DNA of 64,000 nucleotides from Bacteroidota bacterium (GTDB taxonomy: Bacteria; Bacteroidota; Bacteroidia; 2-12-FULL-35-15), in assembly GCA_023251805.1 (NCBI GenBank), contig JAHEYB010000003.1, forward strand, positions 46,249 through 110,248. The letters run 5' to 3'. Below are positions 1 to 64,000 of the stretch, piece after piece. A program made the position numbers and the translations under genes. Under the pieces are notes generated by a model. It was not told where the DNA came from, ran no database searches, and saw only the letters and a list, made by a program, of their open reading frames with translations. Within the stretch, counting starts at the first letter, position 1; the number at the start of each line of letters is the position of its first letter.

Positions 1-2
1 AT

Positions 3-251
3 GAACAATTATATGCCAACTATAAATTATGGCCCGTTAATTACATTGCTTCTGATATTTCTAACAATACAAAAGATTTCAGCTCTTACTATACTTCCGA
101 AGAGAAAGAAAATTTCATCAATTACATCAAACAAAAAATAAGCAAACTAAAAGGTGACGAACAATCGCTGTACAACTTATTTATTAACCTATATGCAAAC
201 CCAGTTAAAGCAAAAAAATTATCGTCAGTACAAAAAATCATTTTAAATTAA
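3..251 (+). CDS. 3' end of a hypothetical protein (truncated by window start)
   Basis: Open frame from position 3 to TAA at 249-251 (EQLYANYKLWPVNYIASDISNN...SVQKIILN*), with no internal stop and no start inside the window. Confidence 0.5.
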   Translation, partial: EQLYANYKLWPVNYIASDISNNTKDFSSYYTSEEKENFINYIKQKISKLKGDEQSLYNLFINLYANPVKAKKLSSVQKIILN

Positions 252-258
252 AAGAGTC

Positions 259-909
259 ATGAAGAAATTGTGTCTTTTAATCATTGCTCAAATCATACTC
301 ATTACTGGCTCATTTGCTCAAAAAACGTTTACAAGCGCTGATGTATTTACTGAAAAAAGCATCGTTTGGTTTGGTTTAGATTTTACGCATTGCAAATTTA
401 TTGGCCAACCTACTATTCATGGTAATTTTTACAAGTCGCCCGACTTTGTAGTGAAAAATTATTTTTATGATTGGAATATGATTCCCTTGAAAGAAGGAGA
501 AAAATACGACATAGGAAAGGCATTTGACAAAAATTATATTTATTTTGATATTGACACTGTTTTGGCAAGAGGAAAAAGATACAACAGTGATAGTTTAATT
601 GCATTTTCAAATGTTTACACGCTATCTGCATATAGCTTTCAAGAAATTATTCAATCCTACAAAGGGATTGCTACAGAAGGAATTGGGATTGTTTATCTTG
701 TTGAAAGTTATAATACAATCAACGAATTGGCAACATATTATTGTGTTGTATTTGACGTAGCAACCAAGAAAATATTATTGCAGGAAAAAATTACCGGGCG
801 ACCGCAAGGAGGGACTGTAAAAACATATTGGGCAGGCGCTTTTCATGAAGCACTAGAAAAAAATGGAAAAGTATATAAGAAATGGAAAAAGGGTGCAATG
901 ATTAAATAG
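259..909 (+). CDS. Hypothetical secreted protein
   Basis: 216-aa ORF with signal peptide MKKLCLLIIAQIILITGSFAQ, ending before a terminator. Confidence 0.75.
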   Translation: MKKLCLLIIAQIILITGSFAQKTFTSADVFTEKSIVWFGLDFTHCKFIGQPTIHGNFYKSPDFVVKNYFYDWNMIPLKEGEKYDIGKAFDKNYIYFDIDTVLARGKRYNSDSLIAFSNVYTLSAYSFQEIIQSYKGIATEGIGIVYLVESYNTINELATYYCVVFDVATKKILLQEKITGRPQGGTVKTYWAGAFHEALEKNGKVYKKWKKGAMIK

Positions 910-1001
910 TTGTTGGATATTCGTAGTTGGTTGTTGGATTTAAAACAAAATGTAGGTTGAGCATTCTTCTTTTCAGAAATTCAAATACAGAATAAATACA
1001 T

Positions 1002-1036
1002 AAAAAAGCGCTCCGTAATTAACGTTGCGCTTTTTT
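1002..1036. terminator. Bidirectional rho-independent terminator
   Basis: AAAAAAGCGC ... GCGCTTTTTT inverted repeat between convergent genes. Confidence 0.75.
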
Positions 1037-1050
1037 TATGACTGTTTTTA

Positions 1051-1713
1051 TTATCTAGCAATGGCAAACTTCCCGTAGGAAATAGTATTACCATCCCGTG
1101 CAATAGTAAATGTATAAATGCCTGATGACAATCTAGAAACACTAATATCGTTTGTAATAGAGGAATGTTCCATCACCAGTTTACCAGTAATATCATAAAT
1201 CGCAATTGCAGCGTCATTTGAAAAATTGTTTTCCAAATGCAAAATATCATTACAAGGATTCGGGTAAACAGAAACGAAGGCCTCTGAAGCAGTTTCTGCT
1301 ATTTCTGTAGGTGTACAGGCTCCCGGAGGAAATGTGACAACCGAACACAATGTCATAGGTCCTGTGTAATTGAGGATAGTCGCTCCAATTTCGTAATTAA
1401 CTCCAAAGAACATAGTGTTTCCATGCGCATCAAATGTTCCACCACTTTTAATATATACCATTCCGTATGCTGCCGGACCCGCTTCGTAAATGCCCCCTGC
1501 CTCTATATGTATAAAACGAGTGCAGCACATTGCACTATCCATCAAATGACCTCCTGAGCACACAATTCCCATTGAATAAGAGGGGCCACTGGGCGGAAGG
1601 ACTAAACTACCTGATACTGTTAAATCGTAAGATGTTGCACCTGAAGTACATTGTGCATAAAAAGCGCTAGTAGAAAGGGAAACAGCAATGAATAGAGTAA
1701 GTATTCTTTTCAT
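1051..1713 (-). CDS. Secreted protein with type IX secretion C-terminal sorting domain
   Basis: Start placed at MKRILTLF (signal peptide); C-terminus 'SVYPNPCNDILHLEN...GKLVMEHSSITNDISVSRLSSGIYTFTI' is a typical type A T9SS sorting domain. Confidence 0.8.
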   Translation of the reverse strand: MKRILTLFIAVSLSTSAFYAQCTSGATSYDLTVSGSLVLPPSGPSYSMGIVCSGGHLMDSAMCCTRFIHIEAGGIYEAGPAAYGMVYIKSGGTFDAHGNTMFFGVNYEIGATILNYTGPMTLCSVVTFPPGACTPTEIAETASEAFVSVYPNPCNDILHLENNFSNDAAIAIYDITGKLVMEHSSITNDISVSRLSSGIYTFTIARDGNTISYGKFAIAR

Positions 1714-1878
1714 GTATTTGGTTTTTATGTGGTTAAAAATATCATAGCTATGAGGTTTATTTAGCTGAAATAGTTGCATGAACTATAATTTAGCATTAAA
1801 AAATTCCCCTTTTTTTCCTATTTTTACAGCTATCGTTATCGGAAATTAAAATTCAGTTATAACACTAGAAATTACAGT

Positions 1879-3924
1879 ATGAAATTAGAAAATTATGCTT
1901 CAGGCAATTGGATTTCCGGAGATGGAGAAGGACAAGCATTGTACAATGCAATTACCGGTGAGCAAATTACAACCGCAAGTAGTAAAGGTTTAGATTTTGC
2001 AGAAATGATGAACTATGCTCGAAAAGTGGGCGGACCGGCATTGAGAAAACTTACATTCCAAGAACGCGGTTTAATGTTAAAAGCATTGGCAATGCACTTG
2101 CAGGAAAAAAAAGAATCATTTTATAAAGTAAGTTGGGCAACAGGTGCTACTCGTAGCGATAGTTGGGTAGACATTGAAGGAGGAATTGGAAATTTATTTA
2201 CGTATGCAAGTTTACGAAGACAGTTTCCTAATGAAACATTTTGTTTGGATGGAGACACTGCAAAACTAAGTAAAAATGGCACTTTCATAGGACATCATAT
2301 TTGTGTTCCAAAAGAAGGTGTTGCCATTCATATAAACGCTTTTAACTTTCCTGTTTGGGGAATGTTAGAAAAAATTGCTGTCAATTTATTAGCTGGAGTT
2401 CCTGCAATTGTAAAACCTGCAACAGTTACATCCTTTTTAACAGAAGCTGTTGTAAAAGAAATTGCCGCTTCAAAAATTTTACCTGAAGGAGCATTGCAAT
2501 TGATATGTGGAAGTGCGAATGGAATTTTAGACCATGTTGAATCGCAAGACATAGTTACATTTACAGGTTCTGCAAGTACAGGAATGATGTTGAAAGCACA
2601 TCCTCGATTGATTCAAGAAGCTGTTCCATTTAATATGGAAGCCGATTCTTTGAATTGTTGTGTTTTAGGTGCTGATGCCGTTCCTGGAACTCCTGAGTTT
2701 GATATTTTTATCAAAGAAGTGCAACGCGAAATGACTACCAAAGCGGGACAAAAATGTACTGCTATCCGCAGAATAATTGTGCCTGAAAAATTAGTCGAAG
2801 ATGTTCAGATTGCCTTAGGAAAACGTTTGGCAACAACCATTATTGGCGACCCAAATGTAGAAGGAGTACGAATGGGTTCCTTGGCCGGAAAATCACAATT
2901 GAAAGAAGTTGCAGAAAAAGTGATGCAATTAGCCAAAACTCAAGAAATTGTTTTTGGTGACATGGAAAAATTTGAGGTAACAGGTGCCGATAAAAATAAG
3001 GGTGCTTTTATGTCACCTATCTTATTTATCAATAAAGATCCGTTCAAGTTTCAGGATTGCCACAATTTAGAAGCATTCGGTCCAGTTAGCACAATTATGC
3101 CTTACAAAACAATTGGAGATGCGATTGAATTGGCAAAAATGGGAAAAGGCTCATTGGTATGTTCAATAGTAACAGGTGATGATCAAATTGCAAAAGAATT
3201 TGTGATTGGAGCGGCATGTATGCATGGAAGAATTTTAGTGTTGAATGCAGATTGCGCCAAAGAAAGTACAGGACACGGTTCACCAATGCCATTGCTCACA
3301 CATGGTGGTCCCGGACGTGCAGGTGGAGGAGAAGAAATGGGCGGAAAACGAGGAGTATTTCATTATTTACAACGCACTGCCATTCAAGGTTCACCAACAA
3401 CATTAACAAACATAACCAACAATTATCAGTACGGTGGAAAATATATTTTAAACGATATACATCCATTCAAACGCTATTTTGAAGAATTGGTTATTGGTGA
3501 AACCCTACTTACTGCTAAACACAAAGTAACACTTGAAAATATTGAAGCGTTTGCTGAATTAAGTGGCGATAAATTTTATGCGCACATGGACGCTAATTCT
3601 TTAGAAGGAACCATTTTCACAGGAAGAGTTGCACACGGATATTATATTTTATCGAGAGCAGCAGGTTTATTTGTAGATGCTCCTAAAGGTCCGGTTTTAT
3701 TAAATTACGGAATTGATGAATGTCGATTTACAAAACCCGTTTATCCCGGTGCAGAAATTGGTGTTCGTTTTACTTGCAAAGAAAAAATTGACCAAGAAAA
3801 GAAATCGGAGGAGGACATCGCAAAAGGAATTGTAAAATGGATGGTGGATGTATATGATGAAACCGGTGAAACGGTTGCCATTGCAACCATTTTAACTATG
3901 GTAAAAAAGAAAAATCAAGACTAA
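1879..3924 (+). CDS. paaZ: Bifunctional oxepin-CoA hydrolase / 3-oxo-5,6-dehydrosuberyl-CoA semialdehyde dehydrogenase (PaaZ)
   Basis: 681 aa: N-terminal aldehyde dehydrogenase (FTGSASTG, GQKCTAIRRI) fused to a C-terminal MaoC-like hydratase domain. Confidence 0.93.
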   Translation: MKLENYASGNWISGDGEGQALYNAITGEQITTASSKGLDFAEMMNYARKVGGPALRKLTFQERGLMLKALAMHLQEKKESFYKVSWATGATRSDSWVDIEGGIGNLFTYASLRRQFPNETFCLDGDTAKLSKNGTFIGHHICVPKEGVAIHINAFNFPVWGMLEKIAVNLLAGVPAIVKPATVTSFLTEAVVKEIAASKILPEGALQLICGSANGILDHVESQDIVTFTGSASTGMMLKAHPRLIQEAVPFNMEADSLNCCVLGADAVPGTPEFDIFIKEVQREMTTKAGQKCTAIRRIIVPEKLVEDVQIALGKRLATTIIGDPNVEGVRMGSLAGKSQLKEVAEKVMQLAKTQEIVFGDMEKFEVTGADKNKGAFMSPILFINKDPFKFQDCHNLEAFGPVSTIMPYKTIGDAIELAKMGKGSLVCSIVTGDDQIAKEFVIGAACMHGRILVLNADCAKESTGHGSPMPLLTHGGPGRAGGGEEMGGKRGVFHYLQRTAIQGSPTTLTNITNNYQYGGKYILNDIHPFKRYFEELVIGETLLTAKHKVTLENIEAFAELSGDKFYAHMDANSLEGTIFTGRVAHGYYILSRAAGLFVDAPKGPVLLNYGIDECRFTKPVYPGAEIGVRFTCKEKIDQEKKSEEDIAKGIVKWMVDVYDETGETVAIATILTMVKKKNQD

Positions 3925-3926
3925 AA

Positions 3927-5201
3927 TTGCTATCACTCGACCAAATATCAGAAAGCTTTCGGATTGAAATCGATAAAGTTCCAGACTCAATAGAAAAAGT
4001 AAAAATAATTATTGAGTTCACGAACAATTATTTTGATACGATTGGGCCAAGATGCCTGCCATTTTTAAATGAAGCATTAGCCCTTTCAAAAAAACTCAAC
4101 TACAAATCTGGGGAAGTACTTTGTTCATGCAACTTACTATTTTCAAGATACACTAGCAATGACGTATCCAACACTGAAGTAGAAATGAATCGAATAGATT
4201 TAATGCTGAATGAAATCAAGGATGAACCATTTGAATATTCTTACGCACTTAGTTTATTTGCATACTTGCATTGGTTTAGGGGGGAATTCGACAAAGCATT
4301 TGACAGAGCATTTGATGCGCTAAAATTGGTTCATCAACTTAAAGGATTTAAAGAATCGGGCTGGATTTATTATGCACTCGGAGTCTTTTATTTTGACATG
4401 AACGACTTACCGAATTCAAAAATTTATTATTCCAAAGCTGCAGATGCTTTTCGAGAAAACAACTACGACTATGGTGTTGCAAGAGCAATAAACGGAATTG
4501 CGTCCATTAAAATAAAACAAGCAAAAGCTTCAGAAGCAGTACCTCATTTAGAAGTTGCCATCCAAACCTATCGTTTAGGTAATTGTTATGCAGGTTTATC
4601 AAGAGCATTAAACGATTTGGCTTTAGTGCAAAAAGCAGAGAAAAATTATTCCGAAGCGATTAAACTTTTCAATGAAAGTCTAATAATCAGAAAAGAAACA
4701 AATAATATTCAAGGTTTGATTACCACTTTTACTGAACTTGGAGAAATCTATCAATCTTTGGATGATTCAAAAAATGCTTTGTACAATTTAACTGAAGGAA
4801 TTAAATTATCTGAATCAGTTGGTGCAAAATACAAAAGTATTCGTTTGCATAAACTTCTTTCTGACGCTTACAAAAAATTAGATAACATACAATTAGCTTT
4901 TGAGCATTTCGAAAAATTTCATGAGCTTAAATCGCTTGTATTAGGTGAAGAGTCGGCAAACAATATCCGAAAAATGCAAACCAAATTTGAAACTGAAAAA
5001 TCTGAAAAGGAAGCAGAAATAGAACGATTAAAAAATGTTGAACTAAAAAGTGCTTACGATTTAATATCTGAGCAAAAAATGGTACTAGAGGAAAAACAAA
5101 AAGAAATCCTTGATTCCATTCACTATGCCAAACGCATTCAAAGCTCACTCCTACCTACAGACACTTATATTGAAAAGTGTCTGAATAAATATAAAAAATG
5201 A
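3927..5201 (+). CDS. Soluble TPR protein ending in SpoIIE-type linker helix (no phosphatase domain)
   Basis: TTG start 2 nt after the paaZ stop; TPR-like helical repeats, no signal peptide or TM; C-term 'VLEEKQKEILDSIHYAKRIQSSLLPTDTYIEKCLNKYKK*'. Confidence 0.8.
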   Translation: MLSLDQISESFRIEIDKVPDSIEKVKIIIEFTNNYFDTIGPRCLPFLNEALALSKKLNYKSGEVLCSCNLLFSRYTSNDVSNTEVEMNRIDLMLNEIKDEPFEYSYALSLFAYLHWFRGEFDKAFDRAFDALKLVHQLKGFKESGWIYYALGVFYFDMNDLPNSKIYYSKAADAFRENNYDYGVARAINGIASIKIKQAKASEAVPHLEVAIQTYRLGNCYAGLSRALNDLALVQKAEKNYSEAIKLFNESLIIRKETNNIQGLITTFTELGEIYQSLDDSKNALYNLTEGIKLSESVGAKYKSIRLHKLLSDAYKKLDNIQLAFEHFEKFHELKSLVLGEESANNIRKMQTKFETEKSEKEAEIERLKNVELKSAYDLISEQKMVLEEKQKEILDSIHYAKRIQSSLLPTDTYIEKCLNKYKK

Positions 5202-6700
5202 AAAAAAGTATTGCTTTCATACTGCTTTCATTATTTTTTCTTGACATTATAGCTCAAGAAAGTCCTATTGTTGATTCACTTAAAACAAGAATTAAAAAAT
5301 GTAAGACCGATAGCGCACGCTGCTATGAATTGGATGTATTAGCAAAAGAATATATGGATGTAACTCCCGATTCGGGCATCATTTATGCAAACAAATCTCT
5401 TTTCCTTGCAAAAAAAATAAAAAAATATCAATATCAAGTCGATGCCCTAGTTACTCTTGGAATTGTATACCGCGAAAGAGGTGAATACAATAGAGCCATC
5501 GACTCTCTTTTAATCGGGCTAGAAATTGCTAATAAAAATAAACTTGATAATTACTCTTATAAACGCTTATATACAACGCTAAATCTAGCTTATACCGAAC
5601 AAGGGAATTATACTGTTGGCATTGAATATGGATTTAAAGCAATGAAGATTATAGAACAGGAAGGCGACACACTTGCAATGGCCATGTCAAATAATAATAT
5701 TGCAAATACGTACTTTTTAATAAAACAATATCCCAAAGCAATGAAACATTATACCATTGCTTTAAATTATGCAACAGCTCTAAAAAATACATATGGACAA
5801 AGCTTACTAACTGGCAATATCGGAAGCGTTTATTATGAAATGGAAAAATTGGATAGCGCTAAAAAATATTTTGATGAATTTTTGAAACTAACAGAAGAAG
5901 TTGGTGATGTTCAGGGGCAAGGCTTGGCAATGGCCAATTTGGGAAGCTACTACCAAAAAATAAATCAAGGGAAAATTGCTATCGAATACCTTCAAAAAGC
6001 AGAAAAAATATTTGCTGAAATGAAAATGCAGCCGAATTTGGGCGATACATACTACAATTTAGCAACCTGTTATTTGTATCTGAAAGAATATAGAAAATCG
6101 GAATCATATGCGAAATTGTCCTTGGATATTGCCAACAAAATAGGAAGCTATCCTCACAAAGAACAAGCACATCTATCCTTAAAAAATGTATATGAAAAAT
6201 TAAACGATACCGACAAAGCCTATTACCATTACAAAGAATACATTGCAGCGAGAGATTCTATTTTCAACGAAAAAAATAAAAAAGACCAATTTAAAGCTGA
6301 GTTGGTTTATGAATACGATAAAAAAAAGTATGCTGATTCATTGAATCAAGCAGTTTTTGCAAAAATAAAAAATCAAGAATTAAGTATTGAAAAGGAAAAA
6401 ACTCAAACACAAAAAACATTCACTTATATCGCAATTGCAGCCAGCTGTCTATTGCTGATTGTTGCGCTTTATATTTTTATAAGCTACAAGAATAAGCAAA
6501 AGGCCAATAGAATCATTTCTGAACAGAAATATCAAGTGGAACTACAAAAAGAAGAAATAGAATTTCAGAAAACGGTATTGGAAACAAAAAATAAAGCAGT
6601 AACCGATTCTATTTATTATGCTAGTCGCATTCAAAAATCCTTGCTACCTACCGAAAAGTATATCGAAAGGAACTTATCCGAATTAAAAAAAGGTAAATAA
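5198..6700 (+). CDS. TPR-TM sensor ending in SpoIIE-type linker helix (no phosphatase domain)
   Basis: ATGA overlap with previous ORF; signal peptide, TPRs, TM (YIAIAASCLLLIVALYIFISY), C-term 'AVTDSIYYASRIQKSLLPTEKYIERNLSELKKGK*'. Confidence 0.85.
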   Translation: MKKSIAFILLSLFFLDIIAQESPIVDSLKTRIKKCKTDSARCYELDVLAKEYMDVTPDSGIIYANKSLFLAKKIKKYQYQVDALVTLGIVYRERGEYNRAIDSLLIGLEIANKNKLDNYSYKRLYTTLNLAYTEQGNYTVGIEYGFKAMKIIEQEGDTLAMAMSNNNIANTYFLIKQYPKAMKHYTIALNYATALKNTYGQSLLTGNIGSVYYEMEKLDSAKKYFDEFLKLTEEVGDVQGQGLAMANLGSYYQKINQGKIAIEYLQKAEKIFAEMKMQPNLGDTYYNLATCYLYLKEYRKSESYAKLSLDIANKIGSYPHKEQAHLSLKNVYEKLNDTDKAYYHYKEYIAARDSIFNEKNKKDQFKAELVYEYDKKKYADSLNQAVFAKIKNQELSIEKEKTQTQKTFTYIAIAASCLLLIVALYIFISYKNKQKANRIISEQKYQVELQKEEIEFQKTVLETKNKAVTDSIYYASRIQKSLLPTEKYIERNLSELKKGK

Positions 6701-6716
6701 ATATTTGTATCAAAAG

Positions 6717-8213
6717 ATGAAAAAAGTTTTATTATTCTGTTATTTGTTATGCACTCAGTTGCTGTTTGCACAAACAAATATTGGACTAGATACTATCAAC
6801 AGATATGATGCAGTGAAAAGTAAAACTGGAGTATGGCTGGAGGAGGTTGCGCTTGGAATGCGAATTGGAAAGTATGAATCAGGGAAAAGAACAGGCATAT
6901 GGGAAATGTATTCAAATACAGGGAGTTTAATCGGAACCGAAGCATTTATCAATGGAAAAAAAGTAAAAACAAAGGCACTAAAAGCAAAATATAGTGACAA
7001 ATCCTTTCAAAGAAAACTTGAGCTGGTAGATTCCATAACAATAGTTGCTTTGTTTAACAATCAAAAAGACATCCACCAAAAAATATCGGATATAAAACCT
7101 GTAGAAGGAGTAACAACAACAATCTATAGTATAAAACATGGTGTCGTTTCCAAAGAAGCTACATTTAATTCAGGAAATAGTACTGAACAAAAGTTCACAT
7201 TACAAAAAAACACCTACTCTTTAATTACATTTGAAAAACAAGGTTATATTTTGCAAAAAGTACTAATCGATTTCAAAAATATCGATGGATTTCCATCTTA
7301 TATATTACCATGGAAAAAAACAATACCAATAAGGCTAAACGAAAAAGTGAATACAGAGCTCTATTCTCTAAGTTCAATCTTAAATAAACCCAATCAAAAA
7401 TTAAATTTTTCTTTTTTTGATGGTCTTTACGGAGATGCCCGATATAGTTCTTATATCCAGTTTGTTGTAAATAACCTAAAAGCAACTACCAAGGATTCAC
7501 TAATTCAGTATACTGACAACAAGGTTAATCTCACCTTAATAAACGCAAAATCTTCGCTGATAGAAGCAAAATCATCATTAGAATCAAAAGAAAAACAAAT
7601 TAATCAATTAGAGGAAGATAATCTTGTGAAACAAAATGAATTGCTAAAAAAAGAAATGCTTTCACAAGCTAAACAGAAAGAAATTGAACTATTAAACAAG
7701 GATAAAGCATTGCAAAGTTTATACCTAATACAAAATCAGCAAGCGCTCAAGCAAAAGGAGCTGGAGGTTAATAAAAATGAGCAAGAATTAAAAATTGCTA
7801 ACCAGTCAAAAAAAATAAATGAAGAAGAACTGGCTAGAAAAAACTTGGAATTAGGTCATCAAATTGAACTTAAAAATCAGCAAGAAAAGGAATTGCTCCT
7901 TCAGACAAATTTGAAAAATAGTTTGCAAAAGGAAGCTAAGCAAGAGCAAATCATTAAATGGATATTTGGCGGCCTGGCGGTTTTGTTTATTTTGTTTGGA
8001 GCATTTTCATTTAATCGCTTTTTGATAACCAGAAAACAGAAAAAAATTATTGAGTTTAAAAGCATAGAAACAGAAGAACAAAAGGCGATTATTGAAGAGA
8101 AACAAAAAGAAATTTTAGCTAGTATTCACTATGCAAAGCGGATTCAACAATCCTTACTTCCTACTGAAAAGTATATTGAAAGAAATTTAAACGAATTAAA
8201 AAAGGAGAAATGA
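6717..8213 (+). CDS. MORN-like/coiled-coil TM sensor ending in SpoIIE-type linker helix (no phosphatase domain)
   Basis: ATG at 6717 (MKKVLLFCYLLCTQLLFAQ); 'GVWLEEVALGMRIGKYESGKRTGIWEMYSNTGSLIGTEAF' MORN-like unit; long coiled coil, TM, then 'KQKEILASIHYAKRIQQSLLPTEKYIERNLNELKKEK*'. Confidence 0.82.
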   Translation: MKKVLLFCYLLCTQLLFAQTNIGLDTINRYDAVKSKTGVWLEEVALGMRIGKYESGKRTGIWEMYSNTGSLIGTEAFINGKKVKTKALKAKYSDKSFQRKLELVDSITIVALFNNQKDIHQKISDIKPVEGVTTTIYSIKHGVVSKEATFNSGNSTEQKFTLQKNTYSLITFEKQGYILQKVLIDFKNIDGFPSYILPWKKTIPIRLNEKVNTELYSLSSILNKPNQKLNFSFFDGLYGDARYSSYIQFVVNNLKATTKDSLIQYTDNKVNLTLINAKSSLIEAKSSLESKEKQINQLEEDNLVKQNELLKKEMLSQAKQKEIELLNKDKALQSLYLIQNQQALKQKELEVNKNEQELKIANQSKKINEEELARKNLELGHQIELKNQQEKELLLQTNLKNSLQKEAKQEQIIKWIFGGLAVLFILFGAFSFNRFLITRKQKKIIEFKSIETEEQKAIIEEKQKEILASIHYAKRIQQSLLPTEKYIERNLNELKKEK

Positions 8214-9646
8214 AAAAAAATATTTTCTTTTCCATATTAATTGTTTTGTTGTCAAATATCACTTTTGCTCAAAAAAATAAGCGCGACTCCCTCCTTGCAG
8301 TTATTAAAATAACTTCTGTCGATACTAATAAAATAAAAATGCTCACAGCACTTTGTACTGAATATCGAATAAGTGGTGAAATGGACAAAGCTCTTCAATA
8401 CGGAAACGAAGGATTAAAATTAGCAGAAGAACTAAATTGGAAAAAAGGAGAGGCGGAAGCACTTACAAACATTGGTATTGTGCATTGGAGTACTGGAAAT
8501 TACGCCCAAGCATTAAAAAAGTATTTTGATGCATTAAAAATAGATGAAGAACTTGGCGATGAAATCAGAATTGCTACTTTATATGGAAACATCGGATTAG
8601 TGCATTGGAATCAAGGCGATTACCCGAAATCACTTACTTACTATTTTAAATCATTAAAAATAAATGAACGATTAAATAACAAGCAAGCCCAAGCAAAAAA
8701 TATAGCAAATATTGGTAACGTTTATTGGAACCAAGGTGATTTAGAGCAAGCGTTGAATTATTACTTTAAAGCTTTAAAAATTGCTGAAGAAATTGGTGAC
8801 AAAAATGGTGTATGTATCGATTTAGGAAATATCGGACTAGTATACTGGAACCAAGGAAATAATGAAGCTGCCCTAAATTACTATTTTAAAGCTTTAGCCT
8901 TGGCGGAACAATTGGATACTAAAAGTTTAATTTCTGCATGGAAAAGCAATATTGGAAATGCTTACAACTCAATGCATGAATACGATAAAGCTCTCCAGTA
9001 TTATTTTGAATCTTTAAAAACAGATGAAGAATTAGGTGACCAAGCTGGAGTTGCCACAACACTCGGAAATGTTGGCTTACTTTATTTTGACCAAAATAAA
9101 TTCCCCGAATCCAAGAAATACCTTTTAAAAGCATTGGACCTTTCCACTGCAATTGGAGCCATCTATATTCAAAAAGATCATCATCAAAGTCTAAGTAAAT
9201 TATTTGCTAAAACAAACAATTATGAATTAGCACTTATCCATTATAAAAAATACATCGCTGCCAACGACACACTGGTAAACGAAGAGAATGTAAAAAAAAC
9301 TGTGCAGTCACAAATGCAATACGAATTCGATAAGAAAGAATTACAAACCAAAGCTGAGCAGGATAAAAAAGACATACTTGATGATGAAGCCAAAAAGAAA
9401 CAACAAATTATTATTTATTTTATCACCTTCGGGCTGTTTTTGGTGCTCATTCTTGCCTCTGTTATTTTTAGAAGCCTTAAAATAAATCAACAAAAAAATA
9501 AAATTATTTCACAGCAAAAGAATGCGGTGGAAGAAAAACAAAAAGAAATATTGGACAGTATACTATATGCAAGAAGATTGCAAAACTCTTTACTACCCAC
9601 TGAAAAATACATTTCTCAAAGTTTCAATCGTTTAATAAACAGATGA
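8210..9646 (+). CDS. TPR-TM sensor ending in SpoIIE-type linker helix (no phosphatase domain)
   Basis: ATGA overlap; signal peptide; about 40-aa TPR units (NIGxVYWNQGDxxxALNYYFKALKI); TM; 'KQKEILDSILYARRLQNSLLPTEKYISQSFNRLINR*'. Confidence 0.86.
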   Translation: MKKNIFFSILIVLLSNITFAQKNKRDSLLAVIKITSVDTNKIKMLTALCTEYRISGEMDKALQYGNEGLKLAEELNWKKGEAEALTNIGIVHWSTGNYAQALKKYFDALKIDEELGDEIRIATLYGNIGLVHWNQGDYPKSLTYYFKSLKINERLNNKQAQAKNIANIGNVYWNQGDLEQALNYYFKALKIAEEIGDKNGVCIDLGNIGLVYWNQGNNEAALNYYFKALALAEQLDTKSLISAWKSNIGNAYNSMHEYDKALQYYFESLKTDEELGDQAGVATTLGNVGLLYFDQNKFPESKKYLLKALDLSTAIGAIYIQKDHHQSLSKLFAKTNNYELALIHYKKYIAANDTLVNEENVKKTVQSQMQYEFDKKELQTKAEQDKKDILDDEAKKKQQIIIYFITFGLFLVLILASVIFRSLKINQQKNKIISQQKNAVEEKQKEILDSILYARRLQNSLLPTEKYISQSFNRLINR

Positions 9647-11085
9647 AAATAAAATTTTATATACTTATTTTGTTTTTATTTACTATCCAGTTATGTTTCC
9701 CCCAACAGAAAAAGGTGGATTCACTATTACTTGCACTTAAAGCTACCAAAATTGACACTAACAGAGTAAATGTTTTAAATGAGTTGGCTGAAAAAGCTTG
9801 GGGAATGAGCAAATACGATAAGGCCATTCAGTATTCCAAACAATGTTTGGTTTTATCAGACAAATTAGGATATAAAAAAGGTATAGCAAAAGCTTATAAT
9901 ACAATTGGGCTCGTATTAAATTTGCAAGGATATTATGAGGAAGCACTACAAAATCATCAAAAAGCTTTAGCAATCAAAAAACAGTTGGGCGATAAAAAAA
10001 GTTTGTCCATTACATATAATAATATTGGCTTAGTGAATTTTAATCAAGGGAATTATATCGAGGCAGTCAAAAATCATCTTGAGTCTTTAAAATTGAAAGA
10101 AGAAATTGAAGATAAAAAAGGAATTGCGTCCTCTTATATAAATATTGGACTGGTATATAAGATGCAAAACAATCACAAAGATGCTTTAAAAAATTATTTT
10201 GCCGCCTTAAAAATTAATCAAGAAATTGATAACAAAAAATCAATGGCTACTTGCTACAATAATATTGCAAATATTTATTCACTGCAAAAAAAATTCAGTG
10301 ATGCAATACATTATTACTCACTTTCCTTGACAATCAGAAAAGAAATGAATGATAGTAGAGGGATTGGAGGGACTTACTATAATATTGGGTTTATTAATGA
10401 GCAACAGCAAGAGTATAGAAAAGCAATAGACAATTATTTAGCTTCCCTTGAGATTTGTCAAGAAACGGGCGACCTTGAGGGAATTGCAGCATCCTACAAT
10501 TCCTTAGGAAAAATGAGTGCTGAAATACATGAAATTTCGAAATCAAAACAATATCTAAACAAAGGATTGGAAATTTCTAAAAAAATAGGCAGTAAGGAAG
10601 ATATTAAGCAGAGTTACCATGGACTATATCTGACAGATAGTGCTACCGGGGATTTTAAAGCTGCTTACAACAACTATCAAAAGTACATTGGCTACCGCGA
10701 TAGCCTTAAAAATGATGAAAACACGAAAAAACTAGTTCAGTCGCAAATGCAATACGAATTTGATAAAAAAGAGGCTCAAACCCAAGCCGATCAGGAGAAA
10801 AAAGATGCATTAGCTTCAGAAGGTAAGAAAAAAAGGCAAATCACGCTGTACGCTATTAGTGCGGGTTTATTTCTCGTATTAATCTTATCATTAGTGATTT
10901 TCAGAAGTTTACAAACGAATAAAAAGAAAAATAAGATTATATCACTCCAAAAGGACCTTATGGAAGAAAAACAAACGGAAATACTCGACTCCATTAGGTA
11001 CGCAAAGAGAATACAGTACTCATTATTACCTACCGAAAAATATATTGCGAAAAGTTTGAATAGATTAAAAAATGATATAAATTAG
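9643..11085 (+). CDS. TPR-TM sensor ending in SpoIIE-type linker helix (no phosphatase domain)
   Basis: ATGA overlap; signal peptide; TPRs; TM (LYAISAGLFLVLILSLVIF); 'KQTEILDSIRYAKRIQYSLLPTEKYIAKSLNRLKNDIN*'. Confidence 0.86.
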   Translation: MKIKFYILILFLFTIQLCFPQQKKVDSLLLALKATKIDTNRVNVLNELAEKAWGMSKYDKAIQYSKQCLVLSDKLGYKKGIAKAYNTIGLVLNLQGYYEEALQNHQKALAIKKQLGDKKSLSITYNNIGLVNFNQGNYIEAVKNHLESLKLKEEIEDKKGIASSYINIGLVYKMQNNHKDALKNYFAALKINQEIDNKKSMATCYNNIANIYSLQKKFSDAIHYYSLSLTIRKEMNDSRGIGGTYYNIGFINEQQQEYRKAIDNYLASLEICQETGDLEGIAASYNSLGKMSAEIHEISKSKQYLNKGLEISKKIGSKEDIKQSYHGLYLTDSATGDFKAAYNNYQKYIGYRDSLKNDENTKKLVQSQMQYEFDKKEAQTQADQEKKDALASEGKKKRQITLYAISAGLFLVLILSLVIFRSLQTNKKKNKIISLQKDLMEEKQTEILDSIRYAKRIQYSLLPTEKYIAKSLNRLKNDIN

Positions 11086-11089
11086 CCAC

Positions 11090-11803
11090 ATGGAAACAAC
11101 TGCAACTGAAACTAAGAACTTTTTCATCCTTTACAAACCTAAAGATATTGTAAGTGGTGATTTTTACCATGCTATTGCTCACAAGCCAACAGGTAGCAAA
11201 ACAGAATTGTTTTATATGTGTACAGCGGATTGTACCGGACACGGAGTTCCGGGAGCTCTCATGAGTATGGTGGGGATTTCTCATTTAAATGAATCGATTA
11301 TTGAAAAAAATCTCATTCACCCAAATGATATCTTGGATAATATGAGAAAAGGTATCATTGCCTCTTTAAACCCTGAAGGCAGCGAAGAAGAAAGTAAAGA
11401 CGGTATGGATTGCGTACTTTGTGCATATGATTTCGAAAATATGAAATTGGAATTTGCTGCCGCTAATAATCCACTTTGGCTTATCAGAAATGGTGAAATG
11501 CAAGAGTTTAAGCCCGACAAAATGCCTGTAGGTATGTACCACTCTAAAACTGCTCCTTTTTCTTTGCAAACAATTGATTTGAAAAAAGGTGATATCGTTT
11601 ATACTTTTACCGATGGTTATGCCGATCAATTTGGTGGTGATAAAGGTAAAAAATACAAATACAAACAATTACAAGAAAAATTGCTACAAATTAAAGATTT
11701 ACCCCTTAGCGATCAAAAAGGAATTCTTGACAAAGAATTTGAAACTTGGAAAGGTAATTTAGAACAAGTGGATGACGTGCTTATCATTGGAGTAAAAATC
11801 TAA
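11090..11803 (+). CDS. Stand-alone SpoIIE/PP2C-family serine phosphatase core
   Basis: Starts at the domain boundary (FFILYKPKDIVSGDFY); ADCTGHGVPGALMSMVG, DGMD, FTDGYADQFGG and QVDDVLIIGVKI motifs intact. Confidence 0.9.
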   Translation: METTATETKNFFILYKPKDIVSGDFYHAIAHKPTGSKTELFYMCTADCTGHGVPGALMSMVGISHLNESIIEKNLIHPNDILDNMRKGIIASLNPEGSEEESKDGMDCVLCAYDFENMKLEFAAANNPLWLIRNGEMQEFKPDKMPVGMYHSKTAPFSLQTIDLKKGDIVYTFTDGYADQFGGDKGKKYKYKQLQEKLLQIKDLPLSDQKGILDKEFETWKGNLEQVDDVLIIGVKI

Positions 11804-11816
11804 ATTGATACAAAAG

Positions 11817-11850
11817 AAAAGCCCTCTTCGATTTCTCGGGGAGGGCTTTT
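11817..11850 (+). terminator. Rho-independent terminator of the split-sensor operon
   Basis: Perfect 10-bp arms AAAAGCCCTC / GAGGGCTTTT right after the phosphatase ORF. Confidence 0.85.
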
Positions 11851-11876
11851 TATATTCCTATACATATCACCTCTAA

Positions 11877-14000
11877 ATGAAAAATCGGTTTCTCATTTTT
11901 TCTCTTTTTATTTTATCGCATCCCAGTTTTTCTGTGGGACAACAAATTGCTATTGATTCTCTCAAAACACTTCTCAAAACAGAAAAATACGATACAACAA
12001 AAGCTAATATTTTGCTTATTATAGCAGAAACCTCCAGCATTGACACCATTTATCGTGATTACAATCAACAAGCACTAGCTTTAGCCGAAAAAAATATTCC
12101 AATTTCAACCGGAAAAGAACTCAAAGCATTTTTAAGAATAAAAGCAAGTGCATATAATAATATTGGATACGATGAGACAACTCGTGGAAACTTAACCACT
12201 GCTCTTAACTATTATAATCAAAGCCTAAGCATTGAAAAAGAAATAAATAATGTTGCAGATATAGCATATGTACTAAACAACATTGCCGACATCTACGAAA
12301 CACAAGGAAATATTTCAGCAGCAATTAAATATTATGGTGAAAGCTTGAAAATGCATGAAAAAATAAATAATCAAAGGGGCATTGCTCAAGCTTACAATAA
12401 TTTTGGATTTATTTATTGTAATCAAGGTGATTTAGAAAAAGCACTAGATTATTATCAAAAAAGTTTTAAAATAAAAAAAGAACTGAACGACCAATCCGGA
12501 ATGGCTGTTTCGCTTAGTAATATAGGTTATGTATACATGCTTCAAAAACTGGATTACAAGGCTATGTCGTATTATCTGCTAGCACTTAAATCGGCAAAAG
12601 AAATAAATGATAAATTACGAATGGCATTGGTATATAGTAATATTGGAGGAATTTTAGAAAAACAAGGGAATCAAAACGGGGCACTTGAAAACTATACCAA
12701 AGGTTTAAAATTAAGTGAAGAAATTGAAGATGTAGACGGAATTTCTCATTACATGTCTAACCTTGGAGCACTTTATCTTAAAAGAGGTAAAACAGATAGC
12801 GCATTGTATTATGGCAACCAAGCAATGAAATATGCAAAAAGTATTGGTTCTCCCAAATTAATTTGTTTGTCATCCGAATTGCTAAAAAATGCTTACAAAG
12901 AAACTGGAAACACTGCAAAAGCGCTAGAATACTTCGAGCTCTTTTTTAAAATGAATGATAGTATCAATAACGAAGAAACTAAAAAAGCTACCTTCAAACA
13001 ACAACTTAGTTACGAGTACGACAAAAAAGAAACACTCGCTAAGGCGGAACAAGAAAAAAAAGATGTGGAAAATGCTTCTGCAATAAAACGACAACGAATT
13101 CTTACTTGGTCGATTGGCATCGGCCTGTTCATGGTTCTCGTTTTTTCTATTTTTCTTTATAAACGATTTTTGCTCACTCAAAAACAAAAGAAAATTATAG
13201 AGGAGCAAAAAATGATTGTAGATGCGAAAAATACCGAGATACTTGATTCTATTACTTATGCGAAACGTTTACAAGATGCCATTTTACCTCCGATAAAAAT
13301 AATAAAACAGCAATTTCCTCAATCCTTTGTTTTATTCAAACCGAAAGATATAGTAGCCGGTGATTTTTATTGGTTTGAGCAAATTAACGACCTTACTTTT
13401 TTTGCCGCTGCTGATTGCACTGGCCATGGCGTTCCGGGTGCTATGGTAAGTGTTGTTTGCTCAAATGCACTCAACAGAGCAGTGAAAGAGTTCGGGATTA
13501 CCGAACCTGGAAAAATTTTGGATAAAGTCAGAGAATTAGTTGTGGAAACTTTTGTCCGCAAGGACTCCTATGGAGAAAAAAGCGAAACAGATGTAAAAGA
13601 CGGAATGGACATCTCTATTTGTAGCTTCAATAAAAAAACAAATCAATTGAAATGGTCAGGCGCTAACAATCCCCTTTGGCTTATTAGAAATGCAACATTA
13701 ATTGAATACAAAGCCAACAAACAAGCAATAGGAAAAGTAGATGCTCCTATGCCGTTTACCACTCATGCTATAGACGTCCAAAAAAATGATTCCATTTATC
13801 TTTTCACAGACGGTTTCAGCGATCAATTTGGTGGGCCCAAAGGTAAAAAATTTAAGTATGCCCAATTTAAAGATGCATTAATATCCATCCAAATAATCGC
13901 AACCGAAACACAGGCGCTAGAACTAAACAAAACAATAGAAAACTGGAAAGGCCAACTAGAACAGGTTGACGATATTCTAGTGATTGGTATTAAGCTCTAA
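11877..14000 (+). CDS. Full-length TPR-TM-SpoIIE phosphatase
   Basis: 707 aa: signal peptide, TPRs, TM, 'NTEILDSITYAKRLQDAILPPIKIIKQQFPQSFVLFKPKDIVAGDFYWFEQ...DCTGHGVPGAMVS...TDGFSDQFGG...QVDDILVIGIKL'. Confidence 0.92.
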   Translation: MKNRFLIFSLFILSHPSFSVGQQIAIDSLKTLLKTEKYDTTKANILLIIAETSSIDTIYRDYNQQALALAEKNIPISTGKELKAFLRIKASAYNNIGYDETTRGNLTTALNYYNQSLSIEKEINNVADIAYVLNNIADIYETQGNISAAIKYYGESLKMHEKINNQRGIAQAYNNFGFIYCNQGDLEKALDYYQKSFKIKKELNDQSGMAVSLSNIGYVYMLQKLDYKAMSYYLLALKSAKEINDKLRMALVYSNIGGILEKQGNQNGALENYTKGLKLSEEIEDVDGISHYMSNLGALYLKRGKTDSALYYGNQAMKYAKSIGSPKLICLSSELLKNAYKETGNTAKALEYFELFFKMNDSINNEETKKATFKQQLSYEYDKKETLAKAEQEKKDVENASAIKRQRILTWSIGIGLFMVLVFSIFLYKRFLLTQKQKKIIEEQKMIVDAKNTEILDSITYAKRLQDAILPPIKIIKQQFPQSFVLFKPKDIVAGDFYWFEQINDLTFFAAADCTGHGVPGAMVSVVCSNALNRAVKEFGITEPGKILDKVRELVVETFVRKDSYGEKSETDVKDGMDISICSFNKKTNQLKWSGANNPLWLIRNATLIEYKANKQAIGKVDAPMPFTTHAIDVQKNDSIYLFTDGFSDQFGGPKGKKFKYAQFKDALISIQIIATETQALELNKTIENWKGQLEQVDDILVIGIKL

Positions 14001-14070
14001 CATTATTAGAAAATTCCATTTTTTGATATTAGTTTTTTTGTAATAGTTATTGTATATTTATCATGTATAT

Positions 14071-16080
14071 ATGAAAAAACTTTTACTCCTATTTCTTATA
14101 ATTTTTACTCAATTAATTTTCAATATTTGCAGTTCGCAAAATATTGATTCGCTTTGGGGTGTCTATCGTAATGTCAAAATTCCCGATAGCATTCGGCTAG
14201 AAGCATTTAATGATATTGCTTGGAGCTTACTTTATACAAATCCCGACTCCACCTATATTTTAGGACATGAAGAATTGGAGATGTCCAGAGCAAAACATCT
14301 TAAAAAATGTGAAACGAATGCATTAAATACAATCGGTGCATCTTATCAAGTTCGAGGAAATTATATCATGGCCGTTGATTACTATCAACAATGTTTAAAA
14401 ATAAGAGAAGAACAAAACGACTTACGCGGTGTTGCAAAATCATTGGCAAATATCGGAAGTATTTATATTAACATCGAAAATTTTGACAAAGCACTCGAAT
14501 ATCAACTCCGAAGTTTAAAACTTGCAGAGCAACTTGGGAATAAAGAGAGTGCAGCCAGTTCCCTTAATAACATTGGAATCATCTACCATAAGTTTTCAAA
14601 ATTTGAAAAAGCCCTTTACTATAACCAAAGAAGCTTAAAGCTTTATAATGAGTTGGGCGACAAACAAGGAGTTGCTGCTTCATATGCAAATATTGGAAAC
14701 ATCTATTCTTCTTTAAAAGATTATGAAAAAGCGAAGGAGTACCAAACAAAAAGTAATTCCATAAGTATGGAAATTGGTGATAAGCGCGGAGAATCAACAT
14801 CATTAACTGCTTTAGGTATTTCTCGTTTGGCACAAAAAAAATATTCGGAAGCATTAAAAGATTTGATTCGTGCCCAGCAAATTTCAGTTGAGATAAAAGA
14901 CCTTGCTTCTGAAAAAGAAGCTACAAGTGGTTTATATGAAACCTATAAAGCAATGGGCGATAATCTTAAAGCCTTACAAAGTTACGAACGATTTTCTGTT
15001 TTAAAAGACAGCATTTTAAAAGATGATAACCAAAGAAAAATTGCAAATAAAGAATTGGAATATCAATACGAGAAAAAAGTTGCGGCCGACAGTGTTAAAA
15101 ATGAAGAAGAGCGAAAAGTAACACATGCCTTAATTCTTGCAAAAAATGCACAAATTGAACAGGACAATACACAAAAATGGGCCTTATACGGTGGTTTGTG
15201 TTTACTATTGGTTTTCGGTGGATTGATGTACAATAGATTTAGGATTACTATTAAGCAAAAAAATATTATCGAAATTCAAAAACAAAAAACGGAAAAACAA
15301 AAAGAAATTATTGAAGAAAAACAAAAAGAAATTCTTGCTTCTATCTCCTACGCAAAACGTTTGCAAGAAGCAATTTTGCCTCCACACAGTTTAATTAAAC
15401 AACATCTTCCAAATTCCTTTTTCTTTTACAAACCAAAAGACATTGTAGCTGGCGATTTTTATTGGCTCGAAACCGATCAAAAAAATAGCGATGTTTTGTT
15501 GTTTGCAGCCGCAGATTGTACCGGACACGGAGTTCCTGGAGCAATGGTAAGCGTTGTTTGCTCTAACGCTTTAAATAGGACAGTAAATGAGTTTAACATC
15601 ACAAATCCAGGTGATATTTTAGATAAAGTAAGTGAGTTGGTTGTTGAAACTTTTGAAAAAAGTGAAAGTGAAGTAAACGATGGAATGGATATTTCCTTAT
15701 GTAATTTTAATAAGAATACATTGGAATTAAAATGGAGTGGCGCAAACAATCCTCTTTGGATTATCAGAAATAAAACATTAATTGAATACAAACCAAATAA
15801 ACAACCAATTGGAAAAGTGGATGCCCCTACTCCATTTATTACTCAAACTATTCAATTACAAAAAAATGATACTATCTATATTTTTACTGACGGTTATGCC
15901 GACCAATTTGGTGGAGAGAAAGGCAAAAAATTTAAGCTTTCGAGTTTGCAAGATTTATTTTTAGAAAAATGTCAGCTTTCTATGGATCAACAATTAATTG
16001 AAGTAGAAGCCACACTAAAAAACTGGCAAGGCAGTATCGACCAAGTGGACGACATATTAATAATCGGTATAAAGATATGA
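14071..16080 (+). CDS. Full-length TPR-TM-SpoIIE phosphatase
   Basis: ATG at 14071 (MKKLLLLFLIIFTQ); TPRs, TM, 'KQKEILASISYAKRLQEAILPPHSLIKQHLPNSFFFYKPKDIVAGDFYW...DCTGHGVPGAMVS...QVDDILIIGIKI'. Confidence 0.92.
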   Translation: MKKLLLLFLIIFTQLIFNICSSQNIDSLWGVYRNVKIPDSIRLEAFNDIAWSLLYTNPDSTYILGHEELEMSRAKHLKKCETNALNTIGASYQVRGNYIMAVDYYQQCLKIREEQNDLRGVAKSLANIGSIYINIENFDKALEYQLRSLKLAEQLGNKESAASSLNNIGIIYHKFSKFEKALYYNQRSLKLYNELGDKQGVAASYANIGNIYSSLKDYEKAKEYQTKSNSISMEIGDKRGESTSLTALGISRLAQKKYSEALKDLIRAQQISVEIKDLASEKEATSGLYETYKAMGDNLKALQSYERFSVLKDSILKDDNQRKIANKELEYQYEKKVAADSVKNEEERKVTHALILAKNAQIEQDNTQKWALYGGLCLLLVFGGLMYNRFRITIKQKNIIEIQKQKTEKQKEIIEEKQKEILASISYAKRLQEAILPPHSLIKQHLPNSFFFYKPKDIVAGDFYWLETDQKNSDVLLFAAADCTGHGVPGAMVSVVCSNALNRTVNEFNITNPGDILDKVSELVVETFEKSESEVNDGMDISLCNFNKNTLELKWSGANNPLWIIRNKTLIEYKPNKQPIGKVDAPTPFITQTIQLQKNDTIYIFTDGYADQFGGEKGKKFKLSSLQDLFLEKCQLSMDQQLIEVEATLKNWQGSIDQVDDILIIGIKI

Positions 16081-16310
16081 AGCACCTTCACGCTGAAAAA
16101 TAGCAACAAAACGCTTAATTTCATTATAACTACCTGATTTTCAATAAATTGATAGAACCTGCTTGAACTTTAAACTCATCGAGTCATTCCTTCATTCGTC
16201 TACGATTTTTCAACAGTCGTAGATATCTGTAAATCAATTGTCTAAATAATAGTTTGTTAGCAACTATTATCCCTATCTTTACTCTCCCACATTACTTAAT
16301 ATTAAATATC

Positions 16311-16763
16311 ATGTTTGAAATTTTAAAAAGTTTTGAGTCAAAGTATGGTCACCTTAAGAAAAAAGGCTTGACTATTGAAGGATTGGCTATGGTTGATGTG
16401 AAAAAGAAAAAACATGTTATTAAAATCAGTCGACCACTGATTTTTGACAATCGTCTACTTCCTAAGAAGTTTGAAGGATTGGATATCAAAACCAATATCA
16501 AATTAAATGATGACATGCCATCTGAATTTAAAGTTGATCGTACTCAACCTGATTGGCATAAAACACAATACATTTGGGCTCCCGAACGTTTTGAAAAATA
16601 CGTTAATCGTTGTGAAAAAGAATTAAAATCACAATTAAACAGCCCTTTAATGAGCAAACAAGATTTACTAGATGCATTGTGCTTCGGTAATTTTGAAGAA
16701 CACAAGCAAAAAAGCATTCAATTAATCAAAGAAGGTAAATTGCCTGCTTATCACGAGAACTAA
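16311..16763 (+). CDS. Hypothetical protein
   Basis: ATG at 16311 (MFEILKSFESKYGHLKKKGLTIEGLAMVDVKKK...), followed by a terminator. Confidence 0.7.
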   Translation: MFEILKSFESKYGHLKKKGLTIEGLAMVDVKKKKHVIKISRPLIFDNRLLPKKFEGLDIKTNIKLNDDMPSEFKVDRTQPDWHKTQYIWAPERFEKYVNRCEKELKSQLNSPLMSKQDLLDALCFGNFEEHKQKSIQLIKEGKLPAYHEN

Positions 16764-16800
16764 TTAAAATTAATATAAGGGTTAAACATTGGTTTAATTG

Positions 16801-16831
16801 AGTCCCCTCGTTAATTCGGAGGGACTTTTTT
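16801..16831 (+). terminator. Rho-independent terminator
   Basis: AGTCCC ... GGGACTTTTTT hairpin with U-tract. Confidence 0.65.
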
Positions 16832-16951
16832 ATTTCTATCCAATTCGTATCACTTTATAACTGATTTTTATAATAAATTATCTCTAAATTTGTTTTTTGC
16901 TATAGTTTAAAACTCTACAAATTACTAATTCTACAAATCAAAAATTTTCAC

Positions 16952-17710
16952 ATGGAAGGTCATATCAAATCAACCACCGCGAACGGAATCGCAATCATTA
17001 CTTTTTTTCATCCTCAAAGTAATTCAATGCCGGGAGTGTTATTACGACAACTGGCAGAAGAAATTACAAAAGCAGGAAAAGATGAAAATGCAAAGGTGAT
17101 TGTATTGCAAAGTGAAGGCGATAAAGCTTTTTGTGCCGGTGCTTCGTTTGATGAATTAATCTCTATCAAAGACTTAGAAACAGGAAAAAAATTTTTCTCC
17201 GGTTTTGCAATGGTAATAAATGCAATTCGAACTGCTCCTAAATTTGTTATTGCTCGCGTACAAGGAAAAGCTGTTGGGGGTGGTGTTGGAATTGCATCTG
17301 CTGCTGATTATACATTAGCAATCGATTCTGCTTCTATTAAACTGAGTGAACTTGCTGTTGGTATAGGCCCATTTGTAGTTGGACCAGCAGTTGAACGTAA
17401 AGTTGGAACATCTGCTTTCACTTCCTTATCCATCAATGCTACAGAATGGCAAACTGCTTCTTGGGCTAGAGAAAAAGGATTATATGTTGATATATTTAAA
17501 TCTGTTGAAGAATTAGATGCGGCAATTGTATCACTCGCTGATAAACTTTCTAAATCAAATCCTGAAGCAATGGCAATGCTTAAAAAAGTGTTCTGGAGAG
17601 GAACCGAAAACTGGGACACTCTTTTAATTGAACGCGCAGAAATGAGTGGCAAACTTGTCCTTTCAGAATTTACAATAAACGCTATCAATAAATTTAAAGC
17701 AAAAGCGTAA
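16952..17710 (+). CDS. Enoyl-CoA hydratase/isomerase family protein (possible PaaF-type hydratase)
   Basis: Crotonase signatures KAFCAGASFDEL and GKAVGGGVGIASAADYTLA; the specific reaction is not determinable here. Confidence 0.85.
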   Translation: MEGHIKSTTANGIAIITFFHPQSNSMPGVLLRQLAEEITKAGKDENAKVIVLQSEGDKAFCAGASFDELISIKDLETGKKFFSGFAMVINAIRTAPKFVIARVQGKAVGGGVGIASAADYTLAIDSASIKLSELAVGIGPFVVGPAVERKVGTSAFTSLSINATEWQTASWAREKGLYVDIFKSVEELDAAIVSLADKLSKSNPEAMAMLKKVFWRGTENWDTLLIERAEMSGKLVLSEFTINAINKFKAKA

Positions 17711-17798
17711 CTAATTAATGGTTGATGGTTTTTGGTTGTTTGATCTATATCAATACAACAATTTTCTAACAACAAATAACAAACAACTATCAACTAAC

Positions 17799-18539
17799 AT
17801 GTTAACCCGCCTCAACAAGTACATCAGCGATACCGGAACTTGCTCTAGACGCGAAGCTGATAAACTGATTGAACAAGGTCGAGTTACTGTTAATGGAAAA
17901 GTTCCTGAACTTGGAACAAAAGTTTCGGATGAAGATGTAATCACCATCGACTTAAAACCATTAAAGTCGAAAGAGAAATTAATTTACATCGCATTCAATA
18001 AACCTCCTGGAATTACTTGCACTACAGATTTAAAAGATAAAGACAATATCATTGAATTTATCAATCATCCAAAAAGAATTTTTCCAATTGGTCGATTAGA
18101 TAAACCTTCCGAAGGATTAATTTTCCTAACGAATGATGGCGACATCGTAAATAAAATTTTACGTGCTGGCAATAATCATGAAAAAGAATATTTGGTAATG
18201 GTGGATAAACCCATCTCTCCCGACTTTATCCAGAAAATGGGAAACGGAGTCGATATTGGAGATGCAGTTACGAAAAAATGTTTTGTAAAACAGGAAGCAG
18301 ATAATAAATTCAGAATTATTTTAACACAAGGCTTGAACCGACAAATCCGCAGAATGTGTGATGCATTGGATTACAAAGTGTGGAAACTTCAACGCATTCG
18401 AATTATGAATGTTAATGTGAATGGCATCAACAATGGCGGCTGGAGATATTTGACGAGTGAAGAAATGGATACGATTAATAATTTGGTAGCGAATTCAAGC
18501 AAAACGGAAGAAGCATCGGTGATCGATAATATTGATTGA
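17799..18539 (+). CDS. rluF: 23S rRNA pseudouridine synthase, RluF-type
   Basis: S4-like N-term (LNKYISDTGTCSRREADKLIEQGRVTVNG), GRLDKPSEGLIFLTNDGD, QGLNRQIRRMCDALDYKVWKLQRIRI. Confidence 0.88.
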   Translation: MLTRLNKYISDTGTCSRREADKLIEQGRVTVNGKVPELGTKVSDEDVITIDLKPLKSKEKLIYIAFNKPPGITCTTDLKDKDNIIEFINHPKRIFPIGRLDKPSEGLIFLTNDGDIVNKILRAGNNHEKEYLVMVDKPISPDFIQKMGNGVDIGDAVTKKCFVKQEADNKFRIILTQGLNRQIRRMCDALDYKVWKLQRIRIMNVNVNGINNGGWRYLTSEEMDTINNLVANSSKTEEASVIDNID

Positions 18540-18570
18540 TGGCAATTGTTTTGTCGAAATCGGATCATGT

Positions 18571-18600
18571 CCCCCTTTGGAGGGGGCAGGGGGAGGAAGC
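18571..18600. repeat. Dispersed CCCCCTTTnnAGGGGGCAGGGGGAGG palindromic repeat (copy 1)
   Basis: CCCCCTTTGGAGGGGGCAGGGGGAGGAAGC. Confidence 0.75.
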
Positions 18601-18633
18601 AATTACGATTACAACTCTTATTAAACTTAGTAC

Positions 18634-18933
18634 ATGGAAAATACAAACAACAACAAACTATTCAACATCTTTCTAAAAGTAGGTTTTGCAGAAGGAGTTT
18701 CATTCTTGCTTTTACTTTTTGTTGCAATGCCTTTGAAATATTTTATGCAAATGCCTTCTCCTGTTCGAATTGTTGGTATGGCACACGGAGTTTTGTTTAT
18801 TGGCTTTGCAATCATTTTACTTATGGCAACTATAAAATACAAATGGTCAATTAAAACTGCCCTAATCGGATTTCTATTATCCTTCTTACCTTTTGGAACG
18901 TTTTTTTTAGAAAGAATTTTGAAAAATAAATAA
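18634..18933 (+). CDS. DUF3817-like small membrane protein
   Basis: 99 aa, three hydrophobic segments, FLKVGFAEGVSFLLLLFVAMPLKYF motif. Confidence 0.7.
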   Translation: MENTNNNKLFNIFLKVGFAEGVSFLLLLFVAMPLKYFMQMPSPVRIVGMAHGVLFIGFAIILLMATIKYKWSIKTALIGFLLSFLPFGTFFLERILKNK

Positions 18934-19014
18934 TTTTTCTCCGCGATCCTCAGCAATTCCCATAGCTATCGGGACTCTACTTATCCTGAGCGTAGACGAA
19001 GGGCGGTTAAACCT

Positions 19015-20346
19015 TTATTTCGAAACCTCCATCTTAATCTTCCTACCCTTAATCTTCTCTTCCTTCACTAGTCTTATCAAACCCTCAATCTTATCGCGCT
19101 TCACAGCAGCATACGAAGAAAAATCCAATACCTCAATCAAACCCAATTCTTCCTTTTGCAATTTTCCTTTTTGTAAAAGCATACCAACAATATCCATCTT
19201 GTTAATCTTGTCTTTTTTACCTGCAGCAATGTACAAAGTCGACCAAGGAGTATTTTCAGGAATTTTAGTGGAAGCAGGAATTTTTTCTTCCCCCGGAGTG
19301 TCTTTAATAAATGGCGGAACAAACTCTTCTTCTCCTAAAAGCAAATACGATGTCCCCTTTGCATTCATTCTCGCGGTTCTTCCATTGCGATGAATAAACA
19401 CATCTTCGGTATGTGGCAATTGAAAATGAATAATGTTTTGTATTTCTGGAATATCCAATCCGCGTGACGCTAAATCGGTAGTAATTAAAATTTGATTGGT
19501 TCCATTTCTGAATTTTATCAAGGCTCTTTCTCTATCTTCCTGCTCCATCTTTCCGTGAAACGTTCCATGAAACAAGCCTTTCTCCAACAACAATGCGCTA
19601 ATTCTATCCACCGCATCACGGTGATTACAAAACACCAATGTTGCTGAATTTCCCGTTTTACAAATCAAAGAAAACAAAGCATCAATTTTATCTCTAGTAT
19701 CGGCTCTTACAATTTTTAATTTCAATCCTTCTGCTTTCACAGGCGTTTTGCTCAAATAATTTAATTCAACAGCATCTACCAATCCTGCAAACTCAGGAAT
19801 CGTTTTCATCTTTGTTGCTGAAGTAAGCATTCGCCTTTTTAAATTCTTCAAATGATAAATGATAAACGACATGTCTTCCTGAAAACCAAATTCCAAAGCC
19901 TTATCAAATTCATCCAACACCAAAGTGGAGATGCTTGCGGTATTGATATTTTTATTGCGAATGTGAAATGCTAATCTTCCGGGAGTTCCAATTAATACAG
20001 CAGGTGCTTCGCCTAGACTGTTTTTTTCAGTCTTTGTAGAATGTCCACCATAAGCACAATTCACTTTAAAACCGGTTTGCATTTGTTTGAATACCTGCTC
20101 AATTTGAATCGCTAATTCACGAGATGGAACAATCACCATTGCTTGAATGCCTTCTTTGCTGGCATCCAAGTTATTTAAGATCGGCAGCAGAAAACCCAAT
20201 GTTTTCCCCGAACCTGTAGGCGATAACAAAATAAGATGATTGGATTTCTTACTCGCTTCTATCGTTGACAATTGCATTTCGTTGAGCGATGCAATTTTTA
20301 AACTCTCCAGCACTTTTTGTAACATAACGTTGAATTTGAACGACAA
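19015..20346 (-). CDS. dbpA: DEAD-box RNA helicase with DbpA-type C-terminal RNA-binding domain
   Basis: SPTGSGKT, VLDEFDKAL, SAT, ASRGLDIPEIQNIIHFQLP, HRNGRTAR; C-term 'STLYIAAGKKDKINKMDIVGMLLQKG' is DbpA-like; alternative start at 20325. Confidence 0.85.
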   Translation of the reverse strand: MSFKFNVMLQKVLESLKIASLNEMQLSTIEASKKSNHLILLSPTGSGKTLGFLLPILNNLDASKEGIQAMVIVPSRELAIQIEQVFKQMQTGFKVNCAYGGHSTKTEKNSLGEAPAVLIGTPGRLAFHIRNKNINTASISTLVLDEFDKALEFGFQEDMSFIIYHLKNLKRRMLTSATKMKTIPEFAGLVDAVELNYLSKTPVKAEGLKLKIVRADTRDKIDALFSLICKTGNSATLVFCNHRDAVDRISALLLEKGLFHGTFHGKMEQEDRERALIKFRNGTNQILITTDLASRGLDIPEIQNIIHFQLPHTEDVFIHRNGRTARMNAKGTSYLLLGEEEFVPPFIKDTPGEEKIPASTKIPENTPWSTLYIAAGKKDKINKMDIVGMLLQKGKLQKEELGLIEVLDFSSYAAVKRDKIEGLIRLVKEEKIKGRKIKMEVSK

Positions 20347-20542
20347 AGGTACTATAATAAGTTTGAGGCGAATTTAAAAGCTAAAACCAACAATTATTCG
20401 TCATTTTTATCATTTTACAGAATAATATTCTAACAATATTAATTTACTTGGAATTTAAAGTAAATAAATCTATATTTAACTATACAATTATTGGGTTAGT
20501 AATACCTAACCTTTAGTTTATAAAAACTTACAGTATAAAACC

Positions 20543-22675
20543 ATGGCGGAATTAAACACTGATAAAAAAAGAAAAATCAATTCATCTATTGATGAAAACG
20601 TTTTGCTGAAAACATTTGAACTAATGTGTACAGCAAAATCAATGACTGAATTATACGAAGCGAACAAAGATATAACAGCAAAATATGTGCACGCTACTTC
20701 ACGAGGACACGAAGCCATTCAGCTTGCCGTTGGTTTACAATTATTACCTCAAGATTTTCTTTCTGCGTATTATCGTGACGACAGTATATTACTTGGAATA
20801 GGAATGGAACCTTACGAATTAATGCTGCAATTACTGGCTAAGCGCGATGATCCATTCAGTGGAGGAAGAACGTACTATTCGCATCCGAGCTTACGCAGAG
20901 ACAACATGCCCAAAATTCCAATGCAATCATCTGCAACTGGAATGCAAGCTATTCCTACAACTGGAGTGGCAATGGGAATCCAATATTTAGAAAAACAAAA
21001 TTTGTTGCCAGATTATGGTAACGATAAACCAATTGCAGTTTGTTCCTTAGGCGATGCGTGTATTACGGAAGGAGAAGTTTCTGAAGCATTTCAAATGGCC
21101 GTTTTGAAAAAAATGCCAATATTGTATGTTGTTCAAGATAATGAATGGGATATTTCGGCAAACGCAAAAGAAATTCGTGCGCAAGATGCAACCGAATATG
21201 CAAAAGGTTTTAAAGGATTAGAAACACGTACAATTGACGGAACGGATTTTGAAAAATCGTACAATACCATTAAGGAAGTGATTGCAATAATTCGTAAAGA
21301 ACGAAGACCATTTTTAATTCATGCAAAAGTTCCTTTGTTGAACCATCACACATCTGGCGTTCGCAAAGAATGGTACCGCGATGATTTGGAAGAAGCACAA
21401 AAAAGAGATCCATTTCCAAGATTGCGCAATCAAATGATTGTAGCGGGATTCCTGACTTCTGAATTAACAGAAATCGAACTCTTGGCAAAAGAAAAAGTAG
21501 AACGAGATTATCAAAAAGCATTGCTAGCCGAAGATCCTCGTCCTGAAGATTTATTTGACCACGACTTTGCTCCTACTCCTATTACCGAAGAAAAAGGTGA
21601 ACGCGAACCAGCAGGAAAAGAAAAAACAGTTATGGTAGATTCCGCACTTTTCGCGATTCGTGAATTGATGGCGAAACATCCTGAATGTTTATTATACGGA
21701 CAAGATGTTGGAGGCCGCTTAGGTGGTGTTTTCCGTGAAGCAGCAACACTTGCTCAAACGTATGGCGATCACCGCGTTTTTAATACTCCTATTCAAGAAG
21801 CATTTATAATTGGCAGTACGGTTGGAATGAGTGCAGTTGGTTGTAAACCAATTGTAGAAGTTCAGTTTGCGGATTATATTTGGCCGGGCTTAAATCAATT
21901 ATTTACAGAAGTAAGTCGCTCCTGTTATTTATCAAATGGTAAATGGCCGGTAAGTACAATCATTCGTGTTCCAATTGGCGCGTATGGAAGTGGCGGACCA
22001 TATCACTCTTCTAGTGTAGAAAGTATTTTGACAAACATACGAGGAATAAAAATTTGTTATCCTTCAACTGGTGCCGATTTAAAAGGTTTGATGAAAGCTG
22101 CCTACTACGACCCGAATCCTGTTGTAATGCTCGAACACAAAGGATTGTATTGGAGTAAAATAAAAGGCACAGAAGATGCAAAAACCATTGAACCCGATGA
22201 AGAGTATATTATTCCGTTTGGAAAAGCACGAATGGTTCAAACAGTAGGAATGGAAAATGGAGAATGGAAAATGGAAAATGGAAGTCCATCATCTACTCCA
22301 CCATCTTCGTCTTTAACAATAATAACCTATGGAATGGGAGTGTATTGGGCAAAAAATGCAAGCAAAGATTTCCCCAGACAAATAGAGATTGTTGATTTAA
22401 GAACATTAAATCCATTGGATGAAGAAACAATTCTTGCTTCCGTTAAAAAACACGGCAGATGCATGGTACTCACGGAAGAGCCATACAATAATGGTTTTCC
22501 GCAAGCATTGGCCGGAAGAATTTCTAAAAAATGTTTTGAATTTTTAGATGCGCCTGTAGAAGTAATTGGAGCAGAAAATTTACCTGCAATTCCGTTAAAC
22601 TCTACCTTAGAAGCTACAATGTTGCCTAATGCGAGCAAAGTGGCGAAAGCGATTGGAGAATTATTAAACTATTAA
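20543..22675 (+). CDS. Fused 2-oxoacid dehydrogenase E1 alpha/beta (branched-chain-type)
   Basis: 710 aa: E1 alpha (SLGDACITEGEVSEAFQMAVL, HHTSGVRKEWYRDD) fused to E1 beta (YGQDVGGRLGGVFREA, PIQEAFIIGSTVGMS). Confidence 0.88.
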   Translation: MAELNTDKKRKINSSIDENVLLKTFELMCTAKSMTELYEANKDITAKYVHATSRGHEAIQLAVGLQLLPQDFLSAYYRDDSILLGIGMEPYELMLQLLAKRDDPFSGGRTYYSHPSLRRDNMPKIPMQSSATGMQAIPTTGVAMGIQYLEKQNLLPDYGNDKPIAVCSLGDACITEGEVSEAFQMAVLKKMPILYVVQDNEWDISANAKEIRAQDATEYAKGFKGLETRTIDGTDFEKSYNTIKEVIAIIRKERRPFLIHAKVPLLNHHTSGVRKEWYRDDLEEAQKRDPFPRLRNQMIVAGFLTSELTEIELLAKEKVERDYQKALLAEDPRPEDLFDHDFAPTPITEEKGEREPAGKEKTVMVDSALFAIRELMAKHPECLLYGQDVGGRLGGVFREAATLAQTYGDHRVFNTPIQEAFIIGSTVGMSAVGCKPIVEVQFADYIWPGLNQLFTEVSRSCYLSNGKWPVSTIIRVPIGAYGSGGPYHSSSVESILTNIRGIKICYPSTGADLKGLMKAAYYDPNPVVMLEHKGLYWSKIKGTEDAKTIEPDEEYIIPFGKARMVQTVGMENGEWKMENGSPSSTPPSSSLTIITYGMGVYWAKNASKDFPRQIEIVDLRTLNPLDEETILASVKKHGRCMVLTEEPYNNGFPQALAGRISKKCFEFLDAPVEVIGAENLPAIPLNSTLEATMLPNASKVAKAIGELLNY

Positions 22676-22686
22676 TAGGAACGCGG

Positions 22687-22711
22687 ACCTGCCTGCTGCC
22701 GGCAGGCAGGT
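22687..22711. repeat. Palindrome ACCTGCCTGC-TGCCG-GCAGGCAGGT
   Basis: 10-bp perfect arms immediately after the E1 gene; related copy inside the A2M gene. Confidence 0.8.
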
Positions 22712-22776
22712 AAAGCAAAAAACAAAGATAAAAACAGATTTAATTTTTTATCGTAAAATAAATTAACGAAGCATGT

Positions 22777-22800
22777 CCCCCTTTCAAGGGGGCAGGGGGA
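22777..22800. repeat. Dispersed CCCCCTTT repeat (copy 2)
   Basis: CCCCCTTTCAAGGGGGCAGGGGGA. Confidence 0.75.
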
Positions 22801-22828
22801 TGTGCTAAAGATCATTAAAAACGCAAAC

Positions 22829-23086
22829 ATGCTATCAAACAACGACATACTAAAAAAATTACGTGTAGCACTCGAACTAAAAGACGATGACGTAATCAAA
22901 ATATTAAAGCTAGTAGATTTTGAAATTTCAAAAAGTGAAGTCAATGCACTTTACAGAACTCCCGACCATCAAAATTTTAAACCTTGCGGAGATCAACTTT
23001 TACGTAATTTCTTAAACGGACTAATTATTTACAAACGCGGACCAATGCCACCCAAAAAGGAGACGACAATAGGCAATAAACAGTAG
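22829..23086 (+). CDS. DUF1456/YehS-like protein
   Basis: ATG at 22829: MLSNNDILKKLRVALELKDDDVIKILKLVDFEISKSEVNALYR. Confidence 0.7.
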   Translation: MLSNNDILKKLRVALELKDDDVIKILKLVDFEISKSEVNALYRTPDHQNFKPCGDQLLRNFLNGLIIYKRGPMPPKKETTIGNKQ

Positions 23087-23137
23087 GCAAAGGTTTGATA
23101 GTCCCAAACGACAATTAGAATTATAGCAGGATCAATT

Positions 23138-23167
23138 CCCCCTTTACAAAGGGGGCCAGGGGGATTT
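23138..23167. repeat. Dispersed CCCCCTTT repeat (copy 3)
   Basis: CCCCCTTTACAAAGGGGGCCAGGGGGATTT. Confidence 0.75.
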
Positions 23168-23202
23168 AGCAATGTCCATTTAAAGCTTCTCATACTAGAA
23201 CA

Positions 23203-23670
23203 ATGAATCACCCTTACACTTTCAAAGAACTCACAACCACCTCAGAAATGATTGAACAGCTTTCAATCATTCAACAACTACAACCTTCCTTAACACTTGA
23301 AGCATATAAACAAATGCTTCCAGAAATGATTCCAAATGGTTATTCTCAAGTAATTATTCTTGATGACAATCCTCCTTCGTCCAAAAAGGACTTCGGTGGA
23401 CAAAGTAAATGCATTGGAATTTCAGGAATTTGGATAAACACCAAACTCTACTCCGGAAAATATTTGGAAATGGACAATGTTGTGATTGACAAAGATTACC
23501 GCTCCAAAGGAATTGGGAAACTACTCTGCGATTGGTGCATCAACAAAGCAAAAGAAACCAATTGCAAAAATATAATGCTAGATGCTTATCTAGAAAATGA
23601 AAAAGCACATGCCTTTTATGAAAGAGAAGGATTTACTAAAAGAGGATATCATTTTATAAAAAACATATAA
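23203..23670 (+). CDS. GNAT-family N-acetyltransferase
   Basis: MDNVVIDKDYRSKGIGKLLCDWCINKAKETNCKNIMLDAYLENEKAHAFYEREGFTKRGYHF. Confidence 0.85.
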   Translation: MNHPYTFKELTTTSEMIEQLSIIQQLQPSLTLEAYKQMLPEMIPNGYSQVIILDDNPPSSKKDFGGQSKCIGISGIWINTKLYSGKYLEMDNVVIDKDYRSKGIGKLLCDWCINKAKETNCKNIMLDAYLENEKAHAFYEREGFTKRGYHFIKNI

Positions 23671-23736
23671 AATTTTTCGCATTGAATTTCGAGCTTATAT
23701 ATTACAACGCCTAAAATATCTTTACATTAGAAAAAT

Positions 23737-23973
23737 ATGGATTCAAAAGCTGCTCAAAATCTTTATGAAGAGTGTAAAACAATCTATGAGGAGAAATTTG
23801 TTGTAAACAGTATTAATGAGGAGAAATTATTTTTAAACTCTCTTGAAGTGGTTCACCTTCCACCTTTCAATGAAACAAGTTACGAAGTTGTTGTATATGC
23901 TATAAAAGAAGGAAAGGTAATCGTTTTTAAAATGCACGATGCGATACGTCTTTTTGGTAACCAGTTATTATAG
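23737..23973 (+). CDS. Hypothetical small protein
   Basis: 78-aa ORF, no overlapping better ORF. Confidence 0.45.
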   Translation: MDSKAAQNLYEECKTIYEEKFVVNSINEEKLFLNSLEVVHLPPFNETSYEVVVYAIKEGKVIVFKMHDAIRLFGNQLL

Positions 23974-23991
23974 TGTTTATAAAGTATTTAG

Positions 23992-25242
23992 TTAAAACTC
24001 CTTCACCACTTTTCTAATAATCCCTACACATTCCATAATTTGCTCTTCTGTAATAACTAAAGGGGGAGCAAAACGAATAATATCGCCATGAGTTGGTTTT
24101 GCCAACAATCCATTTTTCATTAATTCAATACAAACATCCCAAGCCGACTTTCCATTTTTTTCAGAAATCACCATCGCACAAAACAAGCCTTTCCCTCTGA
24201 CCAATTTCACCACTTCTGGAAACGAAGCTTGAATGGCTTTTAATTCATTCAAGAATAATTTTCCTAATCGCTCTGAATTTTCTGATAATTTTTCCTCTTT
24301 CAAAACTGTTAATGCTGCAATTCCAACTTTACATGCCAATGGATTTCCTCCATAAGTTGAACCATGTTGTCCTGGTTTAATACACAACATCACTTCATCA
24401 CTTGTCAATACAGCAGAAACAGGATATGTTCCACCAGACAACGCTTTTCCTAAAATTAAAATATCAGGATGAACACCATCGTGGTCACATGCCAACATTT
24501 TTCCAGTTCTTCCTAATCCCGATTGAATTTCATCTGCAATAAATAAAACATTATTGGCCTTACACAAATCGTAACATTTTTTCAAATATCCTGCATCCGG
24601 CACCACCACTCCTGCTTCACCTTGAACAGGCTCAATCAAAAATGCAGCAACCGTTTTATCCTTTAACAATTCTGATAAAGCATCTGCATTATTATATTCT
24701 ACAGAAATAATTCCCGGAGTAAACGGACCGAAATTATTTTTTGCATCCGGATCAGAACTTCCTGAAACAATAGAAATGGTTCTTCCGTGAAAATTATCTT
24801 TACAAACAATTATTTTTGCTTGATTTTCGGCAACACCTTTTTTCTCGTACGCCCATTTACGTGCTAACTTCAATGCTGTCTCCACACCTTCTGCCCCCGT
24901 ATTCATCGGCAATACTTTATCAAATCCAAAATAAGAAGTGATGAATTTTTCATATTCCCCTAATGAATCATTATAAAATGCACGAGAGGTAAGTGTTAAT
25001 TTTTGCGCTTGTTCTACTAAAGCAGAAACAATTTTTGGGTGACAATGTCCTTGGTTTACGGCACTATAAGCTGCTAGGAAATCAAAATATTGTTTTCCAT
25101 CTACATCCCAAACGTATACTCCTTCTCCACGTTCCAAAACCACTGGTAATGGATGATAGTTATGAGCTCCGTATTTATCTTCTAATTCAATCGCCTTTTG
25201 TGCGCTGATTTTATTTTGTGCCATTGTTTCCATCGTATTCAT
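23992..25242 (-). CDS. rocD: Ornithine aminotransferase
   Basis: Class III aminotransferase; [36 protein letters not shown]..., [17 protein letters not shown]. Confidence 0.92.
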
Positions 25243-25314
25243 AAATTACATACAAATTTAGTGAAAATAAACGAAATTATTCGTAATTATGCTCATCCTC
25301 TATCGTTTAAATAA

Positions 25315-26112
25315 ATGAATTTGTCTAAATTCAATAAACTAATTTTGCTTTTTGCGCTTTCTCTTTTCTGCGCCACTACTGTTTTTTCTCAAGAAGTAGT
25401 GGATTCCATTGCAGAAAAAGCAGAACCTGCTGCGGTTAATACCAACTCTAGCAATTATACAGATTCCGCTGCTACTGAAAAGTTTAAAAAAGTAGATCAA
25501 TTTATTTTAAAAATGAAACGCAGGAACAAACCCGTTCCTGTTCTTGCAAAAGAAATCACTGCACCCTTTACTTCGGAAGAAGAAAAAGTGCGTGCTCTTT
25601 TTATTTGGATAACAAATAATATTGGGTTTGATTGCATCACCTATCACACTAAAAAAACACCTCCAGGAAATTTTACTTATAAAACACCTGAAGAACTTGA
25701 GGCTAAACTCGATAAATATTATTACAATTATTCCATGCTCGTACTAAGAAACAAAAAAGGTGTAGCAGAAGGTTATTCTATTTTGTTTCGAGAACTTTGT
25801 AAAAGTGTTGGAATCGAATGTCAATTGGTGGAAGGAAGAGCAAGCGAAAACAAAGACAAAATAAAAAAGTTAAGAAAACGAAATAGCTTTAGCACTAACC
25901 ACACTTGGAACAAAGTAAAAATAAATGGCATTTGGTATTACATCGATGTCACTTGGGCTAGCGGATACTGCGACAAACCCGTAAAGCGTTTTTATAAAAA
26001 ATTTAATGCCTATTATTTTATAACACCTGTAGATAAATTATTTGCTACCCATGCTGAAAACATCCGTTTCACTGAGAGACGAAACAATCCTACCGGACAA
26101 GAAGGAGAATAA
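25315..26112 (+). CDS. Secreted transglutaminase-like domain protein
   Basis: Signal peptide; KKGVAEGYSILFRELCKSVGIECQLVEGRA ... NHTWNKVKINGIWYYIDVTWASG. Confidence 0.8.
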   Translation: MNLSKFNKLILLFALSLFCATTVFSQEVVDSIAEKAEPAAVNTNSSNYTDSAATEKFKKVDQFILKMKRRNKPVPVLAKEITAPFTSEEEKVRALFIWITNNIGFDCITYHTKKTPPGNFTYKTPEELEAKLDKYYYNYSMLVLRNKKGVAEGYSILFRELCKSVGIECQLVEGRASENKDKIKKLRKRNSFSTNHTWNKVKINGIWYYIDVTWASGYCDKPVKRFYKKFNAYYFITPVDKLFATHAENIRFTERRNNPTGQEGE

Positions 26113-26260
26113 TGTTAGGCTGATTGGCATGATTGGCATAATAAAAACGGATTTTTATTGTTGTTCCTCCCCTGAATCCAAATAAAATCAGCGATAATCA
26201 CCAAATTTACGCATGCCCCGATTCAATTCGGGGTTCCATTTTTTTCGTACCTTCGTAGCT

Positions 26261-27733
26261 ATGAGAAATGCGAATAAAAAGCCCTTGCCAATACTTGAGA
26301 ATATTACAGTAATGGATGCTAGTTCAGACGGGCAATCGGTTGCAAAAACGGATGAATATGTTATTTTTATTAAAGGAGCCGTGCCGGGAGATATAGTTGA
26401 CCTTCAGATTACAAGAAAAAAAAGTAAATACAGGGAAGCGAATACCATTGCCATAAAACATAAATCTGATAAACGCGCAGAGCACATGTGCTCTCATTTT
26501 GGAACCTGTGGTGGATGCAAATGGCAAAATATGAGCTACGATTGGCAATTGTTTTACAAACAAAAACAAGTAACCGATGCTCTGACACGACTCGCTAAAA
26601 TTGAACTTCCTGAAATTCAGAATATTCTTCCTTCAAAAAAAGTATATCACTACCGAAATAAATTGGAATTTACTTTCTCCAATAAAAAATGGTTAACGAA
26701 AGAGCAAGTTGAGGACAAAGCCCTTTCCTTTGGAGAAGGTTTGGGTGAGGTTTCCAGAAATGCTTTAGGATTTCACATTCCGGGAATGTTTGATAAAATT
26801 TTAGATATCGAAACCTGTTACTTGCAAGAAGAACCTTCCAATGCTATTCGGAATGAAATCAGAAAATATGCCTTGGAAAATAATCTTTCTTTCTTTGATT
26901 TAAGAGAGCAAATTGGCTTTTTAAGAAACATCATCATCCGCAGCACTTCTACAGGCGAATGGATGCTGATTGTGGCTTTTCATTACGATGATAAACCAGC
27001 AATCGAAAAATTATTAAATCATTTAGCCAACCAATTTCCGCAAATCACGTCATTACAGTACGTAATCAATTCTAAACGAAATGATACAATCGGAGATTTA
27101 GATATAGTCGTATATAAAGGAAATGATAGTATCTATGAAAATATGCCTCCCCCCGCTTCTAAGGAAGCTATGGAAGGTGAAAGAATTTTAAAGTTTAAAA
27201 TAGGACCGAAAAGTTTTTATCAAACCAATTCCGATCAAGCCTACGAGCTTTATAAAGTCACACGTGATTTTGCTGGAATTAAAAACACTGATATCGTTTA
27301 TGATTTATATACAGGAACAGGTACCATCGCAAATTTTGTGGCACATCAAGCGAAAAAGGTCGTAGGAGTTGAGTACGTCCCTGCTGCTATCGATGACGCA
27401 AAAATAAATTCTGGATTAAACAATATCAACAACACTTCTTTTTATGCTGGCGACATGAAAGATGTATTAAACAACGATTTCATCAATGAAAATGGCAAAC
27501 CCGATGTAATCATTACCGATCCACCTCGTGCAGGAATGCATGAAGATGTGACAAAAAAAATATTGGAGATTGAACCGAATCGCATAGTGTATGTGAGTTG
27601 CAACCCATCTACACAAGCCCGCGATTTGCAATTACTAGATGCAAAATATAAAGTAACAAAAGTTCAACCGGTAGACATGTTCCCTCAAACACACCATGTG
27701 GAGAATGTTGTTTTACTTGAATTGAAAAATTGA
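26261..27733 (+). CDS. rlmD: 23S rRNA (uracil-C5)-methyltransferase RlmD/RumA family
   Basis: TRAM domain, 4Fe-4S cysteines (CSHFGTCGGCKWQ), SFYQTNSDQAYELY, DLYTGTGTIA, DPPRAGMH, YVSCNPSTQARDL. Confidence 0.92.
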   Translation: MRNANKKPLPILENITVMDASSDGQSVAKTDEYVIFIKGAVPGDIVDLQITRKKSKYREANTIAIKHKSDKRAEHMCSHFGTCGGCKWQNMSYDWQLFYKQKQVTDALTRLAKIELPEIQNILPSKKVYHYRNKLEFTFSNKKWLTKEQVEDKALSFGEGLGEVSRNALGFHIPGMFDKILDIETCYLQEEPSNAIRNEIRKYALENNLSFFDLREQIGFLRNIIIRSTSTGEWMLIVAFHYDDKPAIEKLLNHLANQFPQITSLQYVINSKRNDTIGDLDIVVYKGNDSIYENMPPPASKEAMEGERILKFKIGPKSFYQTNSDQAYELYKVTRDFAGIKNTDIVYDLYTGTGTIANFVAHQAKKVVGVEYVPAAIDDAKINSGLNNINNTSFYAGDMKDVLNNDFINENGKPDVIITDPPRAGMHEDVTKKILEIEPNRIVYVSCNPSTQARDLQLLDAKYKVTKVQPVDMFPQTHHVENVVLLELKN

Positions 27734-27760
27734 AGATTGAAAGATTATTGCGAAGCGTGT

Positions 27761-27786
27761 CCCCCTCTAGAGGGGGCAGGGGGAGG
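27761..27786. repeat. Dispersed CCCCCTTT repeat (copy 4)
   Basis: CCCCCTCTAGAGGGGGCAGGGGGAGG. Confidence 0.75.
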
Positions 27787-27827
27787 AAAAAATATATAGC
27801 TAACTAAAAATAATATTACGAAGCCGT

Positions 27828-27861
27828 CACCCTTCTCTTCGGAGAGAGGCCGGGGGAAAGG
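27828..27861. repeat. Diverged dispersed repeat (copy 5)
   Basis: CACCCTTCTCTTCGGAGAGAGGCCGGGGGAAAGG. Confidence 0.6.
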
Positions 27862-27865
27862 TCTA

Positions 27866-30382
27866 ATGTCCATTAAAAAACTAACATATCTTTTTCTTTT
27901 GTTAAGCTTCTCCATACAAGCTCAGCAAGAAACCGTTATTTCTGGACACGTTTCTGAAATCGGCACAAATAGTGGAATTCCTTTTGTAAATGTTTATTTT
28001 AAGGGAACACTCATTGGTACTGTTACCGATTTTGACGGAAACTACTCTATTACCACCACAACCCCACAAGATTCTGTTTATATTTCTTTAATCGGTTATA
28101 AATCAAAAGCAAAAAAAGTACAAAAAGGAAAAGTTCAAGAAATTAATTTTCAATTAAGTCAGGAAGCGCTTAACCTGAACACAGTAGAAATTCGCCCAGG
28201 AATAAATCCAGCCCTTCGTATAATTAGAAAAGCACAAGTGAACAAATCGAAATACGATAGAGAAAAATTAACTTCTATTCAATATGTAAGCTACACAAAA
28301 CAAGAAGCAGATGTGGACAACATTACTCCGAAAATGCGCAGATGGAAACTCTTTCGACCATTTGCTTCTATGTGGGATAGCTTGGATGTAATTGTAGGAG
28401 AAGACAGTAAAGCTAATTTACCAGTGATGATGAGTGAAGTGATTTCTGATATTTATTCTTTTAAAGAAGCAGAAAAACATCATGAAGATGTGAACGCTGT
28501 TAAAATAAAATTTGTAGGAATGAAAGATGGAAGTGCTGTTTCACAACTTACTGGAACCGATTTTCAAAATTATAATTTTTGTAACAATAGCGTTGCCATT
28601 CAAGGAAAAGACATTCTTTCTCCAATTGCCGACAATGCAATGCTATTTTATAATTACATTTTGGTAGATAGCGTTACCATTGATAGTATGAAATGCTACA
28701 AAATTGATTGTCACCCAAAAAACAAAAAAGATTTAGCTTACACAGGATACATTTGGGTAACCGATACCACTTTTGCTATCAAACAATTAGATTTAGGGAT
28801 TACTCCCGATGTAAATGTCAACTGGATTGATCATGCGAGAATTCAACAAGTGTTAATTCCCACCGAAGCTGGTCCTTGGGTTCCTTCTCAAACACGTACA
28901 TTGGTGGATTATACAACACTCACCGATAAGTTTGTGAGTATGGTCGTTCGCACTTATAACTCCAACCAAAATTTTGTAGTGAACAAACCAAAAGAACAGG
29001 ACTTTTATAAATCTCGAATTACTTATGCCGAAAGCGCTTTAACAAAAGATACGGCTTGGTGGGGCGAAAACAGACAAGAGCCACTTACAAAGCTAGAGTC
29101 GAAATCGTATGACATGATTGATACTGTGAGAAATATTCCCTTTATTAGAAAAGGTGTAAATATTTTATACTTTTTATTTTCAGGTTATAAAGATATTGGA
29201 CCTGTGGACTTTGGACATTACATAAATGTATATGGCTACAATTCCTATGAAGGAACACGTTTACGATTGGGTTTCCGCACCAATCAAAAGTTTAGCAAAA
29301 GCTGGATTATCAGAGGATATGGCGCTTATGGCTTTAAAGATAATGGTTTCAAATACAATCTTCAGCTGGAGCGGATTCTTACACGCTACCCTTGGAGTAA
29401 AGCAGGTATTCAATACCGGGATGACATTGATCAGATTGGTACCAATTTTAATTATTCCAGCAATATGAACCTAGGACAATCATCCAATAACTTAAACACT
29501 ACGTTCTCTCAAATTGGAAATGTTTCGAAGTTGGTAAGAAAACAAGAAGCTAGAATTTGGTACGAAAAAGATTTTAATCCCGGAATCAATACAAAAGTTA
29601 CTTTTCAGAACATTCGCACCAATCCATTGTTTCCAATAAGCTTTGGCGACCAGTTCGCTATCTTTCAAACCAGAAAATATTCAATTACCGAAGTATTAAT
29701 AGATACTCGATTCTCGGTAAAAGAACGATTTGTGCAAAACGGAACAGAACGCATCAGTTTTGGCAACAACAAATCACCAATAATTACTTTTAGTTACACC
29801 CTTGGTTTAAAAAATGTTTTTGAAAGTGATTTCGAATATCATAAAGCAAGTATTTCTTTCTCTAACCGCTACCGAATGGCGACTTTGGGCTATTCACAAG
29901 TATTTATTAGAGCAGGAAAAGTATTTTCAAAAATTCCTTATACGCTTCTTGAAATTCCTCGAGGTAACGAAAATGTTTTTTATGGCAACAATATTTTCAA
30001 TCAAATGAATTATTTTGAATTTGTGAACGACCAATACATTGAAGCATTTTGGCAGCACCATTTTAATGGATTAATTTTTAATCGCATTCCGTTCATCAAA
30101 GATTATAATTACAGGGAAATTGTAGGAATAAATATGGTATATGGCACCTTGAGTCAGAGAAATAAAAATTTTAATAGCAACAATGTATTTACTGTAATGG
30201 ACGATGTGCCCTATTTTGAAGCCGATTTAGGAGTGGAGAATATTTTAGATATTATTCGTGTAGATTTTTTATACCGATTAACATATAATGACGATAGCTA
30301 CAAAAAGCAATACGAATTAAGTAACCCCGGAAACAAAATCAACAATTGGGGAATAAAAGTGGGATTGCAATTTTCCTTCTAA
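27866..30382 (+). CDS. DUF5686-type outer-membrane protein with carboxypeptidase-like regulatory domain
   Basis: Signal peptide; ISGHVSEIGTNSGIPFVNVYFKGTLIGTVTDFDGNYSI; long beta-rich C-term ending in NNWGIKVGLQFSF. Confidence 0.82.
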   Translation: MSIKKLTYLFLLLSFSIQAQQETVISGHVSEIGTNSGIPFVNVYFKGTLIGTVTDFDGNYSITTTTPQDSVYISLIGYKSKAKKVQKGKVQEINFQLSQEALNLNTVEIRPGINPALRIIRKAQVNKSKYDREKLTSIQYVSYTKQEADVDNITPKMRRWKLFRPFASMWDSLDVIVGEDSKANLPVMMSEVISDIYSFKEAEKHHEDVNAVKIKFVGMKDGSAVSQLTGTDFQNYNFCNNSVAIQGKDILSPIADNAMLFYNYILVDSVTIDSMKCYKIDCHPKNKKDLAYTGYIWVTDTTFAIKQLDLGITPDVNVNWIDHARIQQVLIPTEAGPWVPSQTRTLVDYTTLTDKFVSMVVRTYNSNQNFVVNKPKEQDFYKSRITYAESALTKDTAWWGENRQEPLTKLESKSYDMIDTVRNIPFIRKGVNILYFLFSGYKDIGPVDFGHYINVYGYNSYEGTRLRLGFRTNQKFSKSWIIRGYGAYGFKDNGFKYNLQLERILTRYPWSKAGIQYRDDIDQIGTNFNYSSNMNLGQSSNNLNTTFSQIGNVSKLVRKQEARIWYEKDFNPGINTKVTFQNIRTNPLFPISFGDQFAIFQTRKYSITEVLIDTRFSVKERFVQNGTERISFGNNKSPIITFSYTLGLKNVFESDFEYHKASISFSNRYRMATLGYSQVFIRAGKVFSKIPYTLLEIPRGNENVFYGNNIFNQMNYFEFVNDQYIEAFWQHHFNGLIFNRIPFIKDYNYREIVGINMVYGTLSQRNKNFNSNNVFTVMDDVPYFEADLGVENILDIIRVDFLYRLTYNDDSYKKQYELSNPGNKINNWGIKVGLQFSF

Positions 30383-30491
30383 ATGTAAAAAAGGCTCACG
30401 CTGATTCCGCAGATATACTCAGAAAGGAATCCGCGAAAATTTGCGAAATTTGCGAGAAAAATTCTTCAAAAATCACTACCTTAGTTTTACC

Positions 30492-31001
30492 ATGAAATTA
30501 TTATTTACTCTTTTCTTTTTTTTATTGTCTTTTTTGGCTACTGCTCAAACCGATAAGAAAAAGCCTAAAACCAAGCCCCCTAAGCCTGACATACAACAAT
30601 ATTTCGCTACCAAACAGCTTAATCCTGATTCAACGTGTAACCCTTATTTATTTTATCAAGTTTACGATTGGATTGGAACACGTTATAAATATTCAGGAAA
30701 ATCAAAAGCAGGTATCGATTGCTCCGGATTTGTAAGTATCATGTATAAAAATGCCTACTGTATTGATTTAGCAGGTGGCTCAAAAGACATTTGGTTCAAA
30801 GTAAGGCCTATTGAAAAGGTCGACCTACAAGAAGGTGACATCCTTTTTTTTAAAATTAAAAAGGGGCAAATATCACATGTTGGCGTATATTTGGGGAATA
30901 ATAAATTCGCGCATGCTTCAGTTCATTCCGGAGTTATAGTCAGTGATTTAGAGGAAGAGTATTATAAAAAATATTTTTTCAAGGGCGGAAGAATATTGTA
31001 A
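30492..31001 (+). CDS. NlpC/P60-family cell-wall hydrolase
   Basis: ATG at 30492; GTRYKYSGKSKAGIDCSGFVSIMYKNAY ... LQEGDILFFKIKKGQISHVGVYLGNNKFAHAS. Confidence 0.88.
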   Translation: MKLLFTLFFFLLSFLATAQTDKKKPKTKPPKPDIQQYFATKQLNPDSTCNPYLFYQVYDWIGTRYKYSGKSKAGIDCSGFVSIMYKNAYCIDLAGGSKDIWFKVRPIEKVDLQEGDILFFKIKKGQISHVGVYLGNNKFAHASVHSGVIVSDLEEEYYKKYFFKGGRIL

Positions 31002-31134
31002 ATTTGAAACGCTGATAGCACGGAAAACATAGATAATCACAGATTTTTTTATTACTTTTATTTTTTACTTAACTATTTTTATCCGTTTATATCCCTTTTT
31101 TCAGCGTCATCAGTGTTCCATAAAATCAAAATAA

Positions 31135-31632
31135 ATGAAAACATTAGTCTTAAACAGCAAACAAATTGAACAGAAAATCAATCGAATTGCTTATGAAATA
31201 TATGAGAACAACCACGATGAAAAAGAAATAATTGTTGCGGGAATTTCTGATAATGGTTTTGTTTTTGCTAAACGATTAGCGGATGTAGTTCAAAAAATAT
31301 CCCCATTAAAAGCAAAATTAATTGAAATTAAAATCAACAAAGAGAATCCACTTGCAACGGAAATAAAAATAATTTTATCAGATAAAGAATTAAAAAACAA
31401 AGTGATTATTTTGGTGGATGATGTATTAAATTCGGGAAAAACATTAATATTTGGAGCAAAGCCTTTTTTAATCGCACCTGTGAAACGATTGACTACAGTT
31501 GTTTTGGTGGATCGTGGGCACAATCGTTATCCAATCAAAGCCGATTTTGTAGGATTGTCTTTATCCACAACACTTCAAGAACACATTACTGTTGATTTGA
31601 AAAAAGGCAAAGAAGCAGTTTACCTTTCTTAA
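31135..31632 (+). CDS. Phosphoribosyltransferase family protein (PyrR-like)
   Basis: PRPP-binding motif VIILVDDVLNSGKTL. Confidence 0.8.
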   Translation: MKTLVLNSKQIEQKINRIAYEIYENNHDEKEIIVAGISDNGFVFAKRLADVVQKISPLKAKLIEIKINKENPLATEIKIILSDKELKNKVIILVDDVLNSGKTLIFGAKPFLIAPVKRLTTVVLVDRGHNRYPIKADFVGLSLSTTLQEHITVDLKKGKEAVYLS

Positions 31633-31644
31633 CATTCATAATTT

Positions 31645-32160
31645 TTATACCCCCACTTGTTCCTTCACAAAAGAAGCAAGTTCTTCCACATTCAAATCCT
31701 TCGCTTTTACAGTAAATTGTGCTTGATGGTAAGTATCTTCACGTTTTTCCAATTGTCTTGTTACAAACTCCCGCAATTGCTTTTCATCTTTATTTACTAT
31801 CAGCGGACGTTTTTCTTTTGCATTCAATAATCGATTTACGAGCGAATCAGCACTCATTTTCAGATAAACAGTTGTACCATTATTATTCATCAATTCCATG
31901 TTACTGTAGTAACAAGGAGTTCCGCCTCCGCAAGCAACAACAATGTTCTCCATTTCTATTACTTTTTTCAAAGCATTGTGCTCCATTGCCCTGAATTCTT
32001 TTTCTCCTTTTGAGGAAAAAATTTCAGGAATAGTCATTTTATATTCCTGTTCAATAAATTTATCCAAGTCGATAAATTTATACCCCAATTGGCTAGCCAA
32101 TGTTTTACCGGAAGAAGATTTTCCGCTTCCCATGTACCCTGTTAAAAATATTTTTGCCAT
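31645..32160 (-). CDS. aroK: Shikimate kinase
   Basis: MAKIFLTGYMGSGKSSSGKTLASQLGYKFIDLDKFIE ... VVACGGGTP ... RPLI. Confidence 0.9.
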   Translation of the reverse strand: MAKIFLTGYMGSGKSSSGKTLASQLGYKFIDLDKFIEQEYKMTIPEIFSSKGEKEFRAMEHNALKKVIEMENIVVACGGGTPCYYSNMELMNNNGTTVYLKMSADSLVNRLLNAKEKRPLIVNKDEKQLREFVTRQLEKREDTYHQAQFTVKAKDLNVEELASFVKEQVGV

Positions 32161-32615
32161 TAGTTTGGAAGGATTAGCGGTAAATCCATTTCAGATTTAC
32201 CATAATTAATAGAACTCAGTATATTTTTCTCAAAATAAAAATCGATGTTTGCCTCATCAAAACTTAATCGTTTTTCACCCCATTCGTGCAACTCGGTCTC
32301 AAAATCAGAAATTCCCTTACTCTTAAATAAATCGATGATTTGCTTTTCGGAAAAGTCGAAAATCTTTTTCCCCCATAAAATTACGTCAGAATTATCGATT
32401 TCCACACAACAAAAAATTTGTTCGTTCTTTTCATCAAAAAACAGAGAAAAACCCTGTTGCCAATAATGCCAAACGGTCGACTGACAATCTTCAATATCGT
32501 CCAAAAATTCGCTTTCCTCTGCCTTGCCAAATGTCTTTTCTGCTTCAGCCATAGTAGCGCCAAATAACAGGTCGGAAAGCCCTAAAATAGGTTTTATTTC
32601 AAGCAAAAGACTCAA
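32160..32615 (-). CDS. Hypothetical protein
   Basis: 151-aa ORF abutting aroK on the same strand. Confidence 0.65.
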   Translation of the reverse strand: MSLLLEIKPILGLSDLLFGATMAEAEKTFGKAEESEFLDDIEDCQSTVWHYWQQGFSLFFDEKNEQIFCCVEIDNSDVILWGKKIFDFSEKQIIDLFKSKGISDFETELHEWGEKRLSFDEANIDFYFEKNILSSINYGKSEMDLPLILPN

Positions 32616-32783
32616 ATTCTAAAAAATAGGTTATACACAATTATACCACTTTTTTACGATATATCCATAAGATTCTGTTAAAGATTAAATCCTACAAAGA
32701 CAAGCGATTCAGAAGCTTTTTTAAGTGCAAATCGACTGGTTATCAGCTGTTAAGAAAATAATTCAGTTTTTATTAAAAAAGGC

Positions 32784-32814
32784 TTTGCAAAATTAAATAT
32801 TGCATCTATATTTG
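32784..32814 (+). promoter_or_regulatory. Bacteroidota sigma-A promoter for tRNA-Lys
   Basis: TTTG (32784-32787), 19-nt spacer, TATATTTG (32807-32814). Confidence 0.8.
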
Positions 32815-32868
32815 CACTCCCAAAAACGATTTAATAGGTTTTGGGAACTGCAATTAAAGTGTAGATTA

Positions 32869-32941
32869 GATTCCGTAGCTCAGCTGGTAGAGCATTACAC
32901 TTTTAATGTAGGGGTCCTGGGTTCGAATCCCAGCGGGATCA
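32869..32941 (+). tRNA. tRNA-Lys (anticodon TTT)
   Basis: GATTCCG/CGGGATC acceptor, D-arm GCTCAGCTGGTAGAGC, anticodon loop CTTTTAA, T-arm CTGGGTTCGAATCCCAG, discriminator A; CCA not encoded. Confidence 0.95.
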
Positions 32942-32950
32942 CAAAAAACA

Positions 32951-32984
32951 AAAACCATTCTTCGAGGGAAGGATGGTTTTTTTT
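32951..32984 (+). terminator. Terminator after tRNA-Lys
   Basis: AAACCATTCTTC GAGG GAAGGATGGTTTTTTTT hairpin. Confidence 0.8.
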
Positions 32985-33028
32985 GACCTTAACTCCAGCA
33001 ATTATAAAATAACCCACCAAAATCTCTA

Positions 33029-33068
33029 AAAAAACAAAAAAGGCCAAACTTTTCAGTTTAGCCCTTTT
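33029..33068 (-). terminator. Terminator of SWIB/H1-like gene
   Basis: Minus strand: AAAAGGGCTAAACTGAAAAGTTTGGCCTTTTTTTG. Confidence 0.75.
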
Positions 33069-33086
33069 AAAAATTTATTTAACGAA

Positions 33087-33476
33087 TTAAGATAAATGTT
33101 TCGAAAGGTGTTTTCCCATTTCGAACATAGAAACTTGTTTGTTACCATTAAATACTGGTTTCAATTTATCATCCGCATTTATCATACGTTTATTTTTTGC
33201 ATCTTGTAATTTATTTGCTTTGATATAAATCCATAATTTTTGCACAACCTGACTACGAGAGATTGGTTTAGCACCAACAATTACTGCAAGAGCTGCACTT
33301 GGAGTGTAAGGTTTTTGAAGTCCTGAGTTAGACTTTCCTGATGATTTTTTTGCAGGAGCTTTCTTAGCTGCTTTTTTAGGAGCTGCTTTTTTTACTGCTT
33401 TTTTTGCAGGAGCTTTTTTTGCCGCTTTTTTAGCAGGAGCTTTTTTTGCTGCTTTTTTTGCTGTTTTTTTTGCCAT
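33087..33476 (-). CDS. SWIB-domain protein with histone H1-like Lys/Ala/Pro-rich N-terminal tail
   Basis: MAKKTAKKAAKKAPAKKAAKKAPAKK... followed by 'LQKPYTPSAALAVIVGAKPISRSQVVQKLWIYIKANKLQDAKNKRMINADDKLKPVF'. Confidence 0.88.
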   Translation of the reverse strand: MAKKTAKKAAKKAPAKKAAKKAPAKKAVKKAAPKKAAKKAPAKKSSGKSNSGLQKPYTPSAALAVIVGAKPISRSQVVQKLWIYIKANKLQDAKNKRMINADDKLKPVFNGNKQVSMFEMGKHLSKHLS

Positions 33477-33569
33477 TGTTAAAATTGGTTTTAGGTAAGA
33501 TTTATTGATTTACTAAAGCAAATATAAACCTTTTTACTTCTCATTCATAAACATTTTATAATTCATTTT

Positions 33570-35072
33570 TTACCAAAATGGGTCCTTATAAGTTCCTCTT
33601 TCCTTTGTTGCAATCACCAAACGAAAACCAATAAAAGGAGAAGCCCCTCTTTTATTGAAAGTACCACACATCTTAAGGTATTCGTCCTTGCTTTTCCAAC
33701 AGCATCCTATCACTTTTGTGCTCCCAGCTAAATCCTCCACCATCTCACAAACATGGCCTGCTTCACTACATGCTTCCATTCCCAAAGGATAACGCAATTC
33801 GTTATATCCCGCTGAAGAGCTCCTGTTCATAGTCTTGTCATTATAAGCAATTCCTTCCTGAAATATTTTTATCATCTCTGCCTCTGCCATACCATAACGA
33901 TTAATGTCCGATAATTCATCTAACCTTGTTTCCAGCTTTTTATCCCTCCTACTAAGTGAAGATGTACGTTTGTAGAAGTTTTTGTCCACCAAACCTTCCC
34001 GCGGATCATAAATGGTATTATATCCATCACATTTGGTAATTAAGGTATAAGCAACTTCTGCTGAATATATCCATTCATGATCATAAGGTAAACGAACTAA
34101 TAATTCTTTCTTTTTCCCCTTTGTTTTGGATTTTTTTTGTGGTTGTTTATTCACCTCTTCCTGCAACCACTCACAAAATAAAAATGCAGCCTCTTTGCTG
34201 ACATTCACTACTGGGAAATCGTTATAGAGCTCGTCATCAAAATATTTTTTTGCCAAAATATTGCATCCTTGCTCTTCCCACAAGCCTGATTTAGGCAACG
34301 CTTTCCTAAAATCGTCCATATTTCCATTTTTGAAAAGGTCCGCTAGAAATGCTTTGTACTCGAGATTACTTACATCAAAGTTTCGCATCACAAAAGGGTC
34401 AACTATAATCTCCTTTTCCTTATACATTACCGTTCCAGGTTCCACTTTTGCATATAATTTGTCACTAATCATAATAATACTGTTCAGCATTTTATCCTTT
34501 ACCTTAGCAAAAAAAGCCAATCCTGCTTCATCAAAATATGGCACTTCCTTTTGCTCTGATTTAGCCTCCAATTTTTCTTCTTTTTTATCGGCATAAGCAG
34601 AAGTTCCAGGTTCTATTACCGGTGATGTTAATTCTACACTGTTTCCATCCTGTGCTGGAGCTATTAATTTTTTTGTTGCTCCACTTGCACTAACAAACGG
34701 CTGCACATTTATTTTATCTGCGGAAAAATCAGGTTCTTTTTTAATTTGGGAAGGGGATGCGATTGCTGTTTTATTTGCTAGTGCTTCTTCTTGATGAGTA
34801 ATTGCATTATCATTTATTATGAGTAGTACTATCGGACTCACCAAAAACAGTAAAGCAATCCCTAACCAGAAAATATACATTCCTCCTCTTGGTTTCTTGC
34901 CCAATTTCTTCAATACTGCTGCTTCTTTTTTTGAATCAATCTTTACCGAATACTCCTGCTGAAAAACAAAATTTGAAAACGCTGCATCTGATTTTTGGCT
35001 GTAAGTTTCCAGAAACAACGCATTTAATGCACCATCCAAGTCATTTTCTTCTATTGAATGCTTCTCGCTCAT
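33570..35072 (-). CDS. Single-TM protein with formylglycine-generating-enzyme-like (GldK/J-like) extracytoplasmic domain
   Basis: About 65-aa cytosolic N-term, TM (MYIFWLGIALLFLVSPIVLLII), FGE-like motifs (FDVSNLEYKAFL, FPVVNVSKEAAFLFCEWL, VRLPYDHEWIYSA, GFRLVIA). Confidence 0.72.
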   Translation of the reverse strand: MSEKHSIEENDLDGALNALFLETYSQKSDAAFSNFVFQQEYSVKIDSKKEAAVLKKLGKKPRGGMYIFWLGIALLFLVSPIVLLIINDNAITHQEEALANKTAIASPSQIKKEPDFSADKINVQPFVSASGATKKLIAPAQDGNSVELTSPVIEPGTSAYADKKEEKLEAKSEQKEVPYFDEAGLAFFAKVKDKMLNSIIMISDKLYAKVEPGTVMYKEKEIIVDPFVMRNFDVSNLEYKAFLADLFKNGNMDDFRKALPKSGLWEEQGCNILAKKYFDDELYNDFPVVNVSKEAAFLFCEWLQEEVNKQPQKKSKTKGKKKELLVRLPYDHEWIYSAEVAYTLITKCDGYNTIYDPREGLVDKNFYKRTSSLSRRDKKLETRLDELSDINRYGMAEAEMIKIFQEGIAYNDKTMNRSSSAGYNELRYPLGMEACSEAGHVCEMVEDLAGSTKVIGCCWKSKDEYLKMCGTFNKRGASPFIGFRLVIATKERGTYKDPFW

Positions 35073-35626
35073 TTGTTCTTATCCATACATTCATTCGTAT
35101 TTTTTTCTACCACTTTTTTTAAACGCATGTGGTATACTTTTAACTGCTCTCCCGGCTTCTTCACATATCCTGAAATATCTTCATAACTGTGATTCTGGGC
35201 ACGCATTAACAAAAGCATCTTTTGCCAATCTTCTAATATCTCCAAAGCCTTTTGCAAACATTTCATAAGAGGGCTCAACTGCCCCACTTCTTCATTCTCT
35301 TTTCTATCACTGCTGATTTTTTCGTGCGTTTCCAACAGCTCTGTTGTAACTATGCCTTTCGCTTTTGTATCACGATAATGGTTACGGAGATAATTAATGA
35401 AAATTTTGAAAATAAAAGCAGTAAACTTGCCTTCATCTTCAAATTTGTAATTGTCCGCCACCTGCATCACTTTATAAAGTGTTTTGTAAACAAGTTCCCA
35501 AGAATCGTCTTCTTCCAGCTTCCACTTTGTTAGGGCATACCCATTTAATTTTTTCCCATAACTATTGTATAGCCAAGCAATCGCATCTGCATCTTTGTTC
35601 TTAAGTCCTTTGGCAGGTTCAAACAT
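35069..35626 (-). CDS. RNA polymerase sigma factor, sigma-70 family (ECF-like)
   Basis: Sigma region 2-like (DADAIAWLYNSYGKKLNGYALTKWKLEEDDSWELVYKTLYKVMQ) and region 4-like C-term; start placed at MFEPAKG, alternative start at 35662; ATGA overlap with downstream gene. Confidence 0.78.
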   Translation of the reverse strand: MFEPAKGLKNKDADAIAWLYNSYGKKLNGYALTKWKLEEDDSWELVYKTLYKVMQVADNYKFEDEGKFTAFIFKIFINYLRNHYRDTKAKGIVTTELLETHEKISSDRKENEEVGQLSPLMKCLQKALEILEDWQKMLLLMRAQNHSYEDISGYVKKPGEQLKVYHMRLKKVVEKNTNECMDKNK

Positions 35627-35627
35627 T

Positions 35628-35663
35628 TTTGTATGTCCATGTGTTTTTTCATGGACATACAAA
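35628..35663 (-). promoter_or_regulatory. Perfect 14-bp inverted repeat at sigma-factor start
   Basis: TTTGTATGTCCATG-8 nt-CATGGACATACAAA; the minus strand also carries TAAATTTG (-7-like) overlapping it. Confidence 0.6.
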
Positions 35664-35738
35664 TTTACAAATTAATACCAGCCGATTGACCTCCGTCCGA
35701 GCAGAGCTGAAGAGCCTCCTTCTCAATAGCGAGATTAT

Positions 35739-37124
35739 TTAAAATTTCGCGCGAATTTTGCGTTTCGCACCATATTCCCTATTTAATTTGATGCTATAAC
35801 GAAATGTTTCTCTGTCCATGTTTTTCATATCATCAATTAACACTAAGTATTCTTTTAGCTTAGTATAATACTCTCTCAAGAATAAGTTTTCACCATTGCG
35901 TTTGAAATGATCATCCAAAATAACCATTGCCTCTTTCACTTTGCCTTTTGCATCTTCGTAATGCTCCGAGTTACTTGCTTCTAATGCCTCATCATATAAT
36001 TCAGAAGTAATTCCCAGCGCATAACCTTCACTGGCAGCATGATTGTAACCACCATTAAATTCAGCTTCATTCACTGCTGGTCGCATCTCCGATTTTCTGT
36101 TATCTGTAGATGCAAGCATGGGTTCTACATTACAGTTGGAATAGGTTAAATTAGATTCAATAGTCAATGGTGCTTTTAGTTTTCCCTTTGTTTTAAAACA
36201 GATAAGAACTGATTTTTGTTCAGTGGCAAAAAGGTCGTTAAAATTCAGTTCAAGTGTATTTCCTTTTACTACGCTGTTGAAGGCAAACGTTCTTTCGTAG
36301 CTCAACACATCGGAAGGGAATGTAATTTTCAATAGCGTGTTTTTTGCAATCACTTTCGACATTCCTTTCAATTCTTCATCAAAAACTGAAGGCAATTTTT
36401 CTGGTGAAGAAATAAAATAATACAAGCCACCGCCCTGAAGTGCAATCTTAGCCATCAAATTTTCGTTGTAATCGTTCCCTACTCCAAATGTGGAAATAGA
36501 AATATGATCCTCTTGAAAAAACTCTTTCGTAATGTTGCTCAATGCCTCCGGGTCGCTCAATCCAACATTTGCTAATCCATCCGATAATAATAAAACCCTA
36601 TTAATCATTTCTGCTCTAACCAATTTTTTTGTACTCTTCACCATTTCATAGCCCTTACGAATTCCCCCTTCAAGGTTGGTAGATGAACCTGATACAATTT
36701 TATCTACTTTTTTTAATAACTCATTTCTATCTTCCAAATGCTGAGGCTGAAGTAAAACATCTACATTGCTATCGTACAAAACAATTGATAAAATATCCTT
36801 ACTATCCATATTGTTAATGATATATTTAAGCGCCTCCTTCGAGTAAGCCAATTTATCTCCTTCCATAGAGCCACTGTGATCTAGCACAACAGAAATATTC
36901 AAAGGCACATGTTCTTTTTCTCCTGTTAGTGTTTTTTCCACTCCTTGCAAATGAACATAGTAATATACTTTGCCTTCTTTATCAGGCAAAAAATTATTCA
37001 CAGGCTCTGCGCGAAAGTAAAGTGAGCCATTTGCTGCTAAATCTCCATGGTGAACTGTTTGCGAATTAATTTTTGCTGTAAACACTATAAGTGTAAAGAG
37101 CAATAGGTTGATTTTTGTTTTCAT
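35739..37124 (-). CDS. Secreted von Willebrand factor A domain protein
   Basis: Signal peptide; MIDAS motif ISVVLDHSGSMEGDKL; VLLLSDGLANVG. Confidence 0.87.
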   Translation of the reverse strand: MKTKINLLLFTLIVFTAKINSQTVHHGDLAANGSLYFRAEPVNNFLPDKEGKVYYYVHLQGVEKTLTGEKEHVPLNISVVLDHSGSMEGDKLAYSKEALKYIINNMDSKDILSIVLYDSNVDVLLQPQHLEDRNELLKKVDKIVSGSSTNLEGGIRKGYEMVKSTKKLVRAEMINRVLLLSDGLANVGLSDPEALSNITKEFFQEDHISISTFGVGNDYNENLMAKIALQGGGLYYFISSPEKLPSVFDEELKGMSKVIAKNTLLKITFPSDVLSYERTFAFNSVVKGNTLELNFNDLFATEQKSVLICFKTKGKLKAPLTIESNLTYSNCNVEPMLASTDNRKSEMRPAVNEAEFNGGYNHAASEGYALGITSELYDEALEASNSEHYEDAKGKVKEAMVILDDHFKRNGENLFLREYYTKLKEYLVLIDDMKNMDRETFRYSIKLNREYGAKRKIRAKF

Positions 37125-37132
37125 AGCTATTT

Positions 37133-37945
37133 TTATTTAGGTTGTTTATTTAATTGATCTTTGATTTCTTTTTGTTTTTGCTCTAATTGTTTCTTCTTTT
37201 CGTCAGCATTTTTAGAATCCACTTCCTTTTCAACACTAATTGTGGGTAACTTAAAATGAAAAGCCAAACTCACATTCACGCCATAACTGACGGTATTGAT
37301 ATGGGTTGCGCTTTCTTTGAAATAACCGCTACCCAACCCCACAAAAGGGTCTATCGAAATTTTTATTTGTTTTGACGCAAGGAAAAATTGATTAGAAATG
37401 CTGAATAAAAGAGAATGCTGAAAATGTTGCTCATTCATTTCATAAGTATTGGCAAAAGAACTTAATTCAGCTCCGCCCAAGGTGTTAATGTTTATCGAAC
37501 GATAACCTTCGTAACAAGGAACATAAAAAAGTTTGAACGAGTGATTACTTTTATTTGAACGATTGCATGACCGATAATATGCTCTTGGAATAGTAAGCGA
37601 ATACGAAATAGGAAAACACCAATAAGAAATTGTTCCATCCACCTGCGCTATACCAAACTGGTTTGTTTCAGAAAAAACACCTTGCGTTTCTTTTTGGAAA
37701 GAAATAGTATTCAAACCCATTCCTAAACCAAAACTTGCATTGCGACCATTAGCAATTTGAAAAGTAAGACCTGTGCCTTTTCCTTCCGTACGAATAATTT
37801 TTTCTGTTAATCCGTTTATAACAATCGTGCGAGGGTCGGATTTAATTCCAAAAATGGAAGCTTCAATGTTGATATAATTTTTTTGTGAGAATACAGAACA
37901 AGTAATCAGTAGTAAAAAAAACAATATTGAATGTTTGTGTATCAT
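37133..37945 (-). CDS. Hypothetical secreted protein
   Basis: Start at MIHKHSILFFLLLITCSVFSQ; charged Lys/Gln-rich C-term. Confidence 0.68.
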   Translation of the reverse strand: MIHKHSILFFLLLITCSVFSQKNYINIEASIFGIKSDPRTIVINGLTEKIIRTEGKGTGLTFQIANGRNASFGLGMGLNTISFQKETQGVFSETNQFGIAQVDGTISYWCFPISYSLTIPRAYYRSCNRSNKSNHSFKLFYVPCYEGYRSININTLGGAELSSFANTYEMNEQHFQHSLLFSISNQFFLASKQIKISIDPFVGLGSGYFKESATHINTVSYGVNVSLAFHFKLPTISVEKEVDSKNADEKKKQLEQKQKEIKDQLNKQPK

Positions 37946-38212
37946 GTTAAATTGATTTGTTTCTACTACAACACAAACAGGTAACAAATTAATGTAAAAT
38001 ATTGATAATCAATAAGTAAACGAAACAATCTTGTTTCCACTTTTTCATCTATTAATCATACAATACTTCAACATCCTCACAATATTCTTGCAACTCTGAA
38101 GTTAATCTACTATCGTCCCCTCCTTTTTTGACAAATTATTTTCTTTATGGAATTTGGCCTACTCCAACATCTATCTAAAAGATATTCGTCAAACAAAACA
38201 AAAAACCAAATC

Positions 38213-40150
38213 ATGTTAAAAAACACATTCATCTCAGCGATACTAGCAGGCATTATTTGCATTGCACTTGTATCAGCCCTACCTGCGGGTAGTGGTGATT
38301 GCTCCATTTATGGAAAGGCAATCGACAAATCAACTAACAAAATCATTCCTTATGCCAGTTTGGTTTTGTACGATAAAACTAATTCACCAATAGCAACTAC
38401 AATTACCGATGCAAATGGCGACTACTGCTTTAAGAACATCAAAAACGGAACCTATCAGCTTAGCATCTATCACAAAGATTTTACAAAAAATAAAATCAAT
38501 AACATCAGTGTTTCCGAAAAATCTCACCCTCAAGTTGACTTCAACTTATTTTCTAACAAAGCACCATTAGCCACAAACGATTCTCTAGTAATCGAAAAAA
38601 TACCGCCTCCTCCAGCAGCTTGTGAAATGATGATATCAAGCAATAAAAATATTTCCTATTGCTTAAAAGTAGGCACTTCGGCTTCGTATGGATGGTCGAG
38701 TGCTGACGGACTTTCTCGTCAAGAATTCAATACCGAAGAATACGACAAAATAAACGACAATGAATTTAAAGAAGCTTCCAAAAATCCTTTATCTACTTTT
38801 AGTATCGATGTTGACAGAGCATCTTACAGTAACGTTCGCAGATTTGTTACTCAAGGAAGTTTGCCTCCAGCTGATGCCGTTCGAGTGGAAGAACTAATAA
38901 ACTATTTCAGTTACGATTATCCTCAACCAAAAGGAAATGCTCCTTTTTCTATCACTACAGAATATACTGATTGCCCTTGGAATAAATCTCACCAATTAAT
39001 TCATGTTGGTTTACAAGGAAAAGAAATTGCATTAACAAATATGCCTGCAAACAACCTAGTTTTTTTAGTGGATGTTTCGGGTTCTATGCAATCACCTGAT
39101 AAACTTCCATTGCTACAAGCTGGTTTGCGTTTATTGGTTGATCAAATGCGACCACAAGACCAAGTTTCATTGGTTGTTTATGCAGGTGCAGCAGGAACCG
39201 TTTTGGAACCAACTTTAGGAACCGAAAAAGATAAAATTATTGCCGCATTGGACAAATTAGAAGCTGGTGGCAGCACTGCAGGTGGCGAAGGAATTGAATT
39301 GGCATACAAACAAGCAAAAGAACATTTTTTGAAAAATGGAAACAACCGTGTAATACTTGCAACCGATGGCGATTTTAATGTGGGAGTTAGTAGCAATGGC
39401 GAACTGGTAACCCTGATTGAGAAAAAACGTGAGCAAGGAATTTTCTTGACTGTTTTAGGTTTTGGCACTGGAAATTACAAAGATTCAAAAATGGAACAAT
39501 TGGCTGATAAAGGAAACGGAAATTATGCTTACATCGATGACCTCTTAGAAGCAAAAAAAGTATTGGTCAAAGAAATGGGCGGAACATTATTGACCATTGC
39601 TAAAGATGTAAAAATTCAAGTGGAATTTAATCCGGCAAAAATAAAAGGATATCGATTGGTTGGTTATGAAAACAGAGTATTAGCCAACGAAGATTTTAAT
39701 AATGATAAAAAAGATGCGGGCGAATTGGGTTCCGGACACACCGTTACGGCCATCTATGAAATTATTCCAATTGGTTCCACCGAAACTATCTCTTCGGTTG
39801 ACCCATTAAAATATCAAACAACTCCAAAAGGAGTAACCGGTTCTTTCGGTGATGAATTAATGACTGTGAAATTCCGTTACAAAGAAACAAAAGATACCAC
39901 ATCTAAATTAATTGTTCATGTGGTGCTGGATAAAAAAACACCCATAGCAACTGCATCCGAAAATTGTAAATTTTCCATTTCAGTGGCAGAATACGGAATG
40001 ATTTTGAGAGATTCAAAATTTAAAGGCCAAGCCAACTACAAAGATGTAATGGCCTTAGCAAAAGAATCGAAAGGAAAAGATGATGAAGGCTACAGAGCAG
40101 AATTTATCAGATTGGTGGAAATGACTGAATTGCTAAAGAAGCAAAAATAA
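38213..40150 (+). CDS. YfbK-like VWA protein with carboxypeptidase-like regulatory domain
   Basis: ATG at 38213; CSIYGKAIDKSTNKIIPYASLVLYDK, PLSTFSIDVDRASYSNVRRFV, FLVDVSGSMQSPDKLP. Confidence 0.88.
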   Translation: MLKNTFISAILAGIICIALVSALPAGSGDCSIYGKAIDKSTNKIIPYASLVLYDKTNSPIATTITDANGDYCFKNIKNGTYQLSIYHKDFTKNKINNISVSEKSHPQVDFNLFSNKAPLATNDSLVIEKIPPPPAACEMMISSNKNISYCLKVGTSASYGWSSADGLSRQEFNTEEYDKINDNEFKEASKNPLSTFSIDVDRASYSNVRRFVTQGSLPPADAVRVEELINYFSYDYPQPKGNAPFSITTEYTDCPWNKSHQLIHVGLQGKEIALTNMPANNLVFLVDVSGSMQSPDKLPLLQAGLRLLVDQMRPQDQVSLVVYAGAAGTVLEPTLGTEKDKIIAALDKLEAGGSTAGGEGIELAYKQAKEHFLKNGNNRVILATDGDFNVGVSSNGELVTLIEKKREQGIFLTVLGFGTGNYKDSKMEQLADKGNGNYAYIDDLLEAKKVLVKEMGGTLLTIAKDVKIQVEFNPAKIKGYRLVGYENRVLANEDFNNDKKDAGELGSGHTVTAIYEIIPIGSTETISSVDPLKYQTTPKGVTGSFGDELMTVKFRYKETKDTTSKLIVHVVLDKKTPIATASENCKFSISVAEYGMILRDSKFKGQANYKDVMALAKESKGKDDEGYRAEFIRLVEMTELLKKQK

Positions 40151-40151
40151 T

Positions 40152-40200
40152 TTTATCGTTACATCCTTTGTACTAATGCTACAAAGGATGTAACGATAAA
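40152..40200. repeat. Perfect 21-bp inverted repeat, 7-nt loop
   Basis: TTTATCGTTACATCCTTTGTA-ctaatgc-TACAAAGGATGTAACGATAAA, starting 1 nt after the stop codon; no U-tract. Confidence 0.9.
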
Positions 40201-40309
40201 TTATTACTTTGTTATTTTCTTAGTAGAAACGAGACTCAGCTTAACAATATTTCAATCAATCATTTTCCCTAAATAATACTACCTTTACACTCTATTTAAA
40301 ACAAATACA

Positions 40310-41638
40310 GTGGAATTCGAACAACTGAACCTCGACAAACCTTTACTTAATGCCTTAACAGATTTAGGATATGTACAGCCTACACCTATCCAGGAAAAAG
40401 CATTTTCATTAATTATGTCGGGGCAAGATTTAGTGGGCATTGCACAAACTGGTACAGGAAAAACCTTCGCCTACCTCTTACCTATTTTACGTCAATTAAA
40501 ATATTCAGAACAAAAACATCCACGTGTACTTATTATTGTCCCAACACGCGAGTTGGTTTTACAAATCGTGAAAGAAATTGAAAAATTAACTACTTATAAA
40601 AGTATTCGCTTTTTAGCTGTATATGGTGGGACAAATATCGCCACCCAAAAACAATTGGTTTACAATGGTTCAGATATTATTGTAGCAACTCCAGGTCGTT
40701 TGGTAGATTTAGCCTTGACAGGAATCTTGCGTTTGAAAGATATCAAACAATTGGTTATAGATGAAGTCGACCAACTCCTGAGTTTAGGTTTTCGTCAACC
40801 ACTCTTAGCTTTTTTGGAAAGCTTGCCCGACAAACGCCAAAATTTATTGTTTTCAGCAACCATGAACGAGGAAATTGAAACACTCATTGGCAAATACTTT
40901 TTCGAGCCGAAGAAAATTGAAGTCGCACCACATGGAACACCATTGGAACAGATTATCCAGCTATGTTACCACGTTCCCAACTTCAATACAAAAGTGAATT
41001 TATTAGATTATCTTTTAAGAACAGATGGGGAATTAAGTAAAGTATTGGTATTCGTTTCCACAAAAAAAATGGCAGACGATTTATTTGATGACCTGAAAAA
41101 TAAATTCACAGATGACGTGGCAGTGATTCATTCCAACTTATCACAGTCAAGCCGAATAAATGCACTAAAACAATTTCACGAAGGAACAAAACGCGTATTA
41201 ATTGCAACCGATATTTTAGCAAGAGGTTTGGATATTTCAGATGTATCGCACGTTGTAAATTTTGACACACCGGAAACTCCTGAAGATTATATACATCGAA
41301 TCGGAAGAACGGGTCGCGCCAACAAAATTGGAACAGCTATTACCTTCATTAATGAAGCGGAGCAAGAGTATCAAGTAGAGATTGAGCGTGTAATGAACAA
41401 AGCTATTCCCTATGAAGCAATGCCAACGGATGTGGCCATTTCTAAAATGCTTACGGATGATGAGATGCCTAAGATGGTAGACAAAATCAAGCAGAAAAAA
41501 GGAAAAGACAAACATGTTCCCGGACCCGCTTTCCACGAAAAGAAAGAGAAAAATAAGAAAGTAAACCTTGGTGGCCCTGCACAGAAAGAAAAACTCAAAG
41601 GAAAAGACGCGAAGATTCGTACCTACAGACGAAACTAA
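40310..41638 (+). CDS. rhlE: DEAD/DEAH-box RNA helicase, RhlE-like
   Basis: GTG start; AQTGTGKT, PTREL, VIDEVDQLL, SAT, ARGLDISDVSHVVNFDTP, HRIGRTGR; basic C-term. Confidence 0.85.
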   Translation: MEFEQLNLDKPLLNALTDLGYVQPTPIQEKAFSLIMSGQDLVGIAQTGTGKTFAYLLPILRQLKYSEQKHPRVLIIVPTRELVLQIVKEIEKLTTYKSIRFLAVYGGTNIATQKQLVYNGSDIIVATPGRLVDLALTGILRLKDIKQLVIDEVDQLLSLGFRQPLLAFLESLPDKRQNLLFSATMNEEIETLIGKYFFEPKKIEVAPHGTPLEQIIQLCYHVPNFNTKVNLLDYLLRTDGELSKVLVFVSTKKMADDLFDDLKNKFTDDVAVIHSNLSQSSRINALKQFHEGTKRVLIATDILARGLDISDVSHVVNFDTPETPEDYIHRIGRTGRANKIGTAITFINEAEQEYQVEIERVMNKAIPYEAMPTDVAISKMLTDDEMPKMVDKIKQKKGKDKHVPGPAFHEKKEKNKKVNLGGPAQKEKLKGKDAKIRTYRRN

Positions 41639-41640
41639 TT

Positions 41641-41833
41641 ATTGGAACGCAGATTCTCATGATTTTTATGATAAGGTGGGATTTTATCGCCTGTGGCGAT
41701 TCTGATTAAAATGGACTTATTCAGATAAAAAATAAAATCAGTTCGCTTTAGCGAACAAACTTTTTCCTTTTTTATATCAACAGTAAAAAAATCAATTTTT
41801 TTCATGAAAATCATGATAATCTGCGTTCCAATT
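41641..41833. repeat. About 190-bp MITE-like element with ~30-bp terminal inverted repeats and internal hairpins
   Basis: Left ATTGGAACGCAGATTCTCATGATTTTTATGA; right TCATGAAAATCATGATAATCTGCGTTCCAAT; internal ATCGCC-TGT-GGCGAT and GTTCGC-TTTA-GCGAAC hairpins; no ORF. Confidence 0.7.
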
Positions 41834-41863
41834 GCAAAAGTTAATTAGAAACAGAAATACAAT

Positions 41864-42082
41864 ATGTCAGAGTCCAACAAAGACCCACTCCACGGAAAAA
41901 CCTTAGAAATGATACTCAATCAGTTGGTCGCATATTATGGTTGGGAGAATTTGGCCTTCCATATTGATATCAATTGTTTCAAAAAAGACCCTAGCGTCAA
42001 ATCCAGCTTAAAATTCCTGAGAGCCACTCCATGGGCTCGTAAAAAAGTGGAAGATTTATACATTTCTATCCTAGAAAATTAA
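41864..42082 (+). CDS. VF530/DUF2132-family DNA-binding protein
   Basis: DPLHGKTLEMILNQLVAYYGWENLAFHIDINCFKKDPSVKSSLKFLRATPWARKKVEDLYI. Confidence 0.83.
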   Translation: MSESNKDPLHGKTLEMILNQLVAYYGWENLAFHIDINCFKKDPSVKSSLKFLRATPWARKKVEDLYISILEN

Positions 42083-42093
42083 TTACGCAGCCG

Positions 42094-42132
42094 CCCCCTC
42101 TCCTTGAACAAGGCGAGGGGCTGGGGTTGAGG
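42094..42132. repeat. Diverged dispersed repeat (copy 6)
   Basis: CCCCCTCTCCTTGAACAAGGCGAGGGGCTGGGGTTGAGG. Confidence 0.6.
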
Positions 42133-42248
42133 TCAATGGGCATACATTTATCATTTATAATCCCTCATTTATAATTATTTTAAGTTTCCTTATGGAAATT
42201 TAAAATGAGCAGCATCTTATCGGCTAAAGAACCTAAAAATCAACCGCC

Positions 42249-45200
42249 ATGAGAAGCAAAAAAATCAGTAGAATTGTGCCAATAGCAGGATTAAGTCTTG
42301 CAATGATGGCAATGGTAGCTTGGATTGTTCCAAGCAATTACTACCAATTAGCGATGGATAATGAAATTATCAAATCCATAAAAAGTAAACTAAGCGCTTA
42401 TCAAGAACAAATGCCTGAAGACAGGATTTATGTTCAATTTGATAAGCCTTTTTATGAGCCGGGTGACAATATCTGGTTCTCCACATTTATCAGAGATGGA
42501 AAATCTTTGAAAGCTTCCACAAAAAGTGACATCGTTCACATCGAATTCTTAAATCCGAAAGGAACAATCGAAAAAAGTATTAATGTAATTGCAAAAAATG
42601 GTGTCGCAGCCGGGGATTTTGCTTTGGATGCCGAAGCCTTGGGTGGAATGTATAAAGTTCGCGCTTATACTAATTGGATGAAAAACCTGCCTGCCGGACA
42701 GGCAGGCGAAGGAAACGAATATTACTTCGAAAAAGATATTCAAGTCCAGGACTTAGTTCTTCCAAATTTAAAAATGAAACTGGATTTTGAAAAAAAAGCT
42801 TTTGGGGCAGGTGATGAAGTAGTTGCGAAATTAGAATTGAATACAAACGAAAATAAACCACTTAGTAATTATAAAATAAATTTTGTTGCTAACCTTGACG
42901 GACAACAATTTATTAGCAAAGCAGATATAACAGATGAAAACGGAATTAAATATGTAAAATTTAATTTGCCGAAAGAATTAAAAACCAACGATGGTTTATT
43001 GAATGTAATGATCGAGTATAATGGTCTTACCGAAAGCATCTCCCGCTCCATTCCAATCTTATTAAATAAAGTGCAGTTTACAATGTTCCCAGAAGGAGGC
43101 GATTTAGTTGCTGGATTAGAAAGTAATGTGGCATTTCGTGCTTTGAATGAATTTGACAAACCTGCTGATGTGGAAGGAATAATATTAAACGAAGAAGGAA
43201 AACAAGTCGCAACTTTAGCTAGTTACCATATGGGAATGGGCTCATTTAAATTTACTCCTGCTGCTAACGAAAAATATTCAGTAAAAATCACAAAACCAGA
43301 AGGTATTGCTGAAACATTTGTGTTGCCACAAACATTATCTCGCGGTTACGTGATGAATATTGATAATTCAAAAGCAGGAGAGCTCTCTGCAATTATTCAC
43401 TCAACAGAAACAGAAGAATTATCATTGGTAGCACAAGTGCGTGGTAAAATGTATTATTCAACCGTGCTAGATGCAAAAAAAGGAATCAACAAAATTGTAT
43501 TCCCAACATCCAACTTCCCTATTGGAGTTACACAAGTTACTTTGTTCGATTCTAAAGGTGTTCCTCGTTCTGAGCGCTTAGCTTTTGTCAACATGGATAA
43601 GCATTTAAATATTGCTATTGAAACAGATAAAGACAAATATCTTCCAAGAGAAAAAGTAAAAATGACCGTTACGGTAAAAGATGAACGAGGCATTCCAATG
43701 CCTGCCAATCTTGCTTTATCAGTTGTAAATGATCAATTGATTTCTTTTGCAGATGATAAATCAGGAAATATTTTATCGCAATTACTTTTGCAACAAGATG
43801 TAAAAGGAAAAATTGAAGAGCCATCTTTTTATTTCAATGCTAAAGAAGAAAAAGCAGATAAAGCGTTGGATTACTTATTAATGACAGCAGGATGGAGAAG
43901 ATTCTCTTGGGAAAAATTAATGAATGACAATTTACCTGCTCTGGCTTTCCAAGGTGAAAAAGCAGTTGTTGCTGGAACAGTATTAGATGCTAGCACAGGA
44001 AAAGCAATCACCAATGCAAAAATTAAAATAAATGGTGGAGCAGAATATGAAACAGACGACAATGGAAAATTCATTTTCAATAAATTGGATTTAACTACTC
44101 CTGTTACATTAACTTATTCTGCTTGGGGATATGCAGCGCAGGCACAATACATTCAAAATTACCAACAAGGGATGACAATGTACTTGTACGATAACAACTA
44201 TTACAATCGCTATTACAATATTCCTAGTGCAAGTTCAAATGCATCAAGAGCAGATGTGGATGATTTGATGGCGATACCTGAAGATGCGCCAATGGGTGGC
44301 GGAGAAGGAAAAATGGCGAGAAATGAAAGAGCGCCCCTAAAACATGCTGATGCTAGGGGAAATAAAAAAACTCCTTTAGGACAAAAAGCAGGTAAACCGG
44401 GAGATGGAAAAGCACCAATGAAAGAAGTAGCAGTAAATGGTCAAAACATTGTTTTATTAGCTGAGGTTGCAAAACTTGCTGTTGACAAATCCGAAAAGAA
44501 AGTAGACAGAGACCAGAAGATGGATGTTAAATCAAAAGATGCTCGCCTAGAAAAATTCAGAAAGGTAGAAGAAATGGAACTGGACGAAGAGCAAGCAAAC
44601 ATCAACCAGCAACAATTAATGGTATATTACCGTGCACGTGAATTTGCTGCTCCAGTTTATAACAAACAAGAAACAGTAGAAACCAGAACTGATTTTAGAA
44701 ATACCATTTATTGGAATCCAAATGTGGAAGTAGACAAAACAGGAACAAAAACAGTTGAGTTTTATGCTTCAGATGACATTACTTCTTTCCGCACAACTGC
44801 TGAGGGAATCGCAACAGATGGCACAGTTGGAAGAGCAGAAAAAAACTTCTTCACGCAATTGCCTTTCGCTATGACAACCAAAATTCCAGTTGAAGTGGCT
44901 ACAGAAGACAATGTATCAATTCCATTAACCTTAAAAAACAATACCGACAAACCATTGGGAGGTGCATTAACTATCACTTCTCCTGATGGATTAAAATCGC
45001 TTGTCGAAATCCCAACTGCTCAAATCATTATGCCAGGAAAAGCAAAAACTATTTATCTAGATTATAAAGTGCTGGATAAAATTGGTTATGGTGAATTCAC
45101 AATTGCATTCCGTGCTTGTGGTTTAGGAGATGCATTCACACAAAAAATAAAAATTGCTCCAAAAGGATTCCCGGTAACAGCATCCTTCTCAGGACAAGAC

Positions 45201-46760
45201 ATCGAGAAAAACTTTTCATTCGAGATGAATAAAGTAGTGAATGGTTCATTAAAAGCAAGTTTCACAGCTTATCCAAATGTTGTAAATGATTTAATGAAAG
45301 GTGTAGAAGGAATTTTATCGGAGCCTTACGGATGCTTTGAACAAACATCTTGTACAGCATATCCAAATGCTATGGTATTGGATTATTTGAAATCAACAGA
45401 TAGCAAAGACACCAAAACAATATCTTATGCAAGTGATTTATTAAACAGAGGTTATAAACGCCTAACTACTTTTGAAGCAAAAGATAAAGGATATGAGTGG
45501 TTTGGAGCATCGCCTGCACATGAAGGATTAACTGCATATGGAATTTTAGAATTTGTTGACATGAAAAAAGCAGGAGCTGATGTAGATCAAAAAATGGTTG
45601 ACAGAACATCACAATGGTTAATGAGTCACAAAGATGGTAAAGGAGGTTTCCAAAGAGAAGCACATGCTTACCACGACTTCGGAAGAATCAGCGATGATAT
45701 TTTAAACGCTTATACCGTTTATGCATTAGCAGAAGCTGGTTATACCGATATCAAAAAAGAATTTGAAACATCCTATAAAAAAGCAATGGAAACAAAAGAT
45801 CCATATATGCTGGCGATGATGGCAAATGCTTCTTACAAATTGAATGAAAACACAAAAGGAGATGACGCAATGAGTGCTTTGTTGTCGAAACAGGATAAAG
45901 ACGGAAGCTTCACTGGCACAACACATTCAATAACCTATTCACAAGGAAATTCTTTGACCATCGAAACAACATCACTAAGTATTCTTGCGATATTAAAGAC
46001 AGGAAAAAATGTAGTAGCTATGCAAAATGCAGTAAAATATTTGGTAGGTGCAAGAAGTGGTTCAGGCGTATTCAGCAGCACACAAGGAACGATACTTGCT
46101 TTGAAAGCATTGACAGAGTATGCTAAATCGAGCAAGAAAACAAGTGAAAATGGAACTGTTGAGATTTATGTTGATGGAAAAAAAGTAGCAGAAAAATCTT
46201 ATGTAGCTGGAGAAAAAGGAGCCATTGTAATTGATGGTATGGAAGAATTTGTAAAAGGAGAAGGAAAACATGATGTGAAAGTGAAATATGTGGGAGTTAA
46301 AACACCACTTCCTTATTCTGTATCAATGACCTGGAACACCACACTTCCTGTGAGTGATATAGCTTGTGCAATTGATTTGAAAACAAAAATGTCTACTAAA
46401 ACGGCTAATGTTGGAGAAACAGTTCGCTTAACAGCAACCATCACCAACAAAAAGAACGAAGAAGTTCCAAGTACAATGGCAATCATTGGAATTCCTGCAG
46501 GATTCACCGTTCAACCTTGGCAATTAAAAGAGTTGCAAGAAAAGAAAGTGTTTGATTATTATGAAATAGTTGGCAATAATATTGCGGTGTATTACCGCGG
46601 TATGGATAAAAAAGCTGTGAAAGAAATCAATCTTGATTTGAAAGCAGAAATGCCTGGAGTGTATGACGCACCTGCTTCATCAGCTTATTTGTACTACACA
46701 AACGAATTTAAAACTTGGAGTGGTGTGGATAAAGTAACAATTAAAAAAGCAGTAATATAA
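42249..46760 (+). CDS. Alpha-2-macroglobulin family protein with CxEQ thioester motif
   Basis: 1503 aa; MG-type N-term (DRIYVQFDKPFYEPGDNIWFSTFIRDG), internal carboxypeptidase-regulatory-like domain, thioester-domain motif EPYGCFEQTS. Confidence 0.87.
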   Translation: MRSKKISRIVPIAGLSLAMMAMVAWIVPSNYYQLAMDNEIIKSIKSKLSAYQEQMPEDRIYVQFDKPFYEPGDNIWFSTFIRDGKSLKASTKSDIVHIEFLNPKGTIEKSINVIAKNGVAAGDFALDAEALGGMYKVRAYTNWMKNLPAGQAGEGNEYYFEKDIQVQDLVLPNLKMKLDFEKKAFGAGDEVVAKLELNTNENKPLSNYKINFVANLDGQQFISKADITDENGIKYVKFNLPKELKTNDGLLNVMIEYNGLTESISRSIPILLNKVQFTMFPEGGDLVAGLESNVAFRALNEFDKPADVEGIILNEEGKQVATLASYHMGMGSFKFTPAANEKYSVKITKPEGIAETFVLPQTLSRGYVMNIDNSKAGELSAIIHSTETEELSLVAQVRGKMYYSTVLDAKKGINKIVFPTSNFPIGVTQVTLFDSKGVPRSERLAFVNMDKHLNIAIETDKDKYLPREKVKMTVTVKDERGIPMPANLALSVVNDQLISFADDKSGNILSQLLLQQDVKGKIEEPSFYFNAKEEKADKALDYLLMTAGWRRFSWEKLMNDNLPALAFQGEKAVVAGTVLDASTGKAITNAKIKINGGAEYETDDNGKFIFNKLDLTTPVTLTYSAWGYAAQAQYIQNYQQGMTMYLYDNNYYNRYYNIPSASSNASRADVDDLMAIPEDAPMGGGEGKMARNERAPLKHADARGNKKTPLGQKAGKPGDGKAPMKEVAVNGQNIVLLAEVAKLAVDKSEKKVDRDQKMDVKSKDARLEKFRKVEEMELDEEQANINQQQLMVYYRAREFAAPVYNKQETVETRTDFRNTIYWNPNVEVDKTGTKTVEFYASDDITSFRTTAEGIATDGTVGRAEKNFFTQLPFAMTTKIPVEVATEDNVSIPLTLKNNTDKPLGGALTITSPDGLKSLVEIPTAQIIMPGKAKTIYLDYKVLDKIGYGEFTIAFRACGLGDAFTQKIKIAPKGFPVTASFSGQDIEKNFSFEMNKVVNGSLKASFTAYPNVVNDLMKGVEGILSEPYGCFEQTSCTAYPNAMVLDYLKSTDSKDTKTISYASDLLNRGYKRLTTFEAKDKGYEWFGASPAHEGLTAYGILEFVDMKKAGADVDQKMVDRTSQWLMSHKDGKGGFQREAHAYHDFGRISDDILNAYTVYALAEAGYTDIKKEFETSYKKAMETKDPYMLAMMANASYKLNENTKGDDAMSALLSKQDKDGSFTGTTHSITYSQGNSLTIETTSLSILAILKTGKNVVAMQNAVKYLVGARSGSGVFSSTQGTILALKALTEYAKSSKKTSENGTVEIYVDGKKVAEKSYVAGEKGAIVIDGMEEFVKGEGKHDVKVKYVGVKTPLPYSVSMTWNTTLPVSDIACAIDLKTKMSTKTANVGETVRLTATITNKKNEEVPSTMAIIGIPAGFTVQPWQLKELQEKKVFDYYEIVGNNIAVYYRGMDKKAVKEINLDLKAEMPGVYDAPASSAYLYYTNEFKTWSGVDKVTIKKAVI

Positions 46761-46764
46761 TTTC

Positions 46765-46814
46765 TCGACTCCGCTCAGTATGACGGCCTCAAATGTCATG
46801 CTGAGCGTAGTCGA
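46765..46814. repeat. Dispersed repeat (TCGACTnCGCTCAGnATGAC) as inverted pair
   Basis: TCGACTCCGCTCAGTATGAC ... GTCATGCTGAGCGTAGTCGA, 20-bp arms with 2 mismatches. Confidence 0.75.
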
Positions 46815-46843
46815 AGCATAAATCTTTAAAAACATAAAACATT

Positions 46844-47401
46844 ATGAATAACCGCAGAGAGTTTAGAGAGATAATAAAGGTTTCAAGAGAAGGTAGCGCT
46901 CAACAACCTTTATTACCGAAATTATTCGGGGCTCTGCGATTATTCATTTTGTTTTTCCTTTTAAGCAGCACTGCATTTGCGCAAAACCTGCTCAACAATA
47001 AACAATACGATTTGAATGACCCTAGAAACCCCGATTGTCCTTGTCACAAATTACAGAAGCTGGCGGACGATGAATATAATCGTCAACAAAATGGAACAAA
47101 TCAGTTTGTGTCCAACTTCAACAAAATAGATCTGAACGACAACGTGGACAATCAGATTAACATTCAGCAAAATTTCAATCCAGTGAACGACAATCTAGGC
47201 AACGACAATGAATCAACTAAAAACAAATTTCATTTTGAACCGAGACGAAGTAATGGCTCTTTAGGCTTAGGAATAAGTTCTGGAAGAAATAAGAAAAAGA
47301 AAACGGGTAATTACATTATGAAAAAGATTTACCGAGCCAAAATAAAACATTCAAAAATTAAAAAGGCAAAACCAAACTATTCGGTGTGCTACAAATGGTA
47401 A
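46844..47401 (+). CDS. Hypothetical secreted protein
   Basis: Hydrophobic segment ALRLFILFFLLSSTAFAQ; Asn-rich middle, Lys-rich C-term. Confidence 0.6.
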   Translation: MNNRREFREIIKVSREGSAQQPLLPKLFGALRLFILFFLLSSTAFAQNLLNNKQYDLNDPRNPDCPCHKLQKLADDEYNRQQNGTNQFVSNFNKIDLNDNVDNQINIQQNFNPVNDNLGNDNESTKNKFHFEPRRSNGSLGLGISSGRNKKKKTGNYIMKKIYRAKIKHSKIKKAKPNYSVCYKW

Positions 47402-47407
47402 TCCTTA

Positions 47408-47863
47408 CTATAACAATCTAAATTGTTTCGAGTGATGAATCGCATGTTTGTGAAGTAAATGCACCCATTCTTCAAAATTCAAATCTCCAAAAAAAGGATT
47501 CGTAATTTTCTCACCTTTATTTACTTCAAAATAATTAATAAAAGCAGTTACTTGATAATTGTATTCTGCAATTGCTTCTTTCATTCCCGATTTTACAACA
47601 GGACTAGGAATATCCGGCATTAAAGCATTTGGAGTTAAAGGTTTAAATTCTTTATCGCTCATGGCGAAAGACTTGTATTTATCCACCAATTCAACAGCCG
47701 TAACCAACTTTTGATTATTGCTTCCGGTAGCATAGCTAATTGAATCAGCCATGTGTTCTACCATTTGTTGTGCCTTTAAAACTCCCCACTCCCCTTTTGT
47801 TTCAGGATTTAGAGTTGCCACCAATTTAGGAAATTCTGTTTTTAAAAAATTTAGCTTGTCCAT
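47408..47863 (-). CDS. DUF1569/DinB-like protein
   Basis: QQMVEHMADSISYATG ... LHKHAIHHSKQFRLL. Confidence 0.68.
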   Translation of the reverse strand: MDKLNFLKTEFPKLVATLNPETKGEWGVLKAQQMVEHMADSISYATGSNNQKLVTAVELVDKYKSFAMSDKEFKPLTPNALMPDIPSPVVKSGMKEAIAEYNYQVTAFINYFEVNKGEKITNPFFGDLNFEEWVHLLHKHAIHHSKQFRLL

Positions 47864-47868
47864 TATTT

Positions 47869-49494
47869 TTATCTTAAATGATATTTAATTGGAAAATTGA
47901 ATTGAACAGATACAGGTTGTCCTGACTGCATTCCGGGGTTCCAGCGAGGCATCATTTCAACAATTCTTTTTGCTTCTATATCACAACCCTTTCCACCTGC
48001 AACTCCTCTCAATATTCTTACATCTCTAATTTCTCCAACTTGATCAACCACAAAAGTAACATAACAAGTTCCTTGTATGCCGGCTTCCTTTTCCATTTGA
48101 GGATATACAATATTTTTTTGAACAAATTCTGTCATCATTTCATTTCCTCCGGGGAAAGAAGGCATCTGTTCAGTAATTGTAAAAATATCTTCGGTTTGAT
48201 TCGTTGCAGGTTTAGTACCAGGAGGAGGCGGTGGTGGCGGTGGCGGTGGAAAAGGCGTTTGCGTGTCTTTCTTTTTATCTGCTTCTTCCTTTGTTACAAA
48301 AGCATACCCATAGTCGTAGGAAGTAGTTTCTAATCCATTTTCATCATAGGTTTTCCAAATATAAATTTTACTTCCTTTGTTATACTTCCCTTCACTCGAC
48401 AATTTTCCTTTTTTATAATACTTCGCTTCTCCATTCATCAACCCATCTGAATAATTTATTTCAGAGTAAGGCAAACCATTTTCATCATAAGAAACCCAAA
48501 GTCCAGATCTTTGGCCATTTTCATACTTTCCTTTGCCTTGAATCCCACCATTTTTTAAATAATCAACGGCATCTCCTTCCAACAATCCATTTTTATAATT
48601 TGTTTTAGCACTTAGCTCTCCGGTGGGATAATTAGTAATCCAAAGCCCCTCTCTTTTGCCGGTCATGTAGTTTCCTTCTCTACTCACCATTCCTTCTTTA
48701 TAATACTTAGCATACCCATCTAAAAAAGAATTTTTAAGTATTTCTTCACTTATTAATTTCCCGTTAGCGTCAAAAAAACGGATAGTCCCTGTACCATCTT
48801 TCAGAGTGCCATAATCAAATTTTTTTCCGTCTACTCCTAAATAAGAAATAACATTATACAAGCTTCCTTTTTTGTACATCAACTTTTCGTGCAAGGCCGC
48901 ATTTCCATAGTAAGATGTATAAATGCTGTCCTTTAAATCGCCCTTCATATACTTTTCTACTTTAAGTATTCCTGACTCATAGTATTCTTTTGAAACGCCA
49001 TTCAATGTATCACCTAAGTAAGTTGTAATTTTATGAACTTTTCCATCAGGAAAATATTCTGTAAAAGTGCCATGTACTACATCATTCACATAGGGTTTTT
49101 CAAAAGAAAGATTTCCGTTTTCATAAAAACCTTTAAAAACTCCATCATTCTTCCCCATTTTATAAGGCATTATGCAAGACAATTCTCCAGCTAAATAATA
49201 CGAACGCCATTCTCCATCTTTTAAATCATCCACATAAGAGCCTTTCTGCTGAAGATTATCGTTATATCCAGTAAATTCCCAAACACCATTTCTCTTCCCA
49301 TTTTTGTATGATCCTTTTGTTAAAGTTTTTCCGTAATAAACCATTTCATAAGAACCATTTTTAGCACCGGTAGCATCATCCACAACGTATTTTTTGTAAT
49401 ACTTACGTGCAAGTGTATCTGTTATCAACGTTTGAGCATAACTGTTCCCAATAAAAAATATCAAAAATAAAAAAAGCTTGAATTTAATTTTCAT
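47869..49494 (-). CDS. MORN/YwqK-like repeat protein fused to TonB C-terminal domain
   Basis: Repeated G-x-Y-x-N-G-x-x-x-G-x-W units, PPPPPPPPPPG tract, then FPGGNEMMTEFVQKNIVYPQMEKEAGIQGTCYVTFVVDQVGEIRDVRILRG. Confidence 0.85.
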   Translation of the reverse strand: MKIKFKLFLFLIFFIGNSYAQTLITDTLARKYYKKYVVDDATGAKNGSYEMVYYGKTLTKGSYKNGKRNGVWEFTGYNDNLQQKGSYVDDLKDGEWRSYYLAGELSCIMPYKMGKNDGVFKGFYENGNLSFEKPYVNDVVHGTFTEYFPDGKVHKITTYLGDTLNGVSKEYYESGILKVEKYMKGDLKDSIYTSYYGNAALHEKLMYKKGSLYNVISYLGVDGKKFDYGTLKDGTGTIRFFDANGKLISEEILKNSFLDGYAKYYKEGMVSREGNYMTGKREGLWITNYPTGELSAKTNYKNGLLEGDAVDYLKNGGIQGKGKYENGQRSGLWVSYDENGLPYSEINYSDGLMNGEAKYYKKGKLSSEGKYNKGSKIYIWKTYDENGLETTSYDYGYAFVTKEEADKKKDTQTPFPPPPPPPPPPGTKPATNQTEDIFTITEQMPSFPGGNEMMTEFVQKNIVYPQMEKEAGIQGTCYVTFVVDQVGEIRDVRILRGVAGGKGCDIEAKRIVEMMPRWNPGMQSGQPVSVQFNFPIKYHLR

Positions 49495-49936
49495 TATTCT
49501 TAATTTTTTTTAATTCTTTTGGAAAGTCCGTCTTTAAAATGTAAACTCCATTCATTGGGTTTTCCATTGGCATAGCGTCTCTCAAATAAAAATACATATG
49601 CGTGTCGCCCGATTTTTCTTTTACAACTTTTTCTGTTTTCTTCACTAATTTTTTTGAAACAGCAAATTGCATTGTTTTCCCACTTTCTGTAAAGCAATCC
49701 ACAACAGACATATCCCAGATATCAAAACTGAAAGGTTTATCATCAGGAAAGAATCCAGCTAAAGTATAAATCGTGTTGTTTTTAATTTTGAATTCCTTCA
49801 CAGGCTCCGAAACTAAAAATTCGTCTTCCCACAAATGTTTGATATTGTCTTCTGACTCCTGCCCTTCGTATAAATCATCGGCTAATCCTTTGTTGAATTC
49901 GGAGTTAACCAGTATAAAATGTAGATGTAAATTCAT
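49484..49936 (-). CDS. Hypothetical protein
   Basis: 150-aa ORF overlapping the start of the downstream MORN-TonB gene by 11 nt. Confidence 0.6.
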   Translation of the reverse strand: MNLHLHFILVNSEFNKGLADDLYEGQESEDNIKHLWEDEFLVSEPVKEFKIKNNTIYTLAGFFPDDKPFSFDIWDMSVVDCFTESGKTMQFAVSKKLVKKTEKVVKEKSGDTHMYFYLRDAMPMENPMNGVYILKTDFPKELKKIKNNEN

Positions 49937-50011
49937 ATTAAAATTCTTGATTTGTAGAATTTTTTATTTTTTGATTTATTCTAAAATTCAAAAAATCTAA
50001 AATTCAAAAAA

Positions 50012-50602
50012 TTATTTTGTTTGTTTCCACGTCTTATAAATATCTTGTTGTTTGGGGCGGCCTTTCTCAATTTCTCTTAAAGGCTCACACTCTTTCAACG
50101 TTGCTTTACAATCGGCTGGCAGTTGCTGATACAACTTTGTTCCTTGTGTTTTCCATTCAATCATTTCATCACTTACCTCTTTCACTATTTTCGCAGGATT
50201 TCCCACTACAACTTTTCTTGCTTCTATAATCGTATCCGCTGGAACAAAACACAAAGCACCTACAATACAATTATCGCCAATCACCACATTGTCCATCACC
50301 ACTGCATTCATTCCTACCAAAACATTTTTTCCAATTGTTCCACCATGAATAATTGCACCATGACCAATGTGTGCAGCTTCTTTTAACAAAACAGTTGTTC
50401 CGGGAAACATGTGAATCGTACAATTTTCCTGAACATTACATCCATCTTCAATAATGATTTGTCCCCAATCGCCACGAATAGCCGCACCAGGACCAACATA
50501 AACATCCTTTCCAATAATTACGTTACCTGTAACGGTTGCATTCGGATGAATGAAAGCACTTTCATGAATGACAGGTTTATAGCCGTTGAATTCGTATATC
50601 AT
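50012..50602 (-). CDS. paaY: PaaY-like gamma-carbonic-anhydrase/hexapeptide protein
   Basis: Left-handed beta-helix hexapeptides (GNVIIGKDVYVGPGAAIRGDWG); C-term typical of PaaY. Confidence 0.85.
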   Translation of the reverse strand: MIYEFNGYKPVIHESAFIHPNATVTGNVIIGKDVYVGPGAAIRGDWGQIIIEDGCNVQENCTIHMFPGTTVLLKEAAHIGHGAIIHGGTIGKNVLVGMNAVVMDNVVIGDNCIVGALCFVPADTIIEARKVVVGNPAKIVKEVSDEMIEWKTQGTKLYQQLPADCKATLKECEPLREIEKGRPKQQDIYKTWKQTK

Positions 50603-50660
50603 AAGTTAATTAAGGAATTGGTCAAATGGGTTAAATTGGGCTTAACCTAAATTAACTCAT

Positions 50661-51869
50661 TTAACATTTTTCTATTATTACTGCATAACCTTGTCCGACT
50701 CCAATACACATTGTTATCAAAGCATACTTTTTATTTTGTTCGTGCAATTCAATTGCAGCAGAATTTAAAATACGTGCTCCACTCATTCCTAATGGATGAC
50801 CTAATGCAATTGCTCCACCGTTTGGATTTATTCTTGAATCGTTATCTGCTAAACCAAGTGCTCGTGTACACGCCAATGATTGTGCAGCAAATGCTTCATT
50901 CAATTCGATGATATCAATATCTTTCATTGTTAAACCTGCACGTTTCAAGGCCATGTTAGTAGCTTCAACCGGACCGATTCCCATTATGCGCGGTTCAACA
51001 CCTGCAACACCTGAAGAAACAATTCTTGCTAATGGTCTTAGATTGTATTTTTTTACTCCTTCATCAGAAGCTAATAAAATAGCTGCTGCTCCATCATTTA
51101 ATCCAGATGCATTTCCTGCAGTTACAGTTCCGCCTTCTTTTTTAAATGCACCTTTTAATTTTGATAATCCTTCCATGGTAGTATCTGCACGCATAAATTC
51201 ATCTTTATCAAAAACCTTTGGCTCACCTTTTTTCTGTAGAATTTGTACCGCAACAATTTCTTTTGCAAATCGTCCTTTTGCTTGAGCTATAGCAGCTTTT
51301 TGTTGAGACCAAAAAGCAAATTCATCTTGATCTTCCCTAGAAATTTTATCTCTGTCTGCTAAATTTTCTGCTGTCTCGCCCATTGCATCCACTCCATAAA
51401 GTTCTTTCATCTTTGGATTGATAAATCTCCATCCAAAAGATGAATCAAACAATTGTTGATCTCTTCCAAAAGGAGAACTTGCTTTCGACATCACCCACGG
51501 TCCGCGCGTCATGTTTTCTACTCCTCCTGCAATCATCAAATCACTTTCACCAATCATAATACTACGAGCAGCAGCCATTGAAGCTGACAAACCAGAAGCA
51601 CATAAACGATTTACTGTTTCACCTGGAACTTGATAAGGCAAACCTGCAAGCAACAATGCCATACGAGCAACGTTACGATTGTCTTCACCCGATTGATTTG
51701 CACAACCCAATAACACATCGCCAATTTGTTTAGCATCTATGCTTGGATTACGAGCAATTAATTCTTTTAAAACAATAGCCGCTAAATCGTCTGTACGAAC
51801 GGTTGACAAAGTTCCTCCGAAATTTCCGATTGGAGTACGAACTCCATTAATGATGTATGCGTTTTTCAT
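50661..51869 (-). CDS. paaJ: 3-oxoadipyl-CoA / 3-oxo-5,6-dehydrosuberyl-CoA thiolase
   Basis: Acetyl-CoA acetyltransferase fold: NRLCASGLSA, NPNGGAIALGHPLGMSGAR, CIGVGQG. Confidence 0.87.
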   Translation of the reverse strand: MKNAYIINGVRTPIGNFGGTLSTVRTDDLAAIVLKELIARNPSIDAKQIGDVLLGCANQSGEDNRNVARMALLLAGLPYQVPGETVNRLCASGLSASMAAARSIMIGESDLMIAGGVENMTRGPWVMSKASSPFGRDQQLFDSSFGWRFINPKMKELYGVDAMGETAENLADRDKISREDQDEFAFWSQQKAAIAQAKGRFAKEIVAVQILQKKGEPKVFDKDEFMRADTTMEGLSKLKGAFKKEGGTVTAGNASGLNDGAAAILLASDEGVKKYNLRPLARIVSSGVAGVEPRIMGIGPVEATNMALKRAGLTMKDIDIIELNEAFAAQSLACTRALGLADNDSRINPNGGAIALGHPLGMSGARILNSAAIELHEQNKKYALITMCIGVGQGYAVIIEKC

Positions 51870-51951
51870 ATCATGGTATTTTTCAACACAGAGAAACAGA
51901 GTTTGCAGAGTTTCACAGAGAGCTCCGAGGTCTCAATTATCTGAGATTAAT

Positions 51952-52371
51952 TTATACTTCCCAATTTTTACTTGTGCGATAAACAGTTCCTTTAAAAAAA
52001 GCTACTTTTTCTTTTTTCTGATTACTTATCTCAATGTGATAGGTTCCCGTTTTGTTTGTCAAACTTAATTCTCTCGCTTCGCAAGTTAATTCATCGTTTA
52101 CATTTACTGCCACTGCAAATGAAATAGAACATTCAAGCGCAACACTTAATCGTCCGTATGCATTAGATGCAAAAGCAAGAGCACTATCTGCAAATGAAAA
52201 TGCAATTCCTCCATGGGCAATTCCAAAACCATTGACCATTTCGTCACGCACTTTCATCTTTAAAATACAATGACCCTGCTCCACCAAAACGGTTTCGATA
52301 CCAAGCCATTGACTGAATTTATCTTCAGCCATCATCTTATTGACAATCTTATTTGCGAGTTCTTTAGACAT
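51952..52371 (-). CDS. paaI: Phenylacetate-pathway hotdog thioesterase
   Basis: GFGIAHGGIAFSFADSALAFASNAYGRLSVALECSISF. Confidence 0.87.
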   Translation of the reverse strand: MSKELANKIVNKMMAEDKFSQWLGIETVLVEQGHCILKMKVRDEMVNGFGIAHGGIAFSFADSALAFASNAYGRLSVALECSISFAVAVNVNDELTCEARELSLTNKTGTYHIEISNQKKEKVAFFKGTVYRTSKNWEV

Positions 52372-52397
52372 GTAACAAAGTTACCAAAAGAATTGTT

Positions 52398-53144
52398 CTA
52401 CAGAACAAAATCCATGTCTTTTTCAAGCACCTTTTCTAGCTCTTTTTCTATCTCTGCCAGTGAATTATAGAGCTGTTCAAAGGATTCCACCACAAAATAC
52501 TTGTCCTGTATCACATCTGTCCTAAAATCGGTATGCAATATCAAATCCACATCAAATTCGATGAGAACTGCTTGCTTGCTCATACAAAATTCCGACTCTC
52601 CTTTTGATGAGATGATTCCAGCACCGTATACTTTGATCTCATCGTTCTCTAAGATTAATCCAAATTCGATAGTGAACCAGTAGATTCTACCCAACAGCTC
52701 AACAGCTTTTGGATTATCGATGTTTTTTAATGCGATATCACTTAATCCTTTGAAAAAGTTCACATAGTTTTGGTTGCTTAACAAAGGAACGTGAGCAAAC
52801 ACATCGTGAAACATATCCGGTTCTTCTAAATAATCCAATTGCTCCATGGTTCTTAACCAGCAAGTCGATGTAAATTTTTTCTTAGAAAGAAATTCAAAAA
52901 ATATTTTTTGTGGGCTGATGTTAGGAACCGTTTCTATGCTCCAGCCAGTCGATGGCTTTAATAACGCATCCACTTCCAGAAAGTCGGGTATTTTTTCTGA
53001 AGAAAATTTTACTTCTTCCAAAGCTTTTAGGAATTCTGATGAAGCAATTGGTTTCAAAATTTCCATTTGACGGTTGAATAATGTTTTCCAAACTAGAAAA
53101 TCATTTTCTGTGTAATTCTTGTAAATCTGTTTTGTTGGTCTCAT
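52398..53144 (-). CDS. phhA: Phenylalanine 4-monooxygenase
   Basis: LEEPDMFHDVFAHVPLLSNQNYVNFFKG (metal-binding HDxxxH), RIYWFTIEFGLI. Confidence 0.88.
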   Translation of the reverse strand: MRPTKQIYKNYTENDFLVWKTLFNRQMEILKPIASSEFLKALEEVKFSSEKIPDFLEVDALLKPSTGWSIETVPNISPQKIFFEFLSKKKFTSTCWLRTMEQLDYLEEPDMFHDVFAHVPLLSNQNYVNFFKGLSDIALKNIDNPKAVELLGRIYWFTIEFGLILENDEIKVYGAGIISSKGESEFCMSKQAVLIEFDVDLILHTDFRTDVIQDKYFVVESFEQLYNSLAEIEKELEKVLEKDMDFVL

Positions 53145-53290
53145 AATGGTTGTTGGTTTTTAGTTATTAGTTGTTTGTTTTAAATTTAAATGGCTGAGCA
53201 ATTCATATTCATTTCGTTTTCCGCTATAAGATCCCGCCCCGAGTACTCGGGGCTGGATGTGTCCGACTAAGCTTCGCAAAGTCAGGCAAC

Positions 53291-53320
53291 AAAAAAGCCC
53301 ACTCCTTTCGGAATGGGCTT
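53291..53320 (-). terminator. Terminator between paaH and phhA
   Basis: Minus strand AAGCCCATTCCGAAAGGAGTGGGCTTTTTTG. Confidence 0.75.
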
Positions 53321-53474
53321 GTATATTGATTTTTATAAGTTTCTTAGACTATGAACAATAGATTACCATTCCGGAGCGGGAGCTACGAATTTGATAATAA
53401 TTTGTATTGTTCATTTTATGCATGGGGCAAATGTAGTAAAGAATTTAATTCAATTGCAAATTTTCTTTAAGATT

Positions 53475-53540
53475 GTCATTTCAACTGCAAGGAGAAATCT
53501 CATCCTTAAAGAAAGATTTCTCGACTCCGCTCGAAATGAC
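53475..53540. repeat. Nested palindromic repeat at the 3' end of paaH
   Basis: GTCATTTC ... GAGAAATCT ... AGATTTCTC ... GAAATGAC compound hairpin. Confidence 0.75.
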
Positions 53541-53541
53541 T

Positions 53542-54726
53542 CTAGAAGAATGTTTTCTCATCTCTCACCATCATCTTCAATAGAATAGAAGGTCGGTAGC
53601 GGTCTTCGTTGTAAAGCTCATACAATACATCTAAAGACGTATAGACATTCTTCAAGCCAATTTCATCTGCCCATTTTAGTAAGCCTTTTGGATAGTTTAC
53701 TCCTTTGGTCATGGCTAAATCCAAATCTTCCTTTGTTGCTAACTGCAAGTACAAGGAATCGATTGCTTCATTGATGAGCATACAAATTACACGGTTGAAA
53801 ATATATTTCCCAAGTGTTTCGTCTTGTTTTGGCTGAGGCATAGTAACACCTTCCGCATAATTATAATATCCTCTCCCCGATTTTTTTCCGAATAATTTTG
53901 CTTCGTATAAGCGTTTTTGAGTCAAGGATGGTTTAAAACGAGGCTCGAAGAAAAATTGTGTCCACACACTTTCTGTCACTTTGAAATTAATATCGTTACC
54001 AATAAAATCCATTAATTCAAACGGACCCATTTTAAAACCACCGTATGTTTTCAAAGCCCAATCTATGGTTGCAAAATCCGCCATTCCTTCTTCGTAAATA
54101 CGAATCGACTCACCATAAAAGCTTCGTGCTACCCTATTTACAATAAAACCGGGAGTATCTTTTGCAAGCACCGTTACTTTCCCCCAGCTATCAATTAATT
54201 TTTTTGACTCAACCGTAATTGCTACATCCGTCATGATACCTGGAATAATTTCCACCAATGGCATTATAGGAGCTGGATTAAAGAAATGAATTCCAATTAC
54301 ACGTTCTGCTTTTTTACAAGCAGATGCAATAGATGCGATGGATAAAGAAGAAGTATTACTTGCCAAAACACAATCTGCTGCAACGATTGCCTCCAAATCC
54401 GAAAACAATTTTTGTTTCACATCAATATTCTCAACGATTGCTTCAATGATGAGTCCGCAGTTTTTAAATTGATTTAAATCAGATGCAAATTGAGTATTAG
54501 CCGAAATTGTTTTTGCTTTTTCATCTGTTAACTTTTGCTTCTCCACCAACTTTTTTAAAGTTGCATTTAAATTTACTTTTGCTTTATCAAGAGCTGCTTG
54601 ATTGTTATCATAAACAATTACTTGATGTCCGGCTGTTGCTGCCACTTGTGCAATTCCGGCACCCATAGCCCCTGAACCTATAATTCCAATAATGTTATTA
54701 GTTGTTAGTTTTTGGTTGATAGACAT
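53542..54726 (-). CDS. paaH: 3-hydroxyacyl-CoA dehydrogenase (PaaH)
   Basis: Rossmann GIIGSGAMGAGIAQVAATAG; HFFNPAPIMPLVEIIPG; DTPGFIVNRVAR. Confidence 0.88.
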   Translation of the reverse strand: MSINQKLTTNNIIGIIGSGAMGAGIAQVAATAGHQVIVYDNNQAALDKAKVNLNATLKKLVEKQKLTDEKAKTISANTQFASDLNQFKNCGLIIEAIVENIDVKQKLFSDLEAIVAADCVLASNTSSLSIASIASACKKAERVIGIHFFNPAPIMPLVEIIPGIMTDVAITVESKKLIDSWGKVTVLAKDTPGFIVNRVARSFYGESIRIYEEGMADFATIDWALKTYGGFKMGPFELMDFIGNDINFKVTESVWTQFFFEPRFKPSLTQKRLYEAKLFGKKSGRGYYNYAEGVTMPQPKQDETLGKYIFNRVICMLINEAIDSLYLQLATKEDLDLAMTKGVNYPKGLLKWADEIGLKNVYTSLDVLYELYNEDRYRPSILLKMMVRDEKTFF

Positions 54727-54729
54727 CTC

Positions 54730-55095
54730 CTAATTAAGCGTTTGGTAGTAGTTAATAAATCCGTTTAATAATTTTTTGCACGTTGTTGTTCTTTCAATTA
54801 GCAACTTTAAAGTTTGTTCATCAATATAGTTTTGATCAAAAGAAAGATATAATTGAGTTTCTAATTCAAACAATGAACCTCTGCTGATATAAAAAAATTG
54901 TATCGAATCCTTTGTATGGTTTCGACCGCACCCTTCAGCAATATTAGAAGGTATTGATACAGCACATCTTCTAATCTGATTAGACAAACCATATAATTCT
55001 TCTTTTGGAAAACCTTTTGTAACATCATAAACCGTCTTCACTAAGGTTCTGCTTTCTCTCCAAACATCTAAATCATTGTATACTTTGTAACTCAT
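54730..55095 (-). CDS. Four-helix-bundle protein (23S rRNA intervening-sequence protein family)
   Basis: LDVWRESRTLVKTVYDVTKGFPKEELYGLSNQIRRCAVSIPSNIAEGCGR ... FFYISRGSLFELETQL. Confidence 0.9.
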   Translation of the reverse strand: MSYKVYNDLDVWRESRTLVKTVYDVTKGFPKEELYGLSNQIRRCAVSIPSNIAEGCGRNHTKDSIQFFYISRGSLFELETQLYLSFDQNYIDEQTLKLLIERTTTCKKLLNGFINYYQTLN

Positions 55096-55145
55096 ATTTT
55101 ATTTTCCTTCTAACAACCAAAAACTAACAACTATCAACCAACCTA

Positions 55146-55922
55146 TTATTCGCCTTTGAATATTGCTTTTCTTTTTTCCAAAAATGCATTTACGCCTTCG
55201 GTATAATCATAAGTTAAAGTTGCTTGTACTTGAACATCTGCTTCGTAAGACAATTGTTTATCTATTGTATTCTCTAAAGATTCATTCAACAACCTTTTTG
55301 TTAAGCCCATTGCTTTTGTTGGCATTTCGCTTAATGTTTTTGCAATTAAACTTGCTTCTGCAATAAGAGTTGCGTCATCTATCACTTTGTAAATCATTCC
55401 CATTCTTTCAGCATCCAATGCTGATACTTTATCTCCCAACATCATCAAAGCAGATGCTTTTCCAAAACCAATTAATCGTGGTAAAAAAAATGTTCCACCG
55501 CTGTCAGGAATAAGTCCGATTTTACTAAATGCTTGAATAAAAGACACCGAACTTCCTGCAACAACAACATCACAAGCCAAAGCAATGTTTGCTCCCGCTC
55601 CGGCTGCAACACCATTCACAGCACAAACAACCGGCTTTTCAAGTTTCCTTATTTTTAAAATAATTGGATTATAATGTTCCCGAACAATTTTTTCAATACC
55701 AGGACCATTTACATCCATTGCTTCTGCTAAATCTTGTCCGGCACAAAATGCTTTTCCTTCTCCCGTTAATAAAACGGCACGAATAGAATGGTCGGAAGCG
55801 GCTTTATCCAAAGCGCCTTGAAGTTCCAAAGCCATTTCACGATTAAAACTATTGAACTTATCGGGGCGACTGAGTGTGATTTTCAAAACACTTCCTTCGA
55901 TTTCTGATTTAATGAAAGCCAT
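55146..55922 (-). CDS. paaG: 1,2-epoxyphenylacetyl-CoA isomerase (PaaG)
   Basis: Crotonase family, KAFCAGQDLAEAM, CAVNGVAAGAGANIALACDVVVA; located between paaH and paaD. Confidence 0.87.
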   Translation of the reverse strand: MAFIKSEIEGSVLKITLSRPDKFNSFNREMALELQGALDKAASDHSIRAVLLTGEGKAFCAGQDLAEAMDVNGPGIEKIVREHYNPIILKIRKLEKPVVCAVNGVAAGAGANIALACDVVVAGSSVSFIQAFSKIGLIPDSGGTFFLPRLIGFGKASALMMLGDKVSALDAERMGMIYKVIDDATLIAEASLIAKTLSEMPTKAMGLTKRLLNESLENTIDKQLSYEADVQVQATLTYDYTEGVNAFLEKRKAIFKGE

Positions 55923-55996
55923 ACAAATTTATTTAAGTAAATATATAAAATTATAACTAGTCTCCGCCTCATCAAACTAAGACAAGTTCTGAAAGT

Positions 55997-56491
55997 CTAC
56001 AAGCACTTAAAATAGTCGAACGGCTCTTTACAATCCAAACAACGATACAATGCCTTACAGGCTGTTGAGCCAAATTGAGAAATCATCTCTGTACGTTTGG
56101 AGCCACAAAGCGGACATTTTAAATCGCGAGCTTTGCCTAATAGTACTTTTTTATCTACTGAAGAGTGATCAGGAGGAGCAATTCCATATGCTCTTAATTT
56201 TTCTTTTGCTTCATCCGAAATCCAATCAGTCGTCCACGCAGGAGTTAAAACCAACTCCACTTTTACTTTTTCAATACCAATTTCTTTGAGTTTGATTTTG
56301 ATGTCGTCCTCAATCACTTTCATTGCAGGACAACCAGTATATGTTGGAGTGATGACAACCACACACTCGTCATCTATAAATTTCACTTCTCGTAAAATTC
56401 CTAGTTCAATAATATTGATTACAGGAATTTCTGGATCAGGAATTTCTGAAAGGAGTTTGAAAATTTCGTCTTTGGAAAAAGTAATTGGCAT
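55997..56491 (-). CDS. paaD: Phenylacetate-CoA oxygenase subunit PaaD
   Basis: DUF59 domain (IPDPEIPVINIIELGI) plus Cys-rich C-term CPLCGSKRT...CLDCKEPFDYFKC. Confidence 0.92.
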   Translation of the reverse strand: MPITFSKDEIFKLLSEIPDPEIPVINIIELGILREVKFIDDECVVVITPTYTGCPAMKVIEDDIKIKLKEIGIEKVKVELVLTPAWTTDWISDEAKEKLRAYGIAPPDHSSVDKKVLLGKARDLKCPLCGSKRTEMISQFGSTACKALYRCLDCKEPFDYFKCL

Positions 56492-56509
56492 TGGAATAGT
56501 ATTAGTTCA

Positions 56510-56539
56510 TCCCCCTGCCCCCTTCAAAGGGGGACATGC
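56510..56539. repeat. Dispersed CCCCCTTT repeat (copy 7, inverted orientation)
   Basis: TCCCCCTGCCCCCTTCAAAGGGGGACATGC. Confidence 0.75.
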
Positions 56540-56620
56540 TCCGAAATGGGCTTTATTTTTAGCAAATACAGATTTGTAATTCGTTGTCACCCTGAGCGTA
56601 GTCGAAGGGCGTAATTCGTA

Positions 56621-57379
56621 TTACCATTTGGCATCCGGGAACGAACGATGAACATATTGCATTTCTGCTAACAGAAATCCTAAATGCTCACTATGTTTTC
56701 CTTCTTTGCTACCTTTTTGTTTGAATTTTGTTTCAGGAACAGTTAATGTTGCTTCTGCAAAAACTTCGTTCACTTGTTTTTCCCAAGCAGCTTTTACTTT
56801 TGTTAAATCAGGAACAATTCCTTCTTTAATTAAGATAGCATCCACCTCATCCATGTCAAATAATTCAGAAGTAAACATCCACAATTCATTCACAGCATTT
56901 TGTAAACGCGTATGACTTTCTGCCGTTCCATCGCCTAAACGCAACATCCATTGTGATGTGTGACGCAAGTGGTACGTAATTTCTTTATGGGATTTTACAG
57001 CAATGGCAGCAATCGTTTCATCTTTACTATTTTTTAATTCTTCGTAAAGAAAAAACATATGAGCATCAAATAAAAACTGACGAGCAATAGTATTTGCATA
57101 ATCACCATTTGGTTGTTCAGTAATTAATAAATTTCTGTATTCGCGTTCGCCACGCATAAACGCTAAATCATCTTCATTGCGACCTTTGCCTTCCACTTTT
57201 CCTGCGTACTCTAATAGTGATGTTGCATTTCCCACAAAATCCAAAGCGATATTAATTAATGCAATGTCTTCTTCCAAGATAGGACCATGTCCGCACCACT
57301 CCGACAAACGGTGACCGATAATCAAACTGCTATCGCCCAAACGTAATAGGTATTCAAATTTTGCTTCTTGTAATGTCAT
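56621..57379 (-). CDS. paaC: Phenylacetate-CoA oxygenase subunit PaaC
   Basis: GDSSLIIGHRLSEWCGHGPILEEDIALINIALDFVGNA; ITYHLRHTSQWMLRLGDGT. Confidence 0.92.
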   Translation of the reverse strand: MTLQEAKFEYLLRLGDSSLIIGHRLSEWCGHGPILEEDIALINIALDFVGNATSLLEYAGKVEGKGRNEDDLAFMRGEREYRNLLITEQPNGDYANTIARQFLFDAHMFFLYEELKNSKDETIAAIAVKSHKEITYHLRHTSQWMLRLGDGTAESHTRLQNAVNELWMFTSELFDMDEVDAILIKEGIVPDLTKVKAAWEKQVNEVFAEATLTVPETKFKQKGSKEGKHSEHLGFLLAEMQYVHRSFPDAKW

Positions 57380-57449
57380 TTTAAAATTAGTTTCAGGTTT
57401 AAGGTTTAATTATTTCAGGTTTAGCAAACTTGAAACATTAAACTTGAAA

Positions 57450-57737
57450 TTATAGATACTTAACTCCTTCCGGAATTTTATAAAACGTTGGGTGACGATA
57501 TGGTTTATCGTTTGAAGGTTCAAAAAATGCCCCTTGATCTTCGGGACTTGAAGCAGAAATTGCATTTGCAGGAACTACCCAAATACTAATTCCTTCGCTT
57601 CTGCGCGTATACACATCACGTGCATTTTGTATTGCCATTTCAGCATCTACAGCATGAACGTTACCAACATGTTTGTGAGATATTCCGGGGTTTGCTTGCA
57701 CAAATACTTCCCATACCGGCCATTGTGAATCTGTCAT
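57450..57737 (-). CDS. paaB: Phenylacetate-CoA oxygenase subunit PaaB
   Basis: WPVWEVFVQANPGISHKHVGNVHAVDAEMAIQNARDVYTRRSEGISIWVVPA. Confidence 0.94.
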   Translation of the reverse strand: MTDSQWPVWEVFVQANPGISHKHVGNVHAVDAEMAIQNARDVYTRRSEGISIWVVPANAISASSPEDQGAFFEPSNDKPYRHPTFYKIPEGVKYL

Positions 57738-57819
57738 AATTATTTAGTTATTTGTTGTTGGTTATTAGTTGCTGGCTGTGTTATCAAAAAACAAACAACC
57801 AAAAACTAACAACTAAAAT

Positions 57820-58761
57820 TTAAGCTACTTGTTTTTGTTTTGATTGTTTTGCTGCGTATGCTGCTGCTGCTTCACGTACCCATGCACCTTCTTTATCTGC
57901 ATCTACTCTTGCTTTTAAACGTTTTGCATTGCATGGACCATTTCCTTTTATCACATCAAAAAATTCATCCCAGTTAATTGGTCCGTGAGTATAGCTTCCT
58001 GTTTTTTCATCCAACTTCATATCCTTATCAGGAATAGTTAATCCAATAAAATCTGCTTGAGGAACTGTTCTATCAATGAAACGTTGACGAATTGCATCGT
58101 TACTTTCCATCTTTACTTTCCAACGCATCAACTGATCGGAGTTTGGTGATTGATCATCACTTGGCCCTAACATCATGATAGATGGCCACCACCAACGGTT
58201 CAACGCATCTTGCGCCAATGCTTTTTGCTCAGGAGTTCCTTGTGCCAAATGCATCATGATTTCATATCCTTGACGGTTGTGGAAACTTTCTTCTTTACAA
58301 ATACGCACCATCGCACGGCAATATGGTCCGTATGAACCACGAGCCAAGGCTGTTTGATTCATAATTGCTGCACCATCTACTAACCAACCAATCGCTCCGA
58401 TATCAGCCCATGTTAAAGTTGGATAATTAAAGATGCTGGAATATTTTGCTTTTCCGGTATGTAGTTGAGATAATAATTCGGTTCTGTCGATACCCAATGT
58501 TTCGGTAGCGCTGTATAAATATAAACCGTGTCCGGCTTCATCTTGTACTTTCGCTAAAAGAATTGCTTTTCTGCGAAGGTTCGGTGCGCGGGTGATCCAG
58601 TTTCCTTCTGGTAGCATCCCAACAATTTCGGAATGCGCATGCTGACTCATCATACGAATCAATTGCTTACGGTAAGCTTCCGGCATCCAATCCTTAGGCT
58701 CTATTTTTTGTCCCGAAGCAATTTTTGCTTCAAAGGCTTCTACTTGTTTTGCATCATCCAT
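57820..58761 (-). CDS. paaA: Phenylacetate-CoA oxygenase subunit PaaA
   Basis: Diiron motifs ([37 protein letters not shown]), [31 protein letters not shown]. Confidence 0.95.
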
Positions 58762-58769
58762 CGTGTTGG

Positions 58770-58784
58770 GTCTATCTAATAGAC
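58770..58784. promoter_or_regulatory. Palindrome GTCTAT-CTA-ATAGAC between the paaA promoter and start codon
   Basis: Perfect 6-bp arms, 3-nt spacer, adjacent to the -7 element. Confidence 0.5.
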
Positions 58785-58786
58785 TA

Positions 58787-58817
58787 TAAAAATAGGGATT
58801 TAATCAGTTTTTACAAA
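58787..58817 (-). promoter_or_regulatory. Predicted paaA promoter
   Basis: Minus strand TTTG-N19-TATTTTTA. Confidence 0.65.
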
Positions 58818-58884
58818 ATTGGGCATAAAATTCCAATAAATACAGCAGTTTTAGGGCTGATTTGTTTGGGAAAATAAGGTTAAC

Positions 58885-59027
58885 TTAACCGCAGAGAGCG
58901 CAGAGAGTCGCGGAGATTTATTGTTTTAAGGCGGTAGACATATGTATTTGTTGTGACAACATTTAATAAAAAAAGATGTTATGAATAGCATCCCTTAAAT
59001 TTTTCTCTGCGTACCTCTGCGGCTAAA
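58885..59027. repeat. Intergenic element with terminal imperfect inverted repeats
   Basis: Left TTAACCGCAGAGAGCGCAGAGA; right, reverse complement TTAGCCGCAGAGGTACGCAGAGA. Confidence 0.65.
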
Positions 59028-59029
59028 CC

Positions 59030-60100
59030 CTATAAACCCTTATCGTAATTCACCACTACTTTATCAGTAGTTGGGCGGCTCTGACAAGTTAAAATAAATC
59101 CTTGTTTTACCTCAGAAGCAGAAAGCGCGTAGTTCACTGCCATTTCTACTTTACCATCTTGTAATAAAGCACGACATGTACAACAAGAACCACCTTGACA
59201 AGCATAAGGAGCATCTAATCCGATACGGATAGCTGCTTCTAAAATGGTTTCATTTTCTTCTAATACAACTGGGTACTCATCTCCATCAATAATAATAGTT
59301 GCAGAAGCTCCGGAAGCAGTATTTCCGCTAGGTTTAATTTCATCCGCTGTAACTGGCGCAGTAAAATATTCGATGTGAATTTGAGATTCTTTGATGTTTA
59401 ATTCTTTTAATGCAGCAACCACGTTCTCCATCATTGGGCCTGGACCGCAAATAAAATATTCATTGTCAGCATTTTTATCTACATAGTCATTTATCAATTC
59501 AATGTCCTTTTCTTTGGTCATCAAGCCTTTTAGGTTAGCAGGATGAGCAGCAGGAGCATTGTTTAAAACGTGTACTACATTTAATCTATCAGCATTTGCT
59601 ACAGATAGCTGTTCTATTTGTTTTTGAAAAATGATAGATGCCTCGTCATTATTTCCATAGAATAAAGTGATTCTACTATTTGGTTCTGCTTTCAACACCG
59701 TTTTCAAGATAGAAAACATTGGTGTGATTCCACTTCCACCGCCAAAAAGAATGTAGTTCTTTTTATTTGAGGGATTCATCTCCGTAAAGAAATTTCCCAT
59801 TGGCGTCATCACTTCAAACACATCACCAACTTTAAGTGTATCATTTATAAATGTAGAAACACGACCATCTTTCACCTTTTTTATTGCCACACGCAATTCA
59901 TTTTCATCAACCGGACTGCTACAAATAGAATAAGAGCGTCTTAATTCTTCCCCTTTTACATTTAACTTTAAAGTAAGGTATTGCCCTTGTTTGTATTTAT
60001 AGTCTTGTTTCAGATTTGCAGGTACTTCAAAAGCAACAGAAACGGCATCAGCAGTTTCACGCACAACATCAACAACTTTTAATGAATGGAATTTCGACAT
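59030..60100 (-). CDS. paaE: Phenylacetate-CoA oxygenase reductase PaaE
   Basis: FNR-type domain (LRRSYSICSSP, FGGGSGITPMFSILK) plus 2Fe-2S ferredoxin (ACQGGSCCTCRA...CQSRP). Confidence 0.94.
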   Translation of the reverse strand: MSKFHSLKVVDVVRETADAVSVAFEVPANLKQDYKYKQGQYLTLKLNVKGEELRRSYSICSSPVDENELRVAIKKVKDGRVSTFINDTLKVGDVFEVMTPMGNFFTEMNPSNKKNYILFGGGSGITPMFSILKTVLKAEPNSRITLFYGNNDEASIIFQKQIEQLSVANADRLNVVHVLNNAPAAHPANLKGLMTKEKDIELINDYVDKNADNEYFICGPGPMMENVVAALKELNIKESQIHIEYFTAPVTADEIKPSGNTASGASATIIIDGDEYPVVLEENETILEAAIRIGLDAPYACQGGSCCTCRALLQDGKVEMAVNYALSASEVKQGFILTCQSRPTTDKVVVNYDKGL

Positions 60101-60123
60101 TTTTTAAAATAGATTTTAGGGCG

Positions 60124-60154
60124 CAAATTTACAATTAATATAGAAACAGACAAA
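60124..60154 (-). promoter_or_regulatory. Predicted paaE promoter
   Basis: Minus strand TTTG-N19-TAAATTTG, same spacing as the tRNA-Lys promoter. Confidence 0.75.
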
Positions 60155-60197
60155 GTTGCATAAAAATATATAAATTGCGAGCTATATTATAGTATCA

Positions 60198-61358
60198 ATG
60201 TCGGATTCCAACAAGGTATTTTTCCCAAATCTAGAAGGCTTGCGCTTTTTTGCGTTTTTTTTAGTTTTCATCAATCACGCAACGGGCTGTCTGGGCTATA
60301 ATAATCAATCAGCCAAATTTGACTTTATCCGTTCTCACTTTTTTTGGAGTGGAGATTTAGGAGTGAGTTTCTTTTTTGTATTGAGCGGATTTTTGATCAC
60401 CTATCTTTTATTAAAGGAAAAAGAACTGAGTGGAAGAATTAATATTAAAAACTTTTATATAAGAAGAGTATTACGAATTTGGCCATTGTATTTTTTGATT
60501 GTGGTGATGTGTTTATTTGTTTTTCCGATGCTTGACAACACATTACCAAAATGGTTTCCTATTGGAGTAAATATTGCTGATCTAAATAAGTGGTTTTATT
60601 TAACATTCACAGGAAATTTTGATTATATCTATAATGGAATAACCAATGTTTTGATTGGGGTTTTGTGGTCAGTTTCTATTGAGGAACAATTTTATTTGTT
60701 TTGGCCATTAATTATTGCATTTATTCCTAACAAATATTTATTAAAAACATTTCTACTAATTATTATTGGCTCAATTGCTTTTCGTTTTTTTTACGCACAG
60801 GGAAATTCAATGATCATTAAATATCATTCACTTTCATGTATTTCGGATTTAGCTTCCGGAGCGGTGATTGCTTATTTGGCTTTTCAAAAAAATGTTATTA
60901 CTTGGATGGAGAAGATTTCGAAAAGAAAAATAATTTTTGTTTATCTTTTATTAATTGTTTTGGTTCCTCTTCGATTTTATTCCTGGAAATTTGGCGTGTA
61001 TTACAATCACGCTTCCTCTATTATGCCTTTAGTTTTCTCTTCCATTTTTGCTTTTATAATAATGGAACAGAATTATGCCACAAACTCCTTTTATAAAATA
61101 AAAAACTGGAAGTTGATTTCATCTTTTGGAAAGTATACTTACGGAATGTATTGTTATCACATGATTGTATTTTTCTCAACCTTATTCATCTTTCATTTGA
61201 TGGGTATTGATATCCAAAGCATGAGCAAATACACATTTTTGTTTATTGTATTCGTTTCCTTTTTCTCAACGATATTGGTTGCGGAATTGAGTTATCATTA
61301 TTATGAATCGTTCTTTTTGAGATTGAAGAATAGATTTAGTTTTATAGAACGGGAATAG
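60198..61358 (+). CDS. Acyltransferase 3 family membrane protein
   Basis: LEGLRFFAFFLVFINHA, GDLGVSFFFVLSGFLITYLLL, RRVLRIWPLYFL, LWSVSIEEQFYLFWPLII. Confidence 0.9.
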   Translation: MSDSNKVFFPNLEGLRFFAFFLVFINHATGCLGYNNQSAKFDFIRSHFFWSGDLGVSFFFVLSGFLITYLLLKEKELSGRINIKNFYIRRVLRIWPLYFLIVVMCLFVFPMLDNTLPKWFPIGVNIADLNKWFYLTFTGNFDYIYNGITNVLIGVLWSVSIEEQFYLFWPLIIAFIPNKYLLKTFLLIIIGSIAFRFFYAQGNSMIIKYHSLSCISDLASGAVIAYLAFQKNVITWMEKISKRKIIFVYLLLIVLVPLRFYSWKFGVYYNHASSIMPLVFSSIFAFIIMEQNYATNSFYKIKNWKLISSFGKYTYGMYCYHMIVFFSTLFIFHLMGIDIQSMSKYTFLFIVFVSFFSTILVAELSYHYYESFFLRLKNRFSFIERE

Positions 61359-61444
61359 GAAAATAGAACTCTTACCCTTCGACTACGCTCAGGGTGACGA
61401 AACATCGTATATGCTTCAAAGCATAATGCTCAGAGTGAGCGAAT

Positions 61445-61477
61445 AAAAAAAGCCCAGAGAAATCTCCGGGCTTTTTT
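61445..61477. terminator. Bidirectional terminator
   Basis: AAAAAAAGCCCAGAGA-AA-TCTCCGGGCTTTTTT. Confidence 0.8.
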
Positions 61478-61490
61478 ATGTTTGAAAGTT

Positions 61491-62594
61491 TTACTTCGAA
61501 ACGACAATCTTGTGTACCTCTCTACTGGAGTCGGATTGAATGATAAAGAAATAAACTCCTGAGGCTAAATCCAAATCAGAAACAGTTACTTCTTGATGAT
61601 GAGTTCCTGCAGTTTGTGTTTCATCTAAAACAATTGCAATAGTTTTACCAAAAATATCAGTCAAACTCATTTTCAAATGTGTTTTTGTACTTAGGTTATA
61701 TTGAACCGACATATTATCTACAAATGGATTTGGATAAACAGAAGAGTTAAAATTAGTGTGTCCATTTTCTGCAATTCCCAATTGAGGAACACCGGCAATA
61801 ACGGTATCAATGTATTCAACATTGGTGATGGCCATTGTTCCAAAAACATCAGAAGCATCTACTTTTAAAACGGGGATTTGCATTCCCGTAGCCAACCATT
61901 TATATTCATAACGTAGGGGACGAGGAATATTTGTTCCTATTCCAATAATATCTAATTCAACGGTATCAACGGCAGAAATGGTAGACTTTACACGCAAAGC
62001 GTTAAATGTTCCATAAGGAGTAGTAACTGTTCCCCAACCATCAACCACATTCACACGATGCCCTGTTTGTCCGTAATACCCAATAGTTGGAATAGGCAAA
62101 CCAAATTGGTAGTCGCACGAATCCGTATTTAAATAATCCATAGGAAAACGATAAATCACATCATCTGACGAGTATAAAAATGGCAAAGGAATACCATTTA
62201 TAGTATATCCTGCACCAATTTGGCGAAATTTAGATGATGATTCTTTTAGAAAATCATAAGCCATATCCAAGGTAACACCCGGAATTGGTAAAGAGGTTAA
62301 AATATTATTTTCATTCCCGTATGAGGTATTGAAAATATTAAAAATCAAATTAAAAGGAGTGGGAAAAGTAAGAGGTGAATCAAATTTTTCGTACCGTTGA
62401 AAGTCCGGAGCCAAAGTTGAATAGTCCCAAGTATAATTTGCACCCGTTAAAGTAACATCGTTGGTGTCTATATTGATGGTTACACTAATCAAAACGGAAT
62501 CACCTGCATTGGGCATATCCGAAGAGTTGATAGTTATTTGAGCATTTAAATAACCTGTAAGGAGACTTGCAAAAAAGAGTATATATTTTTTCAT
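61491..62594 (-). CDS. Secreted protein with type IX secretion sorting domain
   Basis: Signal peptide; C-term SSVYPNPFVDNMSVQYNLSTKTHLKMSLTDIFGKTIAIV...GVYFFIIQS. Confidence 0.85.
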   Translation of the reverse strand: MKKYILFFASLLTGYLNAQITINSSDMPNAGDSVLISVTINIDTNDVTLTGANYTWDYSTLAPDFQRYEKFDSPLTFPTPFNLIFNIFNTSYGNENNILTSLPIPGVTLDMAYDFLKESSSKFRQIGAGYTINGIPLPFLYSSDDVIYRFPMDYLNTDSCDYQFGLPIPTIGYYGQTGHRVNVVDGWGTVTTPYGTFNALRVKSTISAVDTVELDIIGIGTNIPRPLRYEYKWLATGMQIPVLKVDASDVFGTMAITNVEYIDTVIAGVPQLGIAENGHTNFNSSVYPNPFVDNMSVQYNLSTKTHLKMSLTDIFGKTIAIVLDETQTAGTHHQEVTVSDLDLASGVYFFIIQSDSSREVHKIVVSK

Positions 62595-62691
62595 TATCTT
62601 ATTTTAGTAAAACATTCGGTATCAAATGTATTAAAATTCAAGCAATTAAGCTCCATTTTTTTAGTACCTTCGTATCTCAAAAATCAGAACT

Positions 62692-63687
62692 ATGAAACAA
62701 TTAAAAACTCCATTATTTGTATCACTTGTATTGACAAGTGTTTTGGCTTTTAATTCTTGTAAAAAAGATAAGGACGAAGAGCCAACGAGTACTACCACAA
62801 CCACACCTCCTTATACAGCTTGTGCTCCTGCAACGGTTTATACTCCGCCAAGTGGAACTTCTCCAAAATTGATTTTCCAATTCAAATTTGATTCCACTCA
62901 GGTAAGATTAGACAATATTGGAAATCCATCTACTGTTCCTGCGGGAAATGCTGCTCAATCACCTATTTTTAATTTTATGAGTCAGCATTATATTGAATTA
63001 GCAGGAGATTTGGATTTAGTAGGAGCCGGAGAAGTTTTGCACATAGGACAACAAACAACAGCGGGTGGACTAACGGCAATTGATTATTGTGCATCCGTAC
63101 AAACGGCTGAAAATGCTACTTTCTTTTCTATTCCTATCGATTCTATCAATCCGGGTTCATACAAATGGTTAAGAGTTTCTTTGGCTTATCAAAACTATAC
63201 CATTTCTTATAAATCTACTTCGGTACCGGGCGGATTTGGGACAGGAACCATTGCTTCTTTTATAGGCTTTAGAACCTATATTACCGGATATCAAATGAAT
63301 GGTGTGAGCTACAATCCAACGGCAGCAACAGGTGGACAAGGCAATCACAACCAGGGATATTGGGGTTTTCAAACAAATGTTGCAGGCACCAATTATTTCA
63401 TAGATGGACAATCCGCTGGTACAACAGTACCTAATCCACTGTTTGCTACATCCCCTATTCCTGCAGGAAGTTGTTTAGTCACTGGTCAGTTTGTAGACAA
63501 CACACTTGTGAATTCTCCTTTAGTTATAACAGGACTGGAGACTGCTGACATTGTAATTACGGTTTCTTTATCCACAAATAAAAGTTTTGAGTGGGTTGAT
63601 TCTACTCCGGATGGCTATTTTGAGCCGAGCATTGGTGAGGCAGTTGTAGACATGGGAATCAGAGGATTGATACCAATCAAAAACTAA
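62692..63687 (+). CDS. Hypothetical lipoprotein
   Basis: Lipobox-like LVLTSVLAFNSCKKDKDEEP; beta-rich body. Confidence 0.78.
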   Translation: MKQLKTPLFVSLVLTSVLAFNSCKKDKDEEPTSTTTTTPPYTACAPATVYTPPSGTSPKLIFQFKFDSTQVRLDNIGNPSTVPAGNAAQSPIFNFMSQHYIELAGDLDLVGAGEVLHIGQQTTAGGLTAIDYCASVQTAENATFFSIPIDSINPGSYKWLRVSLAYQNYTISYKSTSVPGGFGTGTIASFIGFRTYITGYQMNGVSYNPTAATGGQGNHNQGYWGFQTNVAGTNYFIDGQSAGTTVPNPLFATSPIPAGSCLVTGQFVDNTLVNSPLVITGLETADIVITVSLSTNKSFEWVDSTPDGYFEPSIGEAVVDMGIRGLIPIKN

Positions 63688-63707
63688 AAAAAACATCAAA
63701 AATATTG

Positions 63708-63738
63708 AAACCTCTCTGATTTTCGGGGAGGTTTTTTT
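63708..63738 (+). terminator. Rho-independent terminator
   Basis: AAACCTC ... GAGGTTTTTTT. Confidence 0.75.
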
Positions 63739-63840
63739 GTGCTTTATTGGCAATAAAAAGCATACTTTTTCGTTGTTAAAAATTGTACCTGAATAGCATA
63801 ATAAATGTGTACTTTTGAGTACTTATATCTATTAAAAGAA

Positions 63841-64000
63841 ATGAAACGGATTATATACATTTTAGTGCTTACTTTTTTTATTCCACTTTTTTCATTGGCA
63901 CAAAAAAAAGCAGTTGCTTGGCAAGACGGGAAACATGATTTAGTGCAATTTTCAGGAGTAGTTGTTGAAGGAGATAGTTTGAGACCAATTCCTTATGCCA
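63841..64000 (+). CDS. 5' end of a secreted protein with carboxypeptidase-like regulatory domain (truncated by window end)
   Basis: MKRIIYILVLTFFIPLFSLAQKKAVAWQDGKHDLVQFSGVVVEGDSLRPIPYA..., open to the window end. Confidence 0.65.
   Translation, partial: MKRIIYILVLTFFIPLFSLAQKKAVAWQDGKHDLVQFSGVVVEGDSLRPIPYA

Follow-up and report, generated by a model that had tools for sequence, protein, structure and literature searches.

A PP2C phosphatase core lacking its linker helix and a genome-wide set of sensors that end in a conserved linker-like tail

In the current view, bacterial PP2C phosphatases are single polypeptides whose linker helix relays the state of a sensor to the catalytic core. What, then, should be made of a locus in which five consecutive sensor ORFs all end in this linker helix, followed by an ORF encoding a core that lacks it? 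This arrangement is found in the window, a 64,000-nucleotide stretch of a contig from an uncultured Bacteroidota bacterium (JAHEYB010000003.1, positions 46,249 to 110,248). The first-pass annotation had described five ORFs ending at the same point of the linker helix, a subsequent SpoIIE core without the helix and with its metal-binding motifs kept, and two neighboring full-length homologs in the fused order. All of this was confirmed, and the tails read as quoted there. The six plus-strand ORFs are all present, head to tail, with the coordinates listed in that annotation, and their junctions consist of three ATGA overlaps and two gaps of 4 nt. An aldehyde dehydrogenase/hydratase gene flanks the operon upstream, and a strong Rho-independent terminator-like hairpin (11816-11851, plus strand; -24.7 kcal/mol, z -5.1) lies at its downstream end.

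Pfam searches identified TPRs in sensors 1, 2, 4, and 5 and no domain in sensor 3. Sensor 1 (3927-5201) has no predicted membrane segment, and codons 5115-5198 encode its tail, SIHYAKRIQSSLLPTDTYIEKCLNKYKK, directly before the stop; its TTG start is close to the upstream aldehyde dehydrogenase/hydratase gene, and its true start is uncertain. Sensors 2-5 each have a hydrophobic, signal-peptide-like start and a single membrane segment that lies 60-71 aa before the C-terminus, as judged from hydropathy alone. These are sensor 2 (5198-6700; segment 71 aa before the end, tail codons 6608-6697), sensor 3 (6705-8213, with a probable ATG start at 6717; a coiled coil, segment 68 aa before the end, tail codons 8121-8210), sensor 4 (8210-9646; 60 aa, tail codons 9557-9643), and sensor 5 (9643-11085; 60 aa, tail codons 10990-11082). 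By eye, the N-terminal part of sensor 3 resembles MORN/YwqK-type repeats and is followed by its long coiled coil. All five proteins share the ending SIxYAxRxQxSLLPTxxYI, after which 9 to 12 more residues follow. Pairwise identity is 18-38% in the bodies versus 71-86% in a 21-aa tail window, and judged from these alignments the likeness of the tails is far beyond chance.

The sixth ORF (11090-11803, 237 aa) matches PF07228 (SpoIIE) with an E-value of 5.8e-19 and 69 bits (cut-off 25). Among the operon and its neighbors, this domain was otherwise matched only in a fused full-length TPR-linker-SpoIIE homolog (11877-14000, plus strand), which is outside the split system and used for comparison only, and in a second fused full-length homolog (14050-16080, plus strand, with an ATG at 14071), which was the control for the structure model. 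The metal-site acidic motifs (GDF, DCTGHG, TDG, and DD) are intact in the stand-alone core, and D24, D47, G50-H51-G52, D175-G176, and D228-D229 are invariant across 8 of its orthologs. By domain, motifs, and modeled fold, the ORF is a SpoIIE/RsbU-type PP2C phosphatase core. It starts about ten residues before FILYKPKDIVSGDFY, with the linker helix and sensor located on other ORFs, and thus departs from the architecture of RsbU, RsbP, and SiaA, in which both are on the polypeptide of the core. The window's genome (G000; a 3 Mb draft, about 80% complete) contains 35 SpoIIE domains, one of which stands alone while 34 are part of open frames at least 367 aa long. This is an unusually large set for a draft of 3 Mb, and relatives have up to 50-60. 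Stand-alone and fused cores differ mainly within residues 27-96. The alpha1-alpha2 stretch (residues 53-93) contains 15 of the 28 most discriminating stand-alone-specific sites (p 9e-6), and the W that follows GDFY in 99% of fused cores gives way to Y, H, or F in almost every stand-alone core. In RsbU, RsbP, and RssB, all three of which are controlled by their linker helix, this helix packs at alpha1/alpha2 (PMC12143880).

Many genomes of the class contain orthologs of the stand-alone core (about 60-94% identity), and wherever copy number was checked there was one per genome. In a quick tree of 44 stand-alone and 92 fused cores, built without bootstrap, the stand-alone cores group as a single clade (SH-aLRT 98) that spans eight family groups of the class. 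Since they form one clade, a single split is the most likely history, with multiplication of the sensor half afterwards. A second origin that was apparent in a first, thinner tree disappeared with better sampling, and a candidate re-fusion in G382 (a 1,234-aa protein with a 64% identical core) turned out to be an ordinary fused protein outside the stand-alone clade. Three early-branching stand-alone cores (L261, L264, and L266) share a conserved neighborhood, upstream of what by eye is a putative flavoprotein gene, and have no tail sensor adjoining the core; their genomes contain 16, 1, and 8 matches, respectively, to the relaxed tail pattern described below. The ORFs of the operon abut closely, as would be seen if sequencing frameshifts or decay had broken up fused genes. 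We give this explanation virtually no chance and reject it, since the identical split has been seen in dozens of independent assemblies from eight family groups and is thus not an assembly error, the tails end in a specific sequence under strong constraint, and the stand-alone cores are a single clade.

With the S of SIxYA numbered 0, the tail consensus is IVEEKQKEI[IL]DSIxYA[KR]RIQQSLLPTEKYI[ED]KxLxRLKK, and in 77 of 107 cases the tail ends 28-30 aa past this first S. Its signature residues Y17 (98%), I18 (94%), R24 (76%), and L25 (82%) are absent from fused linkers. The sensors had been called "truncated" in the first-pass annotation, a misleading term because their tails have a conserved end of their own, marked by Y17-I18 and R24-L25. 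Mean identity in the window's genome is 80% in the 21-aa tail window and 23% in the sensor bodies, compared with 56% among fused linkers and 53% between tails and fused linkers. In 15 reciprocal pairs, the tail has a pN of 0.091 and the body one of 0.255 (dS is saturated, and pN alone is quoted). The coiled-coil part, SIxYAxRIQ, is common to tails and fused linkers, and conservation in the tails peaks in the LPTEKYI...RLK part that follows the coiled coil. Some fused SpoIIE proteins in G027, G040, G204, and G347 have LTSxxYI linkers resembling an LT variant of the tail, and because of these linkers the change from LP to LT is, as far as the sequences tell, not specific to tails.

A screen of 58 related genomes with a degenerate DNA pattern for LPxEKY[IL] gave 21 matches in the window's genome versus about 0-2 background matches in most of the others. 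After inspection of the surroundings, this number rose to at least 29 tail-only sensors, 5 inside the operon and 24 outside it. TPRs are present in 25 of these 29, other inputs being 7TMR-DISM and further membrane types, and 28 of the 29 are membrane-anchored according to hydropathy. Multi-pass membrane inputs replace the TPRs in the tail sensors at L115 (1159-1860 and 1857-3134) and L109 (10147-10890), at least one of them of the 7TMR-DISM type, so that one tail is common to different input domains.

The distribution of tails follows that of the core. Among 388 genomes of the class, which are drafts and mostly metagenome-assembled, a strict tail pattern was found in 18 of the 24 with a stand-alone core versus 1 of the 364 without, and in this sole exception (G221) the match is a fused protein. 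The association is highly significant by Fisher's test (p about 6e-25) and when stratified by family (CMH p 4e-8), both tests leaving the full phylogeny unmodeled. Three of the six genomes that have only a core by the strict pattern contain variant tails on inspection (G066, G102, and G319), two have relaxed-pattern matches only, with no confirmed tail (G063 and G216), and one has no tail by either pattern (G229). Within the genus of the window's genome, tails and core are found together in 9 genomes, neither is found in 24, and one occurs without the other in 2, with both exceptions sitting at contig ends. In G003, where there are tails and no core was found, the contig ends at the syntenic place of the core, and G027, a genus member without the core, has 50 or more fused SpoIIE proteins and no tails. 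Among 297 genomes sampled from the phylum, there were no close relatives besides the window's own genome. The first-pass annotation had suggested a survey for tail proteins next to stand-alone SpoIIE domains, and here both the operon association and the tail recur in several families, with tail sensors directly upstream of the core. A relaxed pattern had matches in 21 of 22 further core-bearing genomes, a few of which are already in the class set under a different handle; it was left out of the statistics because fused proteins with LTSxxYI linkers also match it. G423, the genome of L245 (a 4.9 Mb draft), has 95 relaxed-pattern matches, of which the 25 that were sampled are all true tails, and it yielded one stand-alone core. 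Its tail sensors (L359-L366) occur in runs of 3-4, and the sampled tails are mostly of the ALITSEKYI variant.

This distribution bears on two other explanations. Fused SpoIIE proteins are abundant, and since the tails retain the SIxYAxRIQ part of fused linkers, they could pair with many of these proteins as mixed dimers via the linker coiled coils, the stand-alone core being incidental. However, tails are missing from genomes that have many fused SpoIIE proteins and no stand-alone core, tails and core are neighbors in the operon in many families, and tails are far closer to each other than to fused linkers, which makes such pairing quite improbable. We consider it very improbable that the tail is a mere dimerization or stability element, with the sensors signaling by other means and the co-occurrence stemming from shared ancestry. 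Linker helices are indeed coiled coils, and joint inheritance of both genes is conceivable, but conservation is maximal past the coiled coil and the association persists within families and within the genus. In addition, most sensors of the window's genome are unlinked to the core, and therefore linkage alone cannot keep tails and core together.

A structure model of tail plus core gives a further indication of how the two might fit. In one relative (L242), sensor and core are in one frame, three codons (9 nt) apart, and reading the stop as serine, solely as a modeling device, yields a chain in which a few junction residues covalently join the two. The AlphaFold2 model of this read-through chain (pLDDT 81.7, pTM 0.80) comprises a long helix (2-38) and another at 42-53, after which a disordered junction (56-64) leads into the core, which has the PP2C fold with switch helices alpha1/alpha2 at 112-131 and 137-152. 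The fused control (14050-16080; pTM 0.85) has a similar layout with a shorter second helix (2-40 and 44-50), and the junction gap is longer in the split model. In Foldseek searches, the best PDB match of both was SiaA-PP2C (6k4e), with a TMt of 0.86 over 280 columns at an rmsd of 3.2 angstrom for the read-through model and a TMt of 0.90 over 253 columns for the control. The 6k4e structure is traced from residue 407, has two disordered loops, and includes about 35 residues of its own linker (PMC7647112). Its core starts near residue 442 (converted from construct numbering), about 212 of the 246 ordered residues belong to the core, and a TMt of 0.86 is equivalent to about 212 residues. The core alone cannot yield this TMt at an rmsd of 3.2 angstrom, and therefore the linker helix would be superposed as well; this argument, made from scores and not coordinates, indirectly supports superposition of the model's linker helix on that of 6k4e. 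AlphaFold2 knows the family, so it may put any such helix there.

We infer that the locus belongs to a split SpoIIE/RsbU-type system in which the tails most likely dock in trans on the switch helices of a shared core and regulate it. The catalytic core would be a single soluble protein, and the regulatory linker helix (alpha0) would form the C-terminus of many separate sensors, mostly with a TPR domain in the periplasm, a single membrane helix, a coiled coil in the cytoplasm, and finally the tail. A sensor in its signaling state would present paired tail helices, which would dock on alpha1/alpha2 of the core like the covalent linker in fused relatives and set its dimerization and activity at the membrane. 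With all sensors drawing on the single core, their inputs would be summed and in competition. Somewhat less surely, this probably amounts to a PP2C phosphatase with interchangeable regulatory subunits, for which anywhere from a few to about 95 different sensors per genome, each equipped with a detachable activating helix, compete. Sharing of one catalytic subunit in trans by several sensors, by way of the linker helix, had been proposed in the initial reading of the operon, and the co-occurrence, the conservation, the single ancestry of the core, and the compatible model strongly support it; what did not stand is the framing as a five-gene operon, as the sensors are genome-wide and occur in several families. 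Docking in trans could also be real with the tails tethering or inhibiting a default-active core, which a signal then releases or localizes. In line with sequestration, almost every sensor has a membrane anchor (28 of 29 in the window's genome), and one core gene can face a far larger number of sensors (about 95 to 1 in G423). We regard such restraint as unlikely, since in RsbU and RsbP an ordered linker packed on alpha1 activates (PMC12143880) and the core retains the family's alpha1/alpha2 switch region.

Regulation by docked tails would have partial precedents. RsbU, RsbP, and SpoIIE phosphatases belong to the same catalytic family (PF07228, PP2C/PPM) with the same metal-site motifs, and the fused relatives have the same order of sensor, coiled-coil linker helix, and core, whereas in the split system tens of copies of the linker helix are distributed over other polypeptides and the core itself lacks a sensor. 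The nearest solved structure to the split and fused models, SiaA of Pseudomonas aeruginosa (6K4E), likewise combines a membrane sensor with a PP2C core, but as a single polypeptide with one sensor. Single-domain PP2C proteins, RsbX among them, are stand-alone cores of the same fold, and we know of no matching sensor set bearing the missing helix for any of them. In RsbT-RsbU and RsbQ-RsbP, a separate protein acts on the linker and activates the phosphatase (PMC12143880); there, however, the linker stays on the phosphatase, while in the split system it is the separate part. PP2C phosphatases are described as gaining extra domains in evolution, not as using separate regulatory subunits (PMC12088040), and a search of the open literature, with subscription papers and preprints outside its scope, found no split PP2C of this kind. 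A protein cut exactly at the linker joint, with its sensor half multiplied, offers a natural test of whether the helix alone is enough to switch the core. It may also represent a bacterial route to a many-input, one-output phosphatase hub, comparable to chemoreceptors with CheA and to the regulatory subunits of PP1/PP2A, where many input or targeting proteins likewise serve each catalytic subunit, although the proteins are unrelated. If true, a PP2C with interchangeable subunits would integrate signals like a hub, as no described PP2C system does. The tail sequence is in addition a simple means of listing the whole sensor set of a genome.

As for the output, gene content leads us to guess that the likely substrate would be a STAS anti-anti-sigma-like protein, with an RsbW-like kinase acting against the phosphatase. 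The window's genome encodes an RsbW-like protein of 141 aa (E 1.5e-24) and a STAS-like protein of 115 aa (E 5e-6, just under the Pfam cut-off), both unlinked to the operon. A STAS-like protein with an SSG motif is encoded at G000:C47:81842-82057 (L292) and an RsbW-like kinase at G000:C27:27964-28323 (L293), and such a pair is likely the output module for the many SpoIIE phosphatases.
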